DNA from: Fodinibius sp. Rm-B-1B1-1
GTDB lineage: Bacteria > Bacteroidota > Rhodothermia > Balneolales > Balneolaceae
Length of the DNA: 64,000 nucleotides
Reading direction: 5' to 3'
Assembly (NCBI RefSeq): GCF_038594945.1
Contig: NZ_JBCFYD010000001.1
Location: forward strand, 1,426,001 to 1,490,000
Positions 1-64,000 of this stretch are shown here, in pieces; the stretch's first letter is position 1, and every line of letters begins with the position of its first letter. Position numbers and translations under genes: made by a program. The notes beneath the pieces are model-generated. The model worked only from the letters and a program-made list of their open reading frames with translations. It had not been told where the DNA came from and made no database searches.

Positions 1-669
1 GTCAGAAGTATCAATAGCTTCATGAATATGAGCGGTGACTTGTCCTGATTTTGTGATTAGTGTACCGCCTTTGCTGAGCTCACGATTTCCCTCAAAATAA
101 ATAGGCACAATGGGATATCCCAGATCCATTGCCATCCGAAAAGGTCCCTTCTTAAAGGGGCCAATAATGCCGGGATGCTTTCGCGAACCTTCGGGCGCCA
201 TCATCACCGAAAGTTTGTCGCGTTTAATCCGCCGATGGGTCTTTTTTAGCGTAGCAATGGCTTTCTCCGACTTCTCGCGCTTGATAAAAATCTGTCCCGT
301 TAAGCGACCTAAAATCAAAAAAATAGGATTGTACTGGAACTCCCATTTTGCTACAAAGCGAATTTTGGGCAGGCCCAGTGCCAAAAGGGTAAGCACATCC
401 AGCGTAGAGCTGTGGTTAATAATAAAAACGGCTGGACTCGTTATTTCATCAGCGTGCCTTTTCACATCAAAAGAAATCCCGCTAATCCACATCGTCGGGC
501 GCACCATCATAGGCGCAATTTTTTCAACAACTAAATTTGAAGCCTTCCCAAAAGTTATCAGTAATAGAAATAGAATGATCGGCGTAAAAAGAAGGAAGAT
601 TAGAAAAAAAGTAGCAATTCCAAGTGTGCTGCGGAAGTATTCCTTTAAACCAAAGTCATTATAACTCAT
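1..669 (-). CDS. 1-acyl-sn-glycerol-3-phosphate acyltransferase (PlsC family), 3' end outside window
   Basis: Lysophospholipid acyltransferase family; would acylate lysophosphatidic acid to phosphatidic acid at the inner membrane. Reading the minus strand from ATG at 669 gives 223 open codons running off the left edge. A hydrophobic stretch (about residues 18-40) is followed by the catalytic HxxxxD motif NHSSTLD (His86, Asp91), a GQIFIKRE segment, the substrate-binding box APEGSRKHPG (Glu160-Gly161) and the later IVPIYFEGN segment, all in PlsC order. The 143 bp between this start and the antiporter start at 813 is divergent and probably holds promoters for both. Family assignment is firm; acyl and acceptor preference are not visible. 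Confidence 0.85.
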   Translation of the reverse strand, partial: MSYNDFGLKEYFRSTLGIATFFLIFLLFTPIILFLLLITFGKASNLVVEKIAPMMVRPTMWISGISFDVKRHADEITSPAVFIINHSSTLDVLTLLALGLPKIRFVAKWEFQYNPIFLILGRLTGQIFIKREKSEKAIATLKKTHRRIKRDKLSVMMAPEGSRKHPGIIGPFKKGPFRMAMDLGYPIVPIYFEGNRELSKGGTLITKSGQVTAHIHEAIDTSD

Positions 670-812
670 ATAATCCCTATTCTATTCAGCAAATAGTGCA
701 AGTGGCCTAATATAGCAAAATGAATATTGAATGCTATGGGTAAGAAATTTGATTTGATGTGTGCTTTTATACAGATTGCGGTGACTTTTCAAACGCTAAC
801 AGCTAAAAATAT

Positions 813-2363
813 ATGACGGACTCAGATACCTCAATTCTTGGACAGCTATCCAAAGGAAATCGTATAAATATTATTATCGCCTTAGTGATTATGGTACTGG
901 GCGTTATTTTTGCCGGTGATTTACCCCAGTATGGTGATCACTATGGGGTTTGGTCGGTGTTACCTCCATTAATCGCCATTGTATTGGCTTTTTGGACTCA
1001 AGAGGTAGTGAGTTCACTTTTTGTTGGGATAATGTTGGGTGGATTTATTTCCGGCAATATTAATATTGTGGATGCGTACCTGATTCCATCGATTGGCACG
1101 GAGAATTTTGCCCTCATTTTGCTGGTTTATCTTTGGTCGTTGGGCGGACTCATTGGAATATGGACGCGCACCGGCGGTGCTGAACGCTTTGCAGACTGGG
1201 CAGGAAGTAAAATTGTTCGAGGACCAAAATCAGCCAAATTTTTTACCTGGATGATGGGGTTGATTTTTCATCAGGGTGGAACTATTAGTACCGTATTAAC
1301 GGGAGCGACCGTTCGCCCAATTTCTGATGAGCAGGGTGTTTCGCACGAAGAAAGTTCGTATATGGTGGATTCTACGGCATCGCCTGCCGCGACGGTCATC
1401 CCCTTCAATGTATGGCCTATTTATATTGGGGGATTGGTGGTCGGTACCATCCCACTGTTTGAAACTACGCAAGACGCTGTAGCATTTTTCTTTCAGGCCA
1501 TCCCGTTTAATTTCTATGGGATTCTGGCTCTGCTAATGACGCTGCTGTTTGCTTGGGAACTACTACCGTGGATTCCCAGCAAGAAGATGAAGGATGCAAT
1601 TAAGCGGTCGCGTGAAGAAGGGAAACTGGATCGTGATGGCTCTGAGCCAATGTCATCCAAGGAGCTTACCGAAATGGATATCCCCGAAGATTATAACTCT
1701 GGACTCATTGATTTCTTTGGTCCCATTGGCACGCTGCTGGGGGTAGCCATTATCCCGTATATCACCACTTTTTATATTATGGGAAATACCGAAGATCCGA
1801 TGCTGCTTATAGCTGAAGCTTTTGTGCTGGCAGTACTTACCGGAATGTTCATTGCCTTGGCTAAAGGCATGGAGCTTAAAACGGTGATGGATGGATTTGT
1901 TGATGGTTGTAAAGGGGTTACTATTGGAGCCATTGTTTTAGCCTTAGCTGTAACACTCAAAGAAGTGGCCGAGTCGGTTGGTACTGCTGAGTATGTAGTG
2001 GCCTTGGTTGGGGACGCAATTACACCGGTCTTTTTGCCAGCTATTTTAATGGGATTATGTATGATTATTGCTTTTGCGGCTGGAACCTCTTTTGGAACTT
2101 ATGCGGTAGTATTCCCGGTAGCAATGCCGCTGGCCTGGGCTATACTGCCGGATCCCTTTTTCATAACGCTCTGCTTTGGAGCGGTTGTGGGTGGTAGTGT
2201 TTTTGGGGATCAGTGTTCACCTATTTCTGATACGACGATCCTTTCCTCACTTGCTACCGGCAGTGATTTGATGGATCACGTGAAAACGCAGATTCCGTTA
2301 GCGCTCACGGCTGCGGGCATTGGTGCTGTGTTATACACGCTAATTGTTGCCCTGTTTGTGTAA
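813..2363 (+). CDS. NhaC-family Na+/H+ antiporter
   Basis: Integral membrane cation/proton antiporter of the NhaC family, 516 aa, with about 11-12 hydrophobic segments from residue 18 onward. Recognisable family segments are the Gly-rich stretch around LLVYLWSLGGLIGIW (about 105-119), the DSTASPAATVIPFNVWP segment (about 187-203), and the late GTSFGTYAVVFPVAMPLAW and GDQCSPISDTTILSS signatures (about 425-475). A hydrophilic loop lies near 255-290. It would export Na+ in exchange for H+, fitting a salt-adapted organism, but the real substrate cannot be read from sequence and some relatives carry organic cations. It appears to be a single-gene unit. Confidence 0.85.
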   Translation: MTDSDTSILGQLSKGNRINIIIALVIMVLGVIFAGDLPQYGDHYGVWSVLPPLIAIVLAFWTQEVVSSLFVGIMLGGFISGNINIVDAYLIPSIGTENFALILLVYLWSLGGLIGIWTRTGGAERFADWAGSKIVRGPKSAKFFTWMMGLIFHQGGTISTVLTGATVRPISDEQGVSHEESSYMVDSTASPAATVIPFNVWPIYIGGLVVGTIPLFETTQDAVAFFFQAIPFNFYGILALLMTLLFAWELLPWIPSKKMKDAIKRSREEGKLDRDGSEPMSSKELTEMDIPEDYNSGLIDFFGPIGTLLGVAIIPYITTFYIMGNTEDPMLLIAEAFVLAVLTGMFIALAKGMELKTVMDGFVDGCKGVTIGAIVLALAVTLKEVAESVGTAEYVVALVGDAITPVFLPAILMGLCMIIAFAAGTSFGTYAVVFPVAMPLAWAILPDPFFITLCFGAVVGGSVFGDQCSPISDTTILSSLATGSDLMDHVKTQIPLALTAAGIGAVLYTLIVALFV

Positions 2364-2488
2364 TACAAGTCTTAGGAAAAATTTATATCCCCCTGCCGAG
2401 CCCCGTTTATACGAAGAATTTATACTCCTGCGTTGAAACATGCCCATCCAATGGCTGGGACACGGAAGTTCAGCATGCCACAAAATGA

Positions 2489-2944
2489 TCATTCTCTCAG
2501 TTCTGATGTACAGTTTGGGCAACGTGTGGCTTTAACCGGAATATCTGAAAAACAGAATTCACACTTTTTGATTGATGGAGCTACAGGTTCAGGTTTTTCT
2601 TCTGGCCTTTTGAGTTTGTTGATGTATCGAATCAAGATAAAGACAGCAAATGCTACAATAAGAAAGCTTATAACAGCATTAATAAAAACACCATAATTCA
2701 AGGTTACGGCTCCAACTTCTTGTGCAGCGGCAATAGTTGCATAGGGAGGAGGAATAGTTCCTTCTTTTAAAACAATAAAGAATTCTGAAAAGTCGACTCC
2801 ACCCATTAGCAATCCCAATGGAGGCATTAACATGTCTTTCACCAAGGATTGAACAACGCTGGTAAAAGCCGCACCGATAATGATACCTACTGCCATATCT
2901 ACTACGTTCCCCTTGATCGCAAATTCTTTGAACTCCTTCAGCAT
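2489..2944 (-). CDS. mscL: Large-conductance mechanosensitive channel MscL with C-terminal zinc-ribbon tail
   Basis: Homopentameric stretch-activated channel that releases solutes on hypo-osmotic shock. The N-terminus ([20 protein letters not shown]) and first membrane helix with its Gly-rich pore constriction are canonical, followed by the periplasmic loop and TM2 near 85-107. After the cytoplasmic [14 protein letters not shown] segment there is an extra tail (about residues 125-151) with two CxxC pairs, CEFC and CPNC, spaced like a zinc ribbon; the classical E. coli protein (136 aa) ends in a short helix instead. At 151 aa it is slightly longer than usual. It reads convergently with the antiporter. 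Confidence 0.93.
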
Positions 2945-3046
2945 ATGACCTCTCTGGTTTTATATGTGGTATAAGTGCCTAATAAATATAAGGTTACGAA
3001 AATATCAGATTAATACCTATAGAGATGCATGTAGTGGGGAGGTAAT

Positions 3047-3217
3047 CTATTGAGGTATGATTGCAGATATATCGTCAAAGTCCAGGTACATTTCATCTAT
3101 CTCTTGACCATCGTCGTCTTGTACCTTGACCTTGTCGAGAACATCGTTTAACTCAATAGATCCAGCCTCAATATCTGTAGTGACTCCACTTTGGAAAATT
3201 ATTTTATATGTGGTCAT
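3047..3217 (-). CDS. Small acidic protein of unknown function (56 aa)
   Basis: A 56-codon frame from ATG at 3217 to a stop at 3047, too short for most ORF callers. The protein is acidic and regular: it begins MTTYKIIFQSG, has an alternating hydrophobic middle (IELNDVLDKVKV), a DDDGQEIDE turn and ends YLDFDDISAIIPQ, like a compact beta-rich domain. I do not recognise the family. It sits between ftsH and mscL on the same strand, with a 16-bp perfect hairpin (3237-3274) separating it from ftsH. Composition argues for real coding sequence, but no clear Shine-Dalgarno is visible. Confidence 0.5.
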   Translation of the reverse strand: MTTYKIIFQSGVTTDIEAGSIELNDVLDKVKVQDDDGQEIDEMYLDFDDISAIIPQ

Positions 3218-3236
3218 CGAATTATAGCTTTTGATT

Positions 3237-3274
3237 AACCATTAAGTAATGTGTTTCTACATTACTTAATGGTT
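3237..3274. promoter_or_regulatory. Perfect 16-bp inverted repeat between ftsH and the 56-aa gene
   Basis: Arms AACCATTAAGTAATGT and ACATTACTTAATGGTT are exact reverse complements separated by 6 nt. No T-run follows on either strand, so a classic intrinsic terminator is not obvious. It lies 20 bp upstream of the small-protein start on the minus strand and 43 bp downstream of the ftsH stop. It could be a transcript-end stabilising hairpin or an operator. Confidence 0.6.
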
Positions 3275-3316
3275 TGAAAACCAAAAGCATTCAATAGAAG
3301 GGAGCCTAAAGTTAAG

Positions 3317-5356
3317 TTACTCCTCTTCTGTGTTATTGGTAGGCTTTGTACCTTTTTTAGAAGAAAGGTCTTCTTGGCCTTCCTTTTTGGGATTATTAGA
3401 AGATGTGTCCGATTTGGATTCAGCATCTATATTATCGTTTTTTTCTTCAGACACGCCGTCTTCTAAAGATCCATTAAGCCATTCCATGACCTCTTTACCC
3501 AGAACCTCTTCGCGTTCAACAAGTTCATCAGCCAGTTTGTCTAAGATATCGCGATGTTCGGTAATGGCTTTCATGGCTGTATCAAAAGCCTCATTGAGAA
3601 TACGCTGCACTTCTTCATCAACTGCTTGGGCGGTATTTTCACTGTACTCCTTGGAACTTCCCATCTGTTCTCCCAAGAATACTTGTTCGCGCTGACTGCC
3701 AAAGGCAATGTTGTTAAACTTGTCACTCATGCCCCAGTCGAGTACCATTTTGCGAGCAAGCTTACGTATTTGCTTGAGGTCGTTTTCAGCTCCGCTCGTA
3801 GAAGTATCAAAGATGAGGTTTTCGGCAGCACGCCCGCCCATCATTACGGCCATACGATCAAGCATATATTTTTTCTCGTATAAAAATTTCTCTTTTTCAG
3901 GCATCTGCATAGTAACACCCATCGCTTTTCCACGCGGAATAACGGTTACTTTGTGGATGGGATCAGAATTAGGGAGTACGGCAGCAACCACTGCATGGCC
4001 AGCTTCGTGATAAGCCAGAAGCTTTTTCTCGTGTTCAGTCAATCGAATACCTTCACGTTTAAGTCCCATCATTACTTTGTCACGCGCTTGATCAATATCT
4101 TGTTGCTCAATTGCTTTGCGCTTATGACGAGCAGCAATCAGGGCCGCTTCATTAAGAAGATTATTGAGGTCAGCACCGCTGAAACCGGGGGTAGAGCGTG
4201 CAATTTCATCCAGATCTACATTATCAGAAATCTTTTTGTTCTTAGCATGAATTTGGAGAATCTGTTCGCGGTGTTCTTGTGTAGGCAAGTGAACCGTAAT
4301 TTGGCGATCAAAACGGCCGGGACGAAGCAAGGCTTTATCCAGAATATCGGGCCGGTTTGTAGCCGCCATTACGATAACGCCTTCATTTTTTTCAAAACCA
4401 TCAAGTTCTGAAAGTAACTGATTCAGAGTTTGCTCACGCTCATCATGTCCACCGCCAAGACCGGCTCCACGCTTACGACCAATGGAATCAATCTCGTCAA
4501 TAAAGATAATAGCCGGTTCCTTTTCTTTGGCTTTATTAAACATATCTCGAACGCGCTTGGCGCCAACCCCAACGAACATCTCCATAAAATCGGAGCCTGT
4601 AATCGTAAAGAACGGAACGCCGGCTTCTCCTGCCACGGCACGTGCGAGCAAGGTTTTACCAGTTCCGGGAGGGCCCACCATCAACAGACCACGGGGAATT
4701 TCACCACCGAGAGAATCAAATTTGTTAGGATTTTTTAGGAAGCTTACCACTTCTTGTAGCTCCGTTTTAGCTCCTTCAAGTCCAGCTACATCATCAAAAG
4801 TGGTATTTACTTTTTCAGCATCCTGCAGTTTAGCTTTGCTTTCGCCGATTTTAAACATGTTTTGTCCCTGCATGCGCATCTGTCGGAAAAACTGGAAGCC
4901 AATCATAATGAGGAAAATGAGTGGCAAGCCCCACAGCAGAACCGTCCACCAGTTAAAATCACTCTTCGGGCGGGTTTCAACCTGTATTTCATGTTCTTCG
5001 AGCATAGACATCAGCTTGTCATCCCCGAAAGACGGCAGGTACGTATTAAAACTTTTGTAATGGGTGGTATCATTTTCAGCGGCATTAAGTTGTGTTGGTT
5101 CTTTAAGATCTCCGGAAACCTGATCGCCCTGAACCACTACTTTTTCAATATTGCCGGAAGTGATTTGATTACGAAACTCACTGTAATCAATGGTGGGAGG
5201 GCCACCGAAAAGTCCACCGCCTTGCGAACTGAAAAGCCAAAATCCAAAGAGGGCAGCTAAAACAATCCAATAAAAAGTATATTGGTTACCACCGGGACTT
5301 TTGAGTCCTTTTTTCTTGTTGTCTTCGTTTTTGTTCTGTTGCTTATTCTCAGCCAT
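3317..5356 (-). CDS. ftsH: ATP-dependent zinc metalloprotease FtsH
   Basis: Membrane-anchored AAA+ protease that extracts and degrades misfolded membrane proteins and regulatory proteins. The 679 residues show a short cytosolic N-tail, TM1 (about 27-45), a periplasmic domain, TM2 (about 138-158), the AAA module with Walker A GPPGTGKT, Walker B IIFIDEID and the second region of homology [20 protein letters not shown], and the zinc site HEAGH near residue 450. The C-tail after about 620 is low-complexity and acidic/Lys-rich. Length matches the family (about 610-700 aa). The start ATG at 5356 is followed by a charged Lys/Asn-rich leader common in this protein. Confidence 0.98.
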
Positions 5357-5466
5357 AAAATTGTTTTAAAGTCAATCAACTATAGTTGGGATAAATATAC
5401 ATCACATGTAACGAAAGTTAACGGTTGTGCAATTCCAAAATTCTAAACCAATCATTACATATTATA

Positions 5467-5503
5467 CAAAAAAAGCCTCTGAGGCTATCAACCAGCAGAG
5501 GCT
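5467..5503 (-). terminator. Intrinsic terminator of tRNA-Lys
   Basis: On the minus strand AGCCTCTG pairs with CAGAGGCT across a 14-nt loop, followed by a run of seven T (A-run at 5468-5474 on the plus strand). It lies 25 bp after the tRNA 3' end. Confidence 0.85.
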
Positions 5504-5527
5504 TAGAGAGAGATTCATTACATATTG

Positions 5528-5600
5528 TGAGTCGGGAGGGGATCGAACCCACGACCCACGCCTTAAAAGGGCGTTGCTCTACCAACTGAGCTACCGACTC
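5528..5600 (-). tRNA. tRNA-Lys (anticodon TTT)
   Basis: The minus strand folds into a 73-nt cloverleaf: acceptor GAGTCGG/CCGACTC, D-stem GCTC/GAGC, anticodon stem ACGCC/GGCGT around loop CTTTTAA (anticodon TTT, Lys), a 5-nt variable region GGGTC, T-stem GTGGG/CCCTC with loop TTCGATC, and discriminator A. The T-stem has one T-T mismatch at its second pair. CCA is not encoded. A terminator hairpin follows immediately. Confidence 0.95.
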
Positions 5601-5770
5601 TCCTGTCAAAAACAGAGTCCAAATATACGGGTTTGTTACTAATAATTTCAAGCAAAAATTGAGTAATTCTTTAATTACCTTCTTTTTAGAAAAATGAACT
5701 GTAAATGAGATCGATTTCTGGTTAAAAAATGATACTTTAAGGCAACATTGAATCCCAGTTAATTGACTAT

Positions 5771-6727
5771 TTGAACCCAGTTTTGATCACGAATTCTTTT
5801 GTTCATTCAATTAAAATTCCTACGCCATTTGCCGTGGGAGATGTTTTTTGCTATCTGATTAAAGATGATAAGATAGTATTGGTTGATACCGGGCACCACG
5901 CTGATGACGCGTATGATTGTTTGAAAAAGGGGCTGAATGAGCATGAGGTAGAGATTGAGGATATTGACGAGATTTGGCTTACTCATGGGCATCCCGATCA
6001 CTATGGCCAAGCTGCGCTGCTTGCAGATCGTGCGCATGCGACGGTATTTGGTCATCCATTAGAGCGCGCAAATTTTGCTGGTAATGATGATGGTGAATTA
6101 TTCGAATATTTTTTTAACCGCCATAATATTCCCTCTGATTTTACTCGTCAGATGATAGAGCAGCTCGATTGGTTGCAGCAGTATCAGCTATCAATTGAGC
6201 CCGAATGGATACAAGAGGGAGATGAGTTAACAAGCGGAACATTAACTGCAAGTGTTCACCATACCCCGGGTCATGCTCCTGGACACGTAGCTTTTAAAAC
6301 TGATCAAGATGTTATCTTTGGCGGTGATCTTTTGTTGGGACACATTAGCACCAATGCGCTTATCAATTTTGACGTAGAAACGAATGAGCGAAATAAAAGT
6401 TTACTTCAGTATCGAAAGTCGCTACAATGGGTTCGTGAGCAGCATAAACTTGTGCTACCAGGGCATGGTAAGGTGATTGAAAATCCCAAAGTTGTGGCCG
6501 ACCACCATTTGAGTGAGCACCAAAAGAGGTACCAAAAAATTAAGCAGATACTTCAAGAAAAGCCGAGGACCTTACTGGAGTTATCATACGAAATGTTTGC
6601 TGATGCTATTAAGAATGGTGCCATTTTCTTGGTTTTGTCAGAAGTGCTTGGGTATTTGGATTGGGGGAGAGAAGAGGGTACTATTGAAGTTGATGAATCA
6701 AATATGAAGTATCGGGTGACAAACTGA
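5771..6727 (+). CDS. MBL-fold metallo-hydrolase
   Basis: Metallo-beta-lactamase-fold hydrolase, 318 aa. The metal-binding motif LTHGHPDHYGQ (HxHxDH, about residues 72-82), the later PGHAPGHVAF histidine, GGDLLLG (metal-bridging Asp) and PGHGKVI are all present, so the active site is complete. A C-terminal helical region (about 235-318) resembles the winged-helix-like tail seen in LACTB2-type hydrolases. The only plausible start is TTG at 5771. Candidate activities include thioester or RNA/nucleotide phosphoester hydrolysis, but the substrate cannot be inferred. The next gene starts about 170 bp downstream after a tandem repeat. Confidence 0.85.
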   Translation: MNPVLITNSFVHSIKIPTPFAVGDVFCYLIKDDKIVLVDTGHHADDAYDCLKKGLNEHEVEIEDIDEIWLTHGHPDHYGQAALLADRAHATVFGHPLERANFAGNDDGELFEYFFNRHNIPSDFTRQMIEQLDWLQQYQLSIEPEWIQEGDELTSGTLTASVHHTPGHAPGHVAFKTDQDVIFGGDLLLGHISTNALINFDVETNERNKSLLQYRKSLQWVREQHKLVLPGHGKVIENPKVVADHHLSEHQKRYQKIKQILQEKPRTLLELSYEMFADAIKNGAIFLVLSEVLGYLDWGREEGTIEVDESNMKYRVTN

Positions 6728-6803
6728 TTGGAATGTCCGATTTAAGTTAACATGGAATTTAACCCCTTCCATTTGACAATAAGGAAGCCAATACCCAGCT
6801 TGT

Positions 6804-6891
6804 AACTGACAACTGACAACTGACAACTGACAACTGACAACTGACAACTGACAACTGACAACTGACAACTGACAACTGACAACTGACAACT
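6804..6891. repeat. Heptanucleotide tandem repeat (AACTGAC), 12 copies
   Basis: Twelve perfect head-to-tail copies of AACTGAC occupy 6804-6887 with a partial AACT after, ending 3 bp before the ATG of the HIT-family gene at 6895. The array therefore occupies the position where a ribosome-binding site would be. Open frames across it on the minus strand (VVSCQLS repeats) are products of the repeat, not genes. Heptameric arrays of this kind are well known in cyanobacteria (STRR sequences). Confidence 0.97.
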
Positions 6892-6894
6892 ACT

Positions 6895-7293
6895 ATGTCT
6901 ACGATTTTTACAAAAATTATTGAAGGTGAAATTCCATGTCACAAGGTAGCCGAAACGGATGATCATATTGCTTTTTTGGATATCAATCCCATTGCTGAGG
7001 GGCATACCTTAGTAGTTCCTAAAAAAGAGGTTGATTACTTTTTTGACCTACCGGATGAGCTCATGCAGAGTACGATGTCAGTAGCCAAACATATCTCTCA
7101 TGCTATTGATGAAGCTTTGAATCCACTGCGAACAGGAGTGATTGTACAGGGGCTGGAAGTTCCGCATGCGCATGTACATCTTATTCCACTCTACAAAGAA
7201 GATCAGGTCATGGCATTAGGGCACAATGTTTCGGTTAGTGAAGAACGAATGATTGAATTGAAAGGAAAAATTACAGCCGAAATATCATTATGA
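6895..7293 (+). CDS. HIT-family (histidine triad) nucleotide-binding hydrolase
   Basis: Histidine-triad hydrolase of 132 aa, HinT-like; typical substrates are nucleoside phosphoramidates and adenylates. The N-terminal IIEGEIPCHKVAETDDHIAF segment and the triad HAHVHLIP (about residues 97-104) are clear. Its last codons overlap the aroQ start (ATGA, 4 bp), so the two are translationally coupled. The 12-copy heptamer array directly before the ATG leaves no recognisable Shine-Dalgarno, so copy number could affect expression of both genes (inference). Confidence 0.92.
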   Translation: MSTIFTKIIEGEIPCHKVAETDDHIAFLDINPIAEGHTLVVPKKEVDYFFDLPDELMQSTMSVAKHISHAIDEALNPLRTGVIVQGLEVPHAHVHLIPLYKEDQVMALGHNVSVSEERMIELKGKITAEISL

Positions 7294-7724
7294 AAGTATC
7301 GATCCTTAACGGACCTAATTTAAATATGTTGGGCAAACGTGATCCCAAACAGTATGGTACCGATACACTGAATGATATTGAACAGCTGCTTATAGATTCA
7401 TTTCCCAATCACGAAATGACTTTTTTTCAAAGTAATTTGGAAGGTGAACTTGTAGAGGCAATTCAATCGCTCATGGAAAGTGATGTCGATGGTGTTATTG
7501 CCAATTTCGGAGGATACTCACATAGCTCAGTTGCTATTCGCGATGCGCTTGATTTAATTGAAATGCCTATTGTGGAAGTACACCTTTCGAATATCCACGC
7601 GCGCGAAGAGTTTCGCGAACGTACGCTTACCGGAGCAGTTGTTGCCGGAATTATCACTGGGTTTGGGAAACAAAGTTATGTGCTTGGGGTACATGCCCTT
7701 GAAAAACTGGTTGGAGAAGACTAA
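7290..7724 (+). CDS. aroQ: 3-dehydroquinate dehydratase, type II
   Basis: Shikimate-pathway enzyme converting 3-dehydroquinate to 3-dehydroshikimate; small cytosolic dodecamer-forming family. The 144-aa length matches type II enzymes. Diagnostic segments are ILNGPNLNMLGKRDPKQYG at the N-terminus (catalytic Arg and lid Tyr), QSNLEGELVEAIQ, NFGGYSHSSVAIRDAL and EVHLSNIHAREEFR (catalytic His, substrate-binding loop). It overlaps the HIT gene by 4 bp. Confidence 0.95.
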   Translation: MKVSILNGPNLNMLGKRDPKQYGTDTLNDIEQLLIDSFPNHEMTFFQSNLEGELVEAIQSLMESDVDGVIANFGGYSHSSVAIRDALDLIEMPIVEVHLSNIHAREEFRERTLTGAVVAGIITGFGKQSYVLGVHALEKLVGED

Positions 7725-7785
7725 AAAAGAGCGTCGCTCTAAACTTGTTTCAGAGTCTATAATACCAGACAAATAATATCATCAT

Positions 7786-9258
7786 TTGAAAAAGCTACGA
7801 GAATTACTTTCTGATACGCTTGTATATGGGATAAGCAGTGTGTTAGCACGATTCATTGGTTATCTGCTTGTGCCCCTGCATACTGCTGAGTTTGCTACTT
7901 CTCAGTATGGTGTGGTAAGTTTGGTTTATGCCGGACTGGCATTTTTGAATGTTGTTTTTACTTTTGGGATGGAGTCGGCTTACCTGCGCTATGCCAAAGA
8001 TCGGGAACAGGCAAAAAATGTTTTCAAAACACTACAATTAGGATTAGGAGCACTTTCGTCCGTACTGGTTCTGTTATTGGTGTTTTTTGCCCCGGTTTTA
8101 ATGCCGGCAATGAGCTTGGAATCCACAGGCAGTAAAAATTTATATTGGATGATGCTCGGCATCCTCTGGTTTGATACGATGGTGCTGGTACCTTTTGCTG
8201 AGCTTCGACTGGTCCGTCGGCAATGGATGTTTGCCATTCTGAAAACAGGTAATATCTTGGTCAATGTGGGATTGCAATTTTACCTTATATTAGGATTGCA
8301 GTGGGGTATCGAAGCAGTCTTTTTCGCCAGTCTTATCGCTTCTGGATTAACGTTTTTGGTGATTTGGGTTGTAACGATGCCGATGCTTTCCGGCCGCTGG
8401 GATACGCCTATTTTCAAGAAAGCACTGCGATTTGGTTTGCCCTTTGTGCCTGCGGGATTGGGGTATGCCATCAATGAAACGTTAGACCGATTTTTTCTGG
8501 GCAATTACCTATCCCAATCAACAGTGGCAGAGTTATACCGTCCCGACATGACACCCGATGATATCGTGGGGATTTACAGTGCTTGTTATAAGCTGTCGGT
8601 ATTTATGCTGCTGTTCGTGCAGATGTTTCGAATGGCTTGGCAACCTTTCTTTTTACGCGAATCGGACGATCCTGATGCGCCTGAGCTTTATCGGGATGTA
8701 TTTCGATATTTTAATGTGGTTGCCGGTATTTGTTTTTTATTTGTGGCTCTTTTTGCGCAGCAGATCGTCCAAATAAAGATACCTGGGCTCGACTTATATT
8801 TAGTAGGTGAGCAGTATTGGTCGGGGCTTTCTATTGTTCCGCTACTATTGGGTGCTTATTGGTTTCAAGGATGGTATATGAATTTTTCAGCGGGTATCTT
8901 CATTGAAGAAGAAACTAAGATTCTGCCCATTATTACGCTTGTCGGAGCTGGTATTACAGTTGTTGCCAATCTAATATTAATACCATATTACGGCATGATG
9001 GGATCGGCGGGTGCAACCCTGATCAGTTACGCTTCTATGGCTATGCTTCTCTACTATAAAAGCGTACAGGTATATCAGGTTGACTACCAACTGTTTCGGG
9101 CTTTTGGGATGATGATTGTTGGAGCAGCTTCTGTTTACTTTCTTCCATCGGTAGTTAATTGGATGGGGTCGGAATGGACGAGTCGCTTCATCGTGTTATT
9201 AATAGGTAGTGCAGGAGTAGTCTTACTGGCATTACCAAATTATTATAAGAAGCGATAA
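7786..9258 (+). CDS. Oligosaccharide flippase (Wzx/MATE-like polysaccharide biosynthesis protein)
   Basis: Multi-spanning membrane protein of 490 aa with about 14 hydrophobic segments. The beginning RELLSDTLVYGISSVLARFI and the GFGMESAYLRY-like segment (FTFGMESAYLRYAKDR, about 65-80) are typical of the polysaccharide transporter branch of the MOP superfamily, which flips undecaprenyl-linked sugars across the inner membrane. No glycosyltransferases surround it, so the cargo is unknown. Start is a TTG at 7786, 62 bp after aroQ; no in-frame ATG precedes the first membrane helix. Confidence 0.8.
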   Translation: MKKLRELLSDTLVYGISSVLARFIGYLLVPLHTAEFATSQYGVVSLVYAGLAFLNVVFTFGMESAYLRYAKDREQAKNVFKTLQLGLGALSSVLVLLLVFFAPVLMPAMSLESTGSKNLYWMMLGILWFDTMVLVPFAELRLVRRQWMFAILKTGNILVNVGLQFYLILGLQWGIEAVFFASLIASGLTFLVIWVVTMPMLSGRWDTPIFKKALRFGLPFVPAGLGYAINETLDRFFLGNYLSQSTVAELYRPDMTPDDIVGIYSACYKLSVFMLLFVQMFRMAWQPFFLRESDDPDAPELYRDVFRYFNVVAGICFLFVALFAQQIVQIKIPGLDLYLVGEQYWSGLSIVPLLLGAYWFQGWYMNFSAGIFIEEETKILPIITLVGAGITVVANLILIPYYGMMGSAGATLISYASMAMLLYYKSVQVYQVDYQLFRAFGMMIVGAASVYFLPSVVNWMGSEWTSRFIVLLIGSAGVVLLALPNYYKKR

Positions 9259-9362
9259 GACTACGATTCCGTTTTTGTTGTAAAAGCATTTATGGTTTCA
9301 GCGGTCTCCTGCCTTGTAAAATTATTGATCAAATAATTTCAAAACTATTTGGTGATATTATT

Positions 9363-10172
9363 ATGGAAAGTAAAGTAGGTATTTATGTTGATGCAGTGAA
9401 TGTAACTATGAATGGTGGTTTTGGTCTGCGGTATGATATTCTTCGAAAGTTTGCTTCACGTGATGGTTCGGTACCTTCTCGTATGAATGTATACTTGGCT
9501 TTTGATGAACGCCGAGCCGAAGAAGATCAGGATTACAAAAATAAAACGACCCGCTTTAGTGAGGTGCTACGCGATTTTGAGTATAAGGTGATCAAGAAAC
9601 CGGTACAGTACTATCGCGATGAGGAAACACAGGAGACGATTACGAAATCTACCGTCGATATGGATATGGCCGTGGATATGGTCACGCAAGCTGATGATCT
9701 GGATAAAGTGCTGCTTTTGACCAATAACGGTAGTTATGTGAGTGTGATTGATGCTATTCAGCGTAAGGGAGCACGTGTTGAGCTTATCGGTTTCGATGAT
9801 ATGTCAAAAAATCTCAAAGAAGAAACGGATGTCTATATTTCGGGTTATTTAATTCCTGGCCTCCTGCCTATTGAATCGCCCTACGCCTGGGGAAAGCCGG
9901 GCTCGCGTGTACGTGGGGTTTGCTATGATTTTTCCCACGATGATGGGTATGGATTTTTGCGATTTCTGACGGGTATAGGGAAAAATCTATGGATTACCGA
10001 TTCTCGTTTTGATGAGTCTCCTTACAGTACTGTTTTTGCACATATTTCGCAATTTGAGGACAATTTTGATACAAATTTTTTACCAAGCCGTGATCTTATT
10101 TTTGAGTTTGACATGGTCGAAAATGAGAAAGGGCTTGTAGCTGAAGATATTGTGTTAATTTCAGCACCGTAA
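9363..10172 (+). CDS. NYN-domain protein with cold-shock-like C-terminal domain
   Basis: A 269-aa cytosolic protein. Residues about 4-155 look like a NYN/LabA (PIN-like) domain: GIYVDAVNVTMNGGFGLRYD at the start, then TKSTVDMDMAVDMVTQ. The usual SGDSDF segment is replaced by TNNGSYVSVI, losing two normally acidic positions, so nuclease activity is doubtful. Residues about 190-269 (GYGFLRF, VFAHISQF, FEFDMVENEKGLVAEDIVLI) follow the strand pattern of a cold-shock/OB nucleic-acid-binding domain. It is followed by a terminator and stands alone. RNA-related function is an inference from the two domains. Confidence 0.75.
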   Translation: MESKVGIYVDAVNVTMNGGFGLRYDILRKFASRDGSVPSRMNVYLAFDERRAEEDQDYKNKTTRFSEVLRDFEYKVIKKPVQYYRDEETQETITKSTVDMDMAVDMVTQADDLDKVLLLTNNGSYVSVIDAIQRKGARVELIGFDDMSKNLKEETDVYISGYLIPGLLPIESPYAWGKPGSRVRGVCYDFSHDDGYGFLRFLTGIGKNLWITDSRFDESPYSTVFAHISQFEDNFDTNFLPSRDLIFEFDMVENEKGLVAEDIVLISAP

Positions 10173-10203
10173 AAATTTGTTGTTTAGGTAGGGTTATAAA
10201 AGA

Positions 10204-10239
10204 AAAAGGGATTTCGCTATGGTCGGCGAAATCCCTTTT
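10204..10239. terminator. Bidirectional terminator between the NYN gene and mdh
   Basis: AAAAGGGATTTCGC pairs perfectly with GCGAAATCCCTTTT over an 8-nt loop, with A- and T-tracts at either base, between two convergent genes. Confidence 0.9.
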
Positions 10240-10286
10240 TGTAAATGCAAGTAGTGAGGGCCTTACGTCCTCAAATTTATTGCGAT

Positions 10287-11243
10287 TTATTTATCCATCA
10301 GCTGACGGAAATCTTTAAGCACAGAGTGCACGTGATCAGCTGACTCATCTAAAAGTTCTTGTTCTTCGTCGTTTAAGTCAACCTCAATAATTTCTTTAAT
10401 TCCGCCTTTGCCGAGCTTCACGGGAACGCCTAAGAATAGATCTTCCTGTCCGTATTCGCCGTTTAGGTGAGCAGCACAAGGGAATACCCTATTTTGGTCA
10501 AGCATAATCGCTTCTACCATTTGTGCGGCTGCTGCGCCAGGTGCATACCATGCAGAGGTTCCCATCAGGTTGACGAGTTCACCACCGCCGCCTTTGGTGC
10601 GTTCAACGATTTCTTCAAGTTTATCTTCATCAATAAACTGGGTGATAGGCATTCCGCAAACGGTCGTAAAGCGGGGAAGAGGAACCATGGTGTCTCCGTG
10701 CCCGCCTAACAGAAGTGCCTGAATGTCTTTGGGAGAAACGCCAATTTCTTCGGCAAGGAACGAGCGGTAACGAGCCGTATCTAAAATACCAGCCATTCCC
10801 ATTACGCGACTGGAATCAAGTCCACTGGTTTCGAGGGCAACCTGTGCCATCACGTCAAGGGGATTGGAAACGACAATGATAATGGTGTTAGGAGAATGCT
10901 TAACAAGCTTTTCAGTAACATCCTGAACAATATTGGCATTGATTTCGAGCAAGTCGTCACGACTCATGCCTGGCTTACGAGGAACACCGGCTGTTATAAC
11001 GCATACATCTGATCCGGCCGTATCTTCATAATCAACGGTACCGGTCAGTTTGGTATCAAACTGGTGAATGGGCGAAGATTCCCACTGGTCAAGGGCACGT
11101 CCTTTTGATGGATAAATTTTATCTCCGTCTTTCTCTTGTACGATATCAACCATAACAACTTCTTTTGCAAAATCGCGTTGTGCTACGGCCATTGATACCG
11201 TTGAACCGACATTACCGCCGGCACCGACTACTGTTACTTTCAT
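10287..11243 (-). CDS. mdh: Malate dehydrogenase
   Basis: NAD-dependent malate dehydrogenase of the lactate/malate superfamily, 318 aa; interconverts malate and oxaloacetate in the TCA cycle. The N-terminal Rossmann motif VVGAGGNVGST, the specificity loop VPRKPGMSRDDLL (the Arg after the Pro indicates a malate rather than lactate enzyme), NPLDVMAQVAL and the catalytic LLGGHGDTMVPLPR histidine are all visible. The promoter region (11244-11386) is filled by a degenerate heptamer array abutting the nadK stop. Confidence 0.95.
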   Translation of the reverse strand: MKVTVVGAGGNVGSTVSMAVAQRDFAKEVVMVDIVQEKDGDKIYPSKGRALDQWESSPIHQFDTKLTGTVDYEDTAGSDVCVITAGVPRKPGMSRDDLLEINANIVQDVTEKLVKHSPNTIIIVVSNPLDVMAQVALETSGLDSSRVMGMAGILDTARYRSFLAEEIGVSPKDIQALLLGGHGDTMVPLPRFTTVCGMPITQFIDEDKLEEIVERTKGGGGELVNLMGTSAWYAPGAAAAQMVEAIMLDQNRVFPCAAHLNGEYGQEDLFLGVPVKLGKGGIKEIIEVDLNDEEQELLDESADHVHSVLKDFRQLMDK

Positions 11244-11320
11244 GAGACTAATAGTTTTTGGGGATTAAAAATTTCAGGTGGAAGATACGATTTTATGAGC
11301 TGAATATCAGGGATAGAACA

Positions 11321-11386
11321 GTTGAAGGTTAAATGTTGAAATGTTGAATCTTGTGGCTTTGAACCTTGAACTTTCAACCTTGAACA
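11321..11386. repeat. Degenerate heptanucleotide array (TTGAAC-like)
   Basis: About nine imperfect 7-bp units related to GTTGAA/CTTGAAC run without interruption up to the nadK stop codon (11387-11389), for example TTGAACC, TTGAACT, TTCAACC, TTGAACA in succession. The periodicity is 7 bp, as in the 6804 array, but the unit differs. Confidence 0.7.
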
Positions 11387-12259
11387 CTATGATCGTTGCC
11401 TCGAATCCATACCCCACATTAACTTGTTACGGAGGGTATCAAAATAACTTTGGTTAGGCAGTTCAATCAGATCAATCGTAAAGTTGGAGCGCTTGATATT
11501 TACTTCAAATGGATAGGTCTCAATTTCTTTGATTTGGCCGTCGTAAGAAAAGAGTACGTCGTGATCCTGCTTTTTAATAGTTACCTTCAAATATTTGTCT
11601 GAGGGCAGTACCAACGGTCGTGTAGTTAGCGTATGTGGATTAATGGGAGTTACAACCATTACATTGGTATTGGGCATTACAATAGGTCCACCGGAAGAAA
11701 GATTATAGGCAGTAGAACCTGTAGGTGAGGCAACAATCAGGCCATCGGCCCAGTAATTGTTGATAAACATGCCATTATATTCGGCCCCGACATTCACCAT
11801 CGAAGTCGAATCTCGCTTTGAGAACAGAAACTCATTAAGAGCGTGATAAAGATTTTCCTGGTTATCCTTTGCTTCTAACAGGTATCGTTTTTCGATACGG
11901 TAGTTGTCTTGCAGAACATCATCAAGCGCCTCGTGAATATTTTCTTTCTGGGTATTAGCCATAAACCCAAGCCGTCCGCTGTTGACCCCTAAAATTGGTT
12001 TTGGAATGCTTTTCATCAGCCGCGCTGTGTATAGCATCGTCCCGTCGCCGCCGAGAGCAATAATGATGTCCGCCTTATCAATAGCCGTTTCTTCATCTGC
12101 TACAATCACCGCAGAGGGATGTTCTTCTCCACTATATAGTTCCTGCAGATCCGAGCAGAAAAAAACCTGCACATCGTTTTCGTCAGACCATGTTAAGAGC
12201 TCAATAAACGGCTTTTTAACTGAGTATTTTGTGGGATTTGCTATAACGGCAAATGTCAT
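11387..12259 (-). CDS. nadK: NAD kinase
   Basis: Phosphorylates NAD+ to NADP+ using ATP. The 290-aa protein has the family signature LGGDGTMLYTARLM (about 68-81), the NSGRLGFMAN segment, the conserved GSTAYNLSSGGPIVMP nucleotide-binding region and the NPHTLTTRPLVLP strand, in the right order and at the usual length. It lies just downstream of the solute-binding lipoprotein gene (10-bp gap), suggesting co-transcription. Confidence 0.95.
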   Translation of the reverse strand: MTFAVIANPTKYSVKKPFIELLTWSDENDVQVFFCSDLQELYSGEEHPSAVIVADEETAIDKADIIIALGGDGTMLYTARLMKSIPKPILGVNSGRLGFMANTQKENIHEALDDVLQDNYRIEKRYLLEAKDNQENLYHALNEFLFSKRDSTSMVNVGAEYNGMFINNYWADGLIVASPTGSTAYNLSSGGPIVMPNTNVMVVTPINPHTLTTRPLVLPSDKYLKVTIKKQDHDVLFSYDGQIKEIETYPFEVNIKRSNFTIDLIELPNQSYFDTLRNKLMWGMDSRQRS

Positions 12260-12269
12260 AGAAAGTTTG

Positions 12270-13748
12270 TTAATCAGTGGTTGGGACGGTTACATTTCGA
12301 AGGTCTATCCACCACACATAATCATTGAAGTTTAGATTTTGAACTCCACTTCGTTGTAATGAGGGGGGATGAACATAAAACCGAAAAATTGGTTCGTTGC
12401 TATTATCATTATTATCAATTAATGGCAGCCCTTTTTTAAAATAGAGTTCCGTATCGCTTGTTGGTACCCGTATCTCTACCATCTGTAATTTGGTATTCTG
12501 TTGCGAAACGACTTTAGAGAGAGAGCCTAAATAAGTACGAACATAAGGATCATCAGAGTAGATCACATCTATCTGATCGGCTGCCAGAGTTGTATCGAAT
12601 AGTGAAGACTGAGGCAGGGAATCAGGGTAAACTATTGAAGTGGGCAGTTGCCCAAAATATTGCGATGTATGTTCGTATGCTAAGGCAGAAAGACGTTGTG
12701 CATCTGCTGAAGAAAAGGGAGCGTTGCCGTTATGATAAAGAGCAAATGTTGTTGGAAGGTTGCGCTTATTCAGTACGAATTGCCCTTTGTATGAAGGGAT
12801 TAACTCTCCATTATTACCGATGAGATTTTGAATCATGTTCGGGCCCATCTGCGGGAGTACGCCAATATCTTCTGTTCCTAATTGTCGCAGCAGCTGTTTT
12901 TCTGATTGACCAGTGATAATGTCAGCACGGTTTAGCTGAATCTGCGATTGTTGGCGGTATTTTTCAGATTTTGAAAAGACATAAAGTGAGTCACTTCTAT
13001 TTGTTGAAAATCTGAAGGGGCCGGTTCCAACTGGAGCAAAAGTGTTTTGTGATGAGTTGACGGCCTCATGAGGGTAGATTACGGCATACGGCGTTGCCAA
13101 TTTTTTGAGGAACCTGGGATCTTTTTGTTTGAGTTCAAAAACAACAGTACTGTCATTGGGCGTTTGGATCCCGGAAACGTCTGCAAGCGTACGTTGCTTC
13201 GGGACATAAATATGTTGTTGCTCTTGAAAGAATGGTTCAAAGCCCCTGATATTCATAAATAAATTTGCTGCCTTTTTGGGAACTCCCTTCAAGGCCATCC
13301 GCTCAAAAACAAACTTGACATCATTAGCTGTCAATCGCCGACCCGTACCCGTACTAAATACATCATTATCGTGATAATAGATGTTCCGATTTAGTTGAAA
13401 GGTGTAGCGCGTTGAGTCGGGACTAACTTCCCAACTTTTTGCAACAGCAGGGGTAACGTCACCGGTGTTATTCAAACGTACAAGCCCTTCGTAAATCAGT
13501 TGAAGCGCACGTAACGTTGCCGAATTATTAGCTAACAGGGGGTCAAAACTGGTGATCGACTGATATTCGCCAATTACGAGTTTTTGAAAACTGGCACTTT
13601 CATCTGTTGTTTGATCAGTAGTATCAGCTTCTGCTGTTGTACGTGGAGCGTCGTTGATAATCACGGTTTCGGGTTGTTTGCATCCCCAAAGAAGTAGAAT
13701 GAGTAACGCAAAGACAGGCAAATTCCGATACAAATGTAGTGATTTCAT
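12270..13748 (-). CDS. Extracellular solute-binding lipoprotein, family 5 (peptide/oligopeptide type)
   Basis: Lipoprotein of 492 aa with a signal peptide ending in the lipobox LLWGC (Cys near residue 23). The body follows the SBP family 5 pattern: VIGEYQSITSFDPLLANNSATL, LIYEGLVRLNNTGDVTPAVAKSWEVSPDSTRYTF-type opening, then LTANDVKFVFERM and GTGPFRF. Such proteins capture peptides or nickel chelates for an ABC importer. No permease or ATPase genes are adjacent; ddl lies upstream (24-bp gap) and nadK downstream. Ligand unknown; a role in peptidoglycan-peptide recovery would be speculation based on the ddl neighbour. Confidence 0.8.
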   Translation of the reverse strand: MKSLHLYRNLPVFALLILLLWGCKQPETVIINDAPRTTAEADTTDQTTDESASFQKLVIGEYQSITSFDPLLANNSATLRALQLIYEGLVRLNNTGDVTPAVAKSWEVSPDSTRYTFQLNRNIYYHDNDVFSTGTGRRLTANDVKFVFERMALKGVPKKAANLFMNIRGFEPFFQEQQHIYVPKQRTLADVSGIQTPNDSTVVFELKQKDPRFLKKLATPYAVIYPHEAVNSSQNTFAPVGTGPFRFSTNRSDSLYVFSKSEKYRQQSQIQLNRADIITGQSEKQLLRQLGTEDIGVLPQMGPNMIQNLIGNNGELIPSYKGQFVLNKRNLPTTFALYHNGNAPFSSADAQRLSALAYEHTSQYFGQLPTSIVYPDSLPQSSLFDTTLAADQIDVIYSDDPYVRTYLGSLSKVVSQQNTKLQMVEIRVPTSDTELYFKKGLPLIDNNDNSNEPIFRFYVHPPSLQRSGVQNLNFNDYVWWIDLRNVTVPTTD

Positions 13749-13772
13749 AACCGATTTATTTAGTTGCAGCGA

Positions 13773-14981
13773 CTAATTTTCTGATGACTTATTCTTCGTT
13801 CCTTTTAATCCTTTAATCCCCTTAACGGCTTTTTCATCAAGCAGGTTGGTATCATAAGAACGAATTCGCCCTACCTTTTTCTGATGCCGTTTGGTAGCAA
13901 TATCAACTAATTTTAGCATTAATTCCTGCATATTCATTCCACTTTCTTCCCAAAGGTAAAAAGAGAATGACCCGGGAATAGTATTAATTTCATTAAAATA
14001 GAGTTCTTTGCTATTGGCATTGATCAAAAAATCGAGTCTTGCTACCCCGCTGGCACGAAATAGTTTAAAAATATCGGCGGATAATGATTGGATATTTTTA
14101 GTGAGTTCATCAGAAATATCAGCCGGAATTTCACGATCAGCCGATGCCATTCCTTTTTGTGATCCGTTGTCGGATTGATATTTATCTTCAAAAGAAAGTG
14201 TTTCATCTGTTCCAAGCGGGCGTTCACATACGCTGGTTTTTAGATCATCGGCATGACCTAAAACCGAGCAATTAATTTCCATCAGTGGAGTAATCGCTTT
14301 TTCAACCATGAGATTCTCATCATATCGGAATGCCGTTTCTACAGCATCGATGAGTTCATCTTCATGTGCTGCCTTCATCACTCCAATGCTGCTGCCCAGT
14401 GATACAGGCTTGATAATAACCGGATATCCTAATTCCTCGGCAATGTTAAGTATCGATTTTTGGTCGTTAACCCATTCTGTTTCATAAAAATCGAATCCCT
14501 CAACCACTGGAATTCCGTGTGCCCGACAAATATCTTTGGCTTTAACCTTGTCCATGCCCAAGCTTGATGCAAAAACATTGCTGCCGGCATAGGGGATGTT
14601 ATACATCTCGCAGGTTCCCTGGAATGATCCGTTTTCACCCTCAGATCCATGAAAGGCTGGAATTACCGCATGGATAGAATAACTCTGGGGAGAGCTGAAA
14701 AAGCCCCTCTTTTCGGTTTCCAATAAAACAGCTTTGCCCAATTCATCATGTGAAAAGGTACAAGGGGTAGCCTGTTTGATAAGTGCATCCAGGTCTTGAT
14801 AGTTTTCCATCTTCAGAAGGGGAGCTCCCGTTAACCACCGTCCGGATTTGGAAATGTAAAGGGGTACAATGTTAAACTGAGTGTCTTTCATCGAGGCAAT
14901 TACTTGCATGGCCGATAATACGGATACCTCATGTTCCGGTGATACCCCGCCAAAGGCAACGATTAAATTTCGAGAGCTCAT
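13773..14981 (-). CDS. ddl: D-alanine--D-alanine ligase family protein
   Basis: ATP-grasp ligase making the D-Ala-D-Ala dipeptide for peptidoglycan. The N-terminal GGVSPEHEVSVLSA motif, HGSEGENGSFQGTCEMYNIPYAGS (Gly-rich substrate loop), VIIKPVSLGSSIGV (ATP-binding) and EINTIPGSFSFYLWE (metal and D-Ala2 binding) are in order. At 402 aa it is longer than most Ddl (about 310-370), with a basic C-terminal extension after about residue 365. The INTIPGSFSFYLWE ending deviates from the common NTxPGMT form, so acceptor preference (D-Ala or another D-residue) is uncertain. Confidence 0.85.
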   Translation of the reverse strand: MSSRNLIVAFGGVSPEHEVSVLSAMQVIASMKDTQFNIVPLYISKSGRWLTGAPLLKMENYQDLDALIKQATPCTFSHDELGKAVLLETEKRGFFSSPQSYSIHAVIPAFHGSEGENGSFQGTCEMYNIPYAGSNVFASSLGMDKVKAKDICRAHGIPVVEGFDFYETEWVNDQKSILNIAEELGYPVIIKPVSLGSSIGVMKAAHEDELIDAVETAFRYDENLMVEKAITPLMEINCSVLGHADDLKTSVCERPLGTDETLSFEDKYQSDNGSQKGMASADREIPADISDELTKNIQSLSADIFKLFRASGVARLDFLINANSKELYFNEINTIPGSFSFYLWEESGMNMQELMLKLVDIATKRHQKKVGRIRSYDTNLLDEKAVKGIKGLKGTKNKSSEN

Positions 14982-15102
14982 AGCAATATTTTGTATTTAT
15001 ATGGATGCACCCGAATGATAAGAAAAGATCACTTCAGATGTGATATAAATGGCGGGTGGAAATCACCTGATATTGATAGGGATAATAGCTAATCCTTTAA
15101 AA

Positions 15103-17283
15103 CTATTTTTTATTCATGGCCATGTAGTATAGCTGGATGATTCGTAACTCACTATAGCTTACGGACTTGTCAAGCTCGGTATATATTTTGCGAAGCATGT
15201 GAGTAGGCACTTCGTCCATGATGTCCATGACTTCTTCCCGTTTTCGATGCGATAGGGATGAGACTTTGACAATACCTTCTGGACGAATTTGGTTGCCTTC
15301 TTTCAGATACTTCTTTAAATGTTTGATGATGGTCACATCTTTAACACCAAACTGTTCGGCCAGGTGTTCAATGGATTTGCCTGCGTTGTATTCTTTGCCA
15401 ATGCGCTGGTAAGGTTCGCCATATTCTTGCAGTTTTTCCCGTTTCTCTTTGAGGGCCTCACTGTTTTCTTCCACATCATTGGCCCGGCAGTATTTATTAA
15501 TGATTTTCAGAAAATCAGTGCCGTACTTTTTCAGTTTTACTGATCCCACACCATAAATTGGCATCAGGTTATCTTTTGATTGTGGGTAGTAGTAGGCCAT
15601 TTCCATAAGCGTTGTATCCGGGAAAATAGCATAAGGTGGTACCGACTGTTGATCAGCCAATTCCTTTCGTTTAGCTTCTAACTGTTCAAAAAGGTCATTG
15701 TCATAGTTTTGCTCAACTTCAGCTGTGGTCCGGTCCATAGATTCATCATCTACAACCGTATCTGTACGATCAAGCACACCAAAAACATTTTCTTTTCCAC
15801 TTAATACTGCTTGTCCCTGTTTCGTGATGTGCAGTGCATCAGCCTCTTCTTCGGTATGTAAATAGCCCTGTTTCACCATCAATCGGGCTAAAAGAATCCA
15901 GTGTTCTTTGGCCCACTCGTTTCCAATATTATAGGTTGACAGCTCGTCATGCCCATTTTCGAGCACTTTGTGTTTGGTGGAGCCGCGCAAGATATCAGCA
16001 ATATAATACGCATCAAATTCCTCATCCGTACGAGAAATACAAGAGAGCATCTTTTGTGCTTGCACCGTCAGATCTTCAACTTCGGCATCTACCGATAGAC
16101 AGTTATCGCACATGCCGCAATCGTCTTTTTCATAAGTTTCACCAAAGTATTTCATCAGTGGAACGCGGCGGCACTCATCGGTCTCCAAAAACTTCATCAG
16201 GTCTTTAAGGTGCTTTTCAGCCACCTCTTTTTCTTTGCCTTCTTTCTGATTAATAAAATACTGAATCTTTTGTTTATCGGATCGGCTGTACAGCAACAGG
16301 CAGTCAGAGCGAAGTCCGTCACGTCCGGCGCGACCAATTTGCTGATAATACGACTCAATATTTTTGGGCATATCGTAGTGCATCACAAAGCGCACATTGG
16401 GCTTGTCGATACCCATTCCAAAAGCGATTGTGGCTACAATAATGCTTACATCATCACGGATAAACAGCTCTTGGTTGCGATTTCGGAGACGTTTCGAAAG
16501 GCCCGCATGGTAGGGTTTTACCGAATGTCCCGCTTTCTTGAGCTCCACAAAAAGTTCTTCTACCTGCTTGCGGGAGAAGCAATAAATAATGCCAGATTGC
16601 TTTTTACGGGTATAGAGGAAATCAAGGGTTTGTTCCAGTGGATCTTCTTTATCAGCGACTTTCAGAAACAGGTTTTTACGGTCAAAACTGGCCAGAAAAG
16701 TATCGGAATCTTCAAACTCTAAAACCTCTTTAATATCCTGGCGAACCCGTGGTGTGGCCGTAGCGGTCAACGCCATGCAGGTGGCATTGGGAAATCGATC
16801 ACGGACCGTCGTAAGTTCGCGGTAATCGGGACGAAAATCGTGTCCCCACTCCGAGATACAGTGCGCTTCATCAATGGTAAACAGATCTACATTTTGATCA
16901 TCCAGTAGGTTTAACGTACGCTCCATGAGCAGTGTTTCTGGAGCTAAATACAGCATTTTTACTTTTTTGTCTTTCAGTCGCTGGATGTTGTACTCATATT
17001 CTTCATCAGTAAGCGAACTGTTGAGGTAAATTGCGGGAATATCATACTGACGAAGCTGTTCAACCTGGTCTTTCATCAGCGATATGAGTGGAGATACCAC
17101 AACTGTTAGCCCATCAAAGAGGAGGGCCGGAATTTGGTAGCAGAGCGATTTTCCTCCGCCAGTAGGCATAATGACGAGCGTATCTTTCTCGTCCATAACA
17201 TTTGAAATGATATCTTCCTGAAGGGGGCGAAAATCCTCAAATCCAAAAACGTTATTAAGTTTGTTGCGTGCTTCTGTAATCAT
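15103..17283 (-). CDS. recQ: ATP-dependent DNA helicase RecQ
   Basis: 3'-5' superfamily 2 helicase acting in recombination and fork repair. Order of elements in the 726-aa protein: motif 0/Walker A MPTGGGKSLCYQIPAL (about 39-54), DEAH box TIDEAHCISEWGHDFRPDY, motifs V-VI AFGMGIDKPNVRFV and QQIGRAGRDG, the zinc-binding cysteines CRRVPLMKYFGE...CGMCDNC, the RQC winged helix, an HRDC-like region (about 530-600), and a C-terminal helix-turn-helix (SIEHLAEQFGVKDVTIIKHL). It is longer than E. coli RecQ (about 610 aa) because of that C-terminal domain. Confidence 0.95.
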   Translation of the reverse strand: MITEARNKLNNVFGFEDFRPLQEDIISNVMDEKDTLVIMPTGGGKSLCYQIPALLFDGLTVVVSPLISLMKDQVEQLRQYDIPAIYLNSSLTDEEYEYNIQRLKDKKVKMLYLAPETLLMERTLNLLDDQNVDLFTIDEAHCISEWGHDFRPDYRELTTVRDRFPNATCMALTATATPRVRQDIKEVLEFEDSDTFLASFDRKNLFLKVADKEDPLEQTLDFLYTRKKQSGIIYCFSRKQVEELFVELKKAGHSVKPYHAGLSKRLRNRNQELFIRDDVSIIVATIAFGMGIDKPNVRFVMHYDMPKNIESYYQQIGRAGRDGLRSDCLLLYSRSDKQKIQYFINQKEGKEKEVAEKHLKDLMKFLETDECRRVPLMKYFGETYEKDDCGMCDNCLSVDAEVEDLTVQAQKMLSCISRTDEEFDAYYIADILRGSTKHKVLENGHDELSTYNIGNEWAKEHWILLARLMVKQGYLHTEEEADALHITKQGQAVLSGKENVFGVLDRTDTVVDDESMDRTTAEVEQNYDNDLFEQLEAKRKELADQQSVPPYAIFPDTTLMEMAYYYPQSKDNLMPIYGVGSVKLKKYGTDFLKIINKYCRANDVEENSEALKEKREKLQEYGEPYQRIGKEYNAGKSIEHLAEQFGVKDVTIIKHLKKYLKEGNQIRPEGIVKVSSLSHRKREEVMDIMDEVPTHMLRKIYTELDKSVSYSELRIIQLYYMAMNKK

Positions 17284-17366
17284 GTGTTGCTGATAAAATC
17301 TGATTTATCTGATTAGACAAATAAATCGGAGTTATAAATTACGTCTAAGTGTGGTTGGTATAGAAT

Positions 17367-17400
17367 ACAGATGCCATCGCAACTTTGCGATGGCATCTGT
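17367..17400 (-). terminator. Hairpin terminator downstream of carB
   Basis: Perfect 15-bp stem ACAGATGCCATCGCA/TGCGATGGCATCTGT with a 4-nt loop, 26 bp beyond the carB stop and before recQ. The T-tract is weak, so it may act partly as an mRNA 3'-end stabiliser. Confidence 0.75.
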
Positions 17401-17425
17401 TAAAAAGTAGCTAAATATAAGAGTA

Positions 17426-20263
17426 TTATTTGCTCAGATAAAGGTTTTTAAACTCGTATGGTTTTTTGAAGTGTTCGTCATTGAAGTCTTCCATAAAGTA
17501 GATGGTTTCACCCGTAGATTTCATCTCGGGACCAAGTTCTTTTTTAACCTCTGGGAATTTATCGAACGGAAATACCGGTTCTTTAATGGCCCATTTATCG
17601 AGCTTTGACGTCAGATCCTCAGTGTCAAAGTTTTTGAGCTTAGCACCCAGCATTACTTTGACAGCAATCCGGGCTTCCGGACGTCCAGTTGCTTTTGCAA
17701 GGAATGGTATCGTTCGTGTCGAACGTGGGTTCGCCTCCAATACATATACATCATCTCCTTTAACGGCATACTGCACATTCAGGAATCCTTTGATATTCAT
17801 ATTTGCAGCAATTTTCTCGTGATACTCTTTAATTTTTTCGATAGCTGTATCACTTAACGAGTAAGTCGGGATAACTGCTGTGGAGTCGCCCGAATGTACA
17901 CCTGCTGGCTCGATATGTTGCATGATACCTGCGATATGAAGATCATCACCATCGTATACAGCATCCACATCTACCTCAACGGCATGTTCCAGGAACTTGT
18001 CGATGAGGAAGGCATTTTCGGGATGGGTGTCAAGGACGCGCTCGGTATAAAATTCGAGCTCCTCCTGTTTTACGGCAATGCGCATTCCCTGTCCGCCAAG
18101 TACGTAACTGGGACGGATGAGTACCGGGTAGCCAATACGGTTTGCAATTTCTAACGCTCCATCCACATCTTCTGCCGTTCCATATGAAGGGAAAGGGATG
18201 TCCAGCTTTTTAAGAAACTCAGAGAATGAGCCGCGATCTTCGGCAAAGTTAATCATTTCGAAATCAGTTCCGAAAATCTTAATGCCTTCTTCGACAAACT
18301 TTTTGCCAAGCTTCAGCGCCGTTTGTCCCCCAACTTGGAGGATAACTCCTTCGGGTTGTTCGTGTTCATAGATATCCATGACGCGCTCCCAGAACACCGG
18401 CTCAAAGTAGAGTTTATCAGCGGTGTCGAAATCGGTGGAAACTGTTTCGGGATTACAGTTCACCATGATAGCTTCATAACCCATTTCCTGGGCGGCTTTC
18501 ACGGCATGCACGCAGGAGTAGTCAAATTCAATACCCTGGCCAATACGGTTGGGGCCACTTCCCAGAATCATTACTTTTTTCTTGTCGGTTACTTCACTCT
18601 CGTTTTCGCCTTCGTAGGCGGAGTAGAAGTAGGGCGTCTCGGCGGGGAATTCCGCAGCACAGGTGTCAACCACTTTAAACGAGGGTTTAAGCTCAAATTC
18701 ATGACGCTTTTCTCGTACTTCTTTCTCCGTGACTTTTCCATTGCTCTGGCTCATCAGCCAAGCAATTTGCTCATCCCCAAAGCCTGCTTGTTTAAGTTCA
18801 AAAAGATCATCTTTGGAGATGGTATCGAGCGACTGTCCCTCAGTACGGTTTTCGAGGGAAACCATGTATCGAATCTGTTGCAGGAACCACGGATCAACTT
18901 TCGTAATGTCTGCAATTTCTTCGACTGAGGCGCCCAATTTAAAGGCATTTCGAATGTTCAGCATGCGATCCCAGTAAGGTTTTTTGAGTCGTTCACGCAC
19001 TTCTTTACGATGCAACTCATTGTAGCCATCAGCGCCCAGCCCGGATCGACCAATTTCGAGCGATTGATAGGCCTTGTTTAGTGCCTCGGGGAAGTTTCGG
19101 CCAATGGACATTACTTCACCTACCGCTTTCATCTGTGTGGTAAGTTCTTCATCTACATTGGGGAACTTCTCAAAGTTGAAACGCGGCGCCTTCACAATCA
19201 CATAGTCAATAGAGGGCTCAAAACAGGCCGAGGTATTACCCGTAATGGGGTTGGGTAGCTCGTCAAGGTTATAGCCTACCGCCAGTTTTGTGGCAATTTT
19301 AGCAATGGGGTATCCCGTTGCTTTGGATGCGAGGGCAGAAGATCGGCTCACGCGCGGATTAATCTCGATAGCGACAAAGCGATCGCTGCCTGGCTCAACG
19401 GCAAACTGCACATTGCAACCGCCGGCAAAAGTCCCGATTGAACGCATCATTTTAATAGCCGCGTCGCGTAACATTTGGAACTGTTTATCGGTCAGTGTTT
19501 GTGATGGAGCCACGGTTACCGAGTCGCCGGTGTGCACACCCATCGGGTCGATATTTTCAACCGTGCAAATAATGACGACGTTATCGTTGGGATCGCGAAG
19601 CAATTCGAGCTCATATTCTTTCCAGCCAAAAATTGATTCTTCAATGAGTACGCGGTGTACAGGACTCATTTCCAGCCCGCGCAATACTTTTTTCTCAAAC
19701 TCATCTTCAGTCCAGACGATACCGCCACCGGCTCCCCCCATTGTAAACGAAGGACGAATGACAATTGGCAGGCCGCCCAGATCTTCAGCAATTTCTTTGG
19801 CTTCGAGCACCGATTCAGCGGCGCGACTACGACACTGTGGGATATCGATTTCATCCATCAGATCGCGAAACTGCTGGCGATCTTCAGTAATATCAACCGC
19901 ATCAATGTCTACACCTATAATTTTAATATCACGCTCTGTCCAATAATTTTCCTGTTGTAGATTTCTGGTTAGATTTAGCCCCGTTTGTCCCCCCATCGTG
20001 GGTAGAACGGCATCGGGATTTTCAATTTCTACAATTTCTTTTATTGATTCTTCGGTGAGAGGTTTTAGATAAATTTCATCGGCCATCATAGGATCGGTCA
20101 TAATAGTAGCCGGGTTAGAGTTGATGAGCACAACTTCGTAGCCATCTTCTCTAAGCGATTTACAGGCCTGGGAACCGGAGTAGTCAAATTCACAGGCTTG
20201 GCCGATTACAATTGGTCCTGATCCTATGATAAGAATTTTATTAATATCGTTGCGTCGTGGCAT
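17426..20263 (-). CDS. carB: Carbamoyl-phosphate synthase large subunit, without C-terminal MGS domain
   Basis: Synthesises carbamoyl phosphate from bicarbonate, two ATP and ammonia delivered by CarA, feeding pyrimidine and arginine pathways. Two homologous ATP-grasp halves are present: N-half starting IGSGPIVIGQACEFDYSGSQ and C-half starting ILGSGPNRIGQGIEFDYSCV near residue 565, each with its EINPRVSRSSALASKATGYP or EANPRSTRTIPFLAKATGRP metal/ATP site. The protein stops at 945 aa, right after the STGE segment and a KNLYLSK end; E. coli CarB (about 1073 aa) continues into the allosteric MGS-like domain. No remnant of it is found in the 142 bp before recQ. Confidence 0.97.
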   Translation of the reverse strand: MPRRNDINKILIIGSGPIVIGQACEFDYSGSQACKSLREDGYEVVLINSNPATIMTDPMMADEIYLKPLTEESIKEIVEIENPDAVLPTMGGQTGLNLTRNLQQENYWTERDIKIIGVDIDAVDITEDRQQFRDLMDEIDIPQCRSRAAESVLEAKEIAEDLGGLPIVIRPSFTMGGAGGGIVWTEDEFEKKVLRGLEMSPVHRVLIEESIFGWKEYELELLRDPNDNVVIICTVENIDPMGVHTGDSVTVAPSQTLTDKQFQMLRDAAIKMMRSIGTFAGGCNVQFAVEPGSDRFVAIEINPRVSRSSALASKATGYPIAKIATKLAVGYNLDELPNPITGNTSACFEPSIDYVIVKAPRFNFEKFPNVDEELTTQMKAVGEVMSIGRNFPEALNKAYQSLEIGRSGLGADGYNELHRKEVRERLKKPYWDRMLNIRNAFKLGASVEEIADITKVDPWFLQQIRYMVSLENRTEGQSLDTISKDDLFELKQAGFGDEQIAWLMSQSNGKVTEKEVREKRHEFELKPSFKVVDTCAAEFPAETPYFYSAYEGENESEVTDKKKVMILGSGPNRIGQGIEFDYSCVHAVKAAQEMGYEAIMVNCNPETVSTDFDTADKLYFEPVFWERVMDIYEHEQPEGVILQVGGQTALKLGKKFVEEGIKIFGTDFEMINFAEDRGSFSEFLKKLDIPFPSYGTAEDVDGALEIANRIGYPVLIRPSYVLGGQGMRIAVKQEELEFYTERVLDTHPENAFLIDKFLEHAVEVDVDAVYDGDDLHIAGIMQHIEPAGVHSGDSTAVIPTYSLSDTAIEKIKEYHEKIAANMNIKGFLNVQYAVKGDDVYVLEANPRSTRTIPFLAKATGRPEARIAVKVMLGAKLKNFDTEDLTSKLDKWAIKEPVFPFDKFPEVKKELGPEMKSTGETIYFMEDFNDEHFKKPYEFKNLYLSK

Positions 20264-20349
20264 TTGGTTAGTGAGCTTCTGTATTACAGATTAAGATTTC
20301 TTTGGATTCTATGCTTGGGGTGATGGCGATATCCCCCGTACTCAATATT

Positions 20350-21468
20350 TTATGCTGGTTCTCCTTTTTCTTCTTTGATCATATCCAAAAACTGATCGAA
20401 GAGATAGCGAGAATCGTGCGGTCCGGGTGATGCTTCGGGGTGATATTGTACTGACATCCCCGGAAAGTTTTTGAACCGGAGCCCCTCAATGGTACCGTCG
20501 TTCAGATTTTCGTGGGTCACTTCCACTTTAGATTTATCAAGTGCTTCTTCATCTACTGCAAAACCATGGTTTTGAGTCGTAATTTCTACCAGACCGTTTT
20601 CGAGGTTCTTAACCGGGTGATTAGCTCCACGATGTCCTACGTACATTTTGGTTGTGGAGATCCCTTCAGATAGGGCCATTAGCTGGTGTCCAAGACAAAT
20701 GCCGAACATCGGTTTGCCGGTTTCTTTCGCATAGTTTACAGCATCCAGTGCATATTTTGCTGTGGCATCGGGATCGCCGGGACCGTTGCTAAAGAAGAAT
20801 CCATCAGGATTCCAGTTGTCAAGCTCTTCTTTGAAGTCGCCTTTAGCGGGAAAAACGCGGAGCGTGCATCCTCGTTCAACAAGATTATCAATTATGCTTT
20901 GTTTGATGCCATAGTCAAAAGCAGCGACTTTAAATGGGCCGTCACTATGGAACGTTTGCGGTTCTCGGCGCGTAACTTCGGTCGCCAATTCAAGACCAAC
21001 CATATCGTCCCAGTTTTTGGCTTTTTCCACTAATTTATCTTCATCGAGTTCGGTGGAAGAAATTACGGCGTTCATCACACCTTTGCTTCGGATGTGTCGG
21101 ACCAGCTTCCGAGTATCAATACCGGTAATACCGACAACTTCGTTGCGCTCCAGGTATTCCTGCAGGTTACTGTCGGCCTGAGAGTTACTGTGTTCCCATG
21201 AAAAAGATCGGACAATTAGTCCGGCGATCATAACCTTCCGGGCTTCATCGTCACGGCTCATTGTGCCGTAATTCCCGATATGGGGATAGGTCATCATCAT
21301 AAGTTGGCCGTAGTAGCTGGGGTCGGTAAAGATTTCCTGGTAGCCGACCATACTGGTGTTAAAGCAAAGTTCACCGCCGGTAGTGCCTTTTTTGCCAATG
21401 GCGTATCCGTGTTCAACGGTGCCATCGGATAGAGCAATGATAGCTTTATCTCTGGGATAGAGTGACAT
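20350..21468 (-). CDS. carA: Carbamoyl-phosphate synthase small subunit (glutaminase)
   Basis: Class I glutamine amidotransferase subunit that hydrolyses glutamine and channels ammonia to CarB. The 372-aa protein has the N-terminal ALSDGTVEHGYAIG/GELCFNTSMVGYQEIFTDPSYYGQ domain, the nucleophile segment MFGICLGHQLMALS and the His/Glu of VQYHPEASPGPHDS. It lies 86 bp upstream of carB in the same direction and clearly forms an operon with it. The start ATG at 21468 is preceded by a leader with a strong terminator-like hairpin (21507-21542). Confidence 0.97.
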   Translation of the reverse strand: MSLYPRDKAIIALSDGTVEHGYAIGKKGTTGGELCFNTSMVGYQEIFTDPSYYGQLMMMTYPHIGNYGTMSRDDEARKVMIAGLIVRSFSWEHSNSQADSNLQEYLERNEVVGITGIDTRKLVRHIRSKGVMNAVISSTELDEDKLVEKAKNWDDMVGLELATEVTRREPQTFHSDGPFKVAAFDYGIKQSIIDNLVERGCTLRVFPAKGDFKEELDNWNPDGFFFSNGPGDPDATAKYALDAVNYAKETGKPMFGICLGHQLMALSEGISTTKMYVGHRGANHPVKNLENGLVEITTQNHGFAVDEEALDKSKVEVTHENLNDGTIEGLRFKNFPGMSVQYHPEASPGPHDSRYLFDQFLDMIKEEKGEPA

Positions 21469-21506
21469 AGTGAGGATATATTGGTTTTGTGGTATTAAAG
21501 TTTAGA

Positions 21507-21542
21507 CATAAAAAAAATCCGACTAACAATGAGTCGGATTTT
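21507..21542 (-). terminator. Terminator-like hairpin in the carA leader (candidate attenuator)
   Basis: On the minus strand AAAATCCGACT pairs with AGTCGGATTTT over a 7-nt loop and runs straight into a T-tract (A-run 21510-21517 on plus), a textbook intrinsic terminator. It lies about 40 bp upstream of the carA ATG and about 320 bp downstream of the preceding gene's stop. Confidence 0.75.
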
Positions 21543-21858
21543 AAAAAAGAGAATGGAATATGTGTTTTCCGAATCGAAGTATTATTCGGAAATTTTTCAT
21601 GGCAGTTGAGCCTGCCAGCTGCTTTAAATTTCGTAGACTTGAATATCAACGTTTGCTGTTATAGCATCTGGTGTTCAAAATTTGTGCGCTTCATTTAGCT
21701 CCAGCGCAAAACTGTGGAAAGATACAAATCCGAACATCTATTTTCAAAGGAGATTTAGAAAAGTATTTAAGTGGTAGAGGAGAAAAGCACTATTGTTGGA
21801 AAGCGTTATATAGAAGTGGTTGAACTTTTATAACTCCAATACGATAGCACTTAAGTAC
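21543..21858 (-). promoter_or_regulatory. carA 5' leader region
   Basis: No convincing gene is seen in this stretch. On the minus strand it contains further hairpins upstream of the terminator: TTCCGAAT/ATTCGGAA across a 9-nt loop (about 21569-21593) and GGCAG/CTGCC (about 21602-21617). It probably holds the carAB promoter and a structured leader; a pyrimidine- or arginine-responsive attenuation mechanism is only an inference. A 67-aa frame across it overlaps the carA start and has no protein-like character. Confidence 0.4.
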
Positions 21859-22062
21859 TTACTGTGCTTGCCGGCTTTGAATAATGAATTCTTTATTCCA
21901 TTGATCATACGAGACCGAAAGTTCATTGGGACGGCAACAAACCTGGCAATCCTCAATATATTTTTGTGTATTTCCCTGCGAGGGATCCACAAAGGTATGA
22001 TTAATCTCTCCGCAGTATGCGCAGCGATATTCCGTTCCTTGTGATTCTTCTGGATGCTTCAT
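21859..22062 (-). CDS. CPXCG-motif cysteine-rich small protein
   Basis: A 67-aa zinc-ribbon-like protein. CAYCGE near the N-terminus and CQVCCRPNELSV in the middle match the CPXCG-motif cysteine-rich family (DUF, function unknown), including the YIEDCQVCCRP signature. Start chosen at ATG 22062 because a GGAAGG ribosome-binding site sits 8 bp upstream; a longer frame from 22077 would place that site inside the coding sequence. It reads toward the carAB operon, 390 bp away. Confidence 0.82.
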   Translation of the reverse strand: MKHPEESQGTEYRCAYCGEINHTFVDPSQGNTQKYIEDCQVCCRPNELSVSYDQWNKEFIIQSRQAQ

Positions 22063-22151
22063 TTTATGCCTTCCCAATATTCTTTATTAGCTAATGAGTA
22101 ACGAGCGGGTAGTAATTTAAATTACAAGCTACTACCCATTGAATAAGTTAT

Positions 22152-22181
22152 AAAAAAGGCACCGCCACAGAGCAACGGTGC
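22152..22181 (-). terminator. Terminator after the amidinotransferase-fold gene
   Basis: GCACCG pairs with CGGTGC over an 11-nt loop, followed on the minus strand by a T-run (A-run 22152-22157 on plus). Confidence 0.75.
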
Positions 22182-22224
22182 TAAATTATAATCTAATTTA
22201 TAAGTGAGTGAAAGCAGTGAGTTT

Positions 22225-22255
22225 ACTCATTACTCACGACTCAATACTCATAACT
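22225..22255. repeat. Degenerate heptanucleotide array (ACTCANN)
   Basis: Four consecutive 7-bp units ACTCATT, ACTCACG, ACTCAAT, ACTCATA and a partial fifth, just 3' of the neighbouring minus-strand gene whose stop is at 22259. Confidence 0.6.
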
Positions 22256-22258
22256 ACC

Positions 22259-23155
22259 TTACCACAACAACATTTTCATGCAGAAGACACTGCCGCCGCT
22301 TTTGAGGAATTCGTAGGTACTTACCTCATGGACTGAGAATCCGGCATCGCGCAGGTTTTTATTTACATCCGTACAACCTTGCTGGATAATCACATTACGT
22401 CCATCGGGGCAAGAGGCATTACAGGCGAAAAGTTCTTCGGCTTCATATTTAGAGGCATGGATCACCTTCTCAAACATTTTGTTAATCATAGCTAATCCTT
22501 CATTGGTAAAAGCCTCGGGATAAATAAGGGCCGTATTTTCATCCAGCACACAGAAGCAGGTGTCAAGGTGATAGAATGATTCATCTACTAACTCGAGAGC
22601 TAATACCGGCACATCAAATGTATCTGAAATAGTCTCATATGCTTCCATGGATGAACGGTAGCCATATCCGCCCCAAAGCAATTGTTTACCTGTATGCCAG
22701 ATTGCATCACCGCAGCCCTCAAAGTCATTAATGTTTTCCTCATCAAGATAGTGCAGTTCGTAGCCATGCTGACGATACCACTGCTCAAAATAAGGCACTT
22801 CATCCTTGCGTTCGTTGGCATGCATGATGCTCATGAAAACATGTTTTTGGCCGTCACTATTAATATAGGGTAAGCTTTGATTAGCACAGAAAACCATATC
22901 GGGCAATCCTTCCTGATCTTCAATGACATGAACGTTCATCCCAATTTGATCGAACAGTGAGCGAACGAGCTCCCATTCATTATTGGCTTCAATTTTATCG
23001 ACCTTCCCTACCTGGTCGGCCATGTGTGGATTGATCACATAGTCAACTGAAAAGTGAAGGGGGCGAACCATTAACACTTCTGTTGGCAAAGGCATTGATG
23101 GACGATCATCAACAGTGAAATCAATTTGATCAGCAGTGGTAATTACTTGCGCCAT
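22259..23155 (-). CDS. Amidinotransferase-fold hydrolase (arginine deiminase/DDAH-like)
   Basis: A 298-aa member of the guanidine-modifying superfamily. Typical elements are PDMVFCANQSLPYI (substrate-binding Asp and Asn), FEGCGDAIWH, the catalytic SFYHLDTCFCVL histidine, and the C-terminal SGGSVFCMK with the nucleophilic cysteine. Such enzymes hydrolyse arginine, methylated arginines or citrulline-like compounds. The first part, VMVRPLHFSVDYVINPHM, resembles the DDAH-like branch. The exact substrate cannot be told; possible links to arginine turnover near carAB are only positional. It is transcribed divergently from the DUF58 gene. Confidence 0.8.
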   Translation of the reverse strand: MAQVITTADQIDFTVDDRPSMPLPTEVLMVRPLHFSVDYVINPHMADQVGKVDKIEANNEWELVRSLFDQIGMNVHVIEDQEGLPDMVFCANQSLPYINSDGQKHVFMSIMHANERKDEVPYFEQWYRQHGYELHYLDEENINDFEGCGDAIWHTGKQLLWGGYGYRSSMEAYETISDTFDVPVLALELVDESFYHLDTCFCVLDENTALIYPEAFTNEGLAMINKMFEKVIHASKYEAEELFACNASCPDGRNVIIQQGCTDVNKNLRDAGFSVHEVSTYEFLKSGGSVFCMKMLLW

Positions 23156-23333
23156 AAGTTTTAAGCTTTGTTACAGTATTTCAGAAAGGGTTTTTCCATA
23201 ATTTAGGGTTCCTAAGATAACCATTTGTAGAAAAGAATAAACTTTTTACCTGTAATTATATTTAGATGTTGGTTCAGGGTTCACCTTGATATTTTATTAG
23301 ATTACGGTTCCAGTTTTTGACAAAGGAGTAAAT

Positions 23334-24254
23334 ATGTTATTAGATCACGAATTATTATCACAGTTAGCGCCGTTGGAGTTACGGGCCCGAAAAATTGTTG
23401 AAGGATTTATTTCGGGACTGCATAAAAGTCCACACCACGGATTCAGCGTAGAATTTGCCGAGCACCGCCCATATAATCCTGGTGATGAAATAAAACATAT
23501 CGACTGGAAGGTTTTTGGAAAAACGGAGCGTCTTTATGTCAAAAAATATGAAGAGGAGACCAACCTGCGCTGTTATATACTGCTGGATACCAGCAGCTCG
23601 ATGTATTTTAAATATTTTAGTCCGTGGAGTAAATTGCGTTATGCCATCCATTTCGGTTCGTCTTTGATGTATCTGATGCATCGTCAGCGCGATGCCTGTG
23701 GGCTGATTACTTTTGGTGAAGAAGTTAATCAATTTATTCCGGCGAAGTCTTCGTATTCACATTTGCGGATGTTGTTTTCGGAATTTGAAAAGCTGTTAGA
23801 AGAAGAGCAGCAGGGAGATCCTGAAAAACGGAAAACAGCTACATCAAAAGTGTTGCACGAGGTGGCCGAGCGGCTCAATCATCGCAGCCTGGTAATTGTG
23901 CTCACAGATCTGTTTGAAAATGTTGAGCAGCATGATCAATTAATTTCCTCTCTAAAACATCTGCGCCATCGCAAGCATGAAGTATTGCTTTTTAACGTGC
24001 TGGAAGAAAAAAGTGAACAAAAACTCGACTTTCCCGATCGCAGATTGCGTATGCAGGATATGGAGACCGGATCACAGATGGAAGTACTGCCGGCCCAAAT
24101 TCGCGAAGACTATCAGAAAAAAGTTGAGGAGCTAACCCATAAGTTTAAGATGGCCTGTAGCGAATTCCAGATTGATTTCGAACAATTGGACACGCAAAGC
24201 GAATTTGATCTGGCGTTATTGGCCTATTTGAATAAACGTAAACGACTGGGCTGA
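23334..24254 (+). CDS. DUF58 (VWA-like) domain protein
   Basis: A 306-aa protein of the DUF58 family. The conserved GFSVEFAEHRPYNPGDEIKHIDWKVFGKTERLYVKKYEEET-type opening is complete, followed by a von Willebrand A-like segment with LLDTSSSMY (MIDAS-like DxSxS) and the LVIVLTDLFEN strand. DUF58 proteins usually partner a MoxR AAA+ ATPase as metal-dependent chaperone-like modules; no MoxR gene is next to it here. A strong AAGGAG site sits 7 bp before the ATG. The protein is soluble with no signal peptide. Confidence 0.9.
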   Translation: MLLDHELLSQLAPLELRARKIVEGFISGLHKSPHHGFSVEFAEHRPYNPGDEIKHIDWKVFGKTERLYVKKYEEETNLRCYILLDTSSSMYFKYFSPWSKLRYAIHFGSSLMYLMHRQRDACGLITFGEEVNQFIPAKSSYSHLRMLFSEFEKLLEEEQQGDPEKRKTATSKVLHEVAERLNHRSLVIVLTDLFENVEQHDQLISSLKHLRHRKHEVLLFNVLEEKSEQKLDFPDRRLRMQDMETGSQMEVLPAQIREDYQKKVEELTHKFKMACSEFQIDFEQLDTQSEFDLALLAYLNKRKRLG

Positions 24255-24357
24255 AAGCAATTAGAGGTTTTGTAGAATACTGAAAATATTTGAGTGTTTA
24301 ATTACTCTCAAAAAGAGTGAGTAGCTCTCTAACAATTTTCAACTAAACTATTTTACT

Positions 24358-24801
24358 ATGACATCAAAAATGAAAAAGCTCATTTCAGCGTCGTTTGCAG
24401 TTTTATTGGTATTCGCATTAAGTGCAAATTTTGCTGTTGGCCAGGGTGGAGGACAGTCACAAGTACAAGGCGAAACGGTTGTGGATAAAGTTAGCGAAAA
24501 CAGTGACACTTCAGACTTTTCTGATCTACTTGAACAATCCGGCTTTGCGCAGGTGTTGGCCCAGCAGGGACCATATACTGTATTGGCTCCCAGCAATGAT
24601 GCCTTAGCAAAGGGAGAGGTTGATGTGGAGTCAGCAAAAGAAAACCAAAAGCAAGCGCAGCAGGTTGTACAAAACCATTTGTATCAAGGAGAAATTTCAG
24701 CAGATGAGGTAGAATCTTCTATGGGTGTTAAAGTCCAGAAAGAAGATGAATCACCTGCGAATGGCGTTGTTTATGTGGTTGATAAAGTCGTAACCCGGTA
24801 G
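24358..24801 (+). CDS. Secreted fasciclin-domain protein
   Basis: A 147-aa exported protein with a signal peptide (basic MKK, then LISASFAVLLVFALSANFAVG, cleavage near AVG-Q). The mature part is one FAS1 domain: VVDKVSENSDTSDFSDLLEQSG, the TVLAPSNDALAKGEV box 1, VVQNHLYQGEIS (box 2 YH-like) and a C-terminal NGVVYVVDKVV strand. FAS1 domains mediate adhesion or matrix contacts. It is small for a FAS1 protein. ATG at 24358 or at 24370 may be the start; no clear ribosome site distinguishes them. Confidence 0.85.
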   Translation: MTSKMKKLISASFAVLLVFALSANFAVGQGGGQSQVQGETVVDKVSENSDTSDFSDLLEQSGFAQVLAQQGPYTVLAPSNDALAKGEVDVESAKENQKQAQQVVQNHLYQGEISADEVESSMGVKVQKEDESPANGVVYVVDKVVTR

Positions 24802-24823
24802 GTTTAACTACGTAATTTATTTT

Positions 24824-24853
24824 AAGGTCCTCCTGCAAGGAGGGCCTTTTTTA
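24824..24853. terminator. Terminator after the fasciclin gene
   Basis: AGGTCCTCCT pairs with AGGAGGGCCT (one G-T) over a short loop, followed by a T-run at 24847-24852; lies between convergent genes. Confidence 0.85.
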
Positions 24854-24855
24854 TT

Positions 24856-25647
24856 TTAGGTTACTTTTACCTTTCGGAGCATTTTGTTGAGCAGGCGCGG
24901 GAAAAATCGCTTTAAATAAACAGCCCAAATTTCGCTTCCACCAATATATATTTCTTCTTTTCCTCGATTTATTTTGGGAATGAGCTTCCGAGCAAACTCA
25001 TCGGCGGGCATTCCATGTTCTTGTCCCTTGCCCATTTTATTATGCTTGCTGCCATCGCCTTCCAAAGCATTCTTGGTGACATTCGTTTTAATGAAGCCCG
25101 GACAAACCAATGATATTTTAATATTCTTGTCGTACACTTCTTGGCGGAGGGAGTCAAAATAACCGTGCAATGCATGTTTCGAAGCTGCATAGCTGGATCG
25201 TAATCTTGTACCGAATTTCCCCATCACGCTACTGGTAATCACGATATGTCCCGATTCTCGCTCAATCATAGATGGCAATACAGCTTTGGTAAGGGCAACA
25301 GATCCAAAAAAATTAATCTCCATGACCGTGCGAATAACATCAAGGTTAGTATCAATAGCATTTGAGCGTTGACTGATACCCCCGTTATTAAATAAGTAAT
25401 CAACATGCCCCCAGTGACTGATGGCTTCTTCGGCTTTGGAGGGAAGTTCATCAGTTTTAGCAAGATCAAGTGTGACAATGTGTATATCTGATGGGTTGGA
25501 GCAATTATTTTTGACCTGCTCCAAGGTTTCTTTCCGACGCGAAGAAATGATAAGTTTTGCACCTTGTTGATTTAACTCATAGGTAAGGGCTTCTCCAATA
25601 CCAGATGAAGCGCCGGTAATCCAAATAATTTTATTATTAAAAGACAT
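24856..25647 (-). CDS. Short-chain dehydrogenase/reductase
   Basis: Classical SDR oxidoreductase, 263 aa. The NAD(P)-binding TGASSGIGEAL motif, NNGGIS (NNAG-like), the catalytic Ser in ITSSVMG and the YAASKHAL Tyr/Lys pair are present. The basic SSRRKE after the first strands suggests NADP preference. The C-terminus (about 235-263) is hydrophobic/basic (EIWAVYLKRFFPRLLNKMLRK), suggesting membrane association. The start is ATG 25647; a TTG immediately before it would add one codon. Substrate unknown. Confidence 0.88.
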   Translation of the reverse strand: MSFNNKIIWITGASSGIGEALTYELNQQGAKLIISSRRKETLEQVKNNCSNPSDIHIVTLDLAKTDELPSKAEEAISHWGHVDYLFNNGGISQRSNAIDTNLDVIRTVMEINFFGSVALTKAVLPSMIERESGHIVITSSVMGKFGTRLRSSYAASKHALHGYFDSLRQEVYDKNIKISLVCPGFIKTNVTKNALEGDGSKHNKMGKGQEHGMPADEFARKLIPKINRGKEEIYIGGSEIWAVYLKRFFPRLLNKMLRKVKVT

Positions 25648-25844
25648 CAAGCAAAAAGTTAACGGTAAAATTTCGATCAGAGAATATCATTATAAAAATG
25701 CAGAAACCGTTCTATTATGACAAGGATCATATTAGCAGGGCTGAACTGTGTTCAGATACTCGGTAACATTTACTATTTTATGACAATCAACGATTTTCTG
25801 TGCAAAGCTGTTATTGATCCCATTATTAAGTAAAAATAAACATT

Positions 25845-26546
25845 GTGAGACCTAAGCATAGTATATTATTAGTTGAGGATGAAGAAGAGCCGGCCGAGAT
25901 GCTGGCTAATTTTCTGGAGATGAACGATTATGATGTACTGGTGGCCCATGAAGGTAACCGGGCACTGGATCTTATTGAGCAGCATGCCGGAGAAATTCAT
26001 TTGGCTATTTTGGACATCATGGTTCCTAATGTGGATGGTAAAGAAATTTGCCGGCACATTCGTAGCCATCCGGTATTGAATGATATTCCCGTCATATTTT
26101 TGACGGCTAAAGATGAAGAAGAGGATGAGATTGAAGGACTTGAGCTGGGGGCAGATGACTACATCTCCAAACCGGCCAGTCTGCCGCTGGTGAAGGCGCA
26201 TGTAGAGTCGTTGCTTCGCCGCCAGAATCCCCAGAAAGCTAATTGGTTGCAGTATGGGGATACCTATCTCGATACCGATGCCAAAGAGCTGTATGTCGAA
26301 GATGAAAAAATTGATCTAACGTCGACCGAATACACGCTGATTGAACTATTTTATAAAAATCCCAAGCGTGTATATACGCGACAAGAAATTTTAGAGCATA
26401 TTACCGAAGATGAACGTTTTGTGTTTGATCGTACGGTAGATGTGCACGTTAAAAATTTGCGTCTTAAGATGGGGGATGCCGGTGAAGTGATTAAAACATA
26501 CCGCGGTATCGGCTACGGACTTAACCGCGAAATTGTGAAGGTTTAA
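25845..26546 (+). CDS. OmpR-family response regulator
   Basis: Two-component transcriptional regulator, 233 aa: REC domain (about 5-125) with acidic pocket VEDEEE, phospho-acceptor Asp57 in LAILDIMVPN and LTAKDE, then a winged-helix DNA-binding domain (about 135-230) with DLTSTEYTLIELFYKNPKRVYTR-type recognition region and the YRGIGYGLN ending. Start is GTG at 25845. It precedes the histidine kinase gene, from which it is separated by a small inverted repeat, and both precede the haem genes. Targets are unknown. Confidence 0.93.
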   Translation: MRPKHSILLVEDEEEPAEMLANFLEMNDYDVLVAHEGNRALDLIEQHAGEIHLAILDIMVPNVDGKEICRHIRSHPVLNDIPVIFLTAKDEEEDEIEGLELGADDYISKPASLPLVKAHVESLLRRQNPQKANWLQYGDTYLDTDAKELYVEDEKIDLTSTEYTLIELFYKNPKRVYTRQEILEHITEDERFVFDRTVDVHVKNLRLKMGDAGEVIKTYRGIGYGLNREIVKV

Positions 26547-26547
26547 T

Positions 26548-26634
26548 ATAGAACACGGATTTTGCAGATGGAACGAATTATCTCAGATATTAAATCAGCG
26601 AAAATAAATTTAATCTGCGTACCCTGTGTTCTAT
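26548..26634. repeat. Dispersed inverted repeat, family A copy 1
   Basis: Starts ATAGAACACGGAT and ends TCTGCGTACCCTGTGTTCTAT, with terminal arms ATAGAACAC/GTGTTCTAT that are inverted complements. It fills the gap between response regulator and kinase; its last two bases are the first two of the kinase ATG (26633-26635). Related copies are at 32437, 33569 and 35683. Confidence 0.8.
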
Positions 26635-28027
26635 GAAGATTCGATCGAAACTCGCGTGGACATTTATTTTGCTGCTTATTTTTGGGATTACCTCCATTAG
26701 CAGTTATTCCATTTTATTTATTCGGGATTACCTGCTCGAGGAAGGTCGGGTCGAGATGGAGCGCGACACGCGCTGGCTGGCCGTAACGGTCGCAAGTTTG
26801 TCGGATGATAATTTAGAGCAACGACTTACCAAAACGGCACGTACATCTGGCTACCAGTTGGCGGTGTATGATTCTACAGGACGGTTGGTAAATTATTTTC
26901 AGAATAGCGATACAACCATTGTGCCGACACAAAAACTATCAGCTGGAATTTTAGAGAGTCTCAATGCACGCCAAAATATTCCGCTTTTGCCGCGCGATTC
27001 AGAATCTGAAGTATTGACCAGTTTTGTAAAACTTTCCGAATCGAAAGCAGGGGTAACGTATTTGCAAGCTGCCCAGTTTAAGGATGAGATTTATGAGCCC
27101 ATCAAAACTATCCGCTGGATTATCTACTATGGTATGTTTATTTCTATTGGATTAGTGGTGATTGTAAGCATCTGGATTGCCCGATACGTAACCAAACCCA
27201 TTACCCAAATTAAAGATGCTGCTCAGGATATTGCTGATGGTGATGTGGATCGCGAAATTGATATCAGTCGCAGTGATGAATTTGGCACCTTGGCGACCTC
27301 GCTGAATCAGATGGCCTCCAAGCTCCGGGCTGATACCGAACAGATTAAACAGTTTGCCGAAAAACAGCGTCAGTTTTTTGCGGATATCACCCATGAGATT
27401 CGTAACCCTCTGCATACCATTTCCGGGGCATTAGATATGTTGGAATTAGATGGGTTGCCGGAAGAAAAGAAGACAAAATATATTAACACAGCGAAAAAAC
27501 AGACGGAGCGGATATCTCATTTGTTTAAGGATTTGAAGACGTTGCAGCGATATGATTCCGACGAATATTTCGTGGAGATGCAGGAGTTTGATATGGCCAA
27601 CATCGCTCATCATATGGAAGACTGGCATGCCGAAAAAGCCAAAGAAAAAGGCATTGTTTTGAATATTGATATGCACAGCTGTAAAGTGATTGGCGATCCC
27701 GGGAAAATTGAACAGGTGCTCGATAATTTGGTTTCAAATGCCATCAAGTATACGAACGATGGAGGTGTGAACTTGACTTACCAATGCCAAGAGCATAATG
27801 TTAAGATCATTGTTGAAGACAGCGGTATCGGTATTTCGGATGAGCATTTGAATCGACTTTTTGATCGTTTTTACAGAACTGATAAAGCACGATCTCGTGA
27901 TAAGGGGGGGACGGGACTTGGCCTTGCGGTAGTCAAGAGTATTTTAAGTGCACATGATACTGAAATTAAGGTTGAAAGCGAGGTAGGAGAAGGGACTCAA
28001 TTTTGGTTTGAGTTGCCCAAGGGATAG
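26633..28027 (+). CDS. Membrane sensor histidine kinase
   Basis: 464 aa. TM1 (about 8-30), an extracytoplasmic sensor region (about 31-160), TM2 (about 162-184), HAMP (about 185-237, VTKPITQIKDAAQDIADGD), HisKA with phospho-accepting His254 in FFADITHEIRNPLHT, and HATPase_c with NLVSNAIKYT, VEDSGIGIS and KGGTGLGLAVVKS. It pairs with the response regulator just upstream. The start codon overlaps the end of an inverted repeat and has no obvious ribosome-binding site. The signal sensed is unknown. Confidence 0.93.
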   Translation: MKIRSKLAWTFILLLIFGITSISSYSILFIRDYLLEEGRVEMERDTRWLAVTVASLSDDNLEQRLTKTARTSGYQLAVYDSTGRLVNYFQNSDTTIVPTQKLSAGILESLNARQNIPLLPRDSESEVLTSFVKLSESKAGVTYLQAAQFKDEIYEPIKTIRWIIYYGMFISIGLVVIVSIWIARYVTKPITQIKDAAQDIADGDVDREIDISRSDEFGTLATSLNQMASKLRADTEQIKQFAEKQRQFFADITHEIRNPLHTISGALDMLELDGLPEEKKTKYINTAKKQTERISHLFKDLKTLQRYDSDEYFVEMQEFDMANIAHHMEDWHAEKAKEKGIVLNIDMHSCKVIGDPGKIEQVLDNLVSNAIKYTNDGGVNLTYQCQEHNVKIIVEDSGIGISDEHLNRLFDRFYRTDKARSRDKGGTGLGLAVVKSILSAHDTEIKVESEVGEGTQFWFELPKG

Positions 28028-28170
28028 TTGATCCCCGAGAGGTTATGGACGATTAATAGCTTCCTTTGTAAGGATTTTGGTGTAATGCTGAACTTGTCGT
28101 GCCCCGACCCTATTAGGGGCTATTAGTATCGTTACGATATAAAACTTCACAGCGTTTAAAATCACTATGT

Positions 28171-28189
28171 AGGTAGACTCATTCTAAAT
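28171..28189 (-). promoter_or_regulatory. Candidate iron-regulator (Fur-like) box upstream of hemH
   Basis: Plus-strand TAGACTCATTCTAAATA differs by one base from TAGACTAATTCTAAATA upstream of the DUF4856-imelysin operon. Both resemble the TTTAGAAT-type inverted Fur boxes described for some Bacteroidota (recalled, not searched). It lies 134 bp before the hemH ATG within a 296-bp gap that otherwise holds only short palindromes such as TATCGTTACGATA. Confidence 0.45.
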
Positions 28190-28323
28190 AGAATTTCCCC
28201 CTCTTTCTTCAAATTTCCTTCACAAAGAATCTGTTTCTTCACCATGATAGAATAGAAGCTGTAAAAATGTCTTTATATGATAGTTAAAATCAGCTTTAAG
28301 GCTGTAAACAAAGATTAAGTTTC

Positions 28324-29448
28324 ATGGCAGAAGAAGAGAAGCGTATTGGTGTTGTTTTGATGAATTTAGGCGGTCCAACCGCTGATTATGCCGTTCGTCC
28401 TTTTTTGTATAATCTTTTTAGAGATGAAGATATTATCAAGATGGGGGGCGGTAAATTTCAGGACTTTTTTGCAAAGATTATCTCCAAATTTCGTGCGCCT
28501 GCGGTACAGGAAGATTATGAGGAAATTAATGGTTGTCCCAGGGGCTGTATGGGAAACAAGCACTGTTTGAATAGACAGAAAAGCATTACCTCTACATGCT
28601 GTTCGCCCATCAATAGTCTTACAGAAAAACAGCGGCGTGGACTTGAGAAGTACCTCAAAAATATTTTGCCGGAAGATCAGTTTGTGAAGGTGTATACCTG
28701 CATGCGCTATTGGCTGCCTTTTGCGGAAACGACGCTTGAGGATATGGAAGAAGACGGGATTACTCATGCGGTGATGGTGCCATTGTATCCACAATTTTCG
28801 TGGACAACGACCGGAAGCAGTTATCGTGACTGGGAAACCAAGCGCGAAGAAAAATTTGGCCATGATACGCCGTGGAAAGAATTTCATGTCAAGAATTATC
28901 ATCTCGATGAGAATTATCTCTCGGCTATGAATGACCGAATTGATGAGGCACTGGCCGAGATGGATGAGGAAACCCGCCAGAAGACGCATTTTATTTTTAG
29001 TGCGCATGGCACGCCCAAGCTCGAAGTGCGAAGCGGCGATCCCTATACCACGGAGATCAACCAGACCATGGAAGCGATTATGGAGATGCGCGGCTACGAT
29101 CACGATTATTGGCTCGGGTATCAGTCAAAGGTAGGTCCGCAAAAATGGACGCAGCCCAATACCGCTGAGCTGGTAGAACGTCACATCGAATACGGAATTA
29201 AGAACTTTTTAATGATCCCCATCGCTTTTGTGACCGACCATGTGGAAACCTTGTTTGAATTGGGGGTTGAGCTGGTTGAAGACCTGGAAGAAGAGGGCTA
29301 CGAGTTTGAAAACCTGAAAGTGATGGAGGGGATCAACGATCATCCCAAATACATTGAGGCCCTGGCTGATCAGGTATTGCATAAGCTGGATCATGAAATT
29401 CAAGTTGAACAGGAAGGTCAGAAATCAAAAACAGTATCTGCCGAATAA
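28324..29448 (+). CDS. hemH: Ferrochelatase with internal Cys cluster
   Basis: Inserts Fe2+ into protoporphyrin IX. The 374-aa protein opens IGVVLMNLGGP and contains VYTCMRYWLPFAE, VPLYPQFSWTTTGSS, the catalytic FSAHGTP histidine and FVTDHVETLFELG (metal-binding Glu). Between EEING and SPINSL, where most bacterial enzymes read directly through, there is a roughly 22-residue insert with Cys71, 75, 81, 92 and 93. An internal four-cysteine segment binding [2Fe-2S] is established for a ferrochelatase class typified by Myxococcus. First gene of the haem operon; its stop abuts the hemA ATG. Confidence 0.95.
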   Translation: MAEEEKRIGVVLMNLGGPTADYAVRPFLYNLFRDEDIIKMGGGKFQDFFAKIISKFRAPAVQEDYEEINGCPRGCMGNKHCLNRQKSITSTCCSPINSLTEKQRRGLEKYLKNILPEDQFVKVYTCMRYWLPFAETTLEDMEEDGITHAVMVPLYPQFSWTTTGSSYRDWETKREEKFGHDTPWKEFHVKNYHLDENYLSAMNDRIDEALAEMDEETRQKTHFIFSAHGTPKLEVRSGDPYTTEINQTMEAIMEMRGYDHDYWLGYQSKVGPQKWTQPNTAELVERHIEYGIKNFLMIPIAFVTDHVETLFELGVELVEDLEEEGYEFENLKVMEGINDHPKYIEALADQVLHKLDHEIQVEQEGQKSKTVSAE

Positions 29449-30711
29449 ATGTCTGAGCAACCTCAAATAGCAGATTTTTGTGCGGTCGGTGTCAATCACT
29501 GGGAGGCTACCATTGATGTTCGTGAACGGTTTAGCCTCAGTGATACACAGAAACGTGAGCTTATTGAAGGTGCCAAGCGCGAGGGAATTACAAGTCTGTT
29601 CGTTGTTTCGACTTGTAATCGCACCGAAGTTTTCGGTCAGGATGTTACCCCTCAAGAGCTGGTGCGTTTGTTGATTGCCTACTCAAATGCCTCGCTCGAA
29701 GAGTTTCATAACTACGGGTTTGAGAAAGAGGGTCAGCGTGCTGTAGAGCATCTTTTCCAGGTTACGGTTGGGCTTGATTCTCAGATTCTCGGAGATTTGC
29801 AAGTTGTTAAACAGGTGAAGGAAGGTTACGAATTAGCCGGCGAAATGGATGCTGTGGATGGCGAACTTCATCGATTGATGCAGCATGTTTTCCGGGCGCA
29901 CAAACGTTCGCGTAATGAGACATCACTCGGGGAGGGAGCTGCAACAACCGCTTATGCCGCGGTAAAATTTGCGGTTAAAACCTTCGAGAATTTAAAGGAT
30001 AAAAATATTCTGCTCGTTGGAACTGGAAAGATTGGCAAGGTGACGTGCAAGAATCTGATTAATCTTGGTGCAAAAAAACTTACGCTGATCAACCGAACAC
30101 GCGAACGTGCTGAGTTTGTGGCTGACCGGTTTGACCTGCAGGTAGCTGATATGGAAAAGCTGCCTAATGAAATTGCCGGGGCCGATCTGATTATCGTAGC
30201 TACCGGAGCGAAAGAACCTGTGATTACACTTGATGATATGAAGCCTTCACTGCTTGATCCGAAGTTCAAGGTGATGGTGGATTTGTCGGTACCCCGCAAT
30301 ATTGATCCCGAAATTGGGGAAATGGAATTTGTTGATCTGGCCAATATGGATTTTCTGACGGATGTAACTGATGAGGCCTATCGGAAGCGGGAAGAAAATA
30401 TTCCGTTGGTGAAGAAAATTATTGAGGATGAGCTAACGGATTACAAAAATTGGCTCAGCAAGCAAAAAGTGGTACCTACTATTAAAGCACTGACGAATAA
30501 GTTTGACTCCATCCGAGAGGATGAATATGAGTTTTTTAAAAATAAAATTTCAGATACAGACAAGGAGAAGGTCGAAAATTTGACGCGTCGTATCGTCAAT
30601 AAAATTGCCGCCTACTCTATTGAGCATCTGCGTGACCATCACGAATCGGAGCAGGTCACGAAAGTAGTTAATGATATGTTTAAGCTCGAAACCAAAGCCG
30701 AAAATGAGTAA
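29449..30711 (+). CDS. hemA: Glutamyl-tRNA reductase
   Basis: First committed C5-pathway enzyme, reducing Glu-tRNA to glutamate-1-semialdehyde with NADPH. In its 420 aa: catalytic Cys in VVSTCNRTEVFG, the specificity segment GLDSQILGDLQVVKQVKEGYELA, NADPH-binding LLVGTGKIGKVTCKNL, and the C-terminal dimerisation helices. Directly follows hemH (no gap) and overlaps the hemC start by 8 bp, so the three are probably co-translated. Confidence 0.97.
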   Translation: MSEQPQIADFCAVGVNHWEATIDVRERFSLSDTQKRELIEGAKREGITSLFVVSTCNRTEVFGQDVTPQELVRLLIAYSNASLEEFHNYGFEKEGQRAVEHLFQVTVGLDSQILGDLQVVKQVKEGYELAGEMDAVDGELHRLMQHVFRAHKRSRNETSLGEGAATTAYAAVKFAVKTFENLKDKNILLVGTGKIGKVTCKNLINLGAKKLTLINRTRERAEFVADRFDLQVADMEKLPNEIAGADLIIVATGAKEPVITLDDMKPSLLDPKFKVMVDLSVPRNIDPEIGEMEFVDLANMDFLTDVTDEAYRKREENIPLVKKIIEDELTDYKNWLSKQKVVPTIKALTNKFDSIREDEYEFFKNKISDTDKEKVENLTRRIVNKIAAYSIEHLRDHHESEQVTKVVNDMFKLETKAENE

Positions 30712-31621
30712 GAAAATTCGCATTGGCACCCGTGATAGTCAGCTTGCAACATGGCAGGCCAAGCAGGTTGCTAAAGAACTTCAAAAGCTCGGCCATAACA
30801 CCGAGCTTATTTTTGTTAAGTCAGAGGGTGATATTGATCTGACGACTCCACTAACAGAAATGGGGGGGAAGGGGGTATTTACGAAGGCACTCGATGATGC
30901 CCAGCTTAATGACGAAATTGATATTGCAGTTCATTCTTTTAAGGACTTGCCTACCGAGAATCCGCTTCCGCTCAAGGTAGCAGCAATTATGGAGCGTGCC
31001 GATGCGCGCGACTCACTGGTGGCTCCCGATGGTACCGACTTTCTGGATGATCCCAACTACAAAGCAACTATTGCAACAAGCAGTAATCGTCGCCGTGCGC
31101 AATGGTTGCACCGTTATCCGAATCATGAGATTGTAAACATTCGGGGAAACGTAAATACGCGCCTCGAGAAAGTAGAGAAAAATGACTGGGATGCCGCTAT
31201 TTTTGCGGCGGCGGGACTTGAACGTATTGATCTTGGTCATCATATCAGTGCATATCTCGACTGGATGGTTTCCGCTGCTGCACAGGGAGCCATGGCCGTC
31301 ATGATCCGCGAAGAAGATAGCGAGATGGAAGAAATTGTTTCGCAGCTCAACCACGATGAGACAGCACTTTGTACCACTATTGAGCGAGATTTCTTGCACG
31401 ATATGGAAGCTGGATGCAGTGCACCAGTCGGTGCGTATGCGTTTGTTGAGGATAGCCAAGTGCATTTTAAAGCAGTAGCACTTACACTCGATGGACGTGA
31501 GCAATATGATTATGAAAAGCGAATGTCTGTAGGTGAAGCTGGTGATCTTGGCCACACTGCGGCCCAGGCTCTTTTGAGTGAAGGAGCTATTAAAGTTATT
31601 GAAGAGATGAAATCAGGATAA
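30704..31621 (+). CDS. hemC: Hydroxymethylbilane synthase (porphobilinogen deaminase)
   Basis: Polymerises four porphobilinogens into hydroxymethylbilane. Start placed at ATG 30704 (MSKKIRIGTRDSQLATWQ), which aligns with the family N-terminus; an upstream in-frame ATG at 30671 would add 11 unrelated residues encoded within hemA. Diagnostic segments: VHSFKDLPTE, IATSSNRRRAQWL, NIRGNVNTRLEK, and the cofactor-attachment cysteine in EAGCSAPVGAYA. 305 aa, normal length. Confidence 0.95.
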   Translation: MSKKIRIGTRDSQLATWQAKQVAKELQKLGHNTELIFVKSEGDIDLTTPLTEMGGKGVFTKALDDAQLNDEIDIAVHSFKDLPTENPLPLKVAAIMERADARDSLVAPDGTDFLDDPNYKATIATSSNRRRAQWLHRYPNHEIVNIRGNVNTRLEKVEKNDWDAAIFAAAGLERIDLGHHISAYLDWMVSAAAQGAMAVMIREEDSEMEEIVSQLNHDETALCTTIERDFLHDMEAGCSAPVGAYAFVEDSQVHFKAVALTLDGREQYDYEKRMSVGEAGDLGHTAAQALLSEGAIKVIEEMKSG

Positions 31622-31626
31622 ACAAT

Positions 31627-31703
31627 GTGTCATCCTGAACTTGTTTCAGGATCTTCAGCATAAACTAGTTGTAATAGATGCTGAAATAAATTCAGCATGA
31701 CAC
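31627..31703. repeat. Dispersed palindromic repeat, family B copy 1
   Basis: Outer arms GTGTCAT/ATGACAC enclose two hairpins, CCTGAACTTGTTTCAGG and TGCTGAAATAAATTCAGCA, giving a double stem-loop in the hemC-hemD spacer. Shorter relatives occur at 34637-34669 and 41022-41042. Confidence 0.8.
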
Positions 31704-31716
31704 GCAAGTTGTTATC

Positions 31717-32451
31717 ATGAGACAAAACAAACGAAATATTTTAGTAACGCGACCTTTATCAGCACAGCAATTGGAATACGCCCGAATTCTGGGTTTGGAG
31801 CCGATTATAAAACCGGCTTTGGAATTCAACTTCCCTGATTATTGGGATGGTGTGCTTAAAGTTATTACTGAGCACCCCAAGTCCGATTGGGTGTTTACCA
31901 GTGCCAATGGCGTTAAAGCGTTGGAAGAATTGATGAAGGCCGGACTTCAAGTACGTCCAGAAGTACAGCTTTTTGCGGTGGGAGCCAAAACCCGTGATGC
32001 CCTTCAAGACCTGGGACTCAATGCAAAAATACCCAGAACGCAGGATGGTAAACATTTGGCTGAGTTGATCATCCGGGAGGGAAAGATTAATTCGGTTATC
32101 TATTTTCATGGCAATCTAAGTCGTGATGAGATGACAAGCGAGCTTGAAGATGATGGTATTGAAGTAATTGAGCTGGAAGTATATGAGACGATTATCAATC
32201 CTGTAGAAATGCCGAATAAGCCGGTGAGTGGGATCTTGTTTTACAGTCCCAGTGCGGTGGAGGGGTTTGCGCGTGGCACTGGTTTTGAGGATGAGCTGCC
32301 TCCGCTTTTTGCCATCGGTCCGACTACCGCGGGAGCACTCAAGAAACGAACTGATCAGCACGTTGAAATTGCCAAGCAACCTGACACCGAAGTGCTTCTC
32401 CGCACCACTGCCGATTTCATTTTTAATCAAAAAAACATTGAACACGGGTAA
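31717..32451 (+). CDS. hemD: Uroporphyrinogen-III synthase
   Basis: Cyclises hydroxymethylbilane with ring D inversion. 244 aa with the two-lobe HEM4 fold: NILVTRPLSAQQLEYARILG opening, DWVFTSANGVKALEEL, FAVGAKTRDALQDLGL, the hinge, then ILFYSPSAVEGFARGTG and FAIGPTTAGALKKR. Sequence divergence is usual for HemD, but both SANGV and SPSAV signatures are intact. Its last codons (IEHG-stop) lie inside repeat copy A2. Confidence 0.9.
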   Translation: MRQNKRNILVTRPLSAQQLEYARILGLEPIIKPALEFNFPDYWDGVLKVITEHPKSDWVFTSANGVKALEELMKAGLQVRPEVQLFAVGAKTRDALQDLGLNAKIPRTQDGKHLAELIIREGKINSVIYFHGNLSRDEMTSELEDDGIEVIELEVYETIINPVEMPNKPVSGILFYSPSAVEGFARGTGFEDELPPLFAIGPTTAGALKKRTDQHVEIAKQPDTEVLLRTTADFIFNQKNIEHG

Positions 32452-32520
32452 CGCGAATTGTGCGAATATTCACAGGTAAGTCTGTGGTTATCAGTTAAAT
32501 CCGTAAAATCTGCGTTCTAT
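32437..32520. repeat. Dispersed inverted repeat, family A copy 2
   Basis: Starts ATTGAACACGGG and ends ATCTGCGTTCTAT. It supplies the hemD stop codon (32449-32451) and ends 5 bp before the hemE ATG. Confidence 0.75.
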
Positions 32521-32525
32521 TATTT

Positions 32526-33572
32526 ATGAGTACCAATTTTCCAGAATTAAAAAACGATTTATTACTACGAACACTCCGTGGCGAAGAAGTCGAACGTCCA
32601 CCGGTGTGGATGATGCGTCAGGCTGGACGTTATTTGCCGCAATACATGAAACTTCGCAAGAAATATACTTTCTTCGAGCGTGTTGAAACGCCGGAGCTGG
32701 CATGCGAAATCACCATTCAGCCCATTGACGAGCTCGAGCCTGATGCGGCCATTATTTTTTCGGATATCCTAACTATTCCGCAGGCATTGGGCATTGATGT
32801 GGATTTGGTAAAAGGCAAAGGACCAGTGATGGATAACCCCATCCGCAGCGTAGATGATGCCTTTTCGATATTAGCCGAAGATATTCCCGGGAAACTCAAT
32901 CACGTGATGGAGGCTATAACGCTTACACGTAAAGAACTTAACGGACGCGTACCGTTAATTGGTTTTGCTGGGGCACCGTGGACACTTTTCTGTTATATGG
33001 TGCAGGGCGAAGGTTCCAAAAATTTTGCTAAGGCTAAAGCGTTTATGTATCAGCATCCCGATGCGGCCAAGCATGTAATGAAGGAATTGACGAAAGCCAC
33101 AATCGATTATCTGAAAGCTCAAATTGAAGCAGGGGCACAAGTAGTGCAGCTTTTTGATTCATGGTCGGGATTGCTAAGCCCTGAAGATTTTAACGAGTGG
33201 GCAATGCCATACTTGATGGAAATTTGTGATGAAATTGACGAAGTGCCCGTGATTTTATTTGCGAAAGGAAGCTGGTATGCATTAGAGCGACTAAGTTTTA
33301 AAAGTAATGCTTCGGCACTGGGGCTCGACTGGACCATAACTCCCGAATACGGACGTGAAGCCACACGTGGAGACATTGTGCTTCAAGGCAATTTTGATCC
33401 GTCAAAACTAATGATGCCGCGTGATGAGATTACTCATCAAACACGACGAATGATTGATCGGTTTGGCTCGCAGAAATATATCGCAAACTTGGGACATGGC
33501 ATTTTGCCGAATATTCCGGTAGATAACGCCCGTGCCTTTGTAGATACAGTGAAAGAATATGAGCCGAAATAG
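32526..33572 (+). CDS. hemE: Uroporphyrinogen decarboxylase
   Basis: Decarboxylates uroporphyrinogen III to coproporphyrinogen III. 348 aa. The N-terminal PPVWMMRQAGRYLPQY signature, IIFSDILTIPQALG, GFAGAPWTLFCYMVQG, QLFDSWSG and the C-terminal NLGHGILPNIPVDN histidine are all present. The stop codon TAG is part of repeat copy A3. Confidence 0.97.
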   Translation: MSTNFPELKNDLLLRTLRGEEVERPPVWMMRQAGRYLPQYMKLRKKYTFFERVETPELACEITIQPIDELEPDAAIIFSDILTIPQALGIDVDLVKGKGPVMDNPIRSVDDAFSILAEDIPGKLNHVMEAITLTRKELNGRVPLIGFAGAPWTLFCYMVQGEGSKNFAKAKAFMYQHPDAAKHVMKELTKATIDYLKAQIEAGAQVVQLFDSWSGLLSPEDFNEWAMPYLMEICDEIDEVPVILFAKGSWYALERLSFKSNASALGLDWTITPEYGREATRGDIVLQGNFDPSKLMMPRDEITHQTRRMIDRFGSQKYIANLGHGILPNIPVDNARAFVDTVKEYEPK

Positions 33573-33651
33573 AACGCTGGGGGTTCAGATGCTGCGGATT
33601 TGTACAGAGAACCAGTGGGAATCGGTCAAATCCATTTAATCTGTGTTCTAT
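33569..33651. repeat. Dispersed inverted repeat, family A copy 3
   Basis: Starts ATAGAACGCTGGG and ends AATCTGTGTTCTAT. The TAG in its first bases is the hemE stop codon. It ends 14 bp before the hemF start. Confidence 0.8.
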
Positions 33652-33665
33652 TAAAATGAAACTGA

Positions 33666-34616
33666 ATGAATAAAAAAAGTATTAAATCACGATTCGAAGC
33701 CTACATTCGGAAGCTGCAGAATGAAATCTGCGATAGGTTAGAGCAGATTGATAGCAAGGCGAAGTTCCGTCATGATGATTGGGGCCGTGAGGGCGGAGGA
33801 GGTGGACACACCCGCGTGATCGAAAAAGGTGATGTCTTTGAAAAGGGCGGCGTTAATATTTCGACGGTGTATGGTGAACTGCCTGAGCTCATCCGCAAGC
33901 GTTTTGAAGTTGAGCAGGGTTGGTTTTGGGCTGGAGGGTTATCGCTGGTTATACATCCCCAAAGCCCGATGATTCCCACGGTACATGCCAATTATCGTTA
34001 TTTTGAGCTATATGATGATGCAGGAATGAGCGAAGTGCGCGACCAGTGGTTTGGGGGTGGTGCAGACTTGACTCCGTATTATTTGTGGGATGAAGATGCC
34101 ATTCACTTTCACAAAGTGTTGAAGGGGGCATGTGATGAGCATGGCGAAGAGCTATACCCCCAGTTTAAAAAAGAGTGTGATGAATATTTTTATAACGGTC
34201 ACCGTTCGGAGGGGCGCGGTATTGGCGGATTGTTTTTTGATTATTTGCGACCGGATGAAAGTCGTTCAGCTGAAGACTGGTACGATTTTACGACCGAGGT
34301 AGGCGATGCGTTCTTGGAAAGCTATGTGCCGATTGTTGAGCGACGGAAAGAGGAGCCTTACAGCGATCGTGAGCAATATTTTCAGGAGATTCGTCGCGGT
34401 CGTTACGTCGAGTTTAATTTGATTCACGATCGCGGTACGTTATTTGGACTCAAAACGAACGGGCGAACCGAGTCGATTTTGATGAGCCTGCCGCCGCGCG
34501 TTCGGTGGGATTACGATTTTGATATCGAAGAAGGTAGTCGCGAGGAGTATCTTTTGGATCGGCTTAAAAATCCCATCGACTGGATTGAGTATAGTAAAGA
34601 ATTAGCCACAGATTAA
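33666..34616 (+). CDS. hemF: Oxygen-dependent coproporphyrinogen-III oxidase
   Basis: Converts coproporphyrinogen III to protoporphyrinogen IX with O2. 316 aa. Signature segments are WGREGGGGGHTRVIEKGDVFEK, HPQSPMIPTVHANYRYFE, WFGGGADLTPYYL and YVEFNLIHDRGTLFGLKTNGRTESILMS-type C-half. It commits the cluster to aerobic haem synthesis. Start at ATG 33666 (MNKKSIKSRF); an ATG 10 bp earlier opens a five-codon frame only. Confidence 0.95.
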   Translation: MNKKSIKSRFEAYIRKLQNEICDRLEQIDSKAKFRHDDWGREGGGGGHTRVIEKGDVFEKGGVNISTVYGELPELIRKRFEVEQGWFWAGGLSLVIHPQSPMIPTVHANYRYFELYDDAGMSEVRDQWFGGGADLTPYYLWDEDAIHFHKVLKGACDEHGEELYPQFKKECDEYFYNGHRSEGRGIGGLFFDYLRPDESRSAEDWYDFTTEVGDAFLESYVPIVERRKEEPYSDREQYFQEIRRGRYVEFNLIHDRGTLFGLKTNGRTESILMSLPPRVRWDYDFDIEEGSREEYLLDRLKNPIDWIEYSKELATD

Positions 34617-34636
34617 CATAGAATATTGTAGTAGCT

Positions 34637-34669
34637 ATGTGTCATGCTGAAATAAATTCAGGATGACAT
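34637..34669. repeat. Dispersed palindromic repeat, family B copy 2
   Basis: ATGTGTCATGCTGAA and TTCAGGATGACAT arms around AATAAA, in the hemF-hemB spacer; preceded by ACATAG/CTATGT arms beginning at 34618. Confidence 0.7.
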
Positions 34670-34684
34670 GTAATTTTAAATTTA

Positions 34685-35686
34685 ATGAGAATCATGTCAC
34701 ACGGACAATTTCCTTATATACGCGGACGACGTTTAAGAACATCGGCAGCCATGCGCGATATGGTGGCTGAGCACAACCTAAAGCCGGCTGATTTTATTGC
34801 CCCGGTTTTTGTAATGGAGGGCGAAAATGAGAAGGTCGAAATTCCATCCATGCCTGATTACTATCGTTACACCTTGGATCTACTAATGGATGAAATCCAA
34901 GAGCTTAAAGACGTGGGTATTCGCTCGGTATTGGTATTTGCCAAAGTACCAGATGGGTTGAAAGACAACAAAGGTACTGAGGCACTTAACCCGGATGGGC
35001 TGATGCAGCGAGCTGTTCGCAAAGTTAAGGAACAGTTTCCTAAGATGTTGGTGATGACCGATATTGCCATGGATCCATACTCGAGTTATGGGCACGATGG
35101 TATTGTTGAGGATGGGGAAATCCTGAATGATGAATCTGTTGAGGTACTGTCAAAAATGGCGGTGAGCCATGCTAAGGCTGGGGTTGATATGGTAGCGCCA
35201 TCGGATATGATGGACGGACGTATCGGAGCAATGAGAAAGGCGCTGGATAAAGAAGGTTTCGAACATACGGGCATTATGGCGTATAGTGCTAAATATGCTT
35301 CCAGCTACTACGGGCCGTTTCGAGATGCGCTGGATTCTGCTCCCGGCTTTGGTGATAAAAAGACTTACCAGATGGATCCGGCTAATGTACAGGAAGCTAT
35401 CAAAGAGGCAAAGCTTGACGAACAGGAAGGCGCCGATATTGTAATGGTGAAGCCGGGACTGCCATATATGGATGTCATTCGAGCTGTTAAAGAAAACGTC
35501 TCAGTACCGGTCTCGGTGTATAATGTTTCCGGAGAATATGCTATGTTAAAGGCCGCTGCTGAGAAAGGATGGCTCAACGAAGAAGAAGCTATGATAGAGG
35601 CGCTGGTCGGTTTTAAGCGTGCCGGTGCTGATTTGATTGCCACCTATTTTGCCAAGGCAGCATCAAAGGTATTAATAGAACAATAG
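34685..35686 (+). CDS. hemB: Porphobilinogen synthase (delta-aminolevulinic acid dehydratase)
   Basis: Condenses two 5-aminolevulinates to porphobilinogen. 333 aa. Active-site lysine regions GIMAYSAKYASSYYGPFRDAL and VMVKPGLPYMDVIR are clear. The metal segment reads TDIAMDPYSSYGHDG, the Asp-containing, cysteine-free form, so it should not need the catalytic zinc of the three-Cys enzymes. Two possible starts, 34685 and 34694 (MSHGQFPY). The TAG stop is formed by repeat copy A4. Confidence 0.96.
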   Translation: MRIMSHGQFPYIRGRRLRTSAAMRDMVAEHNLKPADFIAPVFVMEGENEKVEIPSMPDYYRYTLDLLMDEIQELKDVGIRSVLVFAKVPDGLKDNKGTEALNPDGLMQRAVRKVKEQFPKMLVMTDIAMDPYSSYGHDGIVEDGEILNDESVEVLSKMAVSHAKAGVDMVAPSDMMDGRIGAMRKALDKEGFEHTGIMAYSAKYASSYYGPFRDALDSAPGFGDKKTYQMDPANVQEAIKEAKLDEQEGADIVMVKPGLPYMDVIRAVKENVSVPVSVYNVSGEYAMLKAAAEKGWLNEEEAMIEALVGFKRAGADLIATYFAKAASKVLIEQ

Positions 35687-35767
35687 AATGCGAATGAGCA
35701 GGTAAAACGGATAATCACAGGTTGTGATCTGTGACAGTTAGCTTAGTCCGTATAATCTGCGTTCCAT
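35683..35767. repeat. Dispersed inverted repeat, family A copy 4
   Basis: Starts ATAGAATGCGAATGAG and ends AATCTGCGTTCCAT. Supplies the hemB stop and ends 14 bp before the hemL ATG. Confidence 0.75.
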
Positions 35768-35781
35768 GAAAGAATTCTGAT

Positions 35782-37080
35782 ATGTTAGAAAAGAGTAAAA
35801 AATTATTTGAGCGAGCACAGCAATTTATCCCTGGTGGCGTAAATTCTCCCGCCCGGGCATTTAAATCGGTAGGTGGAACGCCTGTTTTCTTGGAAAAAGC
35901 CAAGGGTTCTATTCTTACTGATGTAGATGGCAAGGAATATATCGATTATGTCGGCTCATGGGGACCGATGATTTTAGGTCACGCCTACGAGCCTGTGATT
36001 GAAGCTGTTAAAAAAACGGCAGCTAAGTCTACTTCTTTTGGAGCGCCAACTGAAGTTGAAGTAAAGATGGCTGAGTTGGTGAAGCAGATGGTGCCGGGTG
36101 TGGATAAAATCCGGATGGTCAACTCGGGCACGGAAGCCTGCATGAGTGCTATTCGCGTAGCGCGGGGCTATACCGGCCGTGATAAAGTCATCAAATTTGA
36201 AGGCAATTATCACGGGCACGGAGATTCCTTTCTAATTAATGCCGGAAGTGGAGCGCTAACACTGGGTCAACCCAGCAGTCCCGGGGTGACAGAAGGTACA
36301 GCCAAAGACACACTTACTGCCAACTTCAACGATCTGCATTCGGTAAAGAAGTTGTTAAATGAGTATGAAGGTGAAGTAGCAGCTATTATTTTAGAGCCGG
36401 TTGCTGGAAATATGGGTTGCGTGCCTCCCCAAAAAGGATTTCTTTCAGGGCTGCGCGAACTCTGTGATGCTCACGATGTGGTACTTATTTTTGACGAAGT
36501 AATGACTGGTTTTCGGGTAGCGCTTGGCGGAGCACAGGAACGCTATGGGGTTACGGCTGATTTGGTAACATATGGCAAAATTATTGGTGCTGGCTTGCCC
36601 GTTGGAGCATTTGGAGGCAAACAAGAAATTATGGACGTTGTCTCCCCGGTTGGTGATGTGTACCAGGCGGGAACACTTTCGGGCAATCCTTTGGCTATGG
36701 CGGCAGGTTATGCGCTGCTCACTGAGCTTTATGAGAACCCTTTACATTATGATGAGCTGGAGGAGAAGACGGTGAAGCTGGCGACAGGATTTAAGGACCT
36801 TTTGCAAAAACATGAGGTGCCTTTTGTGCTAAACCAAGTGGGATCGATGATGAGTATCTTTTTTACGGAAGAAGATGAGGTGATTGATTTCAAAACGGCA
36901 AATACGACAGATCAGGCATTCTTTAAATCGTATTTCCATCAGATGTTAGAGAATGGAGTTTATTTGCCTCCATCGCCATTTGAAGCCTTGTTTTTGGCTA
37001 ATTCTCTTTCCGAGGATCATCTGAAGAAAACACTTGAAGCGGCTGATGAATCAATAAAAGTAGCCCGTAAGAAAGTATAA
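35782..37080 (+). CDS. hemL: Glutamate-1-semialdehyde 2,1-aminomutase
   Basis: PLP enzyme converting glutamate-1-semialdehyde to 5-aminolevulinate. 432 aa. Start region [69 protein letters not shown] and the PLP-lysine segment [18 protein letters not shown] are all canonical. Last enzyme gene of the cluster; its stop is directly followed by the ATG of the next gene. Confidence 0.97.
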
Positions 37081-37410
37081 ATGAGGATAGGTTTGGGTGA
37101 AATAATTGAAAAAATGAAAAAGCGGTGGGGCGTCGAATCGTTCGGCGGCCTGTTGTTAATCCTGTTTATTTTTTCAATAACAGGAATGTCGACACTTTAT
37201 GTACGAAAGTTGGTTTTTGGTTGGATAAATATTGGACCGGCAACACCATTGTGGTTAGAAATTATTGCCTGGGCGCTTATTGTGTTCCCGGCCTATCAGT
37301 TGTTGTTCCTCTTTTTCGGTTTTATTACCGGACAATTCCAATTTGTATGGAATTTTGAAAAGAAGAGTCTTAAACGGATAAAAAACTTATTTGTGCGAGA
37401 CGATCATTAA
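37081..37410 (+). CDS. Small membrane protein (DUF6787-like)
   Basis: A 109-aa protein beginning directly at the hemL stop, so co-transcribed with the haem genes. It has a basic N-terminus (KMKKRWGVESFG), two membrane spans (about 20-40 and 60-85) and the segment FFGFITGQFQFVWNFEKKSLKRIKNL, the pattern of a small Bacteroidota membrane family (DUF6787, from memory). Function unknown. Its stop overlaps the stop of the convergent MmcQ gene. Confidence 0.7.
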   Translation: MRIGLGEIIEKMKKRWGVESFGGLLLILFIFSITGMSTLYVRKLVFGWINIGPATPLWLEIIAWALIVFPAYQLLFLFFGFITGQFQFVWNFEKKSLKRIKNLFVRDDH

Positions 37411-37772
37411 TCGTCGCTCATCTTTTCTAACTTTTTCTGTTTTTTACGAGATAGGTCTTCGACAACCAAGTTGTAGGAATCTTTAATCCATTCTTTGAGA
37501 AGTTCATCATCTAATTTACCCTCGGGAGCGATGGTATTCCAGTGTTTCTTATTCATATGTTGGCCCGGCTGTACTTCTTGATAAAGGTCGCGAAGCATAG
37601 CTGCTTTAACGGGGTCACACTTTAGATTTATGCCATCAAATTCATCAACATTTGTAATGGCAAAAATTTTCCCCATCACTTTAAAGGCGATGATGTTATC
37701 ATCATCAAAAGGAAAATCTTCGGTTACTCCGTTGAATGAGAGGCAAAATTCTTTAAAGTCTTTGAGTTTCAT
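37407..37772 (-). CDS. MmcQ/YjbR family protein
   Basis: A 121-aa protein of the MmcQ/YjbR family (double-wing DNA-binding-like fold). Features: FKEFCLSFNGVTEDFPFDDDNIIAFKVMGKIFAIT opening, LKCDPVKAAMLRDLYQEVQPG and NKKHWNTI near residue 80. No biochemical role is established for most members. A short basic tail (SRKKQKKLEK) follows. A 211-bp gap to the DUF423 gene contains only a small bulged hairpin (about 37887-37905). Confidence 0.85.
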   Translation of the reverse strand: MKLKDFKEFCLSFNGVTEDFPFDDDNIIAFKVMGKIFAITNVDEFDGINLKCDPVKAAMLRDLYQEVQPGQHMNKKHWNTIAPEGKLDDELLKEWIKDSYNLVVEDLSRKKQKKLEKMSDD

Positions 37773-37983
37773 GTAAAAGGATAAATTAATAACGATTGGT
37801 TACAAGAAAACGCTTACAGCTACTCTATCTTTAGCAAACGTTGTTATGTAGTGATGCTGTGCGTTTGTTTGAAATAAATAAGAGTCTCAACCATGGTGAG
37901 ACGTTTTTAAATAATTAGTCATAAAATATAATAATGATCGGGAGTTGCAAGTCTTATGCCAATCTGCTTTAAAAACAGCTGGT

Positions 37984-38358
37984 TTACAAGTTTTGCCAGG
38001 CGGCCATAGCCAGTAAAATCCAGCTGATGATAAAACAAAGTCCACCAACGGGAGTGATAGCTCCAAGCCAGCGAATCCCTAATATAGACAATAGGTAAAG
38101 GCTGCCCGAGAATATCAGAATACCACCAATCATCAGCCAGCCCGACCACTGCAAAAGTGAAGAGTTTGGCATAAATTGGACTGCAAAACTAAGCAACAAT
38201 AATCCAATAGCATGGTAAAAATGATAGCGGACGCCGGTTTCAAAGATATCCAGCATTTCATCAGTAAGCACTTCTTTGAGTCCATGTGCCCCAAAGGCTC
38301 CAAGGGCAGTGGCCAACGCCATGGCTATACTGCCAAGGATCAAAAATAATTTCTGCAT
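37984..38358 (-). CDS. DUF423 membrane protein
   Basis: 124 aa with four hydrophobic segments. Typical family signatures: ALATALGAFGAHGL near the N-terminus, FETGVRYHFYHAIGLLLLSF, and the C-terminal GAITPVGGLCFIISWILLA. Widespread inner-membrane family of unknown function. Apparently a single-gene unit. Confidence 0.88.
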   Translation of the reverse strand: MQKLFLILGSIAMALATALGAFGAHGLKEVLTDEMLDIFETGVRYHFYHAIGLLLLSFAVQFMPNSSLLQWSGWLMIGGILIFSGSLYLLSILGIRWLGAITPVGGLCFIISWILLAMAAWQNL

Positions 38359-38507
38359 AAGAACATTACATTATACGTTATTTTTGCTGGCAGTAAATAA
38401 TGAAGTTACATGAAGTTATTGTGAATCCGGTAAATGATGTGTAGCGTTATTATTAGTAGTCTTTCACCTACCGAAAAAATTCAGACTTGTACTACGGGCA
38501 AGGGGCG

Positions 38508-38588
38508 TATCATCCCACAGGGATCGACAGGGAACTACTATAGGTACTCGCTGTAGTTGCCTATAGGGTTCCGCACTATCATCCTACA
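38508..38588. repeat. Stem-loop flanked by 12-bp direct repeats
   Basis: TATCATCCCACA (38508) and TATCATCCTACA (38577) flank a hairpin whose arms are GGAAC-TA-CTATAGG and CCTATAG-G-GTTCC (38531-38572). It lies 30-110 bp downstream of the CDGSH gene on the minus strand. Most of the rest of 38359-38619 shows nothing coding. Confidence 0.55.
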
Positions 38589-38619
38589 AGATGCTCTAAA
38601 TGCCGATTTGGGATGTGTA

Positions 38620-39273
38620 TTACCCTTCAAATCCCACTTCTTTATGCGTTCCATCGCAGAATGGTTTCGACGAGGACTGTCCGCAGCGGCAAAAGGCTAC
38701 ATTCTTGGAACTGTTTACGGATTCGTTGGCGATAGAGTGGACACGGTAGGAGCCTTCTACCAGGATTGGGCCATCATCCATAAGTTTTAAGATGAGTTTG
38801 CCTTGAGAGGTCTCTCCACTGTCGGTAGGTTGCAGCTTTGCTTTTTGAAATCCTGCGGGAGCTTCAAAGTCGATATCTTTGTGGGTATTATCGCATAGCG
38901 GCTTGTTGTCGGATGCCCCACATCGACATACAGCTACACGTGTGTCTTCAAGCAACGTTTCGCCTTCCGCATTTTGGATCTCAATATCGCCCCGCAGGTA
39001 CAGTGGCCCGTCGGGGACAATGGTGATAGTATTTTTGCGAGAAGGCTTTTCTTCGGTGTCGGTACCGCTGTATTTTAAGGCGCCAGTGGGACAGTGGTGG
39101 ACAACTTCCTTAATCCGCTCAGCGGAAGCTTCTTCTGGGGTTACCCATGGTTTGTTATCGGGATTGAACACCGAAGGCAGATTCTTTACGCATTCTGCCG
39201 AGTGAATACATCGTTTGCTGTCGAATTCTACGGTAATATCGTCTGATTCGTAACTATGTATCTTCTTTTCCAT
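38620..39273 (-). CDS. Ferredoxin-like Fer4_19 domain fused to two CDGSH iron-sulfur domains
   Basis: 217 aa. The N-terminal third (about 8-70) is a divergent mono-cluster ferredoxin (RCIHSAECVKNLPSVFNPDNKPW ... HCPTGAL pattern). Two CDGSH zinc-finger-like [2Fe-2S] motifs follow: CRCGASDNKPLCDNTH (about 116-131) and CRCGQSSSKPFCDGTH (about 196-211), each with the 3 Cys/1 His ligand set. Likely a cytosolic redox or Fe-S transfer protein. No partner gene is visible nearby. A weak TTTTAGAATTAAT site at 39355 upstream resembles half of the iron-box motif. Confidence 0.88.
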   Translation of the reverse strand: MEKKIHSYESDDITVEFDSKRCIHSAECVKNLPSVFNPDNKPWVTPEEASAERIKEVVHHCPTGALKYSGTDTEEKPSRKNTITIVPDGPLYLRGDIEIQNAEGETLLEDTRVAVCRCGASDNKPLCDNTHKDIDFEAPAGFQKAKLQPTDSGETSQGKLILKLMDDGPILVEGSYRVHSIANESVNSSKNVAFCRCGQSSSKPFCDGTHKEVGFEG

Positions 39274-39496
39274 GAGATCCTAATCCTTGATTGATTTTGC
39301 ATTAAGATAGGCGATTTAATTGGATCATCAAGCTTTCTATATCAGAATGAACTATTTTAGAATTAATAAAAATTCAGGATTTTGGCAGTACGTACACCAC
39401 GGCGTGGTAGGGGGCACTTTTATTAGTAAGCCCCATTTTACCCTTAAGGTGATTGAAAGTACAAACAAAAAATGAATGGGTTATACAACTCCTAAC

Positions 39497-40312
39497 CTAA
39501 AAATCCATGGGATTGGGATGACGGAATTTATAATCCAGCATCATTTTTAATTTCCGATTCGATACAATTTTATACTCTTCGTTTTCATCATCATCAAATG
39601 TAGGCGGCTCCAGGTCCATCGCTCTGGCAACAGCCGGGTAGTACATTTTTTTCGGGGGATGTCCGTCCGAGACGCCGTTAAATATGTTCCCTTTAATATC
39701 GTTTTCTATCACTGTTTGAATGATATTGATGCAATCTTCTTGATGGATAAGGTTTACTGGGGCATTGCCCTTTTGTAGCTTTTTCCTTCCAGCAAGATAT
39801 TTTACGGGGTGTCGGTCGTGCCCATATAATCCTCCAAATCTGATGATAGTCGTATCAAAGGCCGACTGTTTTTTTAGTAGGCGCTCAGCCTTTAACAGGG
39901 CATTTCCTGTGGGTCGTGATGCCTTGCCCGCTTTGGTGTCTTCTTCACTCACAATACCTCCCGTTTCTGGATAAACGGAGGTAGAGCTGATAAAGATCAC
40001 CAGTGAAATAGATGAACTGTTTACCTTATTGATGACCGACTTAATCTGTTTTTGATGGTAGTCTACAACATTATCCCTGCCGCGTCCCGGAGGAATGTTG
40101 AGCACAAGCACATCGGCATCCCAAAAATTATCGCAATTATTACATTGCAAGTTGGGGGTCAGTTCCAGTAAAAAAGGGGTTATTTTTTTGCCCTTGAGTA
40201 TCTGGAGTTTGTTTTTGCTTGTTGTAGAACCTTTTATGTGATGTCCTTGATCACGGAGTTGTTCTGCTAAGGGGAGGCCAAGCCATCCACATCCTAAAAT
40301 GCTGATTCTCAT
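39497..40312 (-). CDS. NAD-dependent epimerase/dehydratase-like protein (YeeZ-type)
   Basis: 271-aa extended SDR-like protein. N-terminal Rossmann motif ISILGCGWLGLPLAEQL, then VLVLNIPPGRGRD, LVIFISSTSVYPETGG (Ser/Tyr of the active-site region) and LKAERLLKK; TIIRFGGLYGHDRHPVKYLAGR follows as in YeeZ-type sugar-nucleotide epimerase homologues. Substrate unknown. No neighbouring sugar genes. The 222 bp between it and the CDGSH gene show nothing coding. Confidence 0.82.
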   Translation of the reverse strand: MRISILGCGWLGLPLAEQLRDQGHHIKGSTTSKNKLQILKGKKITPFLLELTPNLQCNNCDNFWDADVLVLNIPPGRGRDNVVDYHQKQIKSVINKVNSSSISLVIFISSTSVYPETGGIVSEEDTKAGKASRPTGNALLKAERLLKKQSAFDTTIIRFGGLYGHDRHPVKYLAGRKKLQKGNAPVNLIHQEDCINIIQTVIENDIKGNIFNGVSDGHPPKKMYYPAVARAMDLEPPTFDDDENEEYKIVSNRKLKMMLDYKFRHPNPMDF

Positions 40313-40453
40313 AGTAGTAAAATTGGATGAAATAATTTCGGTTAAATATCTAAAATGAAAATCCCAATATCATTATTGGAACAAAATAGGGCTTTGTAGA
40401 ATTTAAGGGAAAGCATAAGCTATTTAACGAAATAGAAATTAAACTATTCCAAT

Positions 40454-40888
40454 ATGAAACGATTAATAATTTACTCAGTAATAGCGTTAGTTAGTATTGG
40501 CCTTGTTGCATGCAGTGAGAAATCAGAAGATAACATGCAGCAAGCTCAAGAAGATGTTGAGGAAACGGTACAATCTGCTCAAAAAGAAGTGAATGTGCAG
40601 AAAGAGGAGTTTGTCAATACTATTGATGAACAGCTTTCGGCAATGGAAGAGGAGATGGATCAGGTTAAACAACAAATTGATGAAGCTACAGGTGATAGAA
40701 AGTCTGAGCTCGAAGAAAAATGGGAAGAACTACAGGATGAAAAAGAACAGCTCGAAAATGATCTGGATGAATTGCGAGCCAAAGCCGATGAAAATTGGCA
40801 AGATCTGAAAACAAATATTGATGATCAGCTCGAGAGTATTAAAGATTCATTTGATGAGTTGAAATCTGATTTAGATATGGATTCGTAA
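40454..40888 (+). CDS. Coiled-coil lipoprotein, unknown function
   Basis: 144-aa acidic lipoprotein: signal peptide with lipobox GLVAC (Cys about 20), then almost uninterrupted Glu/Lys/Gln-rich heptads (QQAQEDVEETVQSAQKEV onward; MEEEMDQVKQQID; WEELQDEKEQLENDLDEL) predicting a long helical rod. Function not recognised; stress-related periplasmic tethers look similar. It ends at a strong terminator shared with pruA. Confidence 0.7.
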   Translation: MKRLIIYSVIALVSIGLVACSEKSEDNMQQAQEDVEETVQSAQKEVNVQKEEFVNTIDEQLSAMEEEMDQVKQQIDEATGDRKSELEEKWEELQDEKEQLENDLDELRAKADENWQDLKTNIDDQLESIKDSFDELKSDLDMDS

Positions 40889-40976
40889 TCAGATTTATTT
40901 TTTAGTCTCTTCACAACAATATTTTGCTCGTTTCGTAGCTTTGCTGTGGGACGAGCTCTTTATTTTGACAAATAAA

Positions 40977-41007
40977 AAAGGCTCCCAACCGACAGGCGGG
41001 AGCCTTT
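40977..41007. terminator. Bidirectional terminator between the coiled-coil lipoprotein gene and pruA
   Basis: AAAGGCTCCC pairs with GGGAGCCTTT over an 11-nt loop, with A/T tracts on both sides. Confidence 0.9.
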
Positions 41008-41021
41008 AAAATTTACTTCTT

Positions 41022-41042
41022 ATCCTGAATTTGGTTCAGGAT
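41022..41042. repeat. Dispersed palindromic repeat, family B copy 3 (short)
   Basis: ATCCTGAA/TTCAGGAT arms around TTTGG, just beyond the pruA stop; matches the first hairpin of copy B1. Confidence 0.6.
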
Positions 41043-41048
41043 CTATGG

Positions 41049-42680
41049 TTACTCTTCTTCCATATAGGGATACGTCCAGTCTTTGGCCGGAACGGTCGTT
41101 TCTTTAATGGATCGGACCGAAATCCAGCGCATCAAGTTGGCAGCACTACCGGCTTTGTCGTTAGTTCCGGATTTACGTGCTCCACCAAAGGGCTGTTGAT
41201 TTACGATAGCCGCTGTTGGCTTATCATTAATGTAGAAGTTGCCTGCAGCTTGTCGTAAGTAATCGGCCATCTTGTTAAGCGCATAGCGATCTTGTGAAAA
41301 GATAGCACCAGTTAGCGCGTATGGCGAAGTGGTATCACAGAGTTCAAGGGTCTCCTCAAACTTTTCATCCTCATAAACATACACCGTAAGTACTGGACCA
41401 AAGATCTCCTCTTCCATCGTCTTGAATTTGGGATCATGTGCCAGAACCAGCGTCGGTTCAACGAAGTAACCTTCTGAATCATCATAGTTACCGCCGAAGA
41501 GGATTTCACCATCATCAGATTCTTTTACATAGTCGATGTATGAGGTAATATTATCAAATGCTTTCTGGTCGATAACAGCGCCCATAAAGTTGGTGAAGTC
41601 TTCAACATCACCGTACTTCACATCTTTGACTTCGTCAAGAAATTTATCGCGGAATTCCGGCCATATTGATTCCGGTAGATACATACGCGATGCTGCAGAG
41701 CATTTTTGTCCCTGGTATTCATAAGCGGCACGGATAGCAGCAATAACTACAGCATCCACATCGGCTGATTCATGAGCAAAGATGAAATCCTTGCCGCCTG
41801 TTTCGCCGACAATACGTGGATAGGTGTTGTAATGTTCAATATTGTTAGCAATCTCTTTCCATAGGTGCTGGAAGGTTCCGGTGGACCCAGTGAAGTGGAG
41901 GCCTGAAAGATGTTCGCTCTCCAACACAGGATTGCCAACATCGGCACCAGCTCCGGGCAAGAAGTTAATAACTCCATCAGGCATGCCTGCTTCTTTTAAT
42001 ACCTCCATGATAAAGTAGCTGGAATAGATAGAAGAGGTGGCTGGTTTCCAAAGGGCAACGTTGCCACACAGAGCAGGAGCCAGCGGGAGGTTTCCGGCAA
42101 TGGCCGTAAAGTTGAATGGTGTTACAGCGAAGATGAAACCTTCAAGCGGACGATATTCCATACGGTTCCACATGCCATCCGGTGAATAAGGCTGATCCTT
42201 ATAAATTTCCTGAAGATAATACGCATTAAACCGGAGGAAGTCCGCAAACTCACCAACGGCTTCAATTTCTGACTGATGAGGTGTTTTTGATTGTCCCAAC
42301 ATAGTTGAAGCGTTCATGGTATAACGGTAGGGACCAGTAATAAGATCAGCCGCTTTTAAATAGATAGCCGCACGATCTTGCCATGGCATTTCGGCCCATT
42401 CTTTGCGTGCTTCAAGGGCTGATTCAATCGCCATTTCAACTTCCTTTTCACCGCAAAGGTGAACTGTACCCAACTTGTGCCCGTGATTATGGGGCATTAC
42501 AACATCTTGTTGGCGATCGGTTTTTACTTCTTTGCCACCGATAATTGCCGGGATTTCAATCTCCTGACTTTTTAGTCGATCTAATTCTTTACGTAGTTCT
42601 TCGCGTTCGGGGGTGCCGGGTGCATACGAATGGTAGGATTCGTTTTCCGGTTCCCGAATTTCAAAAAATGCATTAGCCAT
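41049..42680 (-). CDS. pruA: L-glutamate gamma-semialdehyde dehydrogenase
   Basis: Oxidises glutamate semialdehyde (P5C) to glutamate with NAD+ in proline/arginine catabolism. 543 aa, the size of stand-alone PruA. Catalytic Glu in IVGETGGKDFIFAH and nucleophilic Cys in EYQGQKCSAASRMY, plus FTGSTGTFQHLWK (NAD-binding) and FGGARKSGTNDKAG near the C-terminus. No proline dehydrogenase domain is fused, and none is encoded nearby. Confidence 0.95.
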   Translation of the reverse strand: MANAFFEIREPENESYHSYAPGTPEREELRKELDRLKSQEIEIPAIIGGKEVKTDRQQDVVMPHNHGHKLGTVHLCGEKEVEMAIESALEARKEWAEMPWQDRAAIYLKAADLITGPYRYTMNASTMLGQSKTPHQSEIEAVGEFADFLRFNAYYLQEIYKDQPYSPDGMWNRMEYRPLEGFIFAVTPFNFTAIAGNLPLAPALCGNVALWKPATSSIYSSYFIMEVLKEAGMPDGVINFLPGAGADVGNPVLESEHLSGLHFTGSTGTFQHLWKEIANNIEHYNTYPRIVGETGGKDFIFAHESADVDAVVIAAIRAAYEYQGQKCSAASRMYLPESIWPEFRDKFLDEVKDVKYGDVEDFTNFMGAVIDQKAFDNITSYIDYVKESDDGEILFGGNYDDSEGYFVEPTLVLAHDPKFKTMEEEIFGPVLTVYVYEDEKFEETLELCDTTSPYALTGAIFSQDRYALNKMADYLRQAAGNFYINDKPTAAIVNQQPFGGARKSGTNDKAGSAANLMRWISVRSIKETTVPAKDWTYPYMEEE

Positions 42681-42787
42681 AATGTAAGGTTGCTTTTAAT
42701 TCGGATTTCCTAAAAAGGTGGTTGCTGTTTTCGTGGGTGAAGGTACAAAAAATTTAGCAGAATTGGAGGTGGTCTTCCCGTTAGATT

Positions 42788-44146
42788 TTATGTTTGCTCT
42801 ACCTCTTTGACGATCGATCGTGCTATTGAAAAGCCTGAGGTAATACAATCAGGTATTGAGACGCCGCCACGAAAATTCCCATGTATGAAAAGACCTGGAT
42901 GTTGTTTTTCAATTTGATCAATTGCCGATAAATATTTGTCATAGCCAACAGTATACTGTGGGATGGTAGCTGGCCAATGTTGATGATGTGTAAATACTGG
43001 GTTACCTGAAATATCCAGCAGTTTCTGAACGTCTTTTAGAACGATAGACTGTAAGGTGTTCGGACCTTTTGAGGCCAGTTCAGGATTTCTTGCTCCTCCA
43101 ATAAAGCTGGTTAACAGGACATGTCCATCAGGGGTCCGACCGGGAAACAAACTCGATGAAAATAAAGTCCCGAGTGTTTGGTACTGCTCTACCTCGGGAA
43201 TGAGCATGCCAAAGCCATCCAGCGGGTGAGTAATTTGATCAGAAGAAAATCCTAAGGCAACTACACTCAATGGGGCATAGGGTAGGTCGGATATGGAGTT
43301 GAATTGCAGATTATCAAAAATATTTCCAAGGGCATGAACGGGCAGCGTTGATACAATAAGATCATGCTTTTCGTGAATTGATTCTCCATCTTTTTGGGCT
43401 TTTACGATCCATTGCCCATCATGCTGTTGCACGGTTTGAATCTCAGTTCCCGTTTGTACAGCAGTTCCTAATCGGTCGGCAATGGCCAATGGTAACTGTT
43501 GAAGTCCCTGCTCAAAAGAGATTAGCGCTCGTTTGGGTTTTTCCCCATTGCGGCTCTTCTTTAGCATTCCTTTGAATAAACTGCCGTGTTGTTGTTCCAT
43601 TTCCCAGAGCGACCCAAAGGTATGCTTGATAGATAAGGTTTTGGGGTCTCCAGCATAAATTCCAGAGACAAAGGGATTTATAGCATAATCTAACGGTTCT
43701 TGACCAAGGCGACGGCTAATAAATTGAGCAATAGATTCATCATCAGTATTTGAAGTTGCGGCAAACGGTTCTTTAAGCAAACGAAACTTTCCACTTATGG
43801 ATAGGAGATCAGTCTTCAAAAAACTACCCAATGACATAGGGAGAGGAATGGGTTGGCCATTTTTTATAATGAATCGTTTCTTAGCTGTCTTACCCGCTTC
43901 TATGCTCTTGTCCATTAGGTCGAGATCCTCAAGTAGCTCCCAGATCTCCTTAGATTTAGCCATAAGTGTGTTAGGACCTTTTTCAACGAGCCACCCGTTT
44001 TCATGATGGGTTTTAATAGCGCCACCTACCTCGGACTCTTTTTCATAGACTGTTACTGGGCAGTTTTTGGAAGATAATTTGTAGGCTATCGCCAAGCCAG
44101 ATATGCCCGCGCCAAGGATCCCAATAGATGGTTTTTTATTAGTCAT
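42788..44146 (-). CDS. hemG: Protoporphyrinogen oxidase (HemG/HemY, FAD-dependent)
   Basis: Six-electron oxidation of protoporphyrinogen IX to protoporphyrin IX, the step between HemF and HemH, using FAD and O2. 452 aa. FAD motif ILGAGISGLAIAYKLSSKNCPVTVYE, then EVGGAIKTHHENGWLVEKGPNTL, and the late C-terminal QYTVGYDKYLSAI ... LFIHGNFRGGVSIPDCITSG FAD-contact segment. It completes the haem pathway though 6 kb from the main cluster, and is divergent from the iron-binding lipoprotein across a perfect palindrome. Confidence 0.93.
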   Translation of the reverse strand: MTNKKPSIGILGAGISGLAIAYKLSSKNCPVTVYEKESEVGGAIKTHHENGWLVEKGPNTLMAKSKEIWELLEDLDLMDKSIEAGKTAKKRFIIKNGQPIPLPMSLGSFLKTDLLSISGKFRLLKEPFAATSNTDDESIAQFISRRLGQEPLDYAINPFVSGIYAGDPKTLSIKHTFGSLWEMEQQHGSLFKGMLKKSRNGEKPKRALISFEQGLQQLPLAIADRLGTAVQTGTEIQTVQQHDGQWIVKAQKDGESIHEKHDLIVSTLPVHALGNIFDNLQFNSISDLPYAPLSVVALGFSSDQITHPLDGFGMLIPEVEQYQTLGTLFSSSLFPGRTPDGHVLLTSFIGGARNPELASKGPNTLQSIVLKDVQKLLDISGNPVFTHHQHWPATIPQYTVGYDKYLSAIDQIEKQHPGLFIHGNFRGGVSIPDCITSGFSIARSIVKEVEQT

Positions 44147-44174
44147 TGTACCATAAATTCAATACATTCTGCAT

Positions 44175-44199
44175 CTTAATTAGATTCAATCTAATTAAG
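44175..44199. promoter_or_regulatory. Perfect 25-bp palindrome between hemG and the iron-binding protein gene
   Basis: CTTAATTAGATT, a central C, then AATCTAATTAAG: both 12-bp arms are exact complements. It sits 29 bp upstream of the hemG ATG and 79 bp upstream of the divergent solute-binding gene. The TTAGATTCAATCTAA core shares the AGA...TCT spacing of the two Fur-like sites in this window. Candidate shared operator for both genes. Confidence 0.55.
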
Positions 44200-44277
44200 C
44201 CTTGTGTACTTTAACACAATTAAAGAAATGATAGGCAATCAATATAAATGATAAGTGAAGATTGAGGATTCATAACT

Positions 44278-45333
44278 ATGAAAAATGTATTAAAAATATT
44301 GGCAGTGGGTGTTGCTGCTTTCTTCCTAAGTTCATGTGGACAGACATCCGATGATGAGTTAGTGGTGTATTCTGGCCGTAGTCAGGCGCTTGTTGAGTCG
44401 TTGGTTGAAGATTTTAGGGCACAAACCGGCATTGATATTGAAGTACGGTATGGTAATGATGCAGAGTTACTTGCGGTGTTGAGCGAAGAAGGTGATCAAA
44501 GTCCTGCTGATGTTTATTGGGCCAATACAACTGGAGCATTAGCTAATGCATCCCAGAAGGGGATGTTAACAACCCTACCTGATTCATTGACTTCAAAACC
44601 GGCTTCATATCAGTCTAAATCTGGCAAGTGGGTTCCGGTAACGGTGAGATTTCGGGTGTTAGCTTATAATCCCACGGCAGTAGATACGGCCGACTTACCT
44701 GATTCAGTATTCGATTTGGCTGAAATGGATGAGTTTGAAGGCCGAATTGGATGGACGCCGACCTATTCCAGTTTTTATGATTTTATTACAGCACTTCGAC
44801 TTACCGAGGGTAATGATACCGCAATGGATTGGCTGAATAATATGCAGAATTTAAATCCTAAAGCCTATAGCTCGAATCCCCCGATGGTACAGGCGATATT
44901 AGCCGGAGAGGTTGATATGGGATTAACAAATCACTACTACGTTATTCAAACCAAGCACGGTGGTAAAGAAGGATATTTTGAAGATCATGAGCATTATGGG
45001 GAAGAAGGGCCTAATCCTGATGCAAATATTGAGACTTATCATTTTAAGGAAGGGGATATCGGGAATCTTGCTCTTGTGACGGGAGCTACACAACTTCAGA
45101 CAGCAGATAATCCCGAACTGGCACAACAGTTTTTGAGCTTTTTGCTTTCAAAACAAGCGCAAGAATATGCCGCTCAATCGGTAAATGAGTATCCGGTAAT
45201 AGATAACGTTTCATTGCCAGATTATATGTGGGATGCGAAGAAGGCATCGCAATTGAGTCCGGAGTATGATTACGAGCAGCTTCAGCAGTTGGAAGGAACG
45301 TTGAATCTGCTTCGTGAGGCTGGATTAATTTAA
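44278..45333 (+). CDS. Ferric iron ABC transporter substrate-binding lipoprotein (FbpA/FutA-like)
   Basis: 351 aa. Signal with lipobox FLSSC (Cys about 20), then LVVYSGRSQALVESLVEDFRAQTGIDIEVRYGNDAELLA, the ferric-binding protein signature, and paired tyrosines in the C-half (TNHYYVIQTK, about 222-230) that bind Fe3+ in relatives. Captures Fe3+ in the periplasm for an ABC importer. No permease or ATPase follows; a terminator does. Iron specificity is inferred from family. Confidence 0.88.
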   Translation: MKNVLKILAVGVAAFFLSSCGQTSDDELVVYSGRSQALVESLVEDFRAQTGIDIEVRYGNDAELLAVLSEEGDQSPADVYWANTTGALANASQKGMLTTLPDSLTSKPASYQSKSGKWVPVTVRFRVLAYNPTAVDTADLPDSVFDLAEMDEFEGRIGWTPTYSSFYDFITALRLTEGNDTAMDWLNNMQNLNPKAYSSNPPMVQAILAGEVDMGLTNHYYVIQTKHGGKEGYFEDHEHYGEEGPNPDANIETYHFKEGDIGNLALVTGATQLQTADNPELAQQFLSFLLSKQAQEYAAQSVNEYPVIDNVSLPDYMWDAKKASQLSPEYDYEQLQQLEGTLNLLREAGLI

Positions 45334-45357
45334 CTGGTTCTTTTTGTGCAGTAATTT

Positions 45358-45388
45358 AGGCCCTGTCGGTTTTGGCAGGGCTTTTTTT
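45358..45388 (+). terminator. Terminator of the iron-binding protein gene
   Basis: GCCCTGTC/GGCAGGGC stem (one G-T) over a 7-nt loop followed by TTTTTTT. Confidence 0.85.
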
Positions 45389-45415
45389 ATTGGGATAGGT
45401 TTCAGCAACATTATG

Positions 45416-47893
45416 TTAAATTTGAATGCCTACTGAGATATAAAAGTTGCGAACTTTGGCGGGGATAATACCCGGACCGGGATATCCTGTCGCTCGGCGC
45501 GTAAAATATTTTTCATCCATCAAATTGTTGACGCCCCCCTCAAATGTGAATCTGTTGTAACTATATTTGGCTGACAGGTCCATTACTTTGTAGGATGGAA
45601 TGATACCTTCGATTGCAGTAGGAGTACGACGTGCATTGGAAGCATCCGAATAGTGTTTGGCTACATACGAGAATTGGTAAGAAACCTCGAAGCCATGTTG
45701 GGCAAAGGTAAGTCCCGTTTTAAAATTCATCGGTGGAACAAGTTCTACATCATTTCCTTCAATGCCGGGTTCATCAGAATCAGTGTACGTGGCATGGATG
45801 AGCGCAAGGTTTGTAAAAAGTGAGAGCTTGGCTTTAGGATCTCGCTCAAAAAGAGATAGTATATCAAATTCGGCAAAAGATTCTATGCCATAAATTTTCG
45901 CATCAGCAATGTTGGTTCGATATCGGAACGTACGATCGACGAGGTTGTTGAATTTTGGATTCGGTTCGGTTCGCAAAACGGTGCCGATGCGATCCTCATA
46001 CGAAAGATGGAAGGCGGTTATATCATATTGAAAAAGGTCATTAACCTGTCCCCGAATGCCTAAATCGGCATTAAATCCGCGTTCATCCTGTATGTCGGGA
46101 TTGACTTCTAAATTGCCCACATCTACCCGAATATCATTGAAATTCATGGCTCGGTAGTTCTGGGAAAAGTTACCGTAAATTTCGATTGACGGATTCGGAC
46201 GATAACTCGATCCTATTCCAAAAAGCAGGAACGACCGTTCTCGGCTACGGTTTTCAGTAATGCGTTCATCCACTAAGGTGTTTCCGGCTAAGTCGCGAAT
46301 AGTATTGCGATAATAGCCCTTAGCTTCGGTTTTGATATATTCAAATCGTAAGCCGGGTGTGATGCTGAAGTTAGGGGTGATGTTAAAAATGTTTTCTACA
46401 AAAACAGATCGGTTCTGGCTGGGTAGATCAAAATCTGAGCCAGTTAAGTTATCTGGAGAAAGGTAGTTGAATACGGGATCGCTGCCGTCGGGCCCATTAC
46501 CTTGTCGACGGTGAGTATAGCCGTTATAAAAGCGAGTTCCGGCCAAAAAGACTGAGATCCCATTAAGAAAATTATAGCGGTGGATCAGGCGTGTTTCATT
46601 ACCCCAATTCTGAAAATCATCTTTAAGCAAATCGCGTTCGCCGCCGGTATCCAGTCGATCAATGCGCTGAAGGTTTCCAAGCGCATCACGTCCGGCCAAC
46701 AGCCCAAAAAAGCGGCTATTGATTCTCGTTTTACTGGTGAAGGTATAAGTGGCATCAAGAGCAAATACATTCCAGTTTACTTTGAACCAATTGCGCTCTC
46801 TATTTGATTGGCTGGGGTCATCCCGAAATTGGGTATCCGTTAATCCGCCGGGTTGCTGGGCCAAATAGTACATGTGGGTATATTCGGGCGTAATAGCTAA
46901 GTTTGGGCTTAGCTCGAGATCAAAGGAAGCATAAGCAGTATGTTGATCGAGTTGTGAATTGGGACGCCAGCCGTTGCTCGTTTTGTACTGGTAAAATCCA
47001 TAATAGCCAACATCGCCTGTGGAGCCGCCGATGCTGTTGAATGAATTAAATAATCCAAAGGAGCCGTACGATTGATTGGTGTTGAGTTGGAAGGGTTCGT
47101 TTTCAGGCCCATCTTTGAATTTAAAGTTGAGCATTCCACCAAATTGCGTACCGTACTGTAGCGAAGCTGCTCCCCGGATAATTTCTATCCGTTTTAAAGC
47201 TTGTACAGGGGGTGTATAGTAGCTTTCAGGATATCCAAGTGCATCAGCAGCAATATCGTAACCATTTTGACGGGTATTGAAGTTTGAGTTTCGTTTTGGG
47301 CTGAGCCCACGTCCGCCAACGCTTGTTTGGATGCCGGCATCGCCACTTTGCCAAATATTGAGGCCAGGTACCTTGGCATAGACCTGACGCGTATTATTGG
47401 TGGCTTTATTGACGACCATATCATCGAGTACAAGAACCTCATTTTTTTTGCTCTCGTTGATTGTTACGCCTTCTACAGATTGCAACCGCGTGATACCATT
47501 GGTTGGAGCAGTTGCTCCCCCTACTACCACTTCAGACATGGTGCTTTCGAAGCCAACTAACTGAATATCCTGTTCTAAATCTCCGTCAGCAATTTCAATG
47601 TGTTTGGTTTTTGTACGTTTCCCTGGGAAATAGGCAATAAGCTGATATTGTCCGGGTGAAATATCAGAGATGTGATAGGTACCTTCAGCATCGGTGGTTG
47701 TTTTTACTTTGTATTCTACAGGCATTGCCCCAGTTGTATCCGGTCTACTTTCGGAAAGATAAACATTTGCCTCGGCTATGGGAGAATTGCTCTCGTCAGT
47801 TACTATGCCCGAAATATCAAAGTTTTGTGCTTGACTTGGATAGGTCGAGGCTAAAACAAAAAGTAGAAAAGTTGTTAAAATACGAACGTTCAT
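45416..47893 (-). CDS. TonB-dependent receptor (Fe-siderophore/citrate-like)
   Basis: Outer-membrane gated barrel, 825 aa. Signal peptide (MNVRILTTFLLFVLASTYPSQA), an N-terminal carboxypeptidase-regulatory-like repeat (about 25-110), a plug domain (RQVYAKVPGLNIWQSGDAGIQTSVGGRGLSP region) and a 22-strand barrel ending YISVGIQI. The QNYRAMNFNDIR region resembles FecA-type ferric citrate receptors. Start set at ATG 47893, which overlaps the upstream stop by 4 bp (ATGA); an in-frame ATG at 47914 would lie inside the upstream gene. Last gene of the operon. Confidence 0.9.
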   Translation of the reverse strand: MNVRILTTFLLFVLASTYPSQAQNFDISGIVTDESNSPIAEANVYLSESRPDTTGAMPVEYKVKTTTDAEGTYHISDISPGQYQLIAYFPGKRTKTKHIEIADGDLEQDIQLVGFESTMSEVVVGGATAPTNGITRLQSVEGVTINESKKNEVLVLDDMVVNKATNNTRQVYAKVPGLNIWQSGDAGIQTSVGGRGLSPKRNSNFNTRQNGYDIAADALGYPESYYTPPVQALKRIEIIRGAASLQYGTQFGGMLNFKFKDGPENEPFQLNTNQSYGSFGLFNSFNSIGGSTGDVGYYGFYQYKTSNGWRPNSQLDQHTAYASFDLELSPNLAITPEYTHMYYLAQQPGGLTDTQFRDDPSQSNRERNWFKVNWNVFALDATYTFTSKTRINSRFFGLLAGRDALGNLQRIDRLDTGGERDLLKDDFQNWGNETRLIHRYNFLNGISVFLAGTRFYNGYTHRRQGNGPDGSDPVFNYLSPDNLTGSDFDLPSQNRSVFVENIFNITPNFSITPGLRFEYIKTEAKGYYRNTIRDLAGNTLVDERITENRSRERSFLLFGIGSSYRPNPSIEIYGNFSQNYRAMNFNDIRVDVGNLEVNPDIQDERGFNADLGIRGQVNDLFQYDITAFHLSYEDRIGTVLRTEPNPKFNNLVDRTFRYRTNIADAKIYGIESFAEFDILSLFERDPKAKLSLFTNLALIHATYTDSDEPGIEGNDVELVPPMNFKTGLTFAQHGFEVSYQFSYVAKHYSDASNARRTPTAIEGIIPSYKVMDLSAKYSYNRFTFEGGVNNLMDEKYFTRRATGYPGPGIIPAKVRNFYISVGIQI

Positions 47894-49293
47894 TCCTGTA
47901 GATTTCTGAACCAATTTTGTTGATTTTCGTTAAATGGAAGTATCCATTCTTTGTGGGCGAATCCCCGTTCTTTTTTAGTAAGATTTATGTTGGGATTAAC
48001 CATTGGCTGGCTACGTCGTCCATTAAGTGTCACATAACTTTCAGCTGTAACTTTGACGTCTGTTATCCCCTGTTTTTGGTATTCTTCTTCGAGAAAATGG
48101 GCAAATTGTAAAATCATATCCGGCTGGGTAGCCATCATTTTTTCCTGATTTGGAGTCAGGTAATTGTAATTCTGTACCTGCCATTGTTTGTTCGTTTTGG
48201 GATTTGTGACGGTGAAAGTGGTATGACCTGCTTTTTCCATCAGCATTACCCGCCATGAAAACCGATAGCCCTGTTCTGTCCAAAAGAGGTTGCCAGGGTA
48301 CAAGGCAAATCTCAGTGGTAATAATAACTGTAGGATGAAATGGATTCCCAGAATTCCTGCAATTAGCGTGGTACCATTTTTATTAAGCTTCCATTCTTCT
48401 TTTCTGCAGGAGGATGAAGTTCTGAAATTGAAAGGAAGGTGATTGGCCAGCTTCGAAAGGGTAATAATTATTTTTTGATGGAAATCAGCTGAAAAGAAGA
48501 TGAGTGTAGACAAAATCATAATAAAGGGAAACATGCCGATCTGGAACAGGGCGTACGTCATCAGGTGAAAAATGATGACGGTGAGATAAGCAAAGATTCG
48601 CGTAGGTTTCCAGAGGAGGAAAAACGCAATGGTGAGGTCATAGAGTGCGCCGGCCCAGCTAAAAATGTAGGCTGTGGAGGTATATTCCAGTAGCGATCCA
48701 ATAATCGGAAGATCGGCGTTGGCGGGTAGCCAGATACGCATGGGCATGGCGTTGAGTAGCCAGTCGGGGTGCAGTTTGGCTGCTCCCGCAAAGAAGTAGA
48801 CAAGTCCCAATTGTAGTTTGAAGATGTTGATCGTCCAGGCCGGTACCTTCTCTCTTTTAAGCGAAGGGTTGCGAAGGACATCCAGTGAAAAGTAACGGTT
48901 GGCGGGGACGAACGTCAGCAGAAAACTGATAATGCTGACAAAGTAGTAGTGGTTCAGGTAATTGGTTTTATCGATGAGTTCAACATAGGTGAAGGCCAGG
49001 AAGAAAAAGGTAATTCCAAGGCGGTAGTAATAACCCAACATGATGGAGATGGCAGCGAGTCCCATCCCCAAAAAAAGAAGGTACATGCCGGTTTCGCCCA
49101 GCGGGGTTACCCAATCAAAGCCATAAAAGGTGAAGAAGTAATCGGGTTTAACATAGAGCTCGTATATCCAGCCGTTGGCGGCAAAGCGGAGAACACTGAC
49201 GAGCATAATGAATCCAAATAGGAAGCGAAAAACCGCCAGTGGGGCAATAGATACCTGGCCTGAAATATGTTTTTTAATCGCCTCGGGGATCAT
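47890..49293 (-). CDS. HTTM-domain protein, vitamin K-dependent gamma-carboxylase homologue
   Basis: 467-aa membrane protein with about five N-terminal spans and a C-terminal soluble domain. LIDKTNYLNHYY (His115) matches the human GGCX DKTSWNNHSYLY (His160), and FFAGAAKLHPDWLL (Lys173) matches AGVKKLDADWVE (catalytic Lys218). The second half also follows GGCX order: GYRFSWRVMLME, LTPNQEKM, DMILQFAHFLEEEYQ, YVTLNGRRSQPMVNPNINL, KEWILPF. The human enzyme carboxylates Glu to Gla using reduced vitamin K. Here it is the third gene of an iron-uptake-like operon, 5 bp after imelysin and overlapping the receptor gene. Confidence 0.85.
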   Translation of the reverse strand: MIPEAIKKHISGQVSIAPLAVFRFLFGFIMLVSVLRFAANGWIYELYVKPDYFFTFYGFDWVTPLGETGMYLLFLGMGLAAISIMLGYYYRLGITFFFLAFTYVELIDKTNYLNHYYFVSIISFLLTFVPANRYFSLDVLRNPSLKREKVPAWTINIFKLQLGLVYFFAGAAKLHPDWLLNAMPMRIWLPANADLPIIGSLLEYTSTAYIFSWAGALYDLTIAFFLLWKPTRIFAYLTVIIFHLMTYALFQIGMFPFIMILSTLIFFSADFHQKIIITLSKLANHLPFNFRTSSSCRKEEWKLNKNGTTLIAGILGIHFILQLLLPLRFALYPGNLFWTEQGYRFSWRVMLMEKAGHTTFTVTNPKTNKQWQVQNYNYLTPNQEKMMATQPDMILQFAHFLEEEYQKQGITDVKVTAESYVTLNGRRSQPMVNPNINLTKKERGFAHKEWILPFNENQQNWFRNLQE

Positions 49294-49298
49294 GAGTT

Positions 49299-50399
49299 TT
49301 AGTCGCCGTCGTTATCTTGGTAGGTGATGGTGATGCCAAGGATGGAAGTCATGTCTGCCTTTACGAGTGTTACGACTTGCTGCATCTCCTCAAAAACAGT
49401 GAGGACTGGATCCTTATTTTCTTCGATCTGCTGCGAAAGTGGATCGTTAAGTGCTTCCAAAGCAGTTTTGGTCTCATCAATTTGTGTTTGGATTTCATCC
49501 GCCAAATCACCGGCATTGAGCGCTTCAAGATTGTCATCAAGTCCACGGCTGTTGCCACCAGTAAAAATGCGTTCAACTTGTTCAAAATTGGCAACAGCTA
49601 ATTCAGCAGAGTAGCCTCCATAATATGCTTCTACGGTTACAGGACGTGGGGTCCCAGCGCTGCGAACACCGGCGGGTATGCCAATTTTCCCATCACGTAA
49701 AAACCGCTCATAGTGCATAACGTAGCTGTTGATAAGCATACCCAGCGAACTTCCTACATCGGTGCCTGCGTTATCTTCACTTAAGAACATACCAATGTAA
49801 TCGCCACCAGATGTTTGCCATTCGCTGGTTGCTTTGTCAACCTTACTTTTGATATAGTTGATATTTTCGAGCAGATAATCGAGACGATTCTGAGCATTGG
49901 GATCAGTAGTGTATGCGGCTAAAATCTCTTCATTGGTACCCCCTACGCCATGTAGCAAATAGTCCAGGGCAGGGAGTCCGGCTGCATCTTGGTTGCTGAT
50001 CGATTCCATGGAATAGTCGCCGGATTCTATATTTTCGCTGATTTTATCCGTATCTGTGGGATAGGTGTTTAGCGAGGCTCGTAATAAAACAGACTCTGCG
50101 GGTCCAAATTGGAATGGACTTACATTTTGCCAGGCCAACCGGCTTTGTTTTAAGGTGGTCTGGAGGTTTTCTAATTGGCCTGTAGTACGTTCAGTTTTAA
50201 AATTATCTGCGGCTGTCTGCAATTCATTAACAGCGGATTGCATATCTTCAAATGCTGGCAAAATAATATTATTGCCATAATTTTCCAGCATTGCTGCACG
50301 GTCAAAGTTTGTTGTTTCATCGGGATTGGTACTGCTGCTGCATGCAACTACAAAGAAAAGTAGCAGTATTGAAAAGTAGGGCGTTTTGTGTTGTAACAT
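49299..50399 (-). CDS. Imelysin-family lipoprotein
   Basis: 366-aa lipoprotein (lipobox VVAC, Cys20). Mature protein is helical, with the imelysin-type W-based repeats: LAWQNVSPFQFGPAESVLLRASLNTYPTDTDKI and later YEHFLRDGKIGIPAGVRS. Imelysin-like proteins are implicated in bacterial iron uptake. The usual GxHxxE motif is replaced by GLPALD (141-146), so metal binding or peptidase activity at that site is not supported. Second gene of the operon, 66 bp after DUF4856. Confidence 0.87.
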   Translation of the reverse strand: MLQHKTPYFSILLLFFVVACSSSTNPDETTNFDRAAMLENYGNNIILPAFEDMQSAVNELQTAADNFKTERTTGQLENLQTTLKQSRLAWQNVSPFQFGPAESVLLRASLNTYPTDTDKISENIESGDYSMESISNQDAAGLPALDYLLHGVGGTNEEILAAYTTDPNAQNRLDYLLENINYIKSKVDKATSEWQTSGGDYIGMFLSEDNAGTDVGSSLGMLINSYVMHYERFLRDGKIGIPAGVRSAGTPRPVTVEAYYGGYSAELAVANFEQVERIFTGGNSRGLDDNLEALNAGDLADEIQTQIDETKTALEALNDPLSQQIEENKDPVLTVFEEMQQVVTLVKADMTSILGITITYQDNDGD

Positions 50400-50465
50400 A
50401 AGAGATGATGATTAAGAAAGAGCCGAATCCTGTTTTTAAGATCCGGCCCCTTATATTCTAAATGC

Positions 50466-51644
50466 TTACAGTTGACCTTGTACTGATTCAAGATCAGGAT
50501 ACGTTTCTACAAGAGTAGATTTAGCATTGTTCAAGCCTTCTGGCGTAACATTCCAGAAGTTGCCATTATCACCAAAATCAGTGTTTATGATTTGGTTAAT
50601 TTGCTCAGGCGTAATTTTTTTGACTGGACTATATTTAAGTGCATTCACAAATGCCCAAGCTTCTGATAATGCATGGTGAGCTTCGCCACGATTTCCATTA
50701 TTCAGGTGACCAAGTGTACTATTAATGTAATGTACAGCCGTTGCTGCCGAGAGTAACTCAAGCTCTTCATAGAGTACATTAACTTGGTTATTCAGCTCAC
50801 TTTGATCGTCATTAACGATCGCAGTCCGTCCCATGATGAACGCATCCATAATGGTATCGTTAAAGCCGAGTTGAGCGTCAGAGCCGTTAGAATATTTACT
50901 CCAGAAGCGAAGCTCGTTGGAGCGATCGTCAGGCCAGTCTGATTCGAAATCAGCGGGAGCGTTAAAGTAACCGAATGCTTCATCAAAGTGGTGTTCTTTG
51001 GCGGTGTAATTAGCCCCTTCTTCGGTCTCACTGTTTTCAATATTCGGACCAATTTTTTCATCAGTGAGGTAGGCATTGAAAATTTGGTTATAAAACACAG
51101 CGCCCATTAATCCCTTTTCAACAAGCTGGGTAAATTCACGTCCCTTTTCATCTACAAGGATATCGTTGCCGCTGTCTTCTCGTTCCATAAGTCCAGCAGT
51201 GCCATTTTCATTAGCTCGAATACCGGCGCTTCCATTTTCACTGGCAGCTTCAGCATCAGCAAAAATGTTCTCAAAAAGATTATTGTCGAGATCGGGCCCA
51301 AAGGTTTTGTTTTTGAGCTGTTTTTCAGAGTCAAAAGAGAAATGTTCGCCGCCATTTCCACCGGTATTTTCAAACATATCGTTGAGTGCTTGTTCAGACA
51401 GAATTTCTCCATCATTAGCAGTAGCGATATAAGCTTTCATTTCTTCTACCATATCCAATCGATCATTTTGACCGGGATAAGCTACAGTCGACTCACCATT
51501 ACGGGTGAATTCATAATTGTCTGGAGCCTGGATGGTGTTATCGTTGTCGCCGTCACTGCCGCTGATGTCACAAGAAGAAATCAGCAAAGCAATAGCCAAC
51601 ATGGGTACAGTTATTAGTAGTTGGGTACGATTTGAAAAGTGCAT
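50466..51644 (-). CDS. DUF4856 domain lipoprotein
   Basis: 392-aa lipoprotein (lipobox LISSC, Cys25), very acidic and Glu/Asp/Asn-rich. The family segments NYTAKEHHFDEAFGYFNAP (about 218-236), FNDTIMDAFIMGRTAI and GEAHHALSEAWAFVNALKY are present. Function unknown, but DUF4856 genes are recalled to sit beside imelysin and TonB receptors in Bacteroidota. First gene of the operon; about 55 bp upstream of its ATG lies a Fur-like site. Confidence 0.87.
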   Translation of the reverse strand: MHFSNRTQLLITVPMLAIALLISSCDISGSDGDNDNTIQAPDNYEFTRNGESTVAYPGQNDRLDMVEEMKAYIATANDGEILSEQALNDMFENTGGNGGEHFSFDSEKQLKNKTFGPDLDNNLFENIFADAEAASENGSAGIRANENGTAGLMEREDSGNDILVDEKGREFTQLVEKGLMGAVFYNQIFNAYLTDEKIGPNIENSETEEGANYTAKEHHFDEAFGYFNAPADFESDWPDDRSNELRFWSKYSNGSDAQLGFNDTIMDAFIMGRTAIVNDDQSELNNQVNVLYEELELLSAATAVHYINSTLGHLNNGNRGEAHHALSEAWAFVNALKYSPVKKITPEQINQIINTDFGDNGNFWNVTPEGLNNAKSTLVETYPDLESVQGQL

Positions 51645-51661
51645 TTATCCCTAATTTTTAT

Positions 51662-51680
51662 TTATATTAGTTCTAATTAA
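51662..51680 (-). promoter_or_regulatory. Second palindromic site upstream of the DUF4856 operon
   Basis: ATTAGTTCTAAT (ATTAG/CTAAT arms, 2-bp spacer) lies 18 bp before the DUF4856 start; reverse complement TTAATTAGAACTAAT shares TTAATTAGA with the 44175 palindrome. Confidence 0.4.
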
Positions 51681-51698
51681 TGGCGAAGATAAAGAACT

Positions 51699-51717
51699 AT
51701 GTAGACTAATTCTAAAT
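51699..51717 (-). promoter_or_regulatory. Fur-like box upstream of the DUF4856-imelysin-HTTM-TonB operon
   Basis: Minus strand ATTTAGAATTAGTCTACAT; the core TAGACTAATTCTAAATA on plus matches the hemH site with one difference. It overlaps a hairpin (AGACTAATT/AATTAGTCT, 51703-51729). Confidence 0.5.
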
Positions 51718-51787
51718 AAAAATTAGTCTTTTTTTTGATTGTTGGTGAGTCGGCTGGTGTAAGACTGACCTGAGGAAATGTTCAGAA

Positions 51788-53287
51788 TCAATCCCTGTCT
51801 GAAAACAGATCCATAAGCTGGTTGAGAACCCCATTGCTTACAAAGGAGAGTTTTTCTTGTCGACCAAGTGAAAGGAATCGAAGGAATTTGCGGAGTTCTA
51901 CAAGAATGAAGGGTGGATCAGTAACAAGCGTATCACTTTTGATGATATGGTCCCAGTCCAGTGATTGGTGAAATGTTACCCCATTGTCTTCCATGGTTTC
52001 TTTATAAAGGTATGCGATCAGCCCATATCCAATAGTTGTTGGGTGTAGGCCATCCAAGCTGAAAATCCCTCCCTTGTATAGTTTCCCGGTGTCCCGGTCG
52101 ATGCGGGGATATTGAGTACTCAGGTTAGCATTGTTATCATTTTGGACGAGATGTGCAGTATTCGGGTTCCGCTTTATTGCTTCACAGAACTCATCGGGAT
52201 AGGGTATGCGTTTTTTTCCTCCCAACCGGCGGTGAGCAATACCAGAGACATAGCGATTAAGGGGAACGGTGATCCATCCATATTCGTCAGCTACCTCCCG
52301 GATAATATTGTTGTATTCATCAACATGTTGATCAAGTGAAATGGCTTCCTCTTTTGTAAGATGGGGGTGTTTGTCGGGATTGAAATCAGCATCCCAAATC
52401 CAAAAGCGGGTATAGTAATCGAAATAGCCGGTATGGCCTTCACGAGATTTATCAGCATTGACTCCGCGCGAAACGGGAGGGATGGTGACATAAGGGATAG
52501 TTTGAGTGATGACACGTTCGGGGCCTACCTTACTGACTCGTTCGGCAAGTTTCCGGAACTCATGTTCAAAATGTTCTGGGCGGTATACGGTATAATCTCG
52601 TTCGGAGGGAAATTTATTTAAATCTTTTTCTTCAGAAAGTACGAATTTTAAATCAGATACGGCGCCAATTACATTGTTATGCCCCATCGATACGATGAGA
52701 TTTTCTATACCACCGTGGTCTTGTAAAAATTGGATATTGTCGAGCTGGGTATGATGACTAAATTTTTTATTAAATGATGGATTTAGAACCAATCGTGCCG
52801 TTGTATACATAGCATGATCGGGTAGCATATCAAAAATTGAGAATGTCTCGGGCTGTGTTTCTATATGGTGCCGGCTGCTTTCTTCGGTTACCAGCCAAGC
52901 ATCGTTCATGGCAAACCCCCACACCGATTGGTTATGATAGGGCATGTCCCGATTTTGTTGAAGGGGTTTAACTTTACCTTCCCAGTATCGTTTTACTCTT
53001 CGAAGGGTTGAGTAAAGATGGTTTAGGGCTGGCAGATATTCATTCCACTCAATCGAATCCCCAAATTCATCCGAAAGCCCACGTGCCAGTACCTCCAGGT
53101 TTAGTGGAATTCCTGCTTGGGCAGTAAAAAGAGGTTGCTCGAACGTGGCGTCCGGTTCCCAGGATTGGCGTAAAAAGTTGGGAAAGTTCAGATCGGTGCG
53201 ATAGATACCACCGTTTTGAAATCCTTGGCTTATACTATCACCCAGTACAGCTAACTTATGTTTTGGGGACGATTTCTTGCGACTCAC
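51788..53287 (-). CDS. SGNH/GDSL-type hydrolase
   Basis: 499-aa SGNH-fold hydrolase. Block I AVLGDSISQGF (nucleophile Ser near 18), block III-like VSMGHNNVIGA (Gly/Asn) and block V SLDGLHPTTIGYG (catalytic Asp/His near 425) are in order; a 100-residue insert separates I from III. No signal peptide is evident, so cytosolic or unconventional export. Substrate (ester, acyl or glycan) unknown. GTG start at 53287. Confidence 0.8.
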   Translation of the reverse strand: MSRKKSSPKHKLAVLGDSISQGFQNGGIYRTDLNFPNFLRQSWEPDATFEQPLFTAQAGIPLNLEVLARGLSDEFGDSIEWNEYLPALNHLYSTLRRVKRYWEGKVKPLQQNRDMPYHNQSVWGFAMNDAWLVTEESSRHHIETQPETFSIFDMLPDHAMYTTARLVLNPSFNKKFSHHTQLDNIQFLQDHGGIENLIVSMGHNNVIGAVSDLKFVLSEEKDLNKFPSERDYTVYRPEHFEHEFRKLAERVSKVGPERVITQTIPYVTIPPVSRGVNADKSREGHTGYFDYYTRFWIWDADFNPDKHPHLTKEEAISLDQHVDEYNNIIREVADEYGWITVPLNRYVSGIAHRRLGGKKRIPYPDEFCEAIKRNPNTAHLVQNDNNANLSTQYPRIDRDTGKLYKGGIFSLDGLHPTTIGYGLIAYLYKETMEDNGVTFHQSLDWDHIIKSDTLVTDPPFILVELRKFLRFLSLGRQEKLSFVSNGVLNQLMDLFSDRD

Positions 53288-53391
53288 AGTATTTATAGAA
53301 TCTTAGCCGACTGTTTAAAATTTTGATTAAACTTCCTGAGAATATGTGGTATTTTAACAGGTCTTTTTTCAAATAAGAATGTAGTAAAAGG

Positions 53392-53763
53392 ATGAGCAAA
53401 ATTGAAAATAACCGGTTAGAGAAATTTCGAAAAGAACGCGAAGAGGCTAACGAAAAAGTTTTTGACTTAGATCATCTTGGAATTAAACGCTTTTTCAATC
53501 TCGATAATAATACTTACAAAGACGGTGCTTTGCCTGCACAAACGAAAGAGTTGTTAGGTTTAGTAGCATCAGCCGTGATGCGATGTAATGATTGTATTGA
53601 TTATCATTTGGAGGAGTGTGCTAAAAGTGGATATTCCAAAGATGAAATTGTTGATGCTATGAATGTGGCTTTAGTGGTGGGGGGCAGTATCGTAATTCCG
53701 CACTTGCGTCATGCTGTTGATACGTTGGAAATATTGGAGGAAGAAGGTCATCTACAATCATAA
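53392..53763 (+). CDS. Carboxymuconolactone decarboxylase/AhpD-like protein
   Basis: 123-aa AhpD-like protein. The CNDCIDYHLEEC segment carries the CxxC redox motif and proton-relay His; KSGYSKDEIVDAMNVALVVGG follows as in family members. Likely a peroxidase-reductase type antioxidant rather than a true decarboxylase (inference). Followed by an overlapping frame for the surface-antigen gene. Confidence 0.87.
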   Translation: MSKIENNRLEKFRKEREEANEKVFDLDHLGIKRFFNLDNNTYKDGALPAQTKELLGLVASAVMRCNDCIDYHLEECAKSGYSKDEIVDAMNVALVVGGSIVIPHLRHAVDTLEILEEEGHLQS

Positions 53764-54916
53764 AACAGCCATTTTGATTCGTTACTTTTTATTCATTCTT
53801 CTTTTTTTATGTAGCCTGTCATCAGCTGTAATGGCGCAAATGATGAATCCCCAGGTGGGACAGGATTCTGTTTCAACAGCTTTGGTACCGGCCATTGGAT
53901 ACAGTTCGAATGAAGGTCTATTGGGTGGGCTGATTTACAGTCGTTATGATTATCGCGGCAATGTAGCTCCGTTTAACAATTTATTTGAGAGTTCGGCTAT
54001 TGCGACAACTAAGGGATTTGTTGAGGTAGAAGCTACATACGAGCAAACAAAAACGTTTGGACGTGATCTTCGATCAATTGCTAATTTTTACTTTTATCGT
54101 TACACCCAAGATCAGTTTTTTGGTATAGGAAATGAGACGACTTTTAGTGATCAACAATGGGATAATGAATATTATTTTTTCCGCTCCATTGGATTTAGTT
54201 TTGATTACAGGTTTAGGAAGCCAATATATGAACAGGGTCGAAGTCAGCTGGACCTGCAATTTGGGGCAGCTACTGAATATCATATCCCATATGTGCGACA
54301 GCAGCAATCTTCATTTGTACAGGCAATGCCTGTGGGGAGCGATGGTGGCTGGACGAATAATATAAATACGGGATTGGTTTGGGAGAATCGTAATAGTGAA
54401 TTTGATCCCCGTCGTGGAAATCGTTTAGAGTTGGAGTTACGGGGCGCCCCCAATTTGATCAGTAATTACGGTTTGGCAACGGCGCGATTGGAATTACGTC
54501 AGTATTTTTATCTTTTTAATTTTTTAACGGTCGCCAATCGCTTTGAAGCACGTCACGCCGAAGGCGATATTCCCTATTGGGAAATGTCAACGCTTGGAAA
54601 CAAAAACACACTTCGAGGATATCCTCTCAACAGATTTAAGGGCAATACTTCGGTTGCTTACACGCTGGAATTACGTACTTGGTTGCTAAAATTTCCTGAT
54701 TTTTATGGTCTCAAATTTGGCGGACAACTTTTTACTGATACGGGACGGGTATTTACCGAAACGGATGATGCCAATGATCTGTTTGAGAGATATCACCAAA
54801 CGGTAGGGTTTGGCGGTGCGATGTCAATCCTAAATCCTGATTTTATACTGCGCGGAGAAATGGGTTTTTCGGAAGATGTTACCCGAATTTACATTGGCGT
54901 AGGCTATATGTTTTAA
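53711..54916 (+). CDS. Outer-membrane barrel, BamA/TamA (surface antigen) type
   Basis: A 401-aa frame overlapping the 3' end of the AhpD-like gene. The true N-terminus is probably TTG 53774 (MIRYFLFILLFLCSLSSAVMAQ, a clean signal peptide), because the first 21 residues of the longer frame are in the neighbour's coding region; no clear ribosome site decides. The mature protein has repeated amphipathic strands, an RGNRLELELRG segment, NTLRGYPLNRFKGNTSVAYTLE and a terminal ...TRIYIGVGYMF, as in Omp85-like barrels, without POTRA domains. Confidence 0.75.
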   Translation: MLLIRWKYWRKKVIYNHKTAILIRYFLFILLFLCSLSSAVMAQMMNPQVGQDSVSTALVPAIGYSSNEGLLGGLIYSRYDYRGNVAPFNNLFESSAIATTKGFVEVEATYEQTKTFGRDLRSIANFYFYRYTQDQFFGIGNETTFSDQQWDNEYYFFRSIGFSFDYRFRKPIYEQGRSQLDLQFGAATEYHIPYVRQQQSSFVQAMPVGSDGGWTNNINTGLVWENRNSEFDPRRGNRLELELRGAPNLISNYGLATARLELRQYFYLFNFLTVANRFEARHAEGDIPYWEMSTLGNKNTLRGYPLNRFKGNTSVAYTLELRTWLLKFPDFYGLKFGGQLFTDTGRVFTETDDANDLFERYHQTVGFGGAMSILNPDFILRGEMGFSEDVTRIYIGVGYMF

Positions 54917-54982
54917 GAGATATCCTTCGCGTCTCTACGTGATACTTATTTAAGTGTAAATAAAAATTCGTATTTAGATTTT

Positions 54983-55720
54983 ATGAGTCATTCTGTTTTA
55001 CTTACCGCAGCACACGAAGACACCGAAGTGTTTCGGTCAAAGCTTGAAGAGCAACCCGTTTCGGTATTGCATTATCCGTTAGAGCGATATCAGTCGCTGG
55101 AAGACAATGGAGATATCTTGGATGCGTTGGAGAATTTAGAAGAGTATGAAAATATCGTACATGGCAGTAAGCGGAATGCACAATTCTGGATTGAGTGGTT
55201 ACAGGAATTTGATAAAATAAAAGAGGCGAGAAACCAGTTGAATCTGGCACTTGATCAGCATACAGCAAGTTACCTCGAAGAACAGGGCATTCCTGCGGTA
55301 CATCCACACGCTGATGGGGAGGCGATTAATCTGCTCGAATTTATGCTTCGTATAAAACGCATTGGTAAAACGTTGTATCCCTGTGGGGATAAAACCGCAG
55401 AAGACCTGCCGGCATTGCTTCGAGAGTTGGATATCGAAGTGGATGAATTGGTTTTGTTTACTTTGGAGGGGCCGGAAGAGTTGAATTTAGAAGAGTATCG
55501 CAAAGATTTTGCCGCTCATCAGCCAGAGTTCATTATTTTTCATTCTCGTCGTTCCGTTAATCGTACGTTGGCGGCCTTCCCCAATGCCAATTATGAGGAT
55601 GCTATGGTAATTTCTGGGGATCAGGCGGTAACTGACAAATTAGCGACCGAAGGTATTGAAGTTGATCAACAGGCCGAAGGCAGCTGGGATTCTATTTTAG
55701 AGATTATTAAAAAGGAATGA
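54983..55720 (+). CDS. Divergent uroporphyrinogen-III synthase (HEM4) domain protein
   Basis: 245 aa with the HEM4 two-lobe outline: SVLLTAAHEDTEVFRSKLEE, a hinge, then KTLYPCGDKTAEDLPALLRELDIEVDELVLFTL, FIIFHSRRSVNRTLAAF and VISGDQAVTDKLATEGIEVD. It is a second HEM4 protein in this window (hemD at 31717 lies in the haem operon) and is clearly diverged; the TSANG-type signature is replaced by VHGSKRN. Whether it makes uroporphyrinogen III is unknown. Confidence 0.72.
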   Translation: MSHSVLLTAAHEDTEVFRSKLEEQPVSVLHYPLERYQSLEDNGDILDALENLEEYENIVHGSKRNAQFWIEWLQEFDKIKEARNQLNLALDQHTASYLEEQGIPAVHPHADGEAINLLEFMLRIKRIGKTLYPCGDKTAEDLPALLRELDIEVDELVLFTLEGPEELNLEEYRKDFAAHQPEFIIFHSRRSVNRTLAAFPNANYEDAMVISGDQAVTDKLATEGIEVDQQAEGSWDSILEIIKKE

Positions 55721-55978
55721 TTATTCAAGTAATAGATAAATTATTTGAAAAGTCTTTATTTCAGAAAGAGAGCAAAATAAAACTGACCAAAAGATAAAAT
55801 AATGATCAGTAATTTTTGCTGGTTGTAAAAATATATTAATAGCAGAGGATAAATGTATTAATATTTTATTAATGATGATTAGTCCTAATTTGTTTATTAC
55901 CATCTGCCTGCCTGTATTTTATTTGTTTTAAGTTAGGGATTTTTCAAAAATAAAGAGCGGTTTTTTTGGGGTAAATTG

Positions 55979-57334
55979 ATGGAGAATTATAGGATGATTA
56001 CAGCGAATACAAAGAGTTTGGAAAACCAGTACAACCTTTTTTCTTCTCTTTGCTTATGTAGTCAGAAAGGAAAGTTTTGGATGGGACTATTATTTATTTT
56101 TGTTGCTATTTCTTCGGCTGTGGGTGCTCAAGACCAACAGGATACGCTTGATAATAGCAGATCATCAGAGCTTAGTGTTTATATAGATTGCCAATCTTGC
56201 GATTATAATCACATACGTCGTCAAATTAAGTTTGTCAATTATGTAAGAGATCCGAAGCCGGCAGATATTCACCTCTTTATAACCTATGAAAATACAGGGA
56301 GTGGCGGTCGGCGATACGAACTGACTTTTATTGGTTATGGCGATTTCAACGGCATTAAATATACATTAAATCATGATGTAGGCCGTGAAGCTTCTGCTGA
56401 TGAAAGAAGGGAGGGGTTAAATGAGGTTATAAAAATAGGGCTTGTGGGATATGTAATACAAGTTTCTGACCCATCAATGTATCAACTTGAATATCTCGGG
56501 AGTGAATCTAATCAACGTACTGACTCAGAAATAAATGATCCTTGGAATTACTGGGTATTTAGGGTTTATGCTGGAAGTCTGCGGTTAGATTTAGAGTCGA
56601 ACCAAAAGGAGTTTGATTCAAGGTGGGGATTTTATGCTGATCATGTAACTGATGAGTGGAAAATCAGGTTTCGACCGTACTTTAATTATGAATATGATGA
56701 AATAGATCAGGAGGGAGAAGACGCTCCCATAACAAGTAGACGGCACAGACATGGAATTAATAGTTATGTTATCAAGAGCCTTAATGATCATTGGTCTTTA
56801 GGAGTTTTCAGTGATTATCTAACCCGAAATGATCGTAATTATCGACATCGATTTCGATTAACACCAGGGATTGAATACAATATATTTCCCTACCAACAGG
56901 CAACGCGAAAATCATTTACTTTCACGTATCGGGTAGGATATGTTTATGCTGATTATTATGAGCAGACGATTTATAAACAGTATACTGAGAATTTGTTAAA
57001 TCAAGAGTTATCAGCTTCTGTTCGCATAAAACAGCCATGGGGCCAGATTCAAGGTGGAGTTGAAGGCTCTCATTATTTTCATGACTTTAGCCAACGTCGG
57101 ACAGAAATGTTTGGGGATATTTCTGTTCGATTAACAGAAGGGCTCTCACTTAGTTTCTACACTCGTATTGAAATGATTCAAGATCAGCTTTCACTGCCAA
57201 AAGGTGATACATCTATTGAGGATGTACTTTTACAACAAAAAGAGTTGGCTACTGATTATTCAATTTACGGGGCTATTTCCCTTTCATATACCTTTGGTTC
57301 TGATTTTGCGAATGTTGTAAATACAAGGTTTTAA
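55979..57334 (+). CDS. Outer-membrane-type beta-barrel protein with N-terminal conserved domain, unknown
   Basis: About 451 aa, start at ATG 55979 (a TTG precedes it directly). A signal-like hydrophobic segment ends near VGAQ. Residues about 65-160 contain YIDCQSCDYNHIRRQIKFVNYVRD and ADIHLFITYENTGSGG, a pattern I recall in uncharacterised proteins of several phyla; the rest is repeated aromatic/hydrophobic strands ending YTFGSDFANVV, indicating an outer-membrane barrel. Function not recognised. Paired with the 57338 gene (3-bp gap). Confidence 0.65.
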   Translation: MENYRMITANTKSLENQYNLFSSLCLCSQKGKFWMGLLFIFVAISSAVGAQDQQDTLDNSRSSELSVYIDCQSCDYNHIRRQIKFVNYVRDPKPADIHLFITYENTGSGGRRYELTFIGYGDFNGIKYTLNHDVGREASADERREGLNEVIKIGLVGYVIQVSDPSMYQLEYLGSESNQRTDSEINDPWNYWVFRVYAGSLRLDLESNQKEFDSRWGFYADHVTDEWKIRFRPYFNYEYDEIDQEGEDAPITSRRHRHGINSYVIKSLNDHWSLGVFSDYLTRNDRNYRHRFRLTPGIEYNIFPYQQATRKSFTFTYRVGYVYADYYEQTIYKQYTENLLNQELSASVRIKQPWGQIQGGVEGSHYFHDFSQRRTEMFGDISVRLTEGLSLSFYTRIEMIQDQLSLPKGDTSIEDVLLQQKELATDYSIYGAISLSYTFGSDFANVVNTRF

Positions 57335-57337
57335 GAT

Positions 57338-57889
57338 ATGATTTTCAGGTTTGATCAATTTCCTATAGTAAGATTACGATCCATTTTTATCTTGTTATCT
57401 TTCATATTTATGACAGGTGTTTCAAATAGCTATAGCCAGTCAGTTCAAAAAGGTGATTCCGATGTAAACTATTGGGTGGAGGGCGGTCCTTCACTTACTA
57501 CCTTGGGGACAGGTTTACAGGCAGGACTAATGGCTGATTATAATAACCATCTTTTTTCAATAAGTACTACAAGTACAGATTTTGACTTTGGAGCAGAGAC
57601 TTGGGATATAGCCTTGATCTATGGGCGAAGTATGAGTTATCGTGCTTTTTATCTTTCTGCTGGGACGGGAGTAGCAGTAATAGGAGGAAGTGGATATTCT
57701 GATTTGCTTGGTAAAGGAACAAAAAAGTCAGTGGATACAAGTATTGGCTTTCCATTAAGAGGGCAACTTTCATGGCAACCTATATCTTTTATGGCTTTAG
57801 GAATTTATGGTTTCGCAAATGTTAATACAGAGCAGCCGTTTGGTGGAATTGGGTTTTCACTAAGGGTAGGTCAATTTGAAGGTTTGTAA
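57338..57889 (+). CDS. Small barrel-like exported protein, unknown
   Basis: 183 aa, signal peptide (IFILLSFIFMTGVSNSYS), then an outer-membrane-like repeat of Gly/aromatic strands (YWVEGGPSLTTLGTGLQAGL, ending GGIGFSLRVGQFEGL). Family not recognised. Three bp after the barrel gene at 55979, so same transcript; its stop abuts the mutS2 stop on the opposite strand. Confidence 0.6.
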   Translation: MIFRFDQFPIVRLRSIFILLSFIFMTGVSNSYSQSVQKGDSDVNYWVEGGPSLTTLGTGLQAGLMADYNNHLFSISTTSTDFDFGAETWDIALIYGRSMSYRAFYLSAGTGVAVIGGSGYSDLLGKGTKKSVDTSIGFPLRGQLSWQPISFMALGIYGFANVNTEQPFGGIGFSLRVGQFEGL

Positions 57890-60295
57890 TCACTTAAATC
57901 TCACTATTGTACAACCGGCACCGCCTTGAGAGATTGGCGCCATCTCGTATCCCTTAACTTCATTTCGCTTATTTAGATATTCGTGCACCAACTTTTTTAG
58001 GATGCCTTCGCCTTTGCCGTGGATAATCTGCACGTCACTCCGTCCGGCTGCAACGGCATCATCAATATAACGTTGTACTTTCTTCATAGCAGCATCACCA
58101 CGCATGCCTCGGATGCTGAGTTGGGGTTTTACCATTTTAAACCGACTGCCATCCTCAAAGTTCACTTTCACCTTTTGTTTTTTCGGCTTTCGATCCGAGG
58201 CATCTTCCACTTTAATGAGCTTATTGTACTTCGTTTTTACCCGCAGTCCACCTGCAGAAATAACTGCCTTATTGCCGTTTACTTCTTTGAGCTCACCCGT
58301 TGTGTTTGCATCTTTAAGACGGACAAGGTCACCAACCTTAGGCTTTTCTGAGGAATCCTGATACTGCTCTTGTTGCTCTTCTTCCAGTTCGTGTAAATCC
58401 GATTCTACCTTTTGGCGGTGGGCTTCAACTTCTTTGCGTGCCTCTTTAATGGCTTCATCATCTTTCTGGCCTTTTTCAACAATGCGCTCCACGGCTTCCT
58501 CAATTTTCCGGTTGGCGGAGTCCATAATTTCTTTGGCCTCTTTCAGTGCTTTCTCTCGAATTTCTTCTTTCTCTTTTTCAAGGGCGGAGCGCTTTTCTTC
58601 ATAACGATTTCGCTCTTTCTGGGTGTGGGATTGAAGCTCGTCATATTTTTCTTTGAGCTCTTCAGCTTCTTGGGTCTTAGCTTCCAGCTCACTGATGAGC
58701 GTTTCCATATTACTTTTTGATTCGCCAAGTAACGTGCGAGCACTGGACAGCAATACACTTTGGAGATTCATCCGCTCGGCAATTTCAAAAGCATAGCTGC
58801 TACCCGGTACGCCTTTTTTAAAACGATAAGTTGGAGACAAAGTATCCTGATCAAATTCCATTGAGCCATTCACGGCGTATTCGTGATCATGGGCAAAGAC
58901 TTTGAGCGATCCATGGTGCGTAGTCACTAAGGTTTTGGTATTACGCGCCATTAGAATTTCGATGAGGGATTGAAACAGCGCTCCCCCTTCCTCGGGATCA
59001 GTTCCGGCCGCGGCCTCGTCGATTAGCACCAAGCTATCCTCATCAGCATTTGCCAGCGTATGCTTCATCCATTCGAGTCGTGACGAAAAGGTGCTTAAAT
59101 CATTTTCAATGGATTGGTCATCGCCCATATCAACAAAAATGCTTTCGAAGATAGGGAGCTCGGAACTGTCCCGGGCCGGAATAGCAAAGCCGGATTGAAT
59201 CATCATACAGCATAGTCCCAACGTTTTAAGCGCAACCGATTTCCCACCCGCATTGGGACCCGTTATGACCAAGCATCGCTCATCTTTAGTCAATTCCATA
59301 TCCAACGGTACCACTTTTTCCTGTTGGCCTTCGGAAAGGGATAAATTTTTAAGCAACAGGAGTGGGTTATATGCTTCTTTTAGATACAGGTGTGGTGTTT
59401 CTGATATTACGGGCACAAATCCATCCAACTCAATACTAAGCCGCGCTTTTGCGGAGATAACATCAAAGGTAGTAAGGGTTTCCAGGTTTTGGCGGATGGA
59501 ATCGCGATTTTTGCGAACATGAGTGGTGAGCTCACGCAGAATACGATCGATCTCTTGTTTCTCTTCGGATTCCAACTCACGAATTTCGTTATTAATTTCA
59601 AGCGCATCCACCGGTTCTACATATACCGTTTGTCCTGATGAAGAGACATCATGCACAAAGCCCTTGACCTTGCGTTTGTATTCGGCCTGCACGGGAATTA
59701 CCATGCGTCCGTTACGGATCGTGGCTCCCTCATCAGACGTCATTCCTTCTTTTGATAGACGTCCCATCACCCGATTAATGGTTGTGCGAAGATCGTTGCG
59801 ACGCTTGTTAATTTTGTTTCGGATACTTTGGAGCTTGGGACTGGCATCACTGCGGAGCTCACCGTTTTCAGTAAGGACATCCTGTAAGGTGTCTTCCAGA
59901 TCTTTTAGCGGAATGAGTCCTACTGCTATGTCTTTAAGGGTCGGGTAGTGTTCTTCACGCTGATTGATAAACGATTTTACAATTCGGGCTGTAATACTAA
60001 GTTCCAGGATTTCCACAAAAGCCTGCAGTGGAATAATGCTATTTTGGGGACGAGCCTTTTCGAGGTAATCACGGACGTCGTGCAGGTTCCGAAGAGGGAA
60101 GGCCGAGTCGTTGAGCAGCAGATCCATCATTTCCTTGGTTTGCTGCAGTCGTCGCTCAATAACATCTCGATCTGAAAATGGCATCATGGTATTGAGCTGA
60201 TTACGAGCCATCTCAGATTGTGCTTTTTTGAGTGTAGCTTTTCGAATCGACTCAAATCCAATTTTATCGCTCAGGTGTTCCGGGAATAAGTGCAT
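57890..60295 (-). CDS. mutS2: Endonuclease MutS2
   Basis: 801 aa MutS2: N-terminal clamp/connector helices, ATPase domain with Walker A VITGPNAGGKSVALKTLGL (about 348-366), Walker B VLIDEAAAGTDPEEG, then a Glu/Lys coiled coil (about 520-640), a KOW-like linker and the C-terminal Smr nuclease domain (VQIIHGKGEGILKKLVHEYL). MutS2 acts on recombination intermediates and, in some bacteria, on collided ribosomes. Confidence 0.95.
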   Translation of the reverse strand: MHLFPEHLSDKIGFESIRKATLKKAQSEMARNQLNTMMPFSDRDVIERRLQQTKEMMDLLLNDSAFPLRNLHDVRDYLEKARPQNSIIPLQAFVEILELSITARIVKSFINQREEHYPTLKDIAVGLIPLKDLEDTLQDVLTENGELRSDASPKLQSIRNKINKRRNDLRTTINRVMGRLSKEGMTSDEGATIRNGRMVIPVQAEYKRKVKGFVHDVSSSGQTVYVEPVDALEINNEIRELESEEKQEIDRILRELTTHVRKNRDSIRQNLETLTTFDVISAKARLSIELDGFVPVISETPHLYLKEAYNPLLLLKNLSLSEGQQEKVVPLDMELTKDERCLVITGPNAGGKSVALKTLGLCCMMIQSGFAIPARDSSELPIFESIFVDMGDDQSIENDLSTFSSRLEWMKHTLANADEDSLVLIDEAAAGTDPEEGGALFQSLIEILMARNTKTLVTTHHGSLKVFAHDHEYAVNGSMEFDQDTLSPTYRFKKGVPGSSYAFEIAERMNLQSVLLSSARTLLGESKSNMETLISELEAKTQEAEELKEKYDELQSHTQKERNRYEEKRSALEKEKEEIREKALKEAKEIMDSANRKIEEAVERIVEKGQKDDEAIKEARKEVEAHRQKVESDLHELEEEQQEQYQDSSEKPKVGDLVRLKDANTTGELKEVNGNKAVISAGGLRVKTKYNKLIKVEDASDRKPKKQKVKVNFEDGSRFKMVKPQLSIRGMRGDAAMKKVQRYIDDAVAAGRSDVQIIHGKGEGILKKLVHEYLNKRNEVKGYEMAPISQGGAGCTIVRFK

Positions 60296-60510
60296 ATTTG
60301 TTTTCTGGCTCGTGTCATCCAGTCCCGAAAGTAGTTCAGGATCAGGATCTGTAAATGTATAAGTAGATTGATAGTTTTAGATAGTTCGTAATATAAGCTT
60401 CTTGTTGCGGAAATGATGAATTTGAAAAGAGCAAAATTATTGTTAATTCCACAGAGTAAATCCCCTTGAGGGAAATTTTTGATAACTAAATGTAGATTCT
60501 TATTAATCTC

Positions 60511-61290
60511 ATGAAATTACCCATTTACCAAGTTGATGCTTTTGCTTCGAACCCCTTCGAAGGTAATCCTGCTGCTGTTTGTCCGCTGGATGAATGGCTG
60601 ACCGATGATCTGATGCAACAGATTGCCATGGAAAATAACCTTTCCGAAACAGCTTTTTTTGTTGAGCAGGATGAGGGCTATCGGCTACGGTGGTTTACGC
60701 CTACAACCGAAGTAGATTTATGTGGACATGCCACACTGGCTTCGGCGCATGTACTTTTCGAGCATCTTAATTACGATCAGAAAACGATCCGGTTTGATTC
60801 CAACAGTGGTGAACTAAACGTGCAGGAGGAAGATGATAGACTGGTAATGAATTTTCCGACGGCTCAACTAAATAAAGCCGAAACACCATCATTTTTAGAG
60901 AAAGCAGTAGGTATTTCTGCCAATGAGCTCTATCGGGATACTGATTATTTGTATGTGGTTGATAATGAAGAACAAGTTCGAAGTTTAGATCCTGATATCC
61001 GAGCGTTGGCTAAAGCCGATGTGCGTGGTATTATTGTTACGGCTCCAAGCGACGAATACGATTTTGTATCTCGTTTTTTTGCCCCGGCGGCTGGCGTTGA
61101 TGAAGATCCGGTGACGGGCTCGGCGCATACCATGTTGACACCTTATTGGAGTAAAAGGCTTGATAGAGAAACGTTGGTCGGCCGACAAGTTTCTAAAAGA
61201 GGGGGCACAGTATATTGTCATCATAAAGAAAGTAGGGTGGAAATAGCCGGAGAAACCTGTACTGTAATGCAAGGAGAGTTCAGTATCTGA
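60511..61290 (+). CDS. PhzF-family isomerase
   Basis: 259-aa PhzF-like protein. YQVDAFASNPFEGNPAAVCPLDEWL opening, FTPTTEVDLCGHATLASAHVLF and DEDPVTGSAHTMLTPYW match the family's catalytic and phosphate/acid-binding segments. Related proteins isomerise cyclic acids; substrate unknown. Its stop and the TauE start share one base, so they are co-translated. Followed by the transporter gene. Confidence 0.9.
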   Translation: MKLPIYQVDAFASNPFEGNPAAVCPLDEWLTDDLMQQIAMENNLSETAFFVEQDEGYRLRWFTPTTEVDLCGHATLASAHVLFEHLNYDQKTIRFDSNSGELNVQEEDDRLVMNFPTAQLNKAETPSFLEKAVGISANELYRDTDYLYVVDNEEQVRSLDPDIRALAKADVRGIIVTAPSDEYDFVSRFFAPAAGVDEDPVTGSAHTMLTPYWSKRLDRETLVGRQVSKRGGTVYCHHKESRVEIAGETCTVMQGEFSI

Positions 61291-62099
61291 TGGAAATAGT
61301 AATCCTTTTATTATTGGGCGTTGTTGCAGGAATAGTAGCCGGACTTTTTGGGTTAGGGGGTGGGATTCTTTTTACCCCTATTCTGTTTATCGTATTTAAT
61401 GATGCGGGTATAGAAAATCCGGTGGTCTTAACGATTGGAAGTTCGCTTTTCTGTACGTTTATTGCCGCTTTTGGGAGTTCGGTCCGACAATTTCAGCAGC
61501 AGAATTTTTACTGGTGGGATGGCATCAAAGTAGGACTCATGGGAGCCGGAGGTGTGTATCTGGGTAAGTTGGTGATCACATCTCCATATTATAGCCAGCA
61601 GGAGTTCGTTATCTTTTTTAGTCTGTTGTTAATTTACGTGGCATATATGTTTTATCGGCGGGGTTCGAGATCGCAAAATGATCTTGAGCAAAATGATGAT
61701 GAAATGACGTTGCCACAGTCTTTGGTAACAGGTGGTCTCGGTGGATTTGTTGCAGCCCTGGCCGGTATTGGTGGCGGTGGCGTAATGGTGCCATTGATGA
61801 ATCTTCTGTTCAAAAAAAACTTCGCCCGCTCGGTTAGTATCTCTTCATTGGCTATCGTATTAATTTCACTATCAGGATGGATACAGCTTGGATTGACAGG
61901 CAATGATATTGGTACGCTTTCCTCATTCCACTGGGGTTATGTAGATTTTGGAGCGGCATTTCCATTGGCTGTTGGAGGTCTGTTGGGAGGTTTTCTGGGA
62001 GCTTTATTCAATCTGAAAATAAATCGCCGTTATTTGCAATATGCTTTTTCCCTTTTGGCGGTTGCGATGGCTTTAAAATTGATTGTTGAAGTTTTTTAG
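61290..62099 (+). CDS. TauE/SafE-family sulfite exporter-like permease
   Basis: 269-aa membrane protein with about 8 spans and the two internally repeated TauE/SafE signatures GLFGLGGGILFTPIL and ALAGIGGGGVMVPLMNLLF. Exports or imports small organic or inorganic anions. The coupled PhzF gene suggests a shared small-molecule pathway (inference only). Confidence 0.87.
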   Translation: MEIVILLLLGVVAGIVAGLFGLGGGILFTPILFIVFNDAGIENPVVLTIGSSLFCTFIAAFGSSVRQFQQQNFYWWDGIKVGLMGAGGVYLGKLVITSPYYSQQEFVIFFSLLLIYVAYMFYRRGSRSQNDLEQNDDEMTLPQSLVTGGLGGFVAALAGIGGGGVMVPLMNLLFKKNFARSVSISSLAIVLISLSGWIQLGLTGNDIGTLSSFHWGYVDFGAAFPLAVGGLLGGFLGALFNLKINRRYLQYAFSLLAVAMALKLIVEVF

Positions 62100-62108
62100 A
62101 CAGAATAA

Positions 62109-62139
62109 AAAAAAGGAGTCCCGATCAAAGGACTCCTTT
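62109..62139. terminator. Bidirectional terminator between the TauE gene and ftsZ
   Basis: AAAGGAGTCC pairs with GGACTCCTTT over an 8-nt loop with A and T flanks. A second imperfect hairpin (GGAATGA/TCATTCC, about 62179-62208) follows. Confidence 0.85.
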
Positions 62140-62250
62140 CATAATTTATAGCAATCAAAATCCCAGAGTAAAGGGATTGGAATGAGTTCAACTAACGTTG
62201 GTCATTCCGTTATGTACATAGCAATCTAAACCGGATAGTAATCAGCGGTC

Positions 62251-63591
62251 TTAATCCATGATTTTGCGCAGGAATGCCGGTTGATCGGAATCGGTTTTGT
62301 CGATTCGTTCACGGCGATTATTGAGCAACTCATTGCTTTTTTCCTGCTCGTCCTGCATTTCATTTTGGTTCTTGTTTTGTTGCTCTTCATCCTTATTCAT
62401 TGGGCTTACATTTTTAAGTCCACGACGATGGAACGCCGGTTGATCCATCTGCTTAAGGTTCTTTTCACCTTTATAAAATGGTTCATTGGTAGCAGAGTAA
62501 CGGCTGTGTCCCGTAACGTCACTGGCCTTGGGCATATCTAAATCATCAGATTTTGCCTCTTTCTTCTGTTGGTTCTTTTGCGAATTTGGAGCAACCCGTG
62601 CTTCCTTACTGCTTTCAGCCAGATCGAACCCCGTGGCAATAACAGTAACGCGGAGTTCACCATCGAAGCTCTCATCAAGTACAGTACCCAGAATGATCTC
62701 GGCATTTTCGCCGGCCTCTTGCTGGATGATACTCGTGGCTGTATTGGTTTCTTTCATTCCGAGATCGGCACCCGATGAAATATTGACCAGCACATTGCGC
62801 GCCCCATTAATGCTAACCCCATCTAACAGGGGAGAATTAATAGCTTCGCGCGCTGCAATTTCAGCTCGGTCTTCTCCTGTAGCATTGGCTGCACCCATGA
62901 TAGCAGCTCCACCATCGAGCATGGTTGTGCGTACATCAGCAAAGTCAAGGTTGATAAGACCAGGCATCAGGATGAGATCCGAGATACCACGTGTCGCATT
63001 ATAGAGCACTTGGTTGGCCTGTTCAAAAGCCTCCAAGAGCGTCGTATCTTCATCCGCAATATCCATCAGGCGTTCATTGGGGATGACAATTACGGTGTCA
63101 CTGTTTTTCTTGAGTTCCGTAATGCCTTCAAGGGCATACTTCATTCGCTTGGGCCCTTCACAATCGAAAGGCGTAGTCACAATTCCAACCGTCAAAATGC
63201 CTTTGCGTTTGGCAATACCTGATACAACGGGAGCGCCCCCTGTTCCGGTACCACCGCCCATTCCAGCCGTAACGAAGACCATATCCGCGCCTTCGATCGC
63301 TTCTTCAATTTCGTGTCGATTTTCTTCCACGGCTTCTCTGCCAATCTCAGGACGTGCTCCGGCGCCAAGTCCATTCGTGAGGTTTGCTCCCACTTGGATG
63401 GTCAGATCTGCCATGCTGTTTTTTAGTGCCTGTGCATCGGTGTTAAGAGCGATGTACTCCACACTGGTCAGGCCTTTCTCGATCATGTTGTTAACGGCAT
63501 TGCCTCCGCCGCCTCCAACACCTATCACTTTTATTTTCGCATTGTCTTGACCGTCGATGTCAAAACTAAAACGAGAGTTTAGGTTAGACAT
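62251..63591 (-). CDS. ftsZ: Cell division protein FtsZ
   Basis: Tubulin-like GTPase forming the division ring, 446 aa from ATG 63591, which has an AAGGAGT site 7-8 bp upstream; a longer frame from 63687 adds an implausible basic leader. GTP-binding [14 protein letters not shown] and NTDAQAL are clear. The C-terminal linker is unstructured and charged, ending in the FtsA/membrane-tether peptide [11 protein letters not shown]. Confidence 0.97.
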
Positions 63592-63692
63592 AATATTTAC
63601 TCCTTTTTTTGATTGCTGTGTACTATTTATTGCTATTTGATTGCTATATGTTTTTCTCTTTGTGACAGCAGATATGGCTGCCGGCATATTTT

Positions 63693-64000
63693 TTAAAGTT
63701 CTTTGAACCAGCTCTTCATCCGTTCGGCAATACGATTCATTACCTTTTCCACGCTTGATCCCTTGGTGGATGACGGGACGATAGCCTGATTTGTAGGTCC
63801 GGAACCAGTTTTAATAGCATGCATAACCAGTCCGACACCTGTTGCATAAATTGGATTATTAACTTCTTCAATAAGTCCGCCGCTCAGGCCAATTGGCTTG
63901 CCGATCTTGGCGTCCATGCCCAAAATTTCGTTGGCCAGTGGACATACATTCTTAATCAGCGAACCACCGCCGCTAAGTACTACACCAGCACTGAGCGAAT
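63693..64000 (-). CDS. ftsA: Cell division protein FtsA, C-terminal part only
   Basis: The frame enters from the right edge: [21 protein letters not shown], then [30 protein letters not shown], the FtsA 3' region of the actin-like fold, ending with the membrane-targeting amphipathic helix MKSWFKEL. It is followed by ftsZ 100 bp later, the usual ftsA-ftsZ order. Confidence 0.93.

Follow-up and report, generated by a model that had tools for sequence, protein, structure and literature searches.

A heptamer array filling the HIT-aroQ leader of a Fodinibius species probably belongs to a recurring class of leaders made by slippage

The array and its gene setting

The window, a stretch of 64,000 nucleotides from the salt-loving bacterium Fodinibius sp. 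Rm-B-1B1-1, carries on its forward strand the genes for a HIT-domain protein of 132 aa (6895..7293; PF01230, E 5.3e-21) and for AroQ, a type II 3-dehydroquinase (DHquinase_II) of 144 aa (7290..7724; PF01220, E 4.4e-49). Both members of this pair, which had been named in an original prediction made from the letters of the window, are real genes by Pfam, and the start of aroQ lies inside the stop codon of the HIT gene (ATGA) in all 12 genomes of the genus. The upstream neighbor, on the same strand, encodes a protein of the metallo-beta-lactamase fold (5771..6727; PF00753, E 6e-25), its start codon being uncertain. Between this gene and the pair, also on the forward strand, lie a -35-like box, TTGACA (6773..6778), and, exactly 17 nt after it, the -10-like hexamer CAGCTT (6796..6801), which has an A at position 2 and a T at position 6 and is a poor match as a -10 hexamer. 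Judged by its letters, TTGACA-N17-CAGCTT may serve as a promoter; a promoter consensus scan did not list the site.

An AACTGAC tandem array begins 31 nt after the TTGACA box and fills the HIT leader. It was delimited by Tandem Repeats Finder to 6804..6891 (forward strand), with a period of 7, 12.6 copies, 100% matches and no indels. Perfect repeats reaching to 3 bp before ATG 6895 had been predicted and were indeed found; the predicted span, 6804-6894, holds as far as 6891, its last three bases, ACT, being the non-repeat bases that separate the end of the array from the ATG. The array is far above chance expectation. A pattern of three AACTGAC units matched only at the HIT leader in the window's genome, the reversed-pattern control giving 0. 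No Rfam family was found within 6600-7100, and the RNA of the HIT array folds no more strongly than shuffled sequences (z -0.16).

Frame and ribosome binding

The AACTGAC array presents a TGA stop in all three frames every 21 nt, and it does not lie within an open frame. Phase variation by ON/OFF switching of the coding frame was ruled out on these grounds; the HIT array is no ON/OFF coding switch. Since the stops in all frames exclude frame switching, only graded effects, through leader length, spacing or promoter strength, are left.

The array had further been described as replacing the ribosome-binding region. This is correct as to position. It does not hold as to a Shine-Dalgarno sequence, which the leaders of the genus rarely carry: a Shine-Dalgarno 4-mer at -20..-4 was found in 52 of 477 genus leaders, against 28.7 in shuffles. 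The genus leaders are A-rich. Ribosomes of Bacteroidia are described as not using Shine-Dalgarno sites in the accessible part of PMC9976891, and translation initiation in the bacteria studied here likewise seems to be independent of them. A leader filled by an array would be tolerated because initiation here seems to need no such site.

Nine array units were compared with other 7-mers for folding, and between a quarter and a half of all classes proved equally weak or weaker. A special lack of RNA structure was rejected as an explanation, these nine units being ordinary among 7-mers. For seven of the nine, the antisense array folds more strongly than the sense array.

The HIT leader in related species

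Of 58 genomes searched, 55 gave a match, and in these the sequence upstream of the HIT gene was compared, with one genome per species. Twelve belong to the genus Fodinibius/Aliifodinibius of the family Balneolaceae, among them the window's genome (G000) and the isolates F. salsisoli (G007) and F. roseus (G011). An exact array occupies the HIT leader in 4 of the 12 congeners, with three different units: AACTGAC in G000 and, in 9.7 copies, in G009; CTGTAAC in F. salsisoli (5.9 copies); and a hexamer, CCGTAA, in F. roseus (15.8 copies). The other eight have no exact array of at least 3 copies at this leader, and the twelve 3.4-kb HIT neighborhoods of the genus contain no exact arrays beyond those of the HIT leader. 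The original prediction missed the arrays of other units at this leader in other species, as well as the arrays at other genes described below. G000 and G009 carry their arrays at the orthologous site, with an identical unit and the same flanks. The distance from TTGACA to the ATG differs between these two species by 21 bp, that is, by three units, in agreement with the 7-bp length steps that had been foreseen.

A TTTGAYA motif lies 61-138 nt before the HIT ATG in 9 of the 12 congeners and is absent in G004, G006 and G008. The distance from TTGAYA to the ATG is 61-67 nt in five array-free congeners (G001, G002, G003, G005, G010), whereas it is 76, 102, 123 and 138 nt in the four that bear an array; it is therefore the segment from the box to the ATG that is longer. 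The -10-like hexamer before HIT is CAGCTT in G000, G001, G005 and G009, CAGATT in F. roseus and CAGTTT in F. salsisoli.

In a tree of the HIT, aroQ and AAA-ATPase proteins the array-bearing taxa are scattered, and G000 groups with three array-free species (100/99), apart from G009. The AACTGAC unit shared by these two is therefore either ancestral and was then lost, or of two origins. Outside the genus, an AAGTAAC array, cut by a contig end, stands at the HIT leader of a member of the same family (G013). Less regular 7-bp repeats were seen within ~150 nt upstream of HIT in three genomes from other families of the order (G051, G053 and G054), the units of this set being GTCTTGT, GTCTCAC/GTCTGAT and AGTACAG.

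Frequency of arrays in the genus and the phylum

Sampled DNA amounting to 1.264 Mb contained four exact arrays (period of 5-9, three or more copies). Two, the HIT array included, lie in 464 kb of the window's genome (the window and 400 kb of sampled stretches) and two in 200 kb of F. roseus, with none in 400 kb of G009 or 200 kb of F. salsisoli, the sampled stretches of the latter three leaving out their HIT loci. Of 931 sampled genes no shorter than 120 aa, two have an exact array at -150..+30: the HIT gene and, in F. roseus, a gene for an AAA-ATPase. At this rate, the finding of two further, different units among ten congeners (G000 and G009 set aside) has a p of ~2 x 10^-4, a figure of simple arithmetic drawn from related species and crude gene calls.

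Period 7 shows no excess in the intergenic DNA of G000 or G009 and a slight one in that of F. roseus. As it is not raised in G000 or G009, a slippage bias alone fails to explain why these few genes are hit. No general heptad pattern was seen among the 477 leaders; in the 3' flanks there is a slight increase at lag 7 (0.286 vs ~0.27).

Across the phylum, AACTGAC arrays occur in 10 of 394 genomes. A forward orientation of these arrays as a phylum-wide rule was rejected, one of the eight loci examined outside the genus lying 43 nt before a forward start. In other Bacteroidota, AACTGAC arrays of 12 and 7+4 copies were noticed near a contig end, beside a run of T.

Arrays at other genes of the genus

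Three further genes turned up repeatedly and were chosen after the fact, so that their counts are not a test. The AAA-ATPase gene has arrays in 4 of 12 genomes (CTGCTAA, CCGCTAA twice, CGATAAC), a gene labeled 'SDKK' has CCAGTAA arrays in 4 of 12 (13.6, 6.6 and 5.6 copies, and one interrupted by N), and a gene for an ABC-2-type permease has arrays in 3 of 11 (CTGACTA, CTGCTAA and CTGATAA, the last being equivalent to TAACTGA). In the AAA-ATPase leader, the seed CTGCTAACTGCTA of the array-free G009 stands against 6.7 copies of CTGCTAA in G001. In four species 'SDKK' begins with a TTG that immediately follows the array, and in three without an array it begins with ATG; the first 70 residues of its protein gave no Pfam match. 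No functional theme shared among the array genes was found, and most of those other than HIT and aroQ we take, from their sequences, to be housekeeping genes.

A search for TAACNNN arrays, defined as four TAAC spaced by 7, gave matches in 12 of 12 genus genomes, with a reversed control of 0 in 11 and 3 in one. Of the 47 distinct arrays among the matches listed, 20 are perfect and 27 degenerate, the HIT array of F. salsisoli not being included; the gene edges around them come from a crude ORF finder (longest ORFs). None of these 47 listed arrays is contained in a predicted ORF. In 26 of them a forward start codon lies no more than 13 nt from the array end; another 10 adjoin, within 6 nt, the stop codon of an opposite-strand gene, and the remaining 11 show neither arrangement.

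A TTGAC anchor and a dispersed head

In 14 of the 20 perfect arrays among the matches listed, TTGAC or TTGAT lies 27-30 nt before the array. These arrays had been collected without reference to TTGAY, and simple arithmetic gives an expectation of ~0.3 by chance. TTGAY occurs at 27-30 nt in none of the 27 degenerate arrays listed, and at 29-31 nt in all four HIT arrays. The perfect arrays mostly extend to the gene edge. Upstream of genes in general, TTGAC shows no sense-strand enrichment (108 sense, 98 antisense), and these counts did not support TTGAC as an ordinary promoter of the genus.

When arrays were disregarded and TTGAC-N18-CAGCCT was searched for, at least 31 matches were obtained in 10 of the 12 genomes (reversed control, 13), and 10 of 30 loci examined pass directly into a period-7 array. 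A 42-nt sequence model of this head, R1, built from 19 sites, matched 12 times in F. roseus, 11 times in F. salsisoli, 8 times in G005 and once each in G009, G001 and G003 (weak). At E<=0.05 it had no match in the window's genome or in five other congeners, nor, under stricter filters, in any of 56 genomes outside the genus; the window's HIT leader shares only TTGACA-N17-CAGCTT with the R1 head. An array comes next in 18 of 30 R1 loci examined, with eight units in all, a count that is not independent, many of these loci having also built the model. In eight of the 18 a forward start lies no more than 12 nt from the array end, seven abut an opposite-strand stop and three do neither. One pair of F. 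salsisoli copies agrees fully from the head through the array, but for only 2 nt farther upstream, which suggests the copying of a short element. At five loci the head and its 7-bp array face an opposite-strand stop codon, as possible antisense promoters.

Explanations for the array

The explanation we propose sets out from the position of the arrays, their recurrence, the turnover of their units and their fixed offset from a TTGAC box. The array in the window is probably a heptamer microsatellite made by slippage that has grown to fill the HIT-aroQ leader, a member of a lineage-wide class whose effect would be absent or modest and graded. The resident element TTGACA-N17-CAGCTT, which stands just before the array, would be a promoter; from a short seed, we infer, the array would have expanded by replication slippage, filling the leader up to the start codon, and it would be transcribed as part of the HIT-aroQ leader. 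The Fodinibius class consists of perfect 7-bp arrays (once 6-bp) that recur at a few leaders or gene edges, at a set distance from a TTGAC box, with unit and copy number changing between species. The most likely consequence would be none, or a modest, graded effect of leader length or of the initially transcribed sequence on HIT/aroQ output, the predicted length-dependent tuning of the pair being a possible form of it. Against a leader function, some arrays abut the stop codons of opposite-strand genes, and such arrays of the same make weaken a purely translational reading.

A stronger version, in which slippage in an array abutting the -10 box and 5' UTR would step HIT-aroQ output in the manner of hmw1A, is unlikely in our estimation. 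The predicted layout does match that of hmw1A, where a 7-bp array lies over the P2 -10 box and in the 5' UTR (PMC8262952, in the part accessible), and copy number differs by whole units between species (12.6 vs 9.7). However, HIT and aroQ are housekeeping genes and not surface antigens, and the eight congeners without an exact array at this leader speak against such a switch as well. We would give still less credence to a translational or RNA-binding regulator of the kind put forward for the TAACTGA repeats of Beggiatoaceae, which would here read AAC/TAAC heptads of the leader. Such binding sites would be consistent with the TAAC or CAAC within most units, with the (TAACTGA)8 array of F. roseus and with the presence, among the TAACNNN arrays listed, of a forward start no more than 13 nt from the array end in 13 of the 20 perfect and 13 of the 27 degenerate ones; but 5 of the 20 perfect and 5 of the 27 degenerate arrays listed abut an opposite-strand stop, the same R1 head is followed at the same position by units such as CTGATAG, TCCTGAC and CTAAATA, and leaders at large have no heptad excess.

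The dispersed heads lend themselves to a different account, which we put forward tentatively and hold to be improbable. The promoter-like head (AATTAATCCTTGACA-N17-CAGCCT, ~41 bp) would be, in part of the genus, a dispersing mini-element with an interchangeable 7-bp tail, copied to new gene edges, where the tail would grow and shrink until it meets coding sequence and so provide a slippage-tunable leader for the gene or for the antisense side of its neighbor; in the case of the window's HIT array, that growth process would have acted on a resident promoter. An assembly artefact or chance is hardly credible: several of the compared genomes are metagenome bins, but HIT arrays are present also in the two named isolates, F. 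salsisoli and F. roseus, and a perfect AACTGAC array with the same flanks stands at the orthologous site of a second species.

Relation to known repeats

Seven is the favored unit length of the intergenic STRR sequences of cyanobacteria. Heptanucleotides are also prominent among the long simple sequence repeats of Mrazek (2007), as summarized in the accessible part of PMC4679880; these share with the Fodinibius arrays the favored unit length of seven and the intergenic site, and differ from them in that no fixed promoter-like anchor is described for them there.

The accessible part of PMC4679880 (MacGregor 2015) describes TAACTGA repeats that precede start codons in Beggiatoaceae, in Cyanobacteria and in five Bacteroidetes, so that the similar cyanobacterial arrays invoked in the original prediction do exist, and in Bacteroidetes as well. 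A translational binder (of the S1, Csp or Csr families) or genome rearrangement was proposed for these repeats, which show 7-nt indels between close strains and form long arrays in some. The window's array has this layout, with CAACTGA as sense unit, 3 nt before ATG 6895 and with no Shine-Dalgarno sequence. Like MacGregor's repeats, the arrays are forward heptamers a few nt from a start codon, over the expected ribosome-binding site, with varied functions downstream. The unit CAACTGA/AACTGAC is one base off TAACTGA, of which arrays occur elsewhere in the genus; in MacGregor's genome CAACTGA is rare as a repeat, with 3 doublets in the account accessible to us. That account reports one unit in 169 short sets (2-6 copies), in contrast to the few long arrays with interchangeable units in Fodinibius, and the many copies of one unit per genome are replaced in the window's genome by a single AACTGAC array. 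Moreover, the Fodinibius arrays are TTGAC-anchored and recur at orthologous genes with replacement of the unit, whereas MacGregor's sets are not so described in that part of the paper, where no mention of a TTGAC-box offset, of orthologous unit replacement or of a dispersed head was found. A literature search found no paper on Fodinibius repeats or promoter-anchored unit turnover. By sequence, the window's array is of MacGregor's kind with a unit one base different, and its anchoring to a promoter-like box and its unit turnover appear to be new.

According to the accessible part of PMC8262952, more copies of (ATCTTTC)n at hmw1A/hmw2A of Haemophilus influenzae mean less transcript. What the two would share is a 7-bp array starting at a -10 box and located within the 5' UTR, both features being predicted in the present case, where CAGCTT is weak; unlike hmw1A, an adhesin gene with a shown copy-number effect, HIT and aroQ are housekeeping genes. 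In uspA2 of Moraxella, an AGAT array in the 5' UTR has a measured optimum of 18 copies (via PMC4679880, in part). There too a tandem repeat of variable copy number lies between promoter (here putative) and start codon, but it is a tetranucleotide and the product a surface protein.

Why many bacterial microsatellites have a 7-bp unit, some of them at start codons, is presented as an open point in the accessible part of PMC4679880. If upheld, the combination of a fixed box offset, an end at the gene edge and a free unit would tie the process to transcription initiation and not to a sequence-specific binder, and F. roseus and F. salsisoli, as named isolates, would offer test systems.

Other TAAC heptads

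Several degenerate TAACNNN arrays are arms of long AT-rich palindromes (GTTANNN ... NNNTAAC; 8 loci), some of which sit between the stop of one gene and the start of the next. In two species, a TAAC heptad array abuts the 3' end of genes that are presumably DAHP-synthase-like; the window's species has a perfect array there and F. salsisoli a degenerate one.
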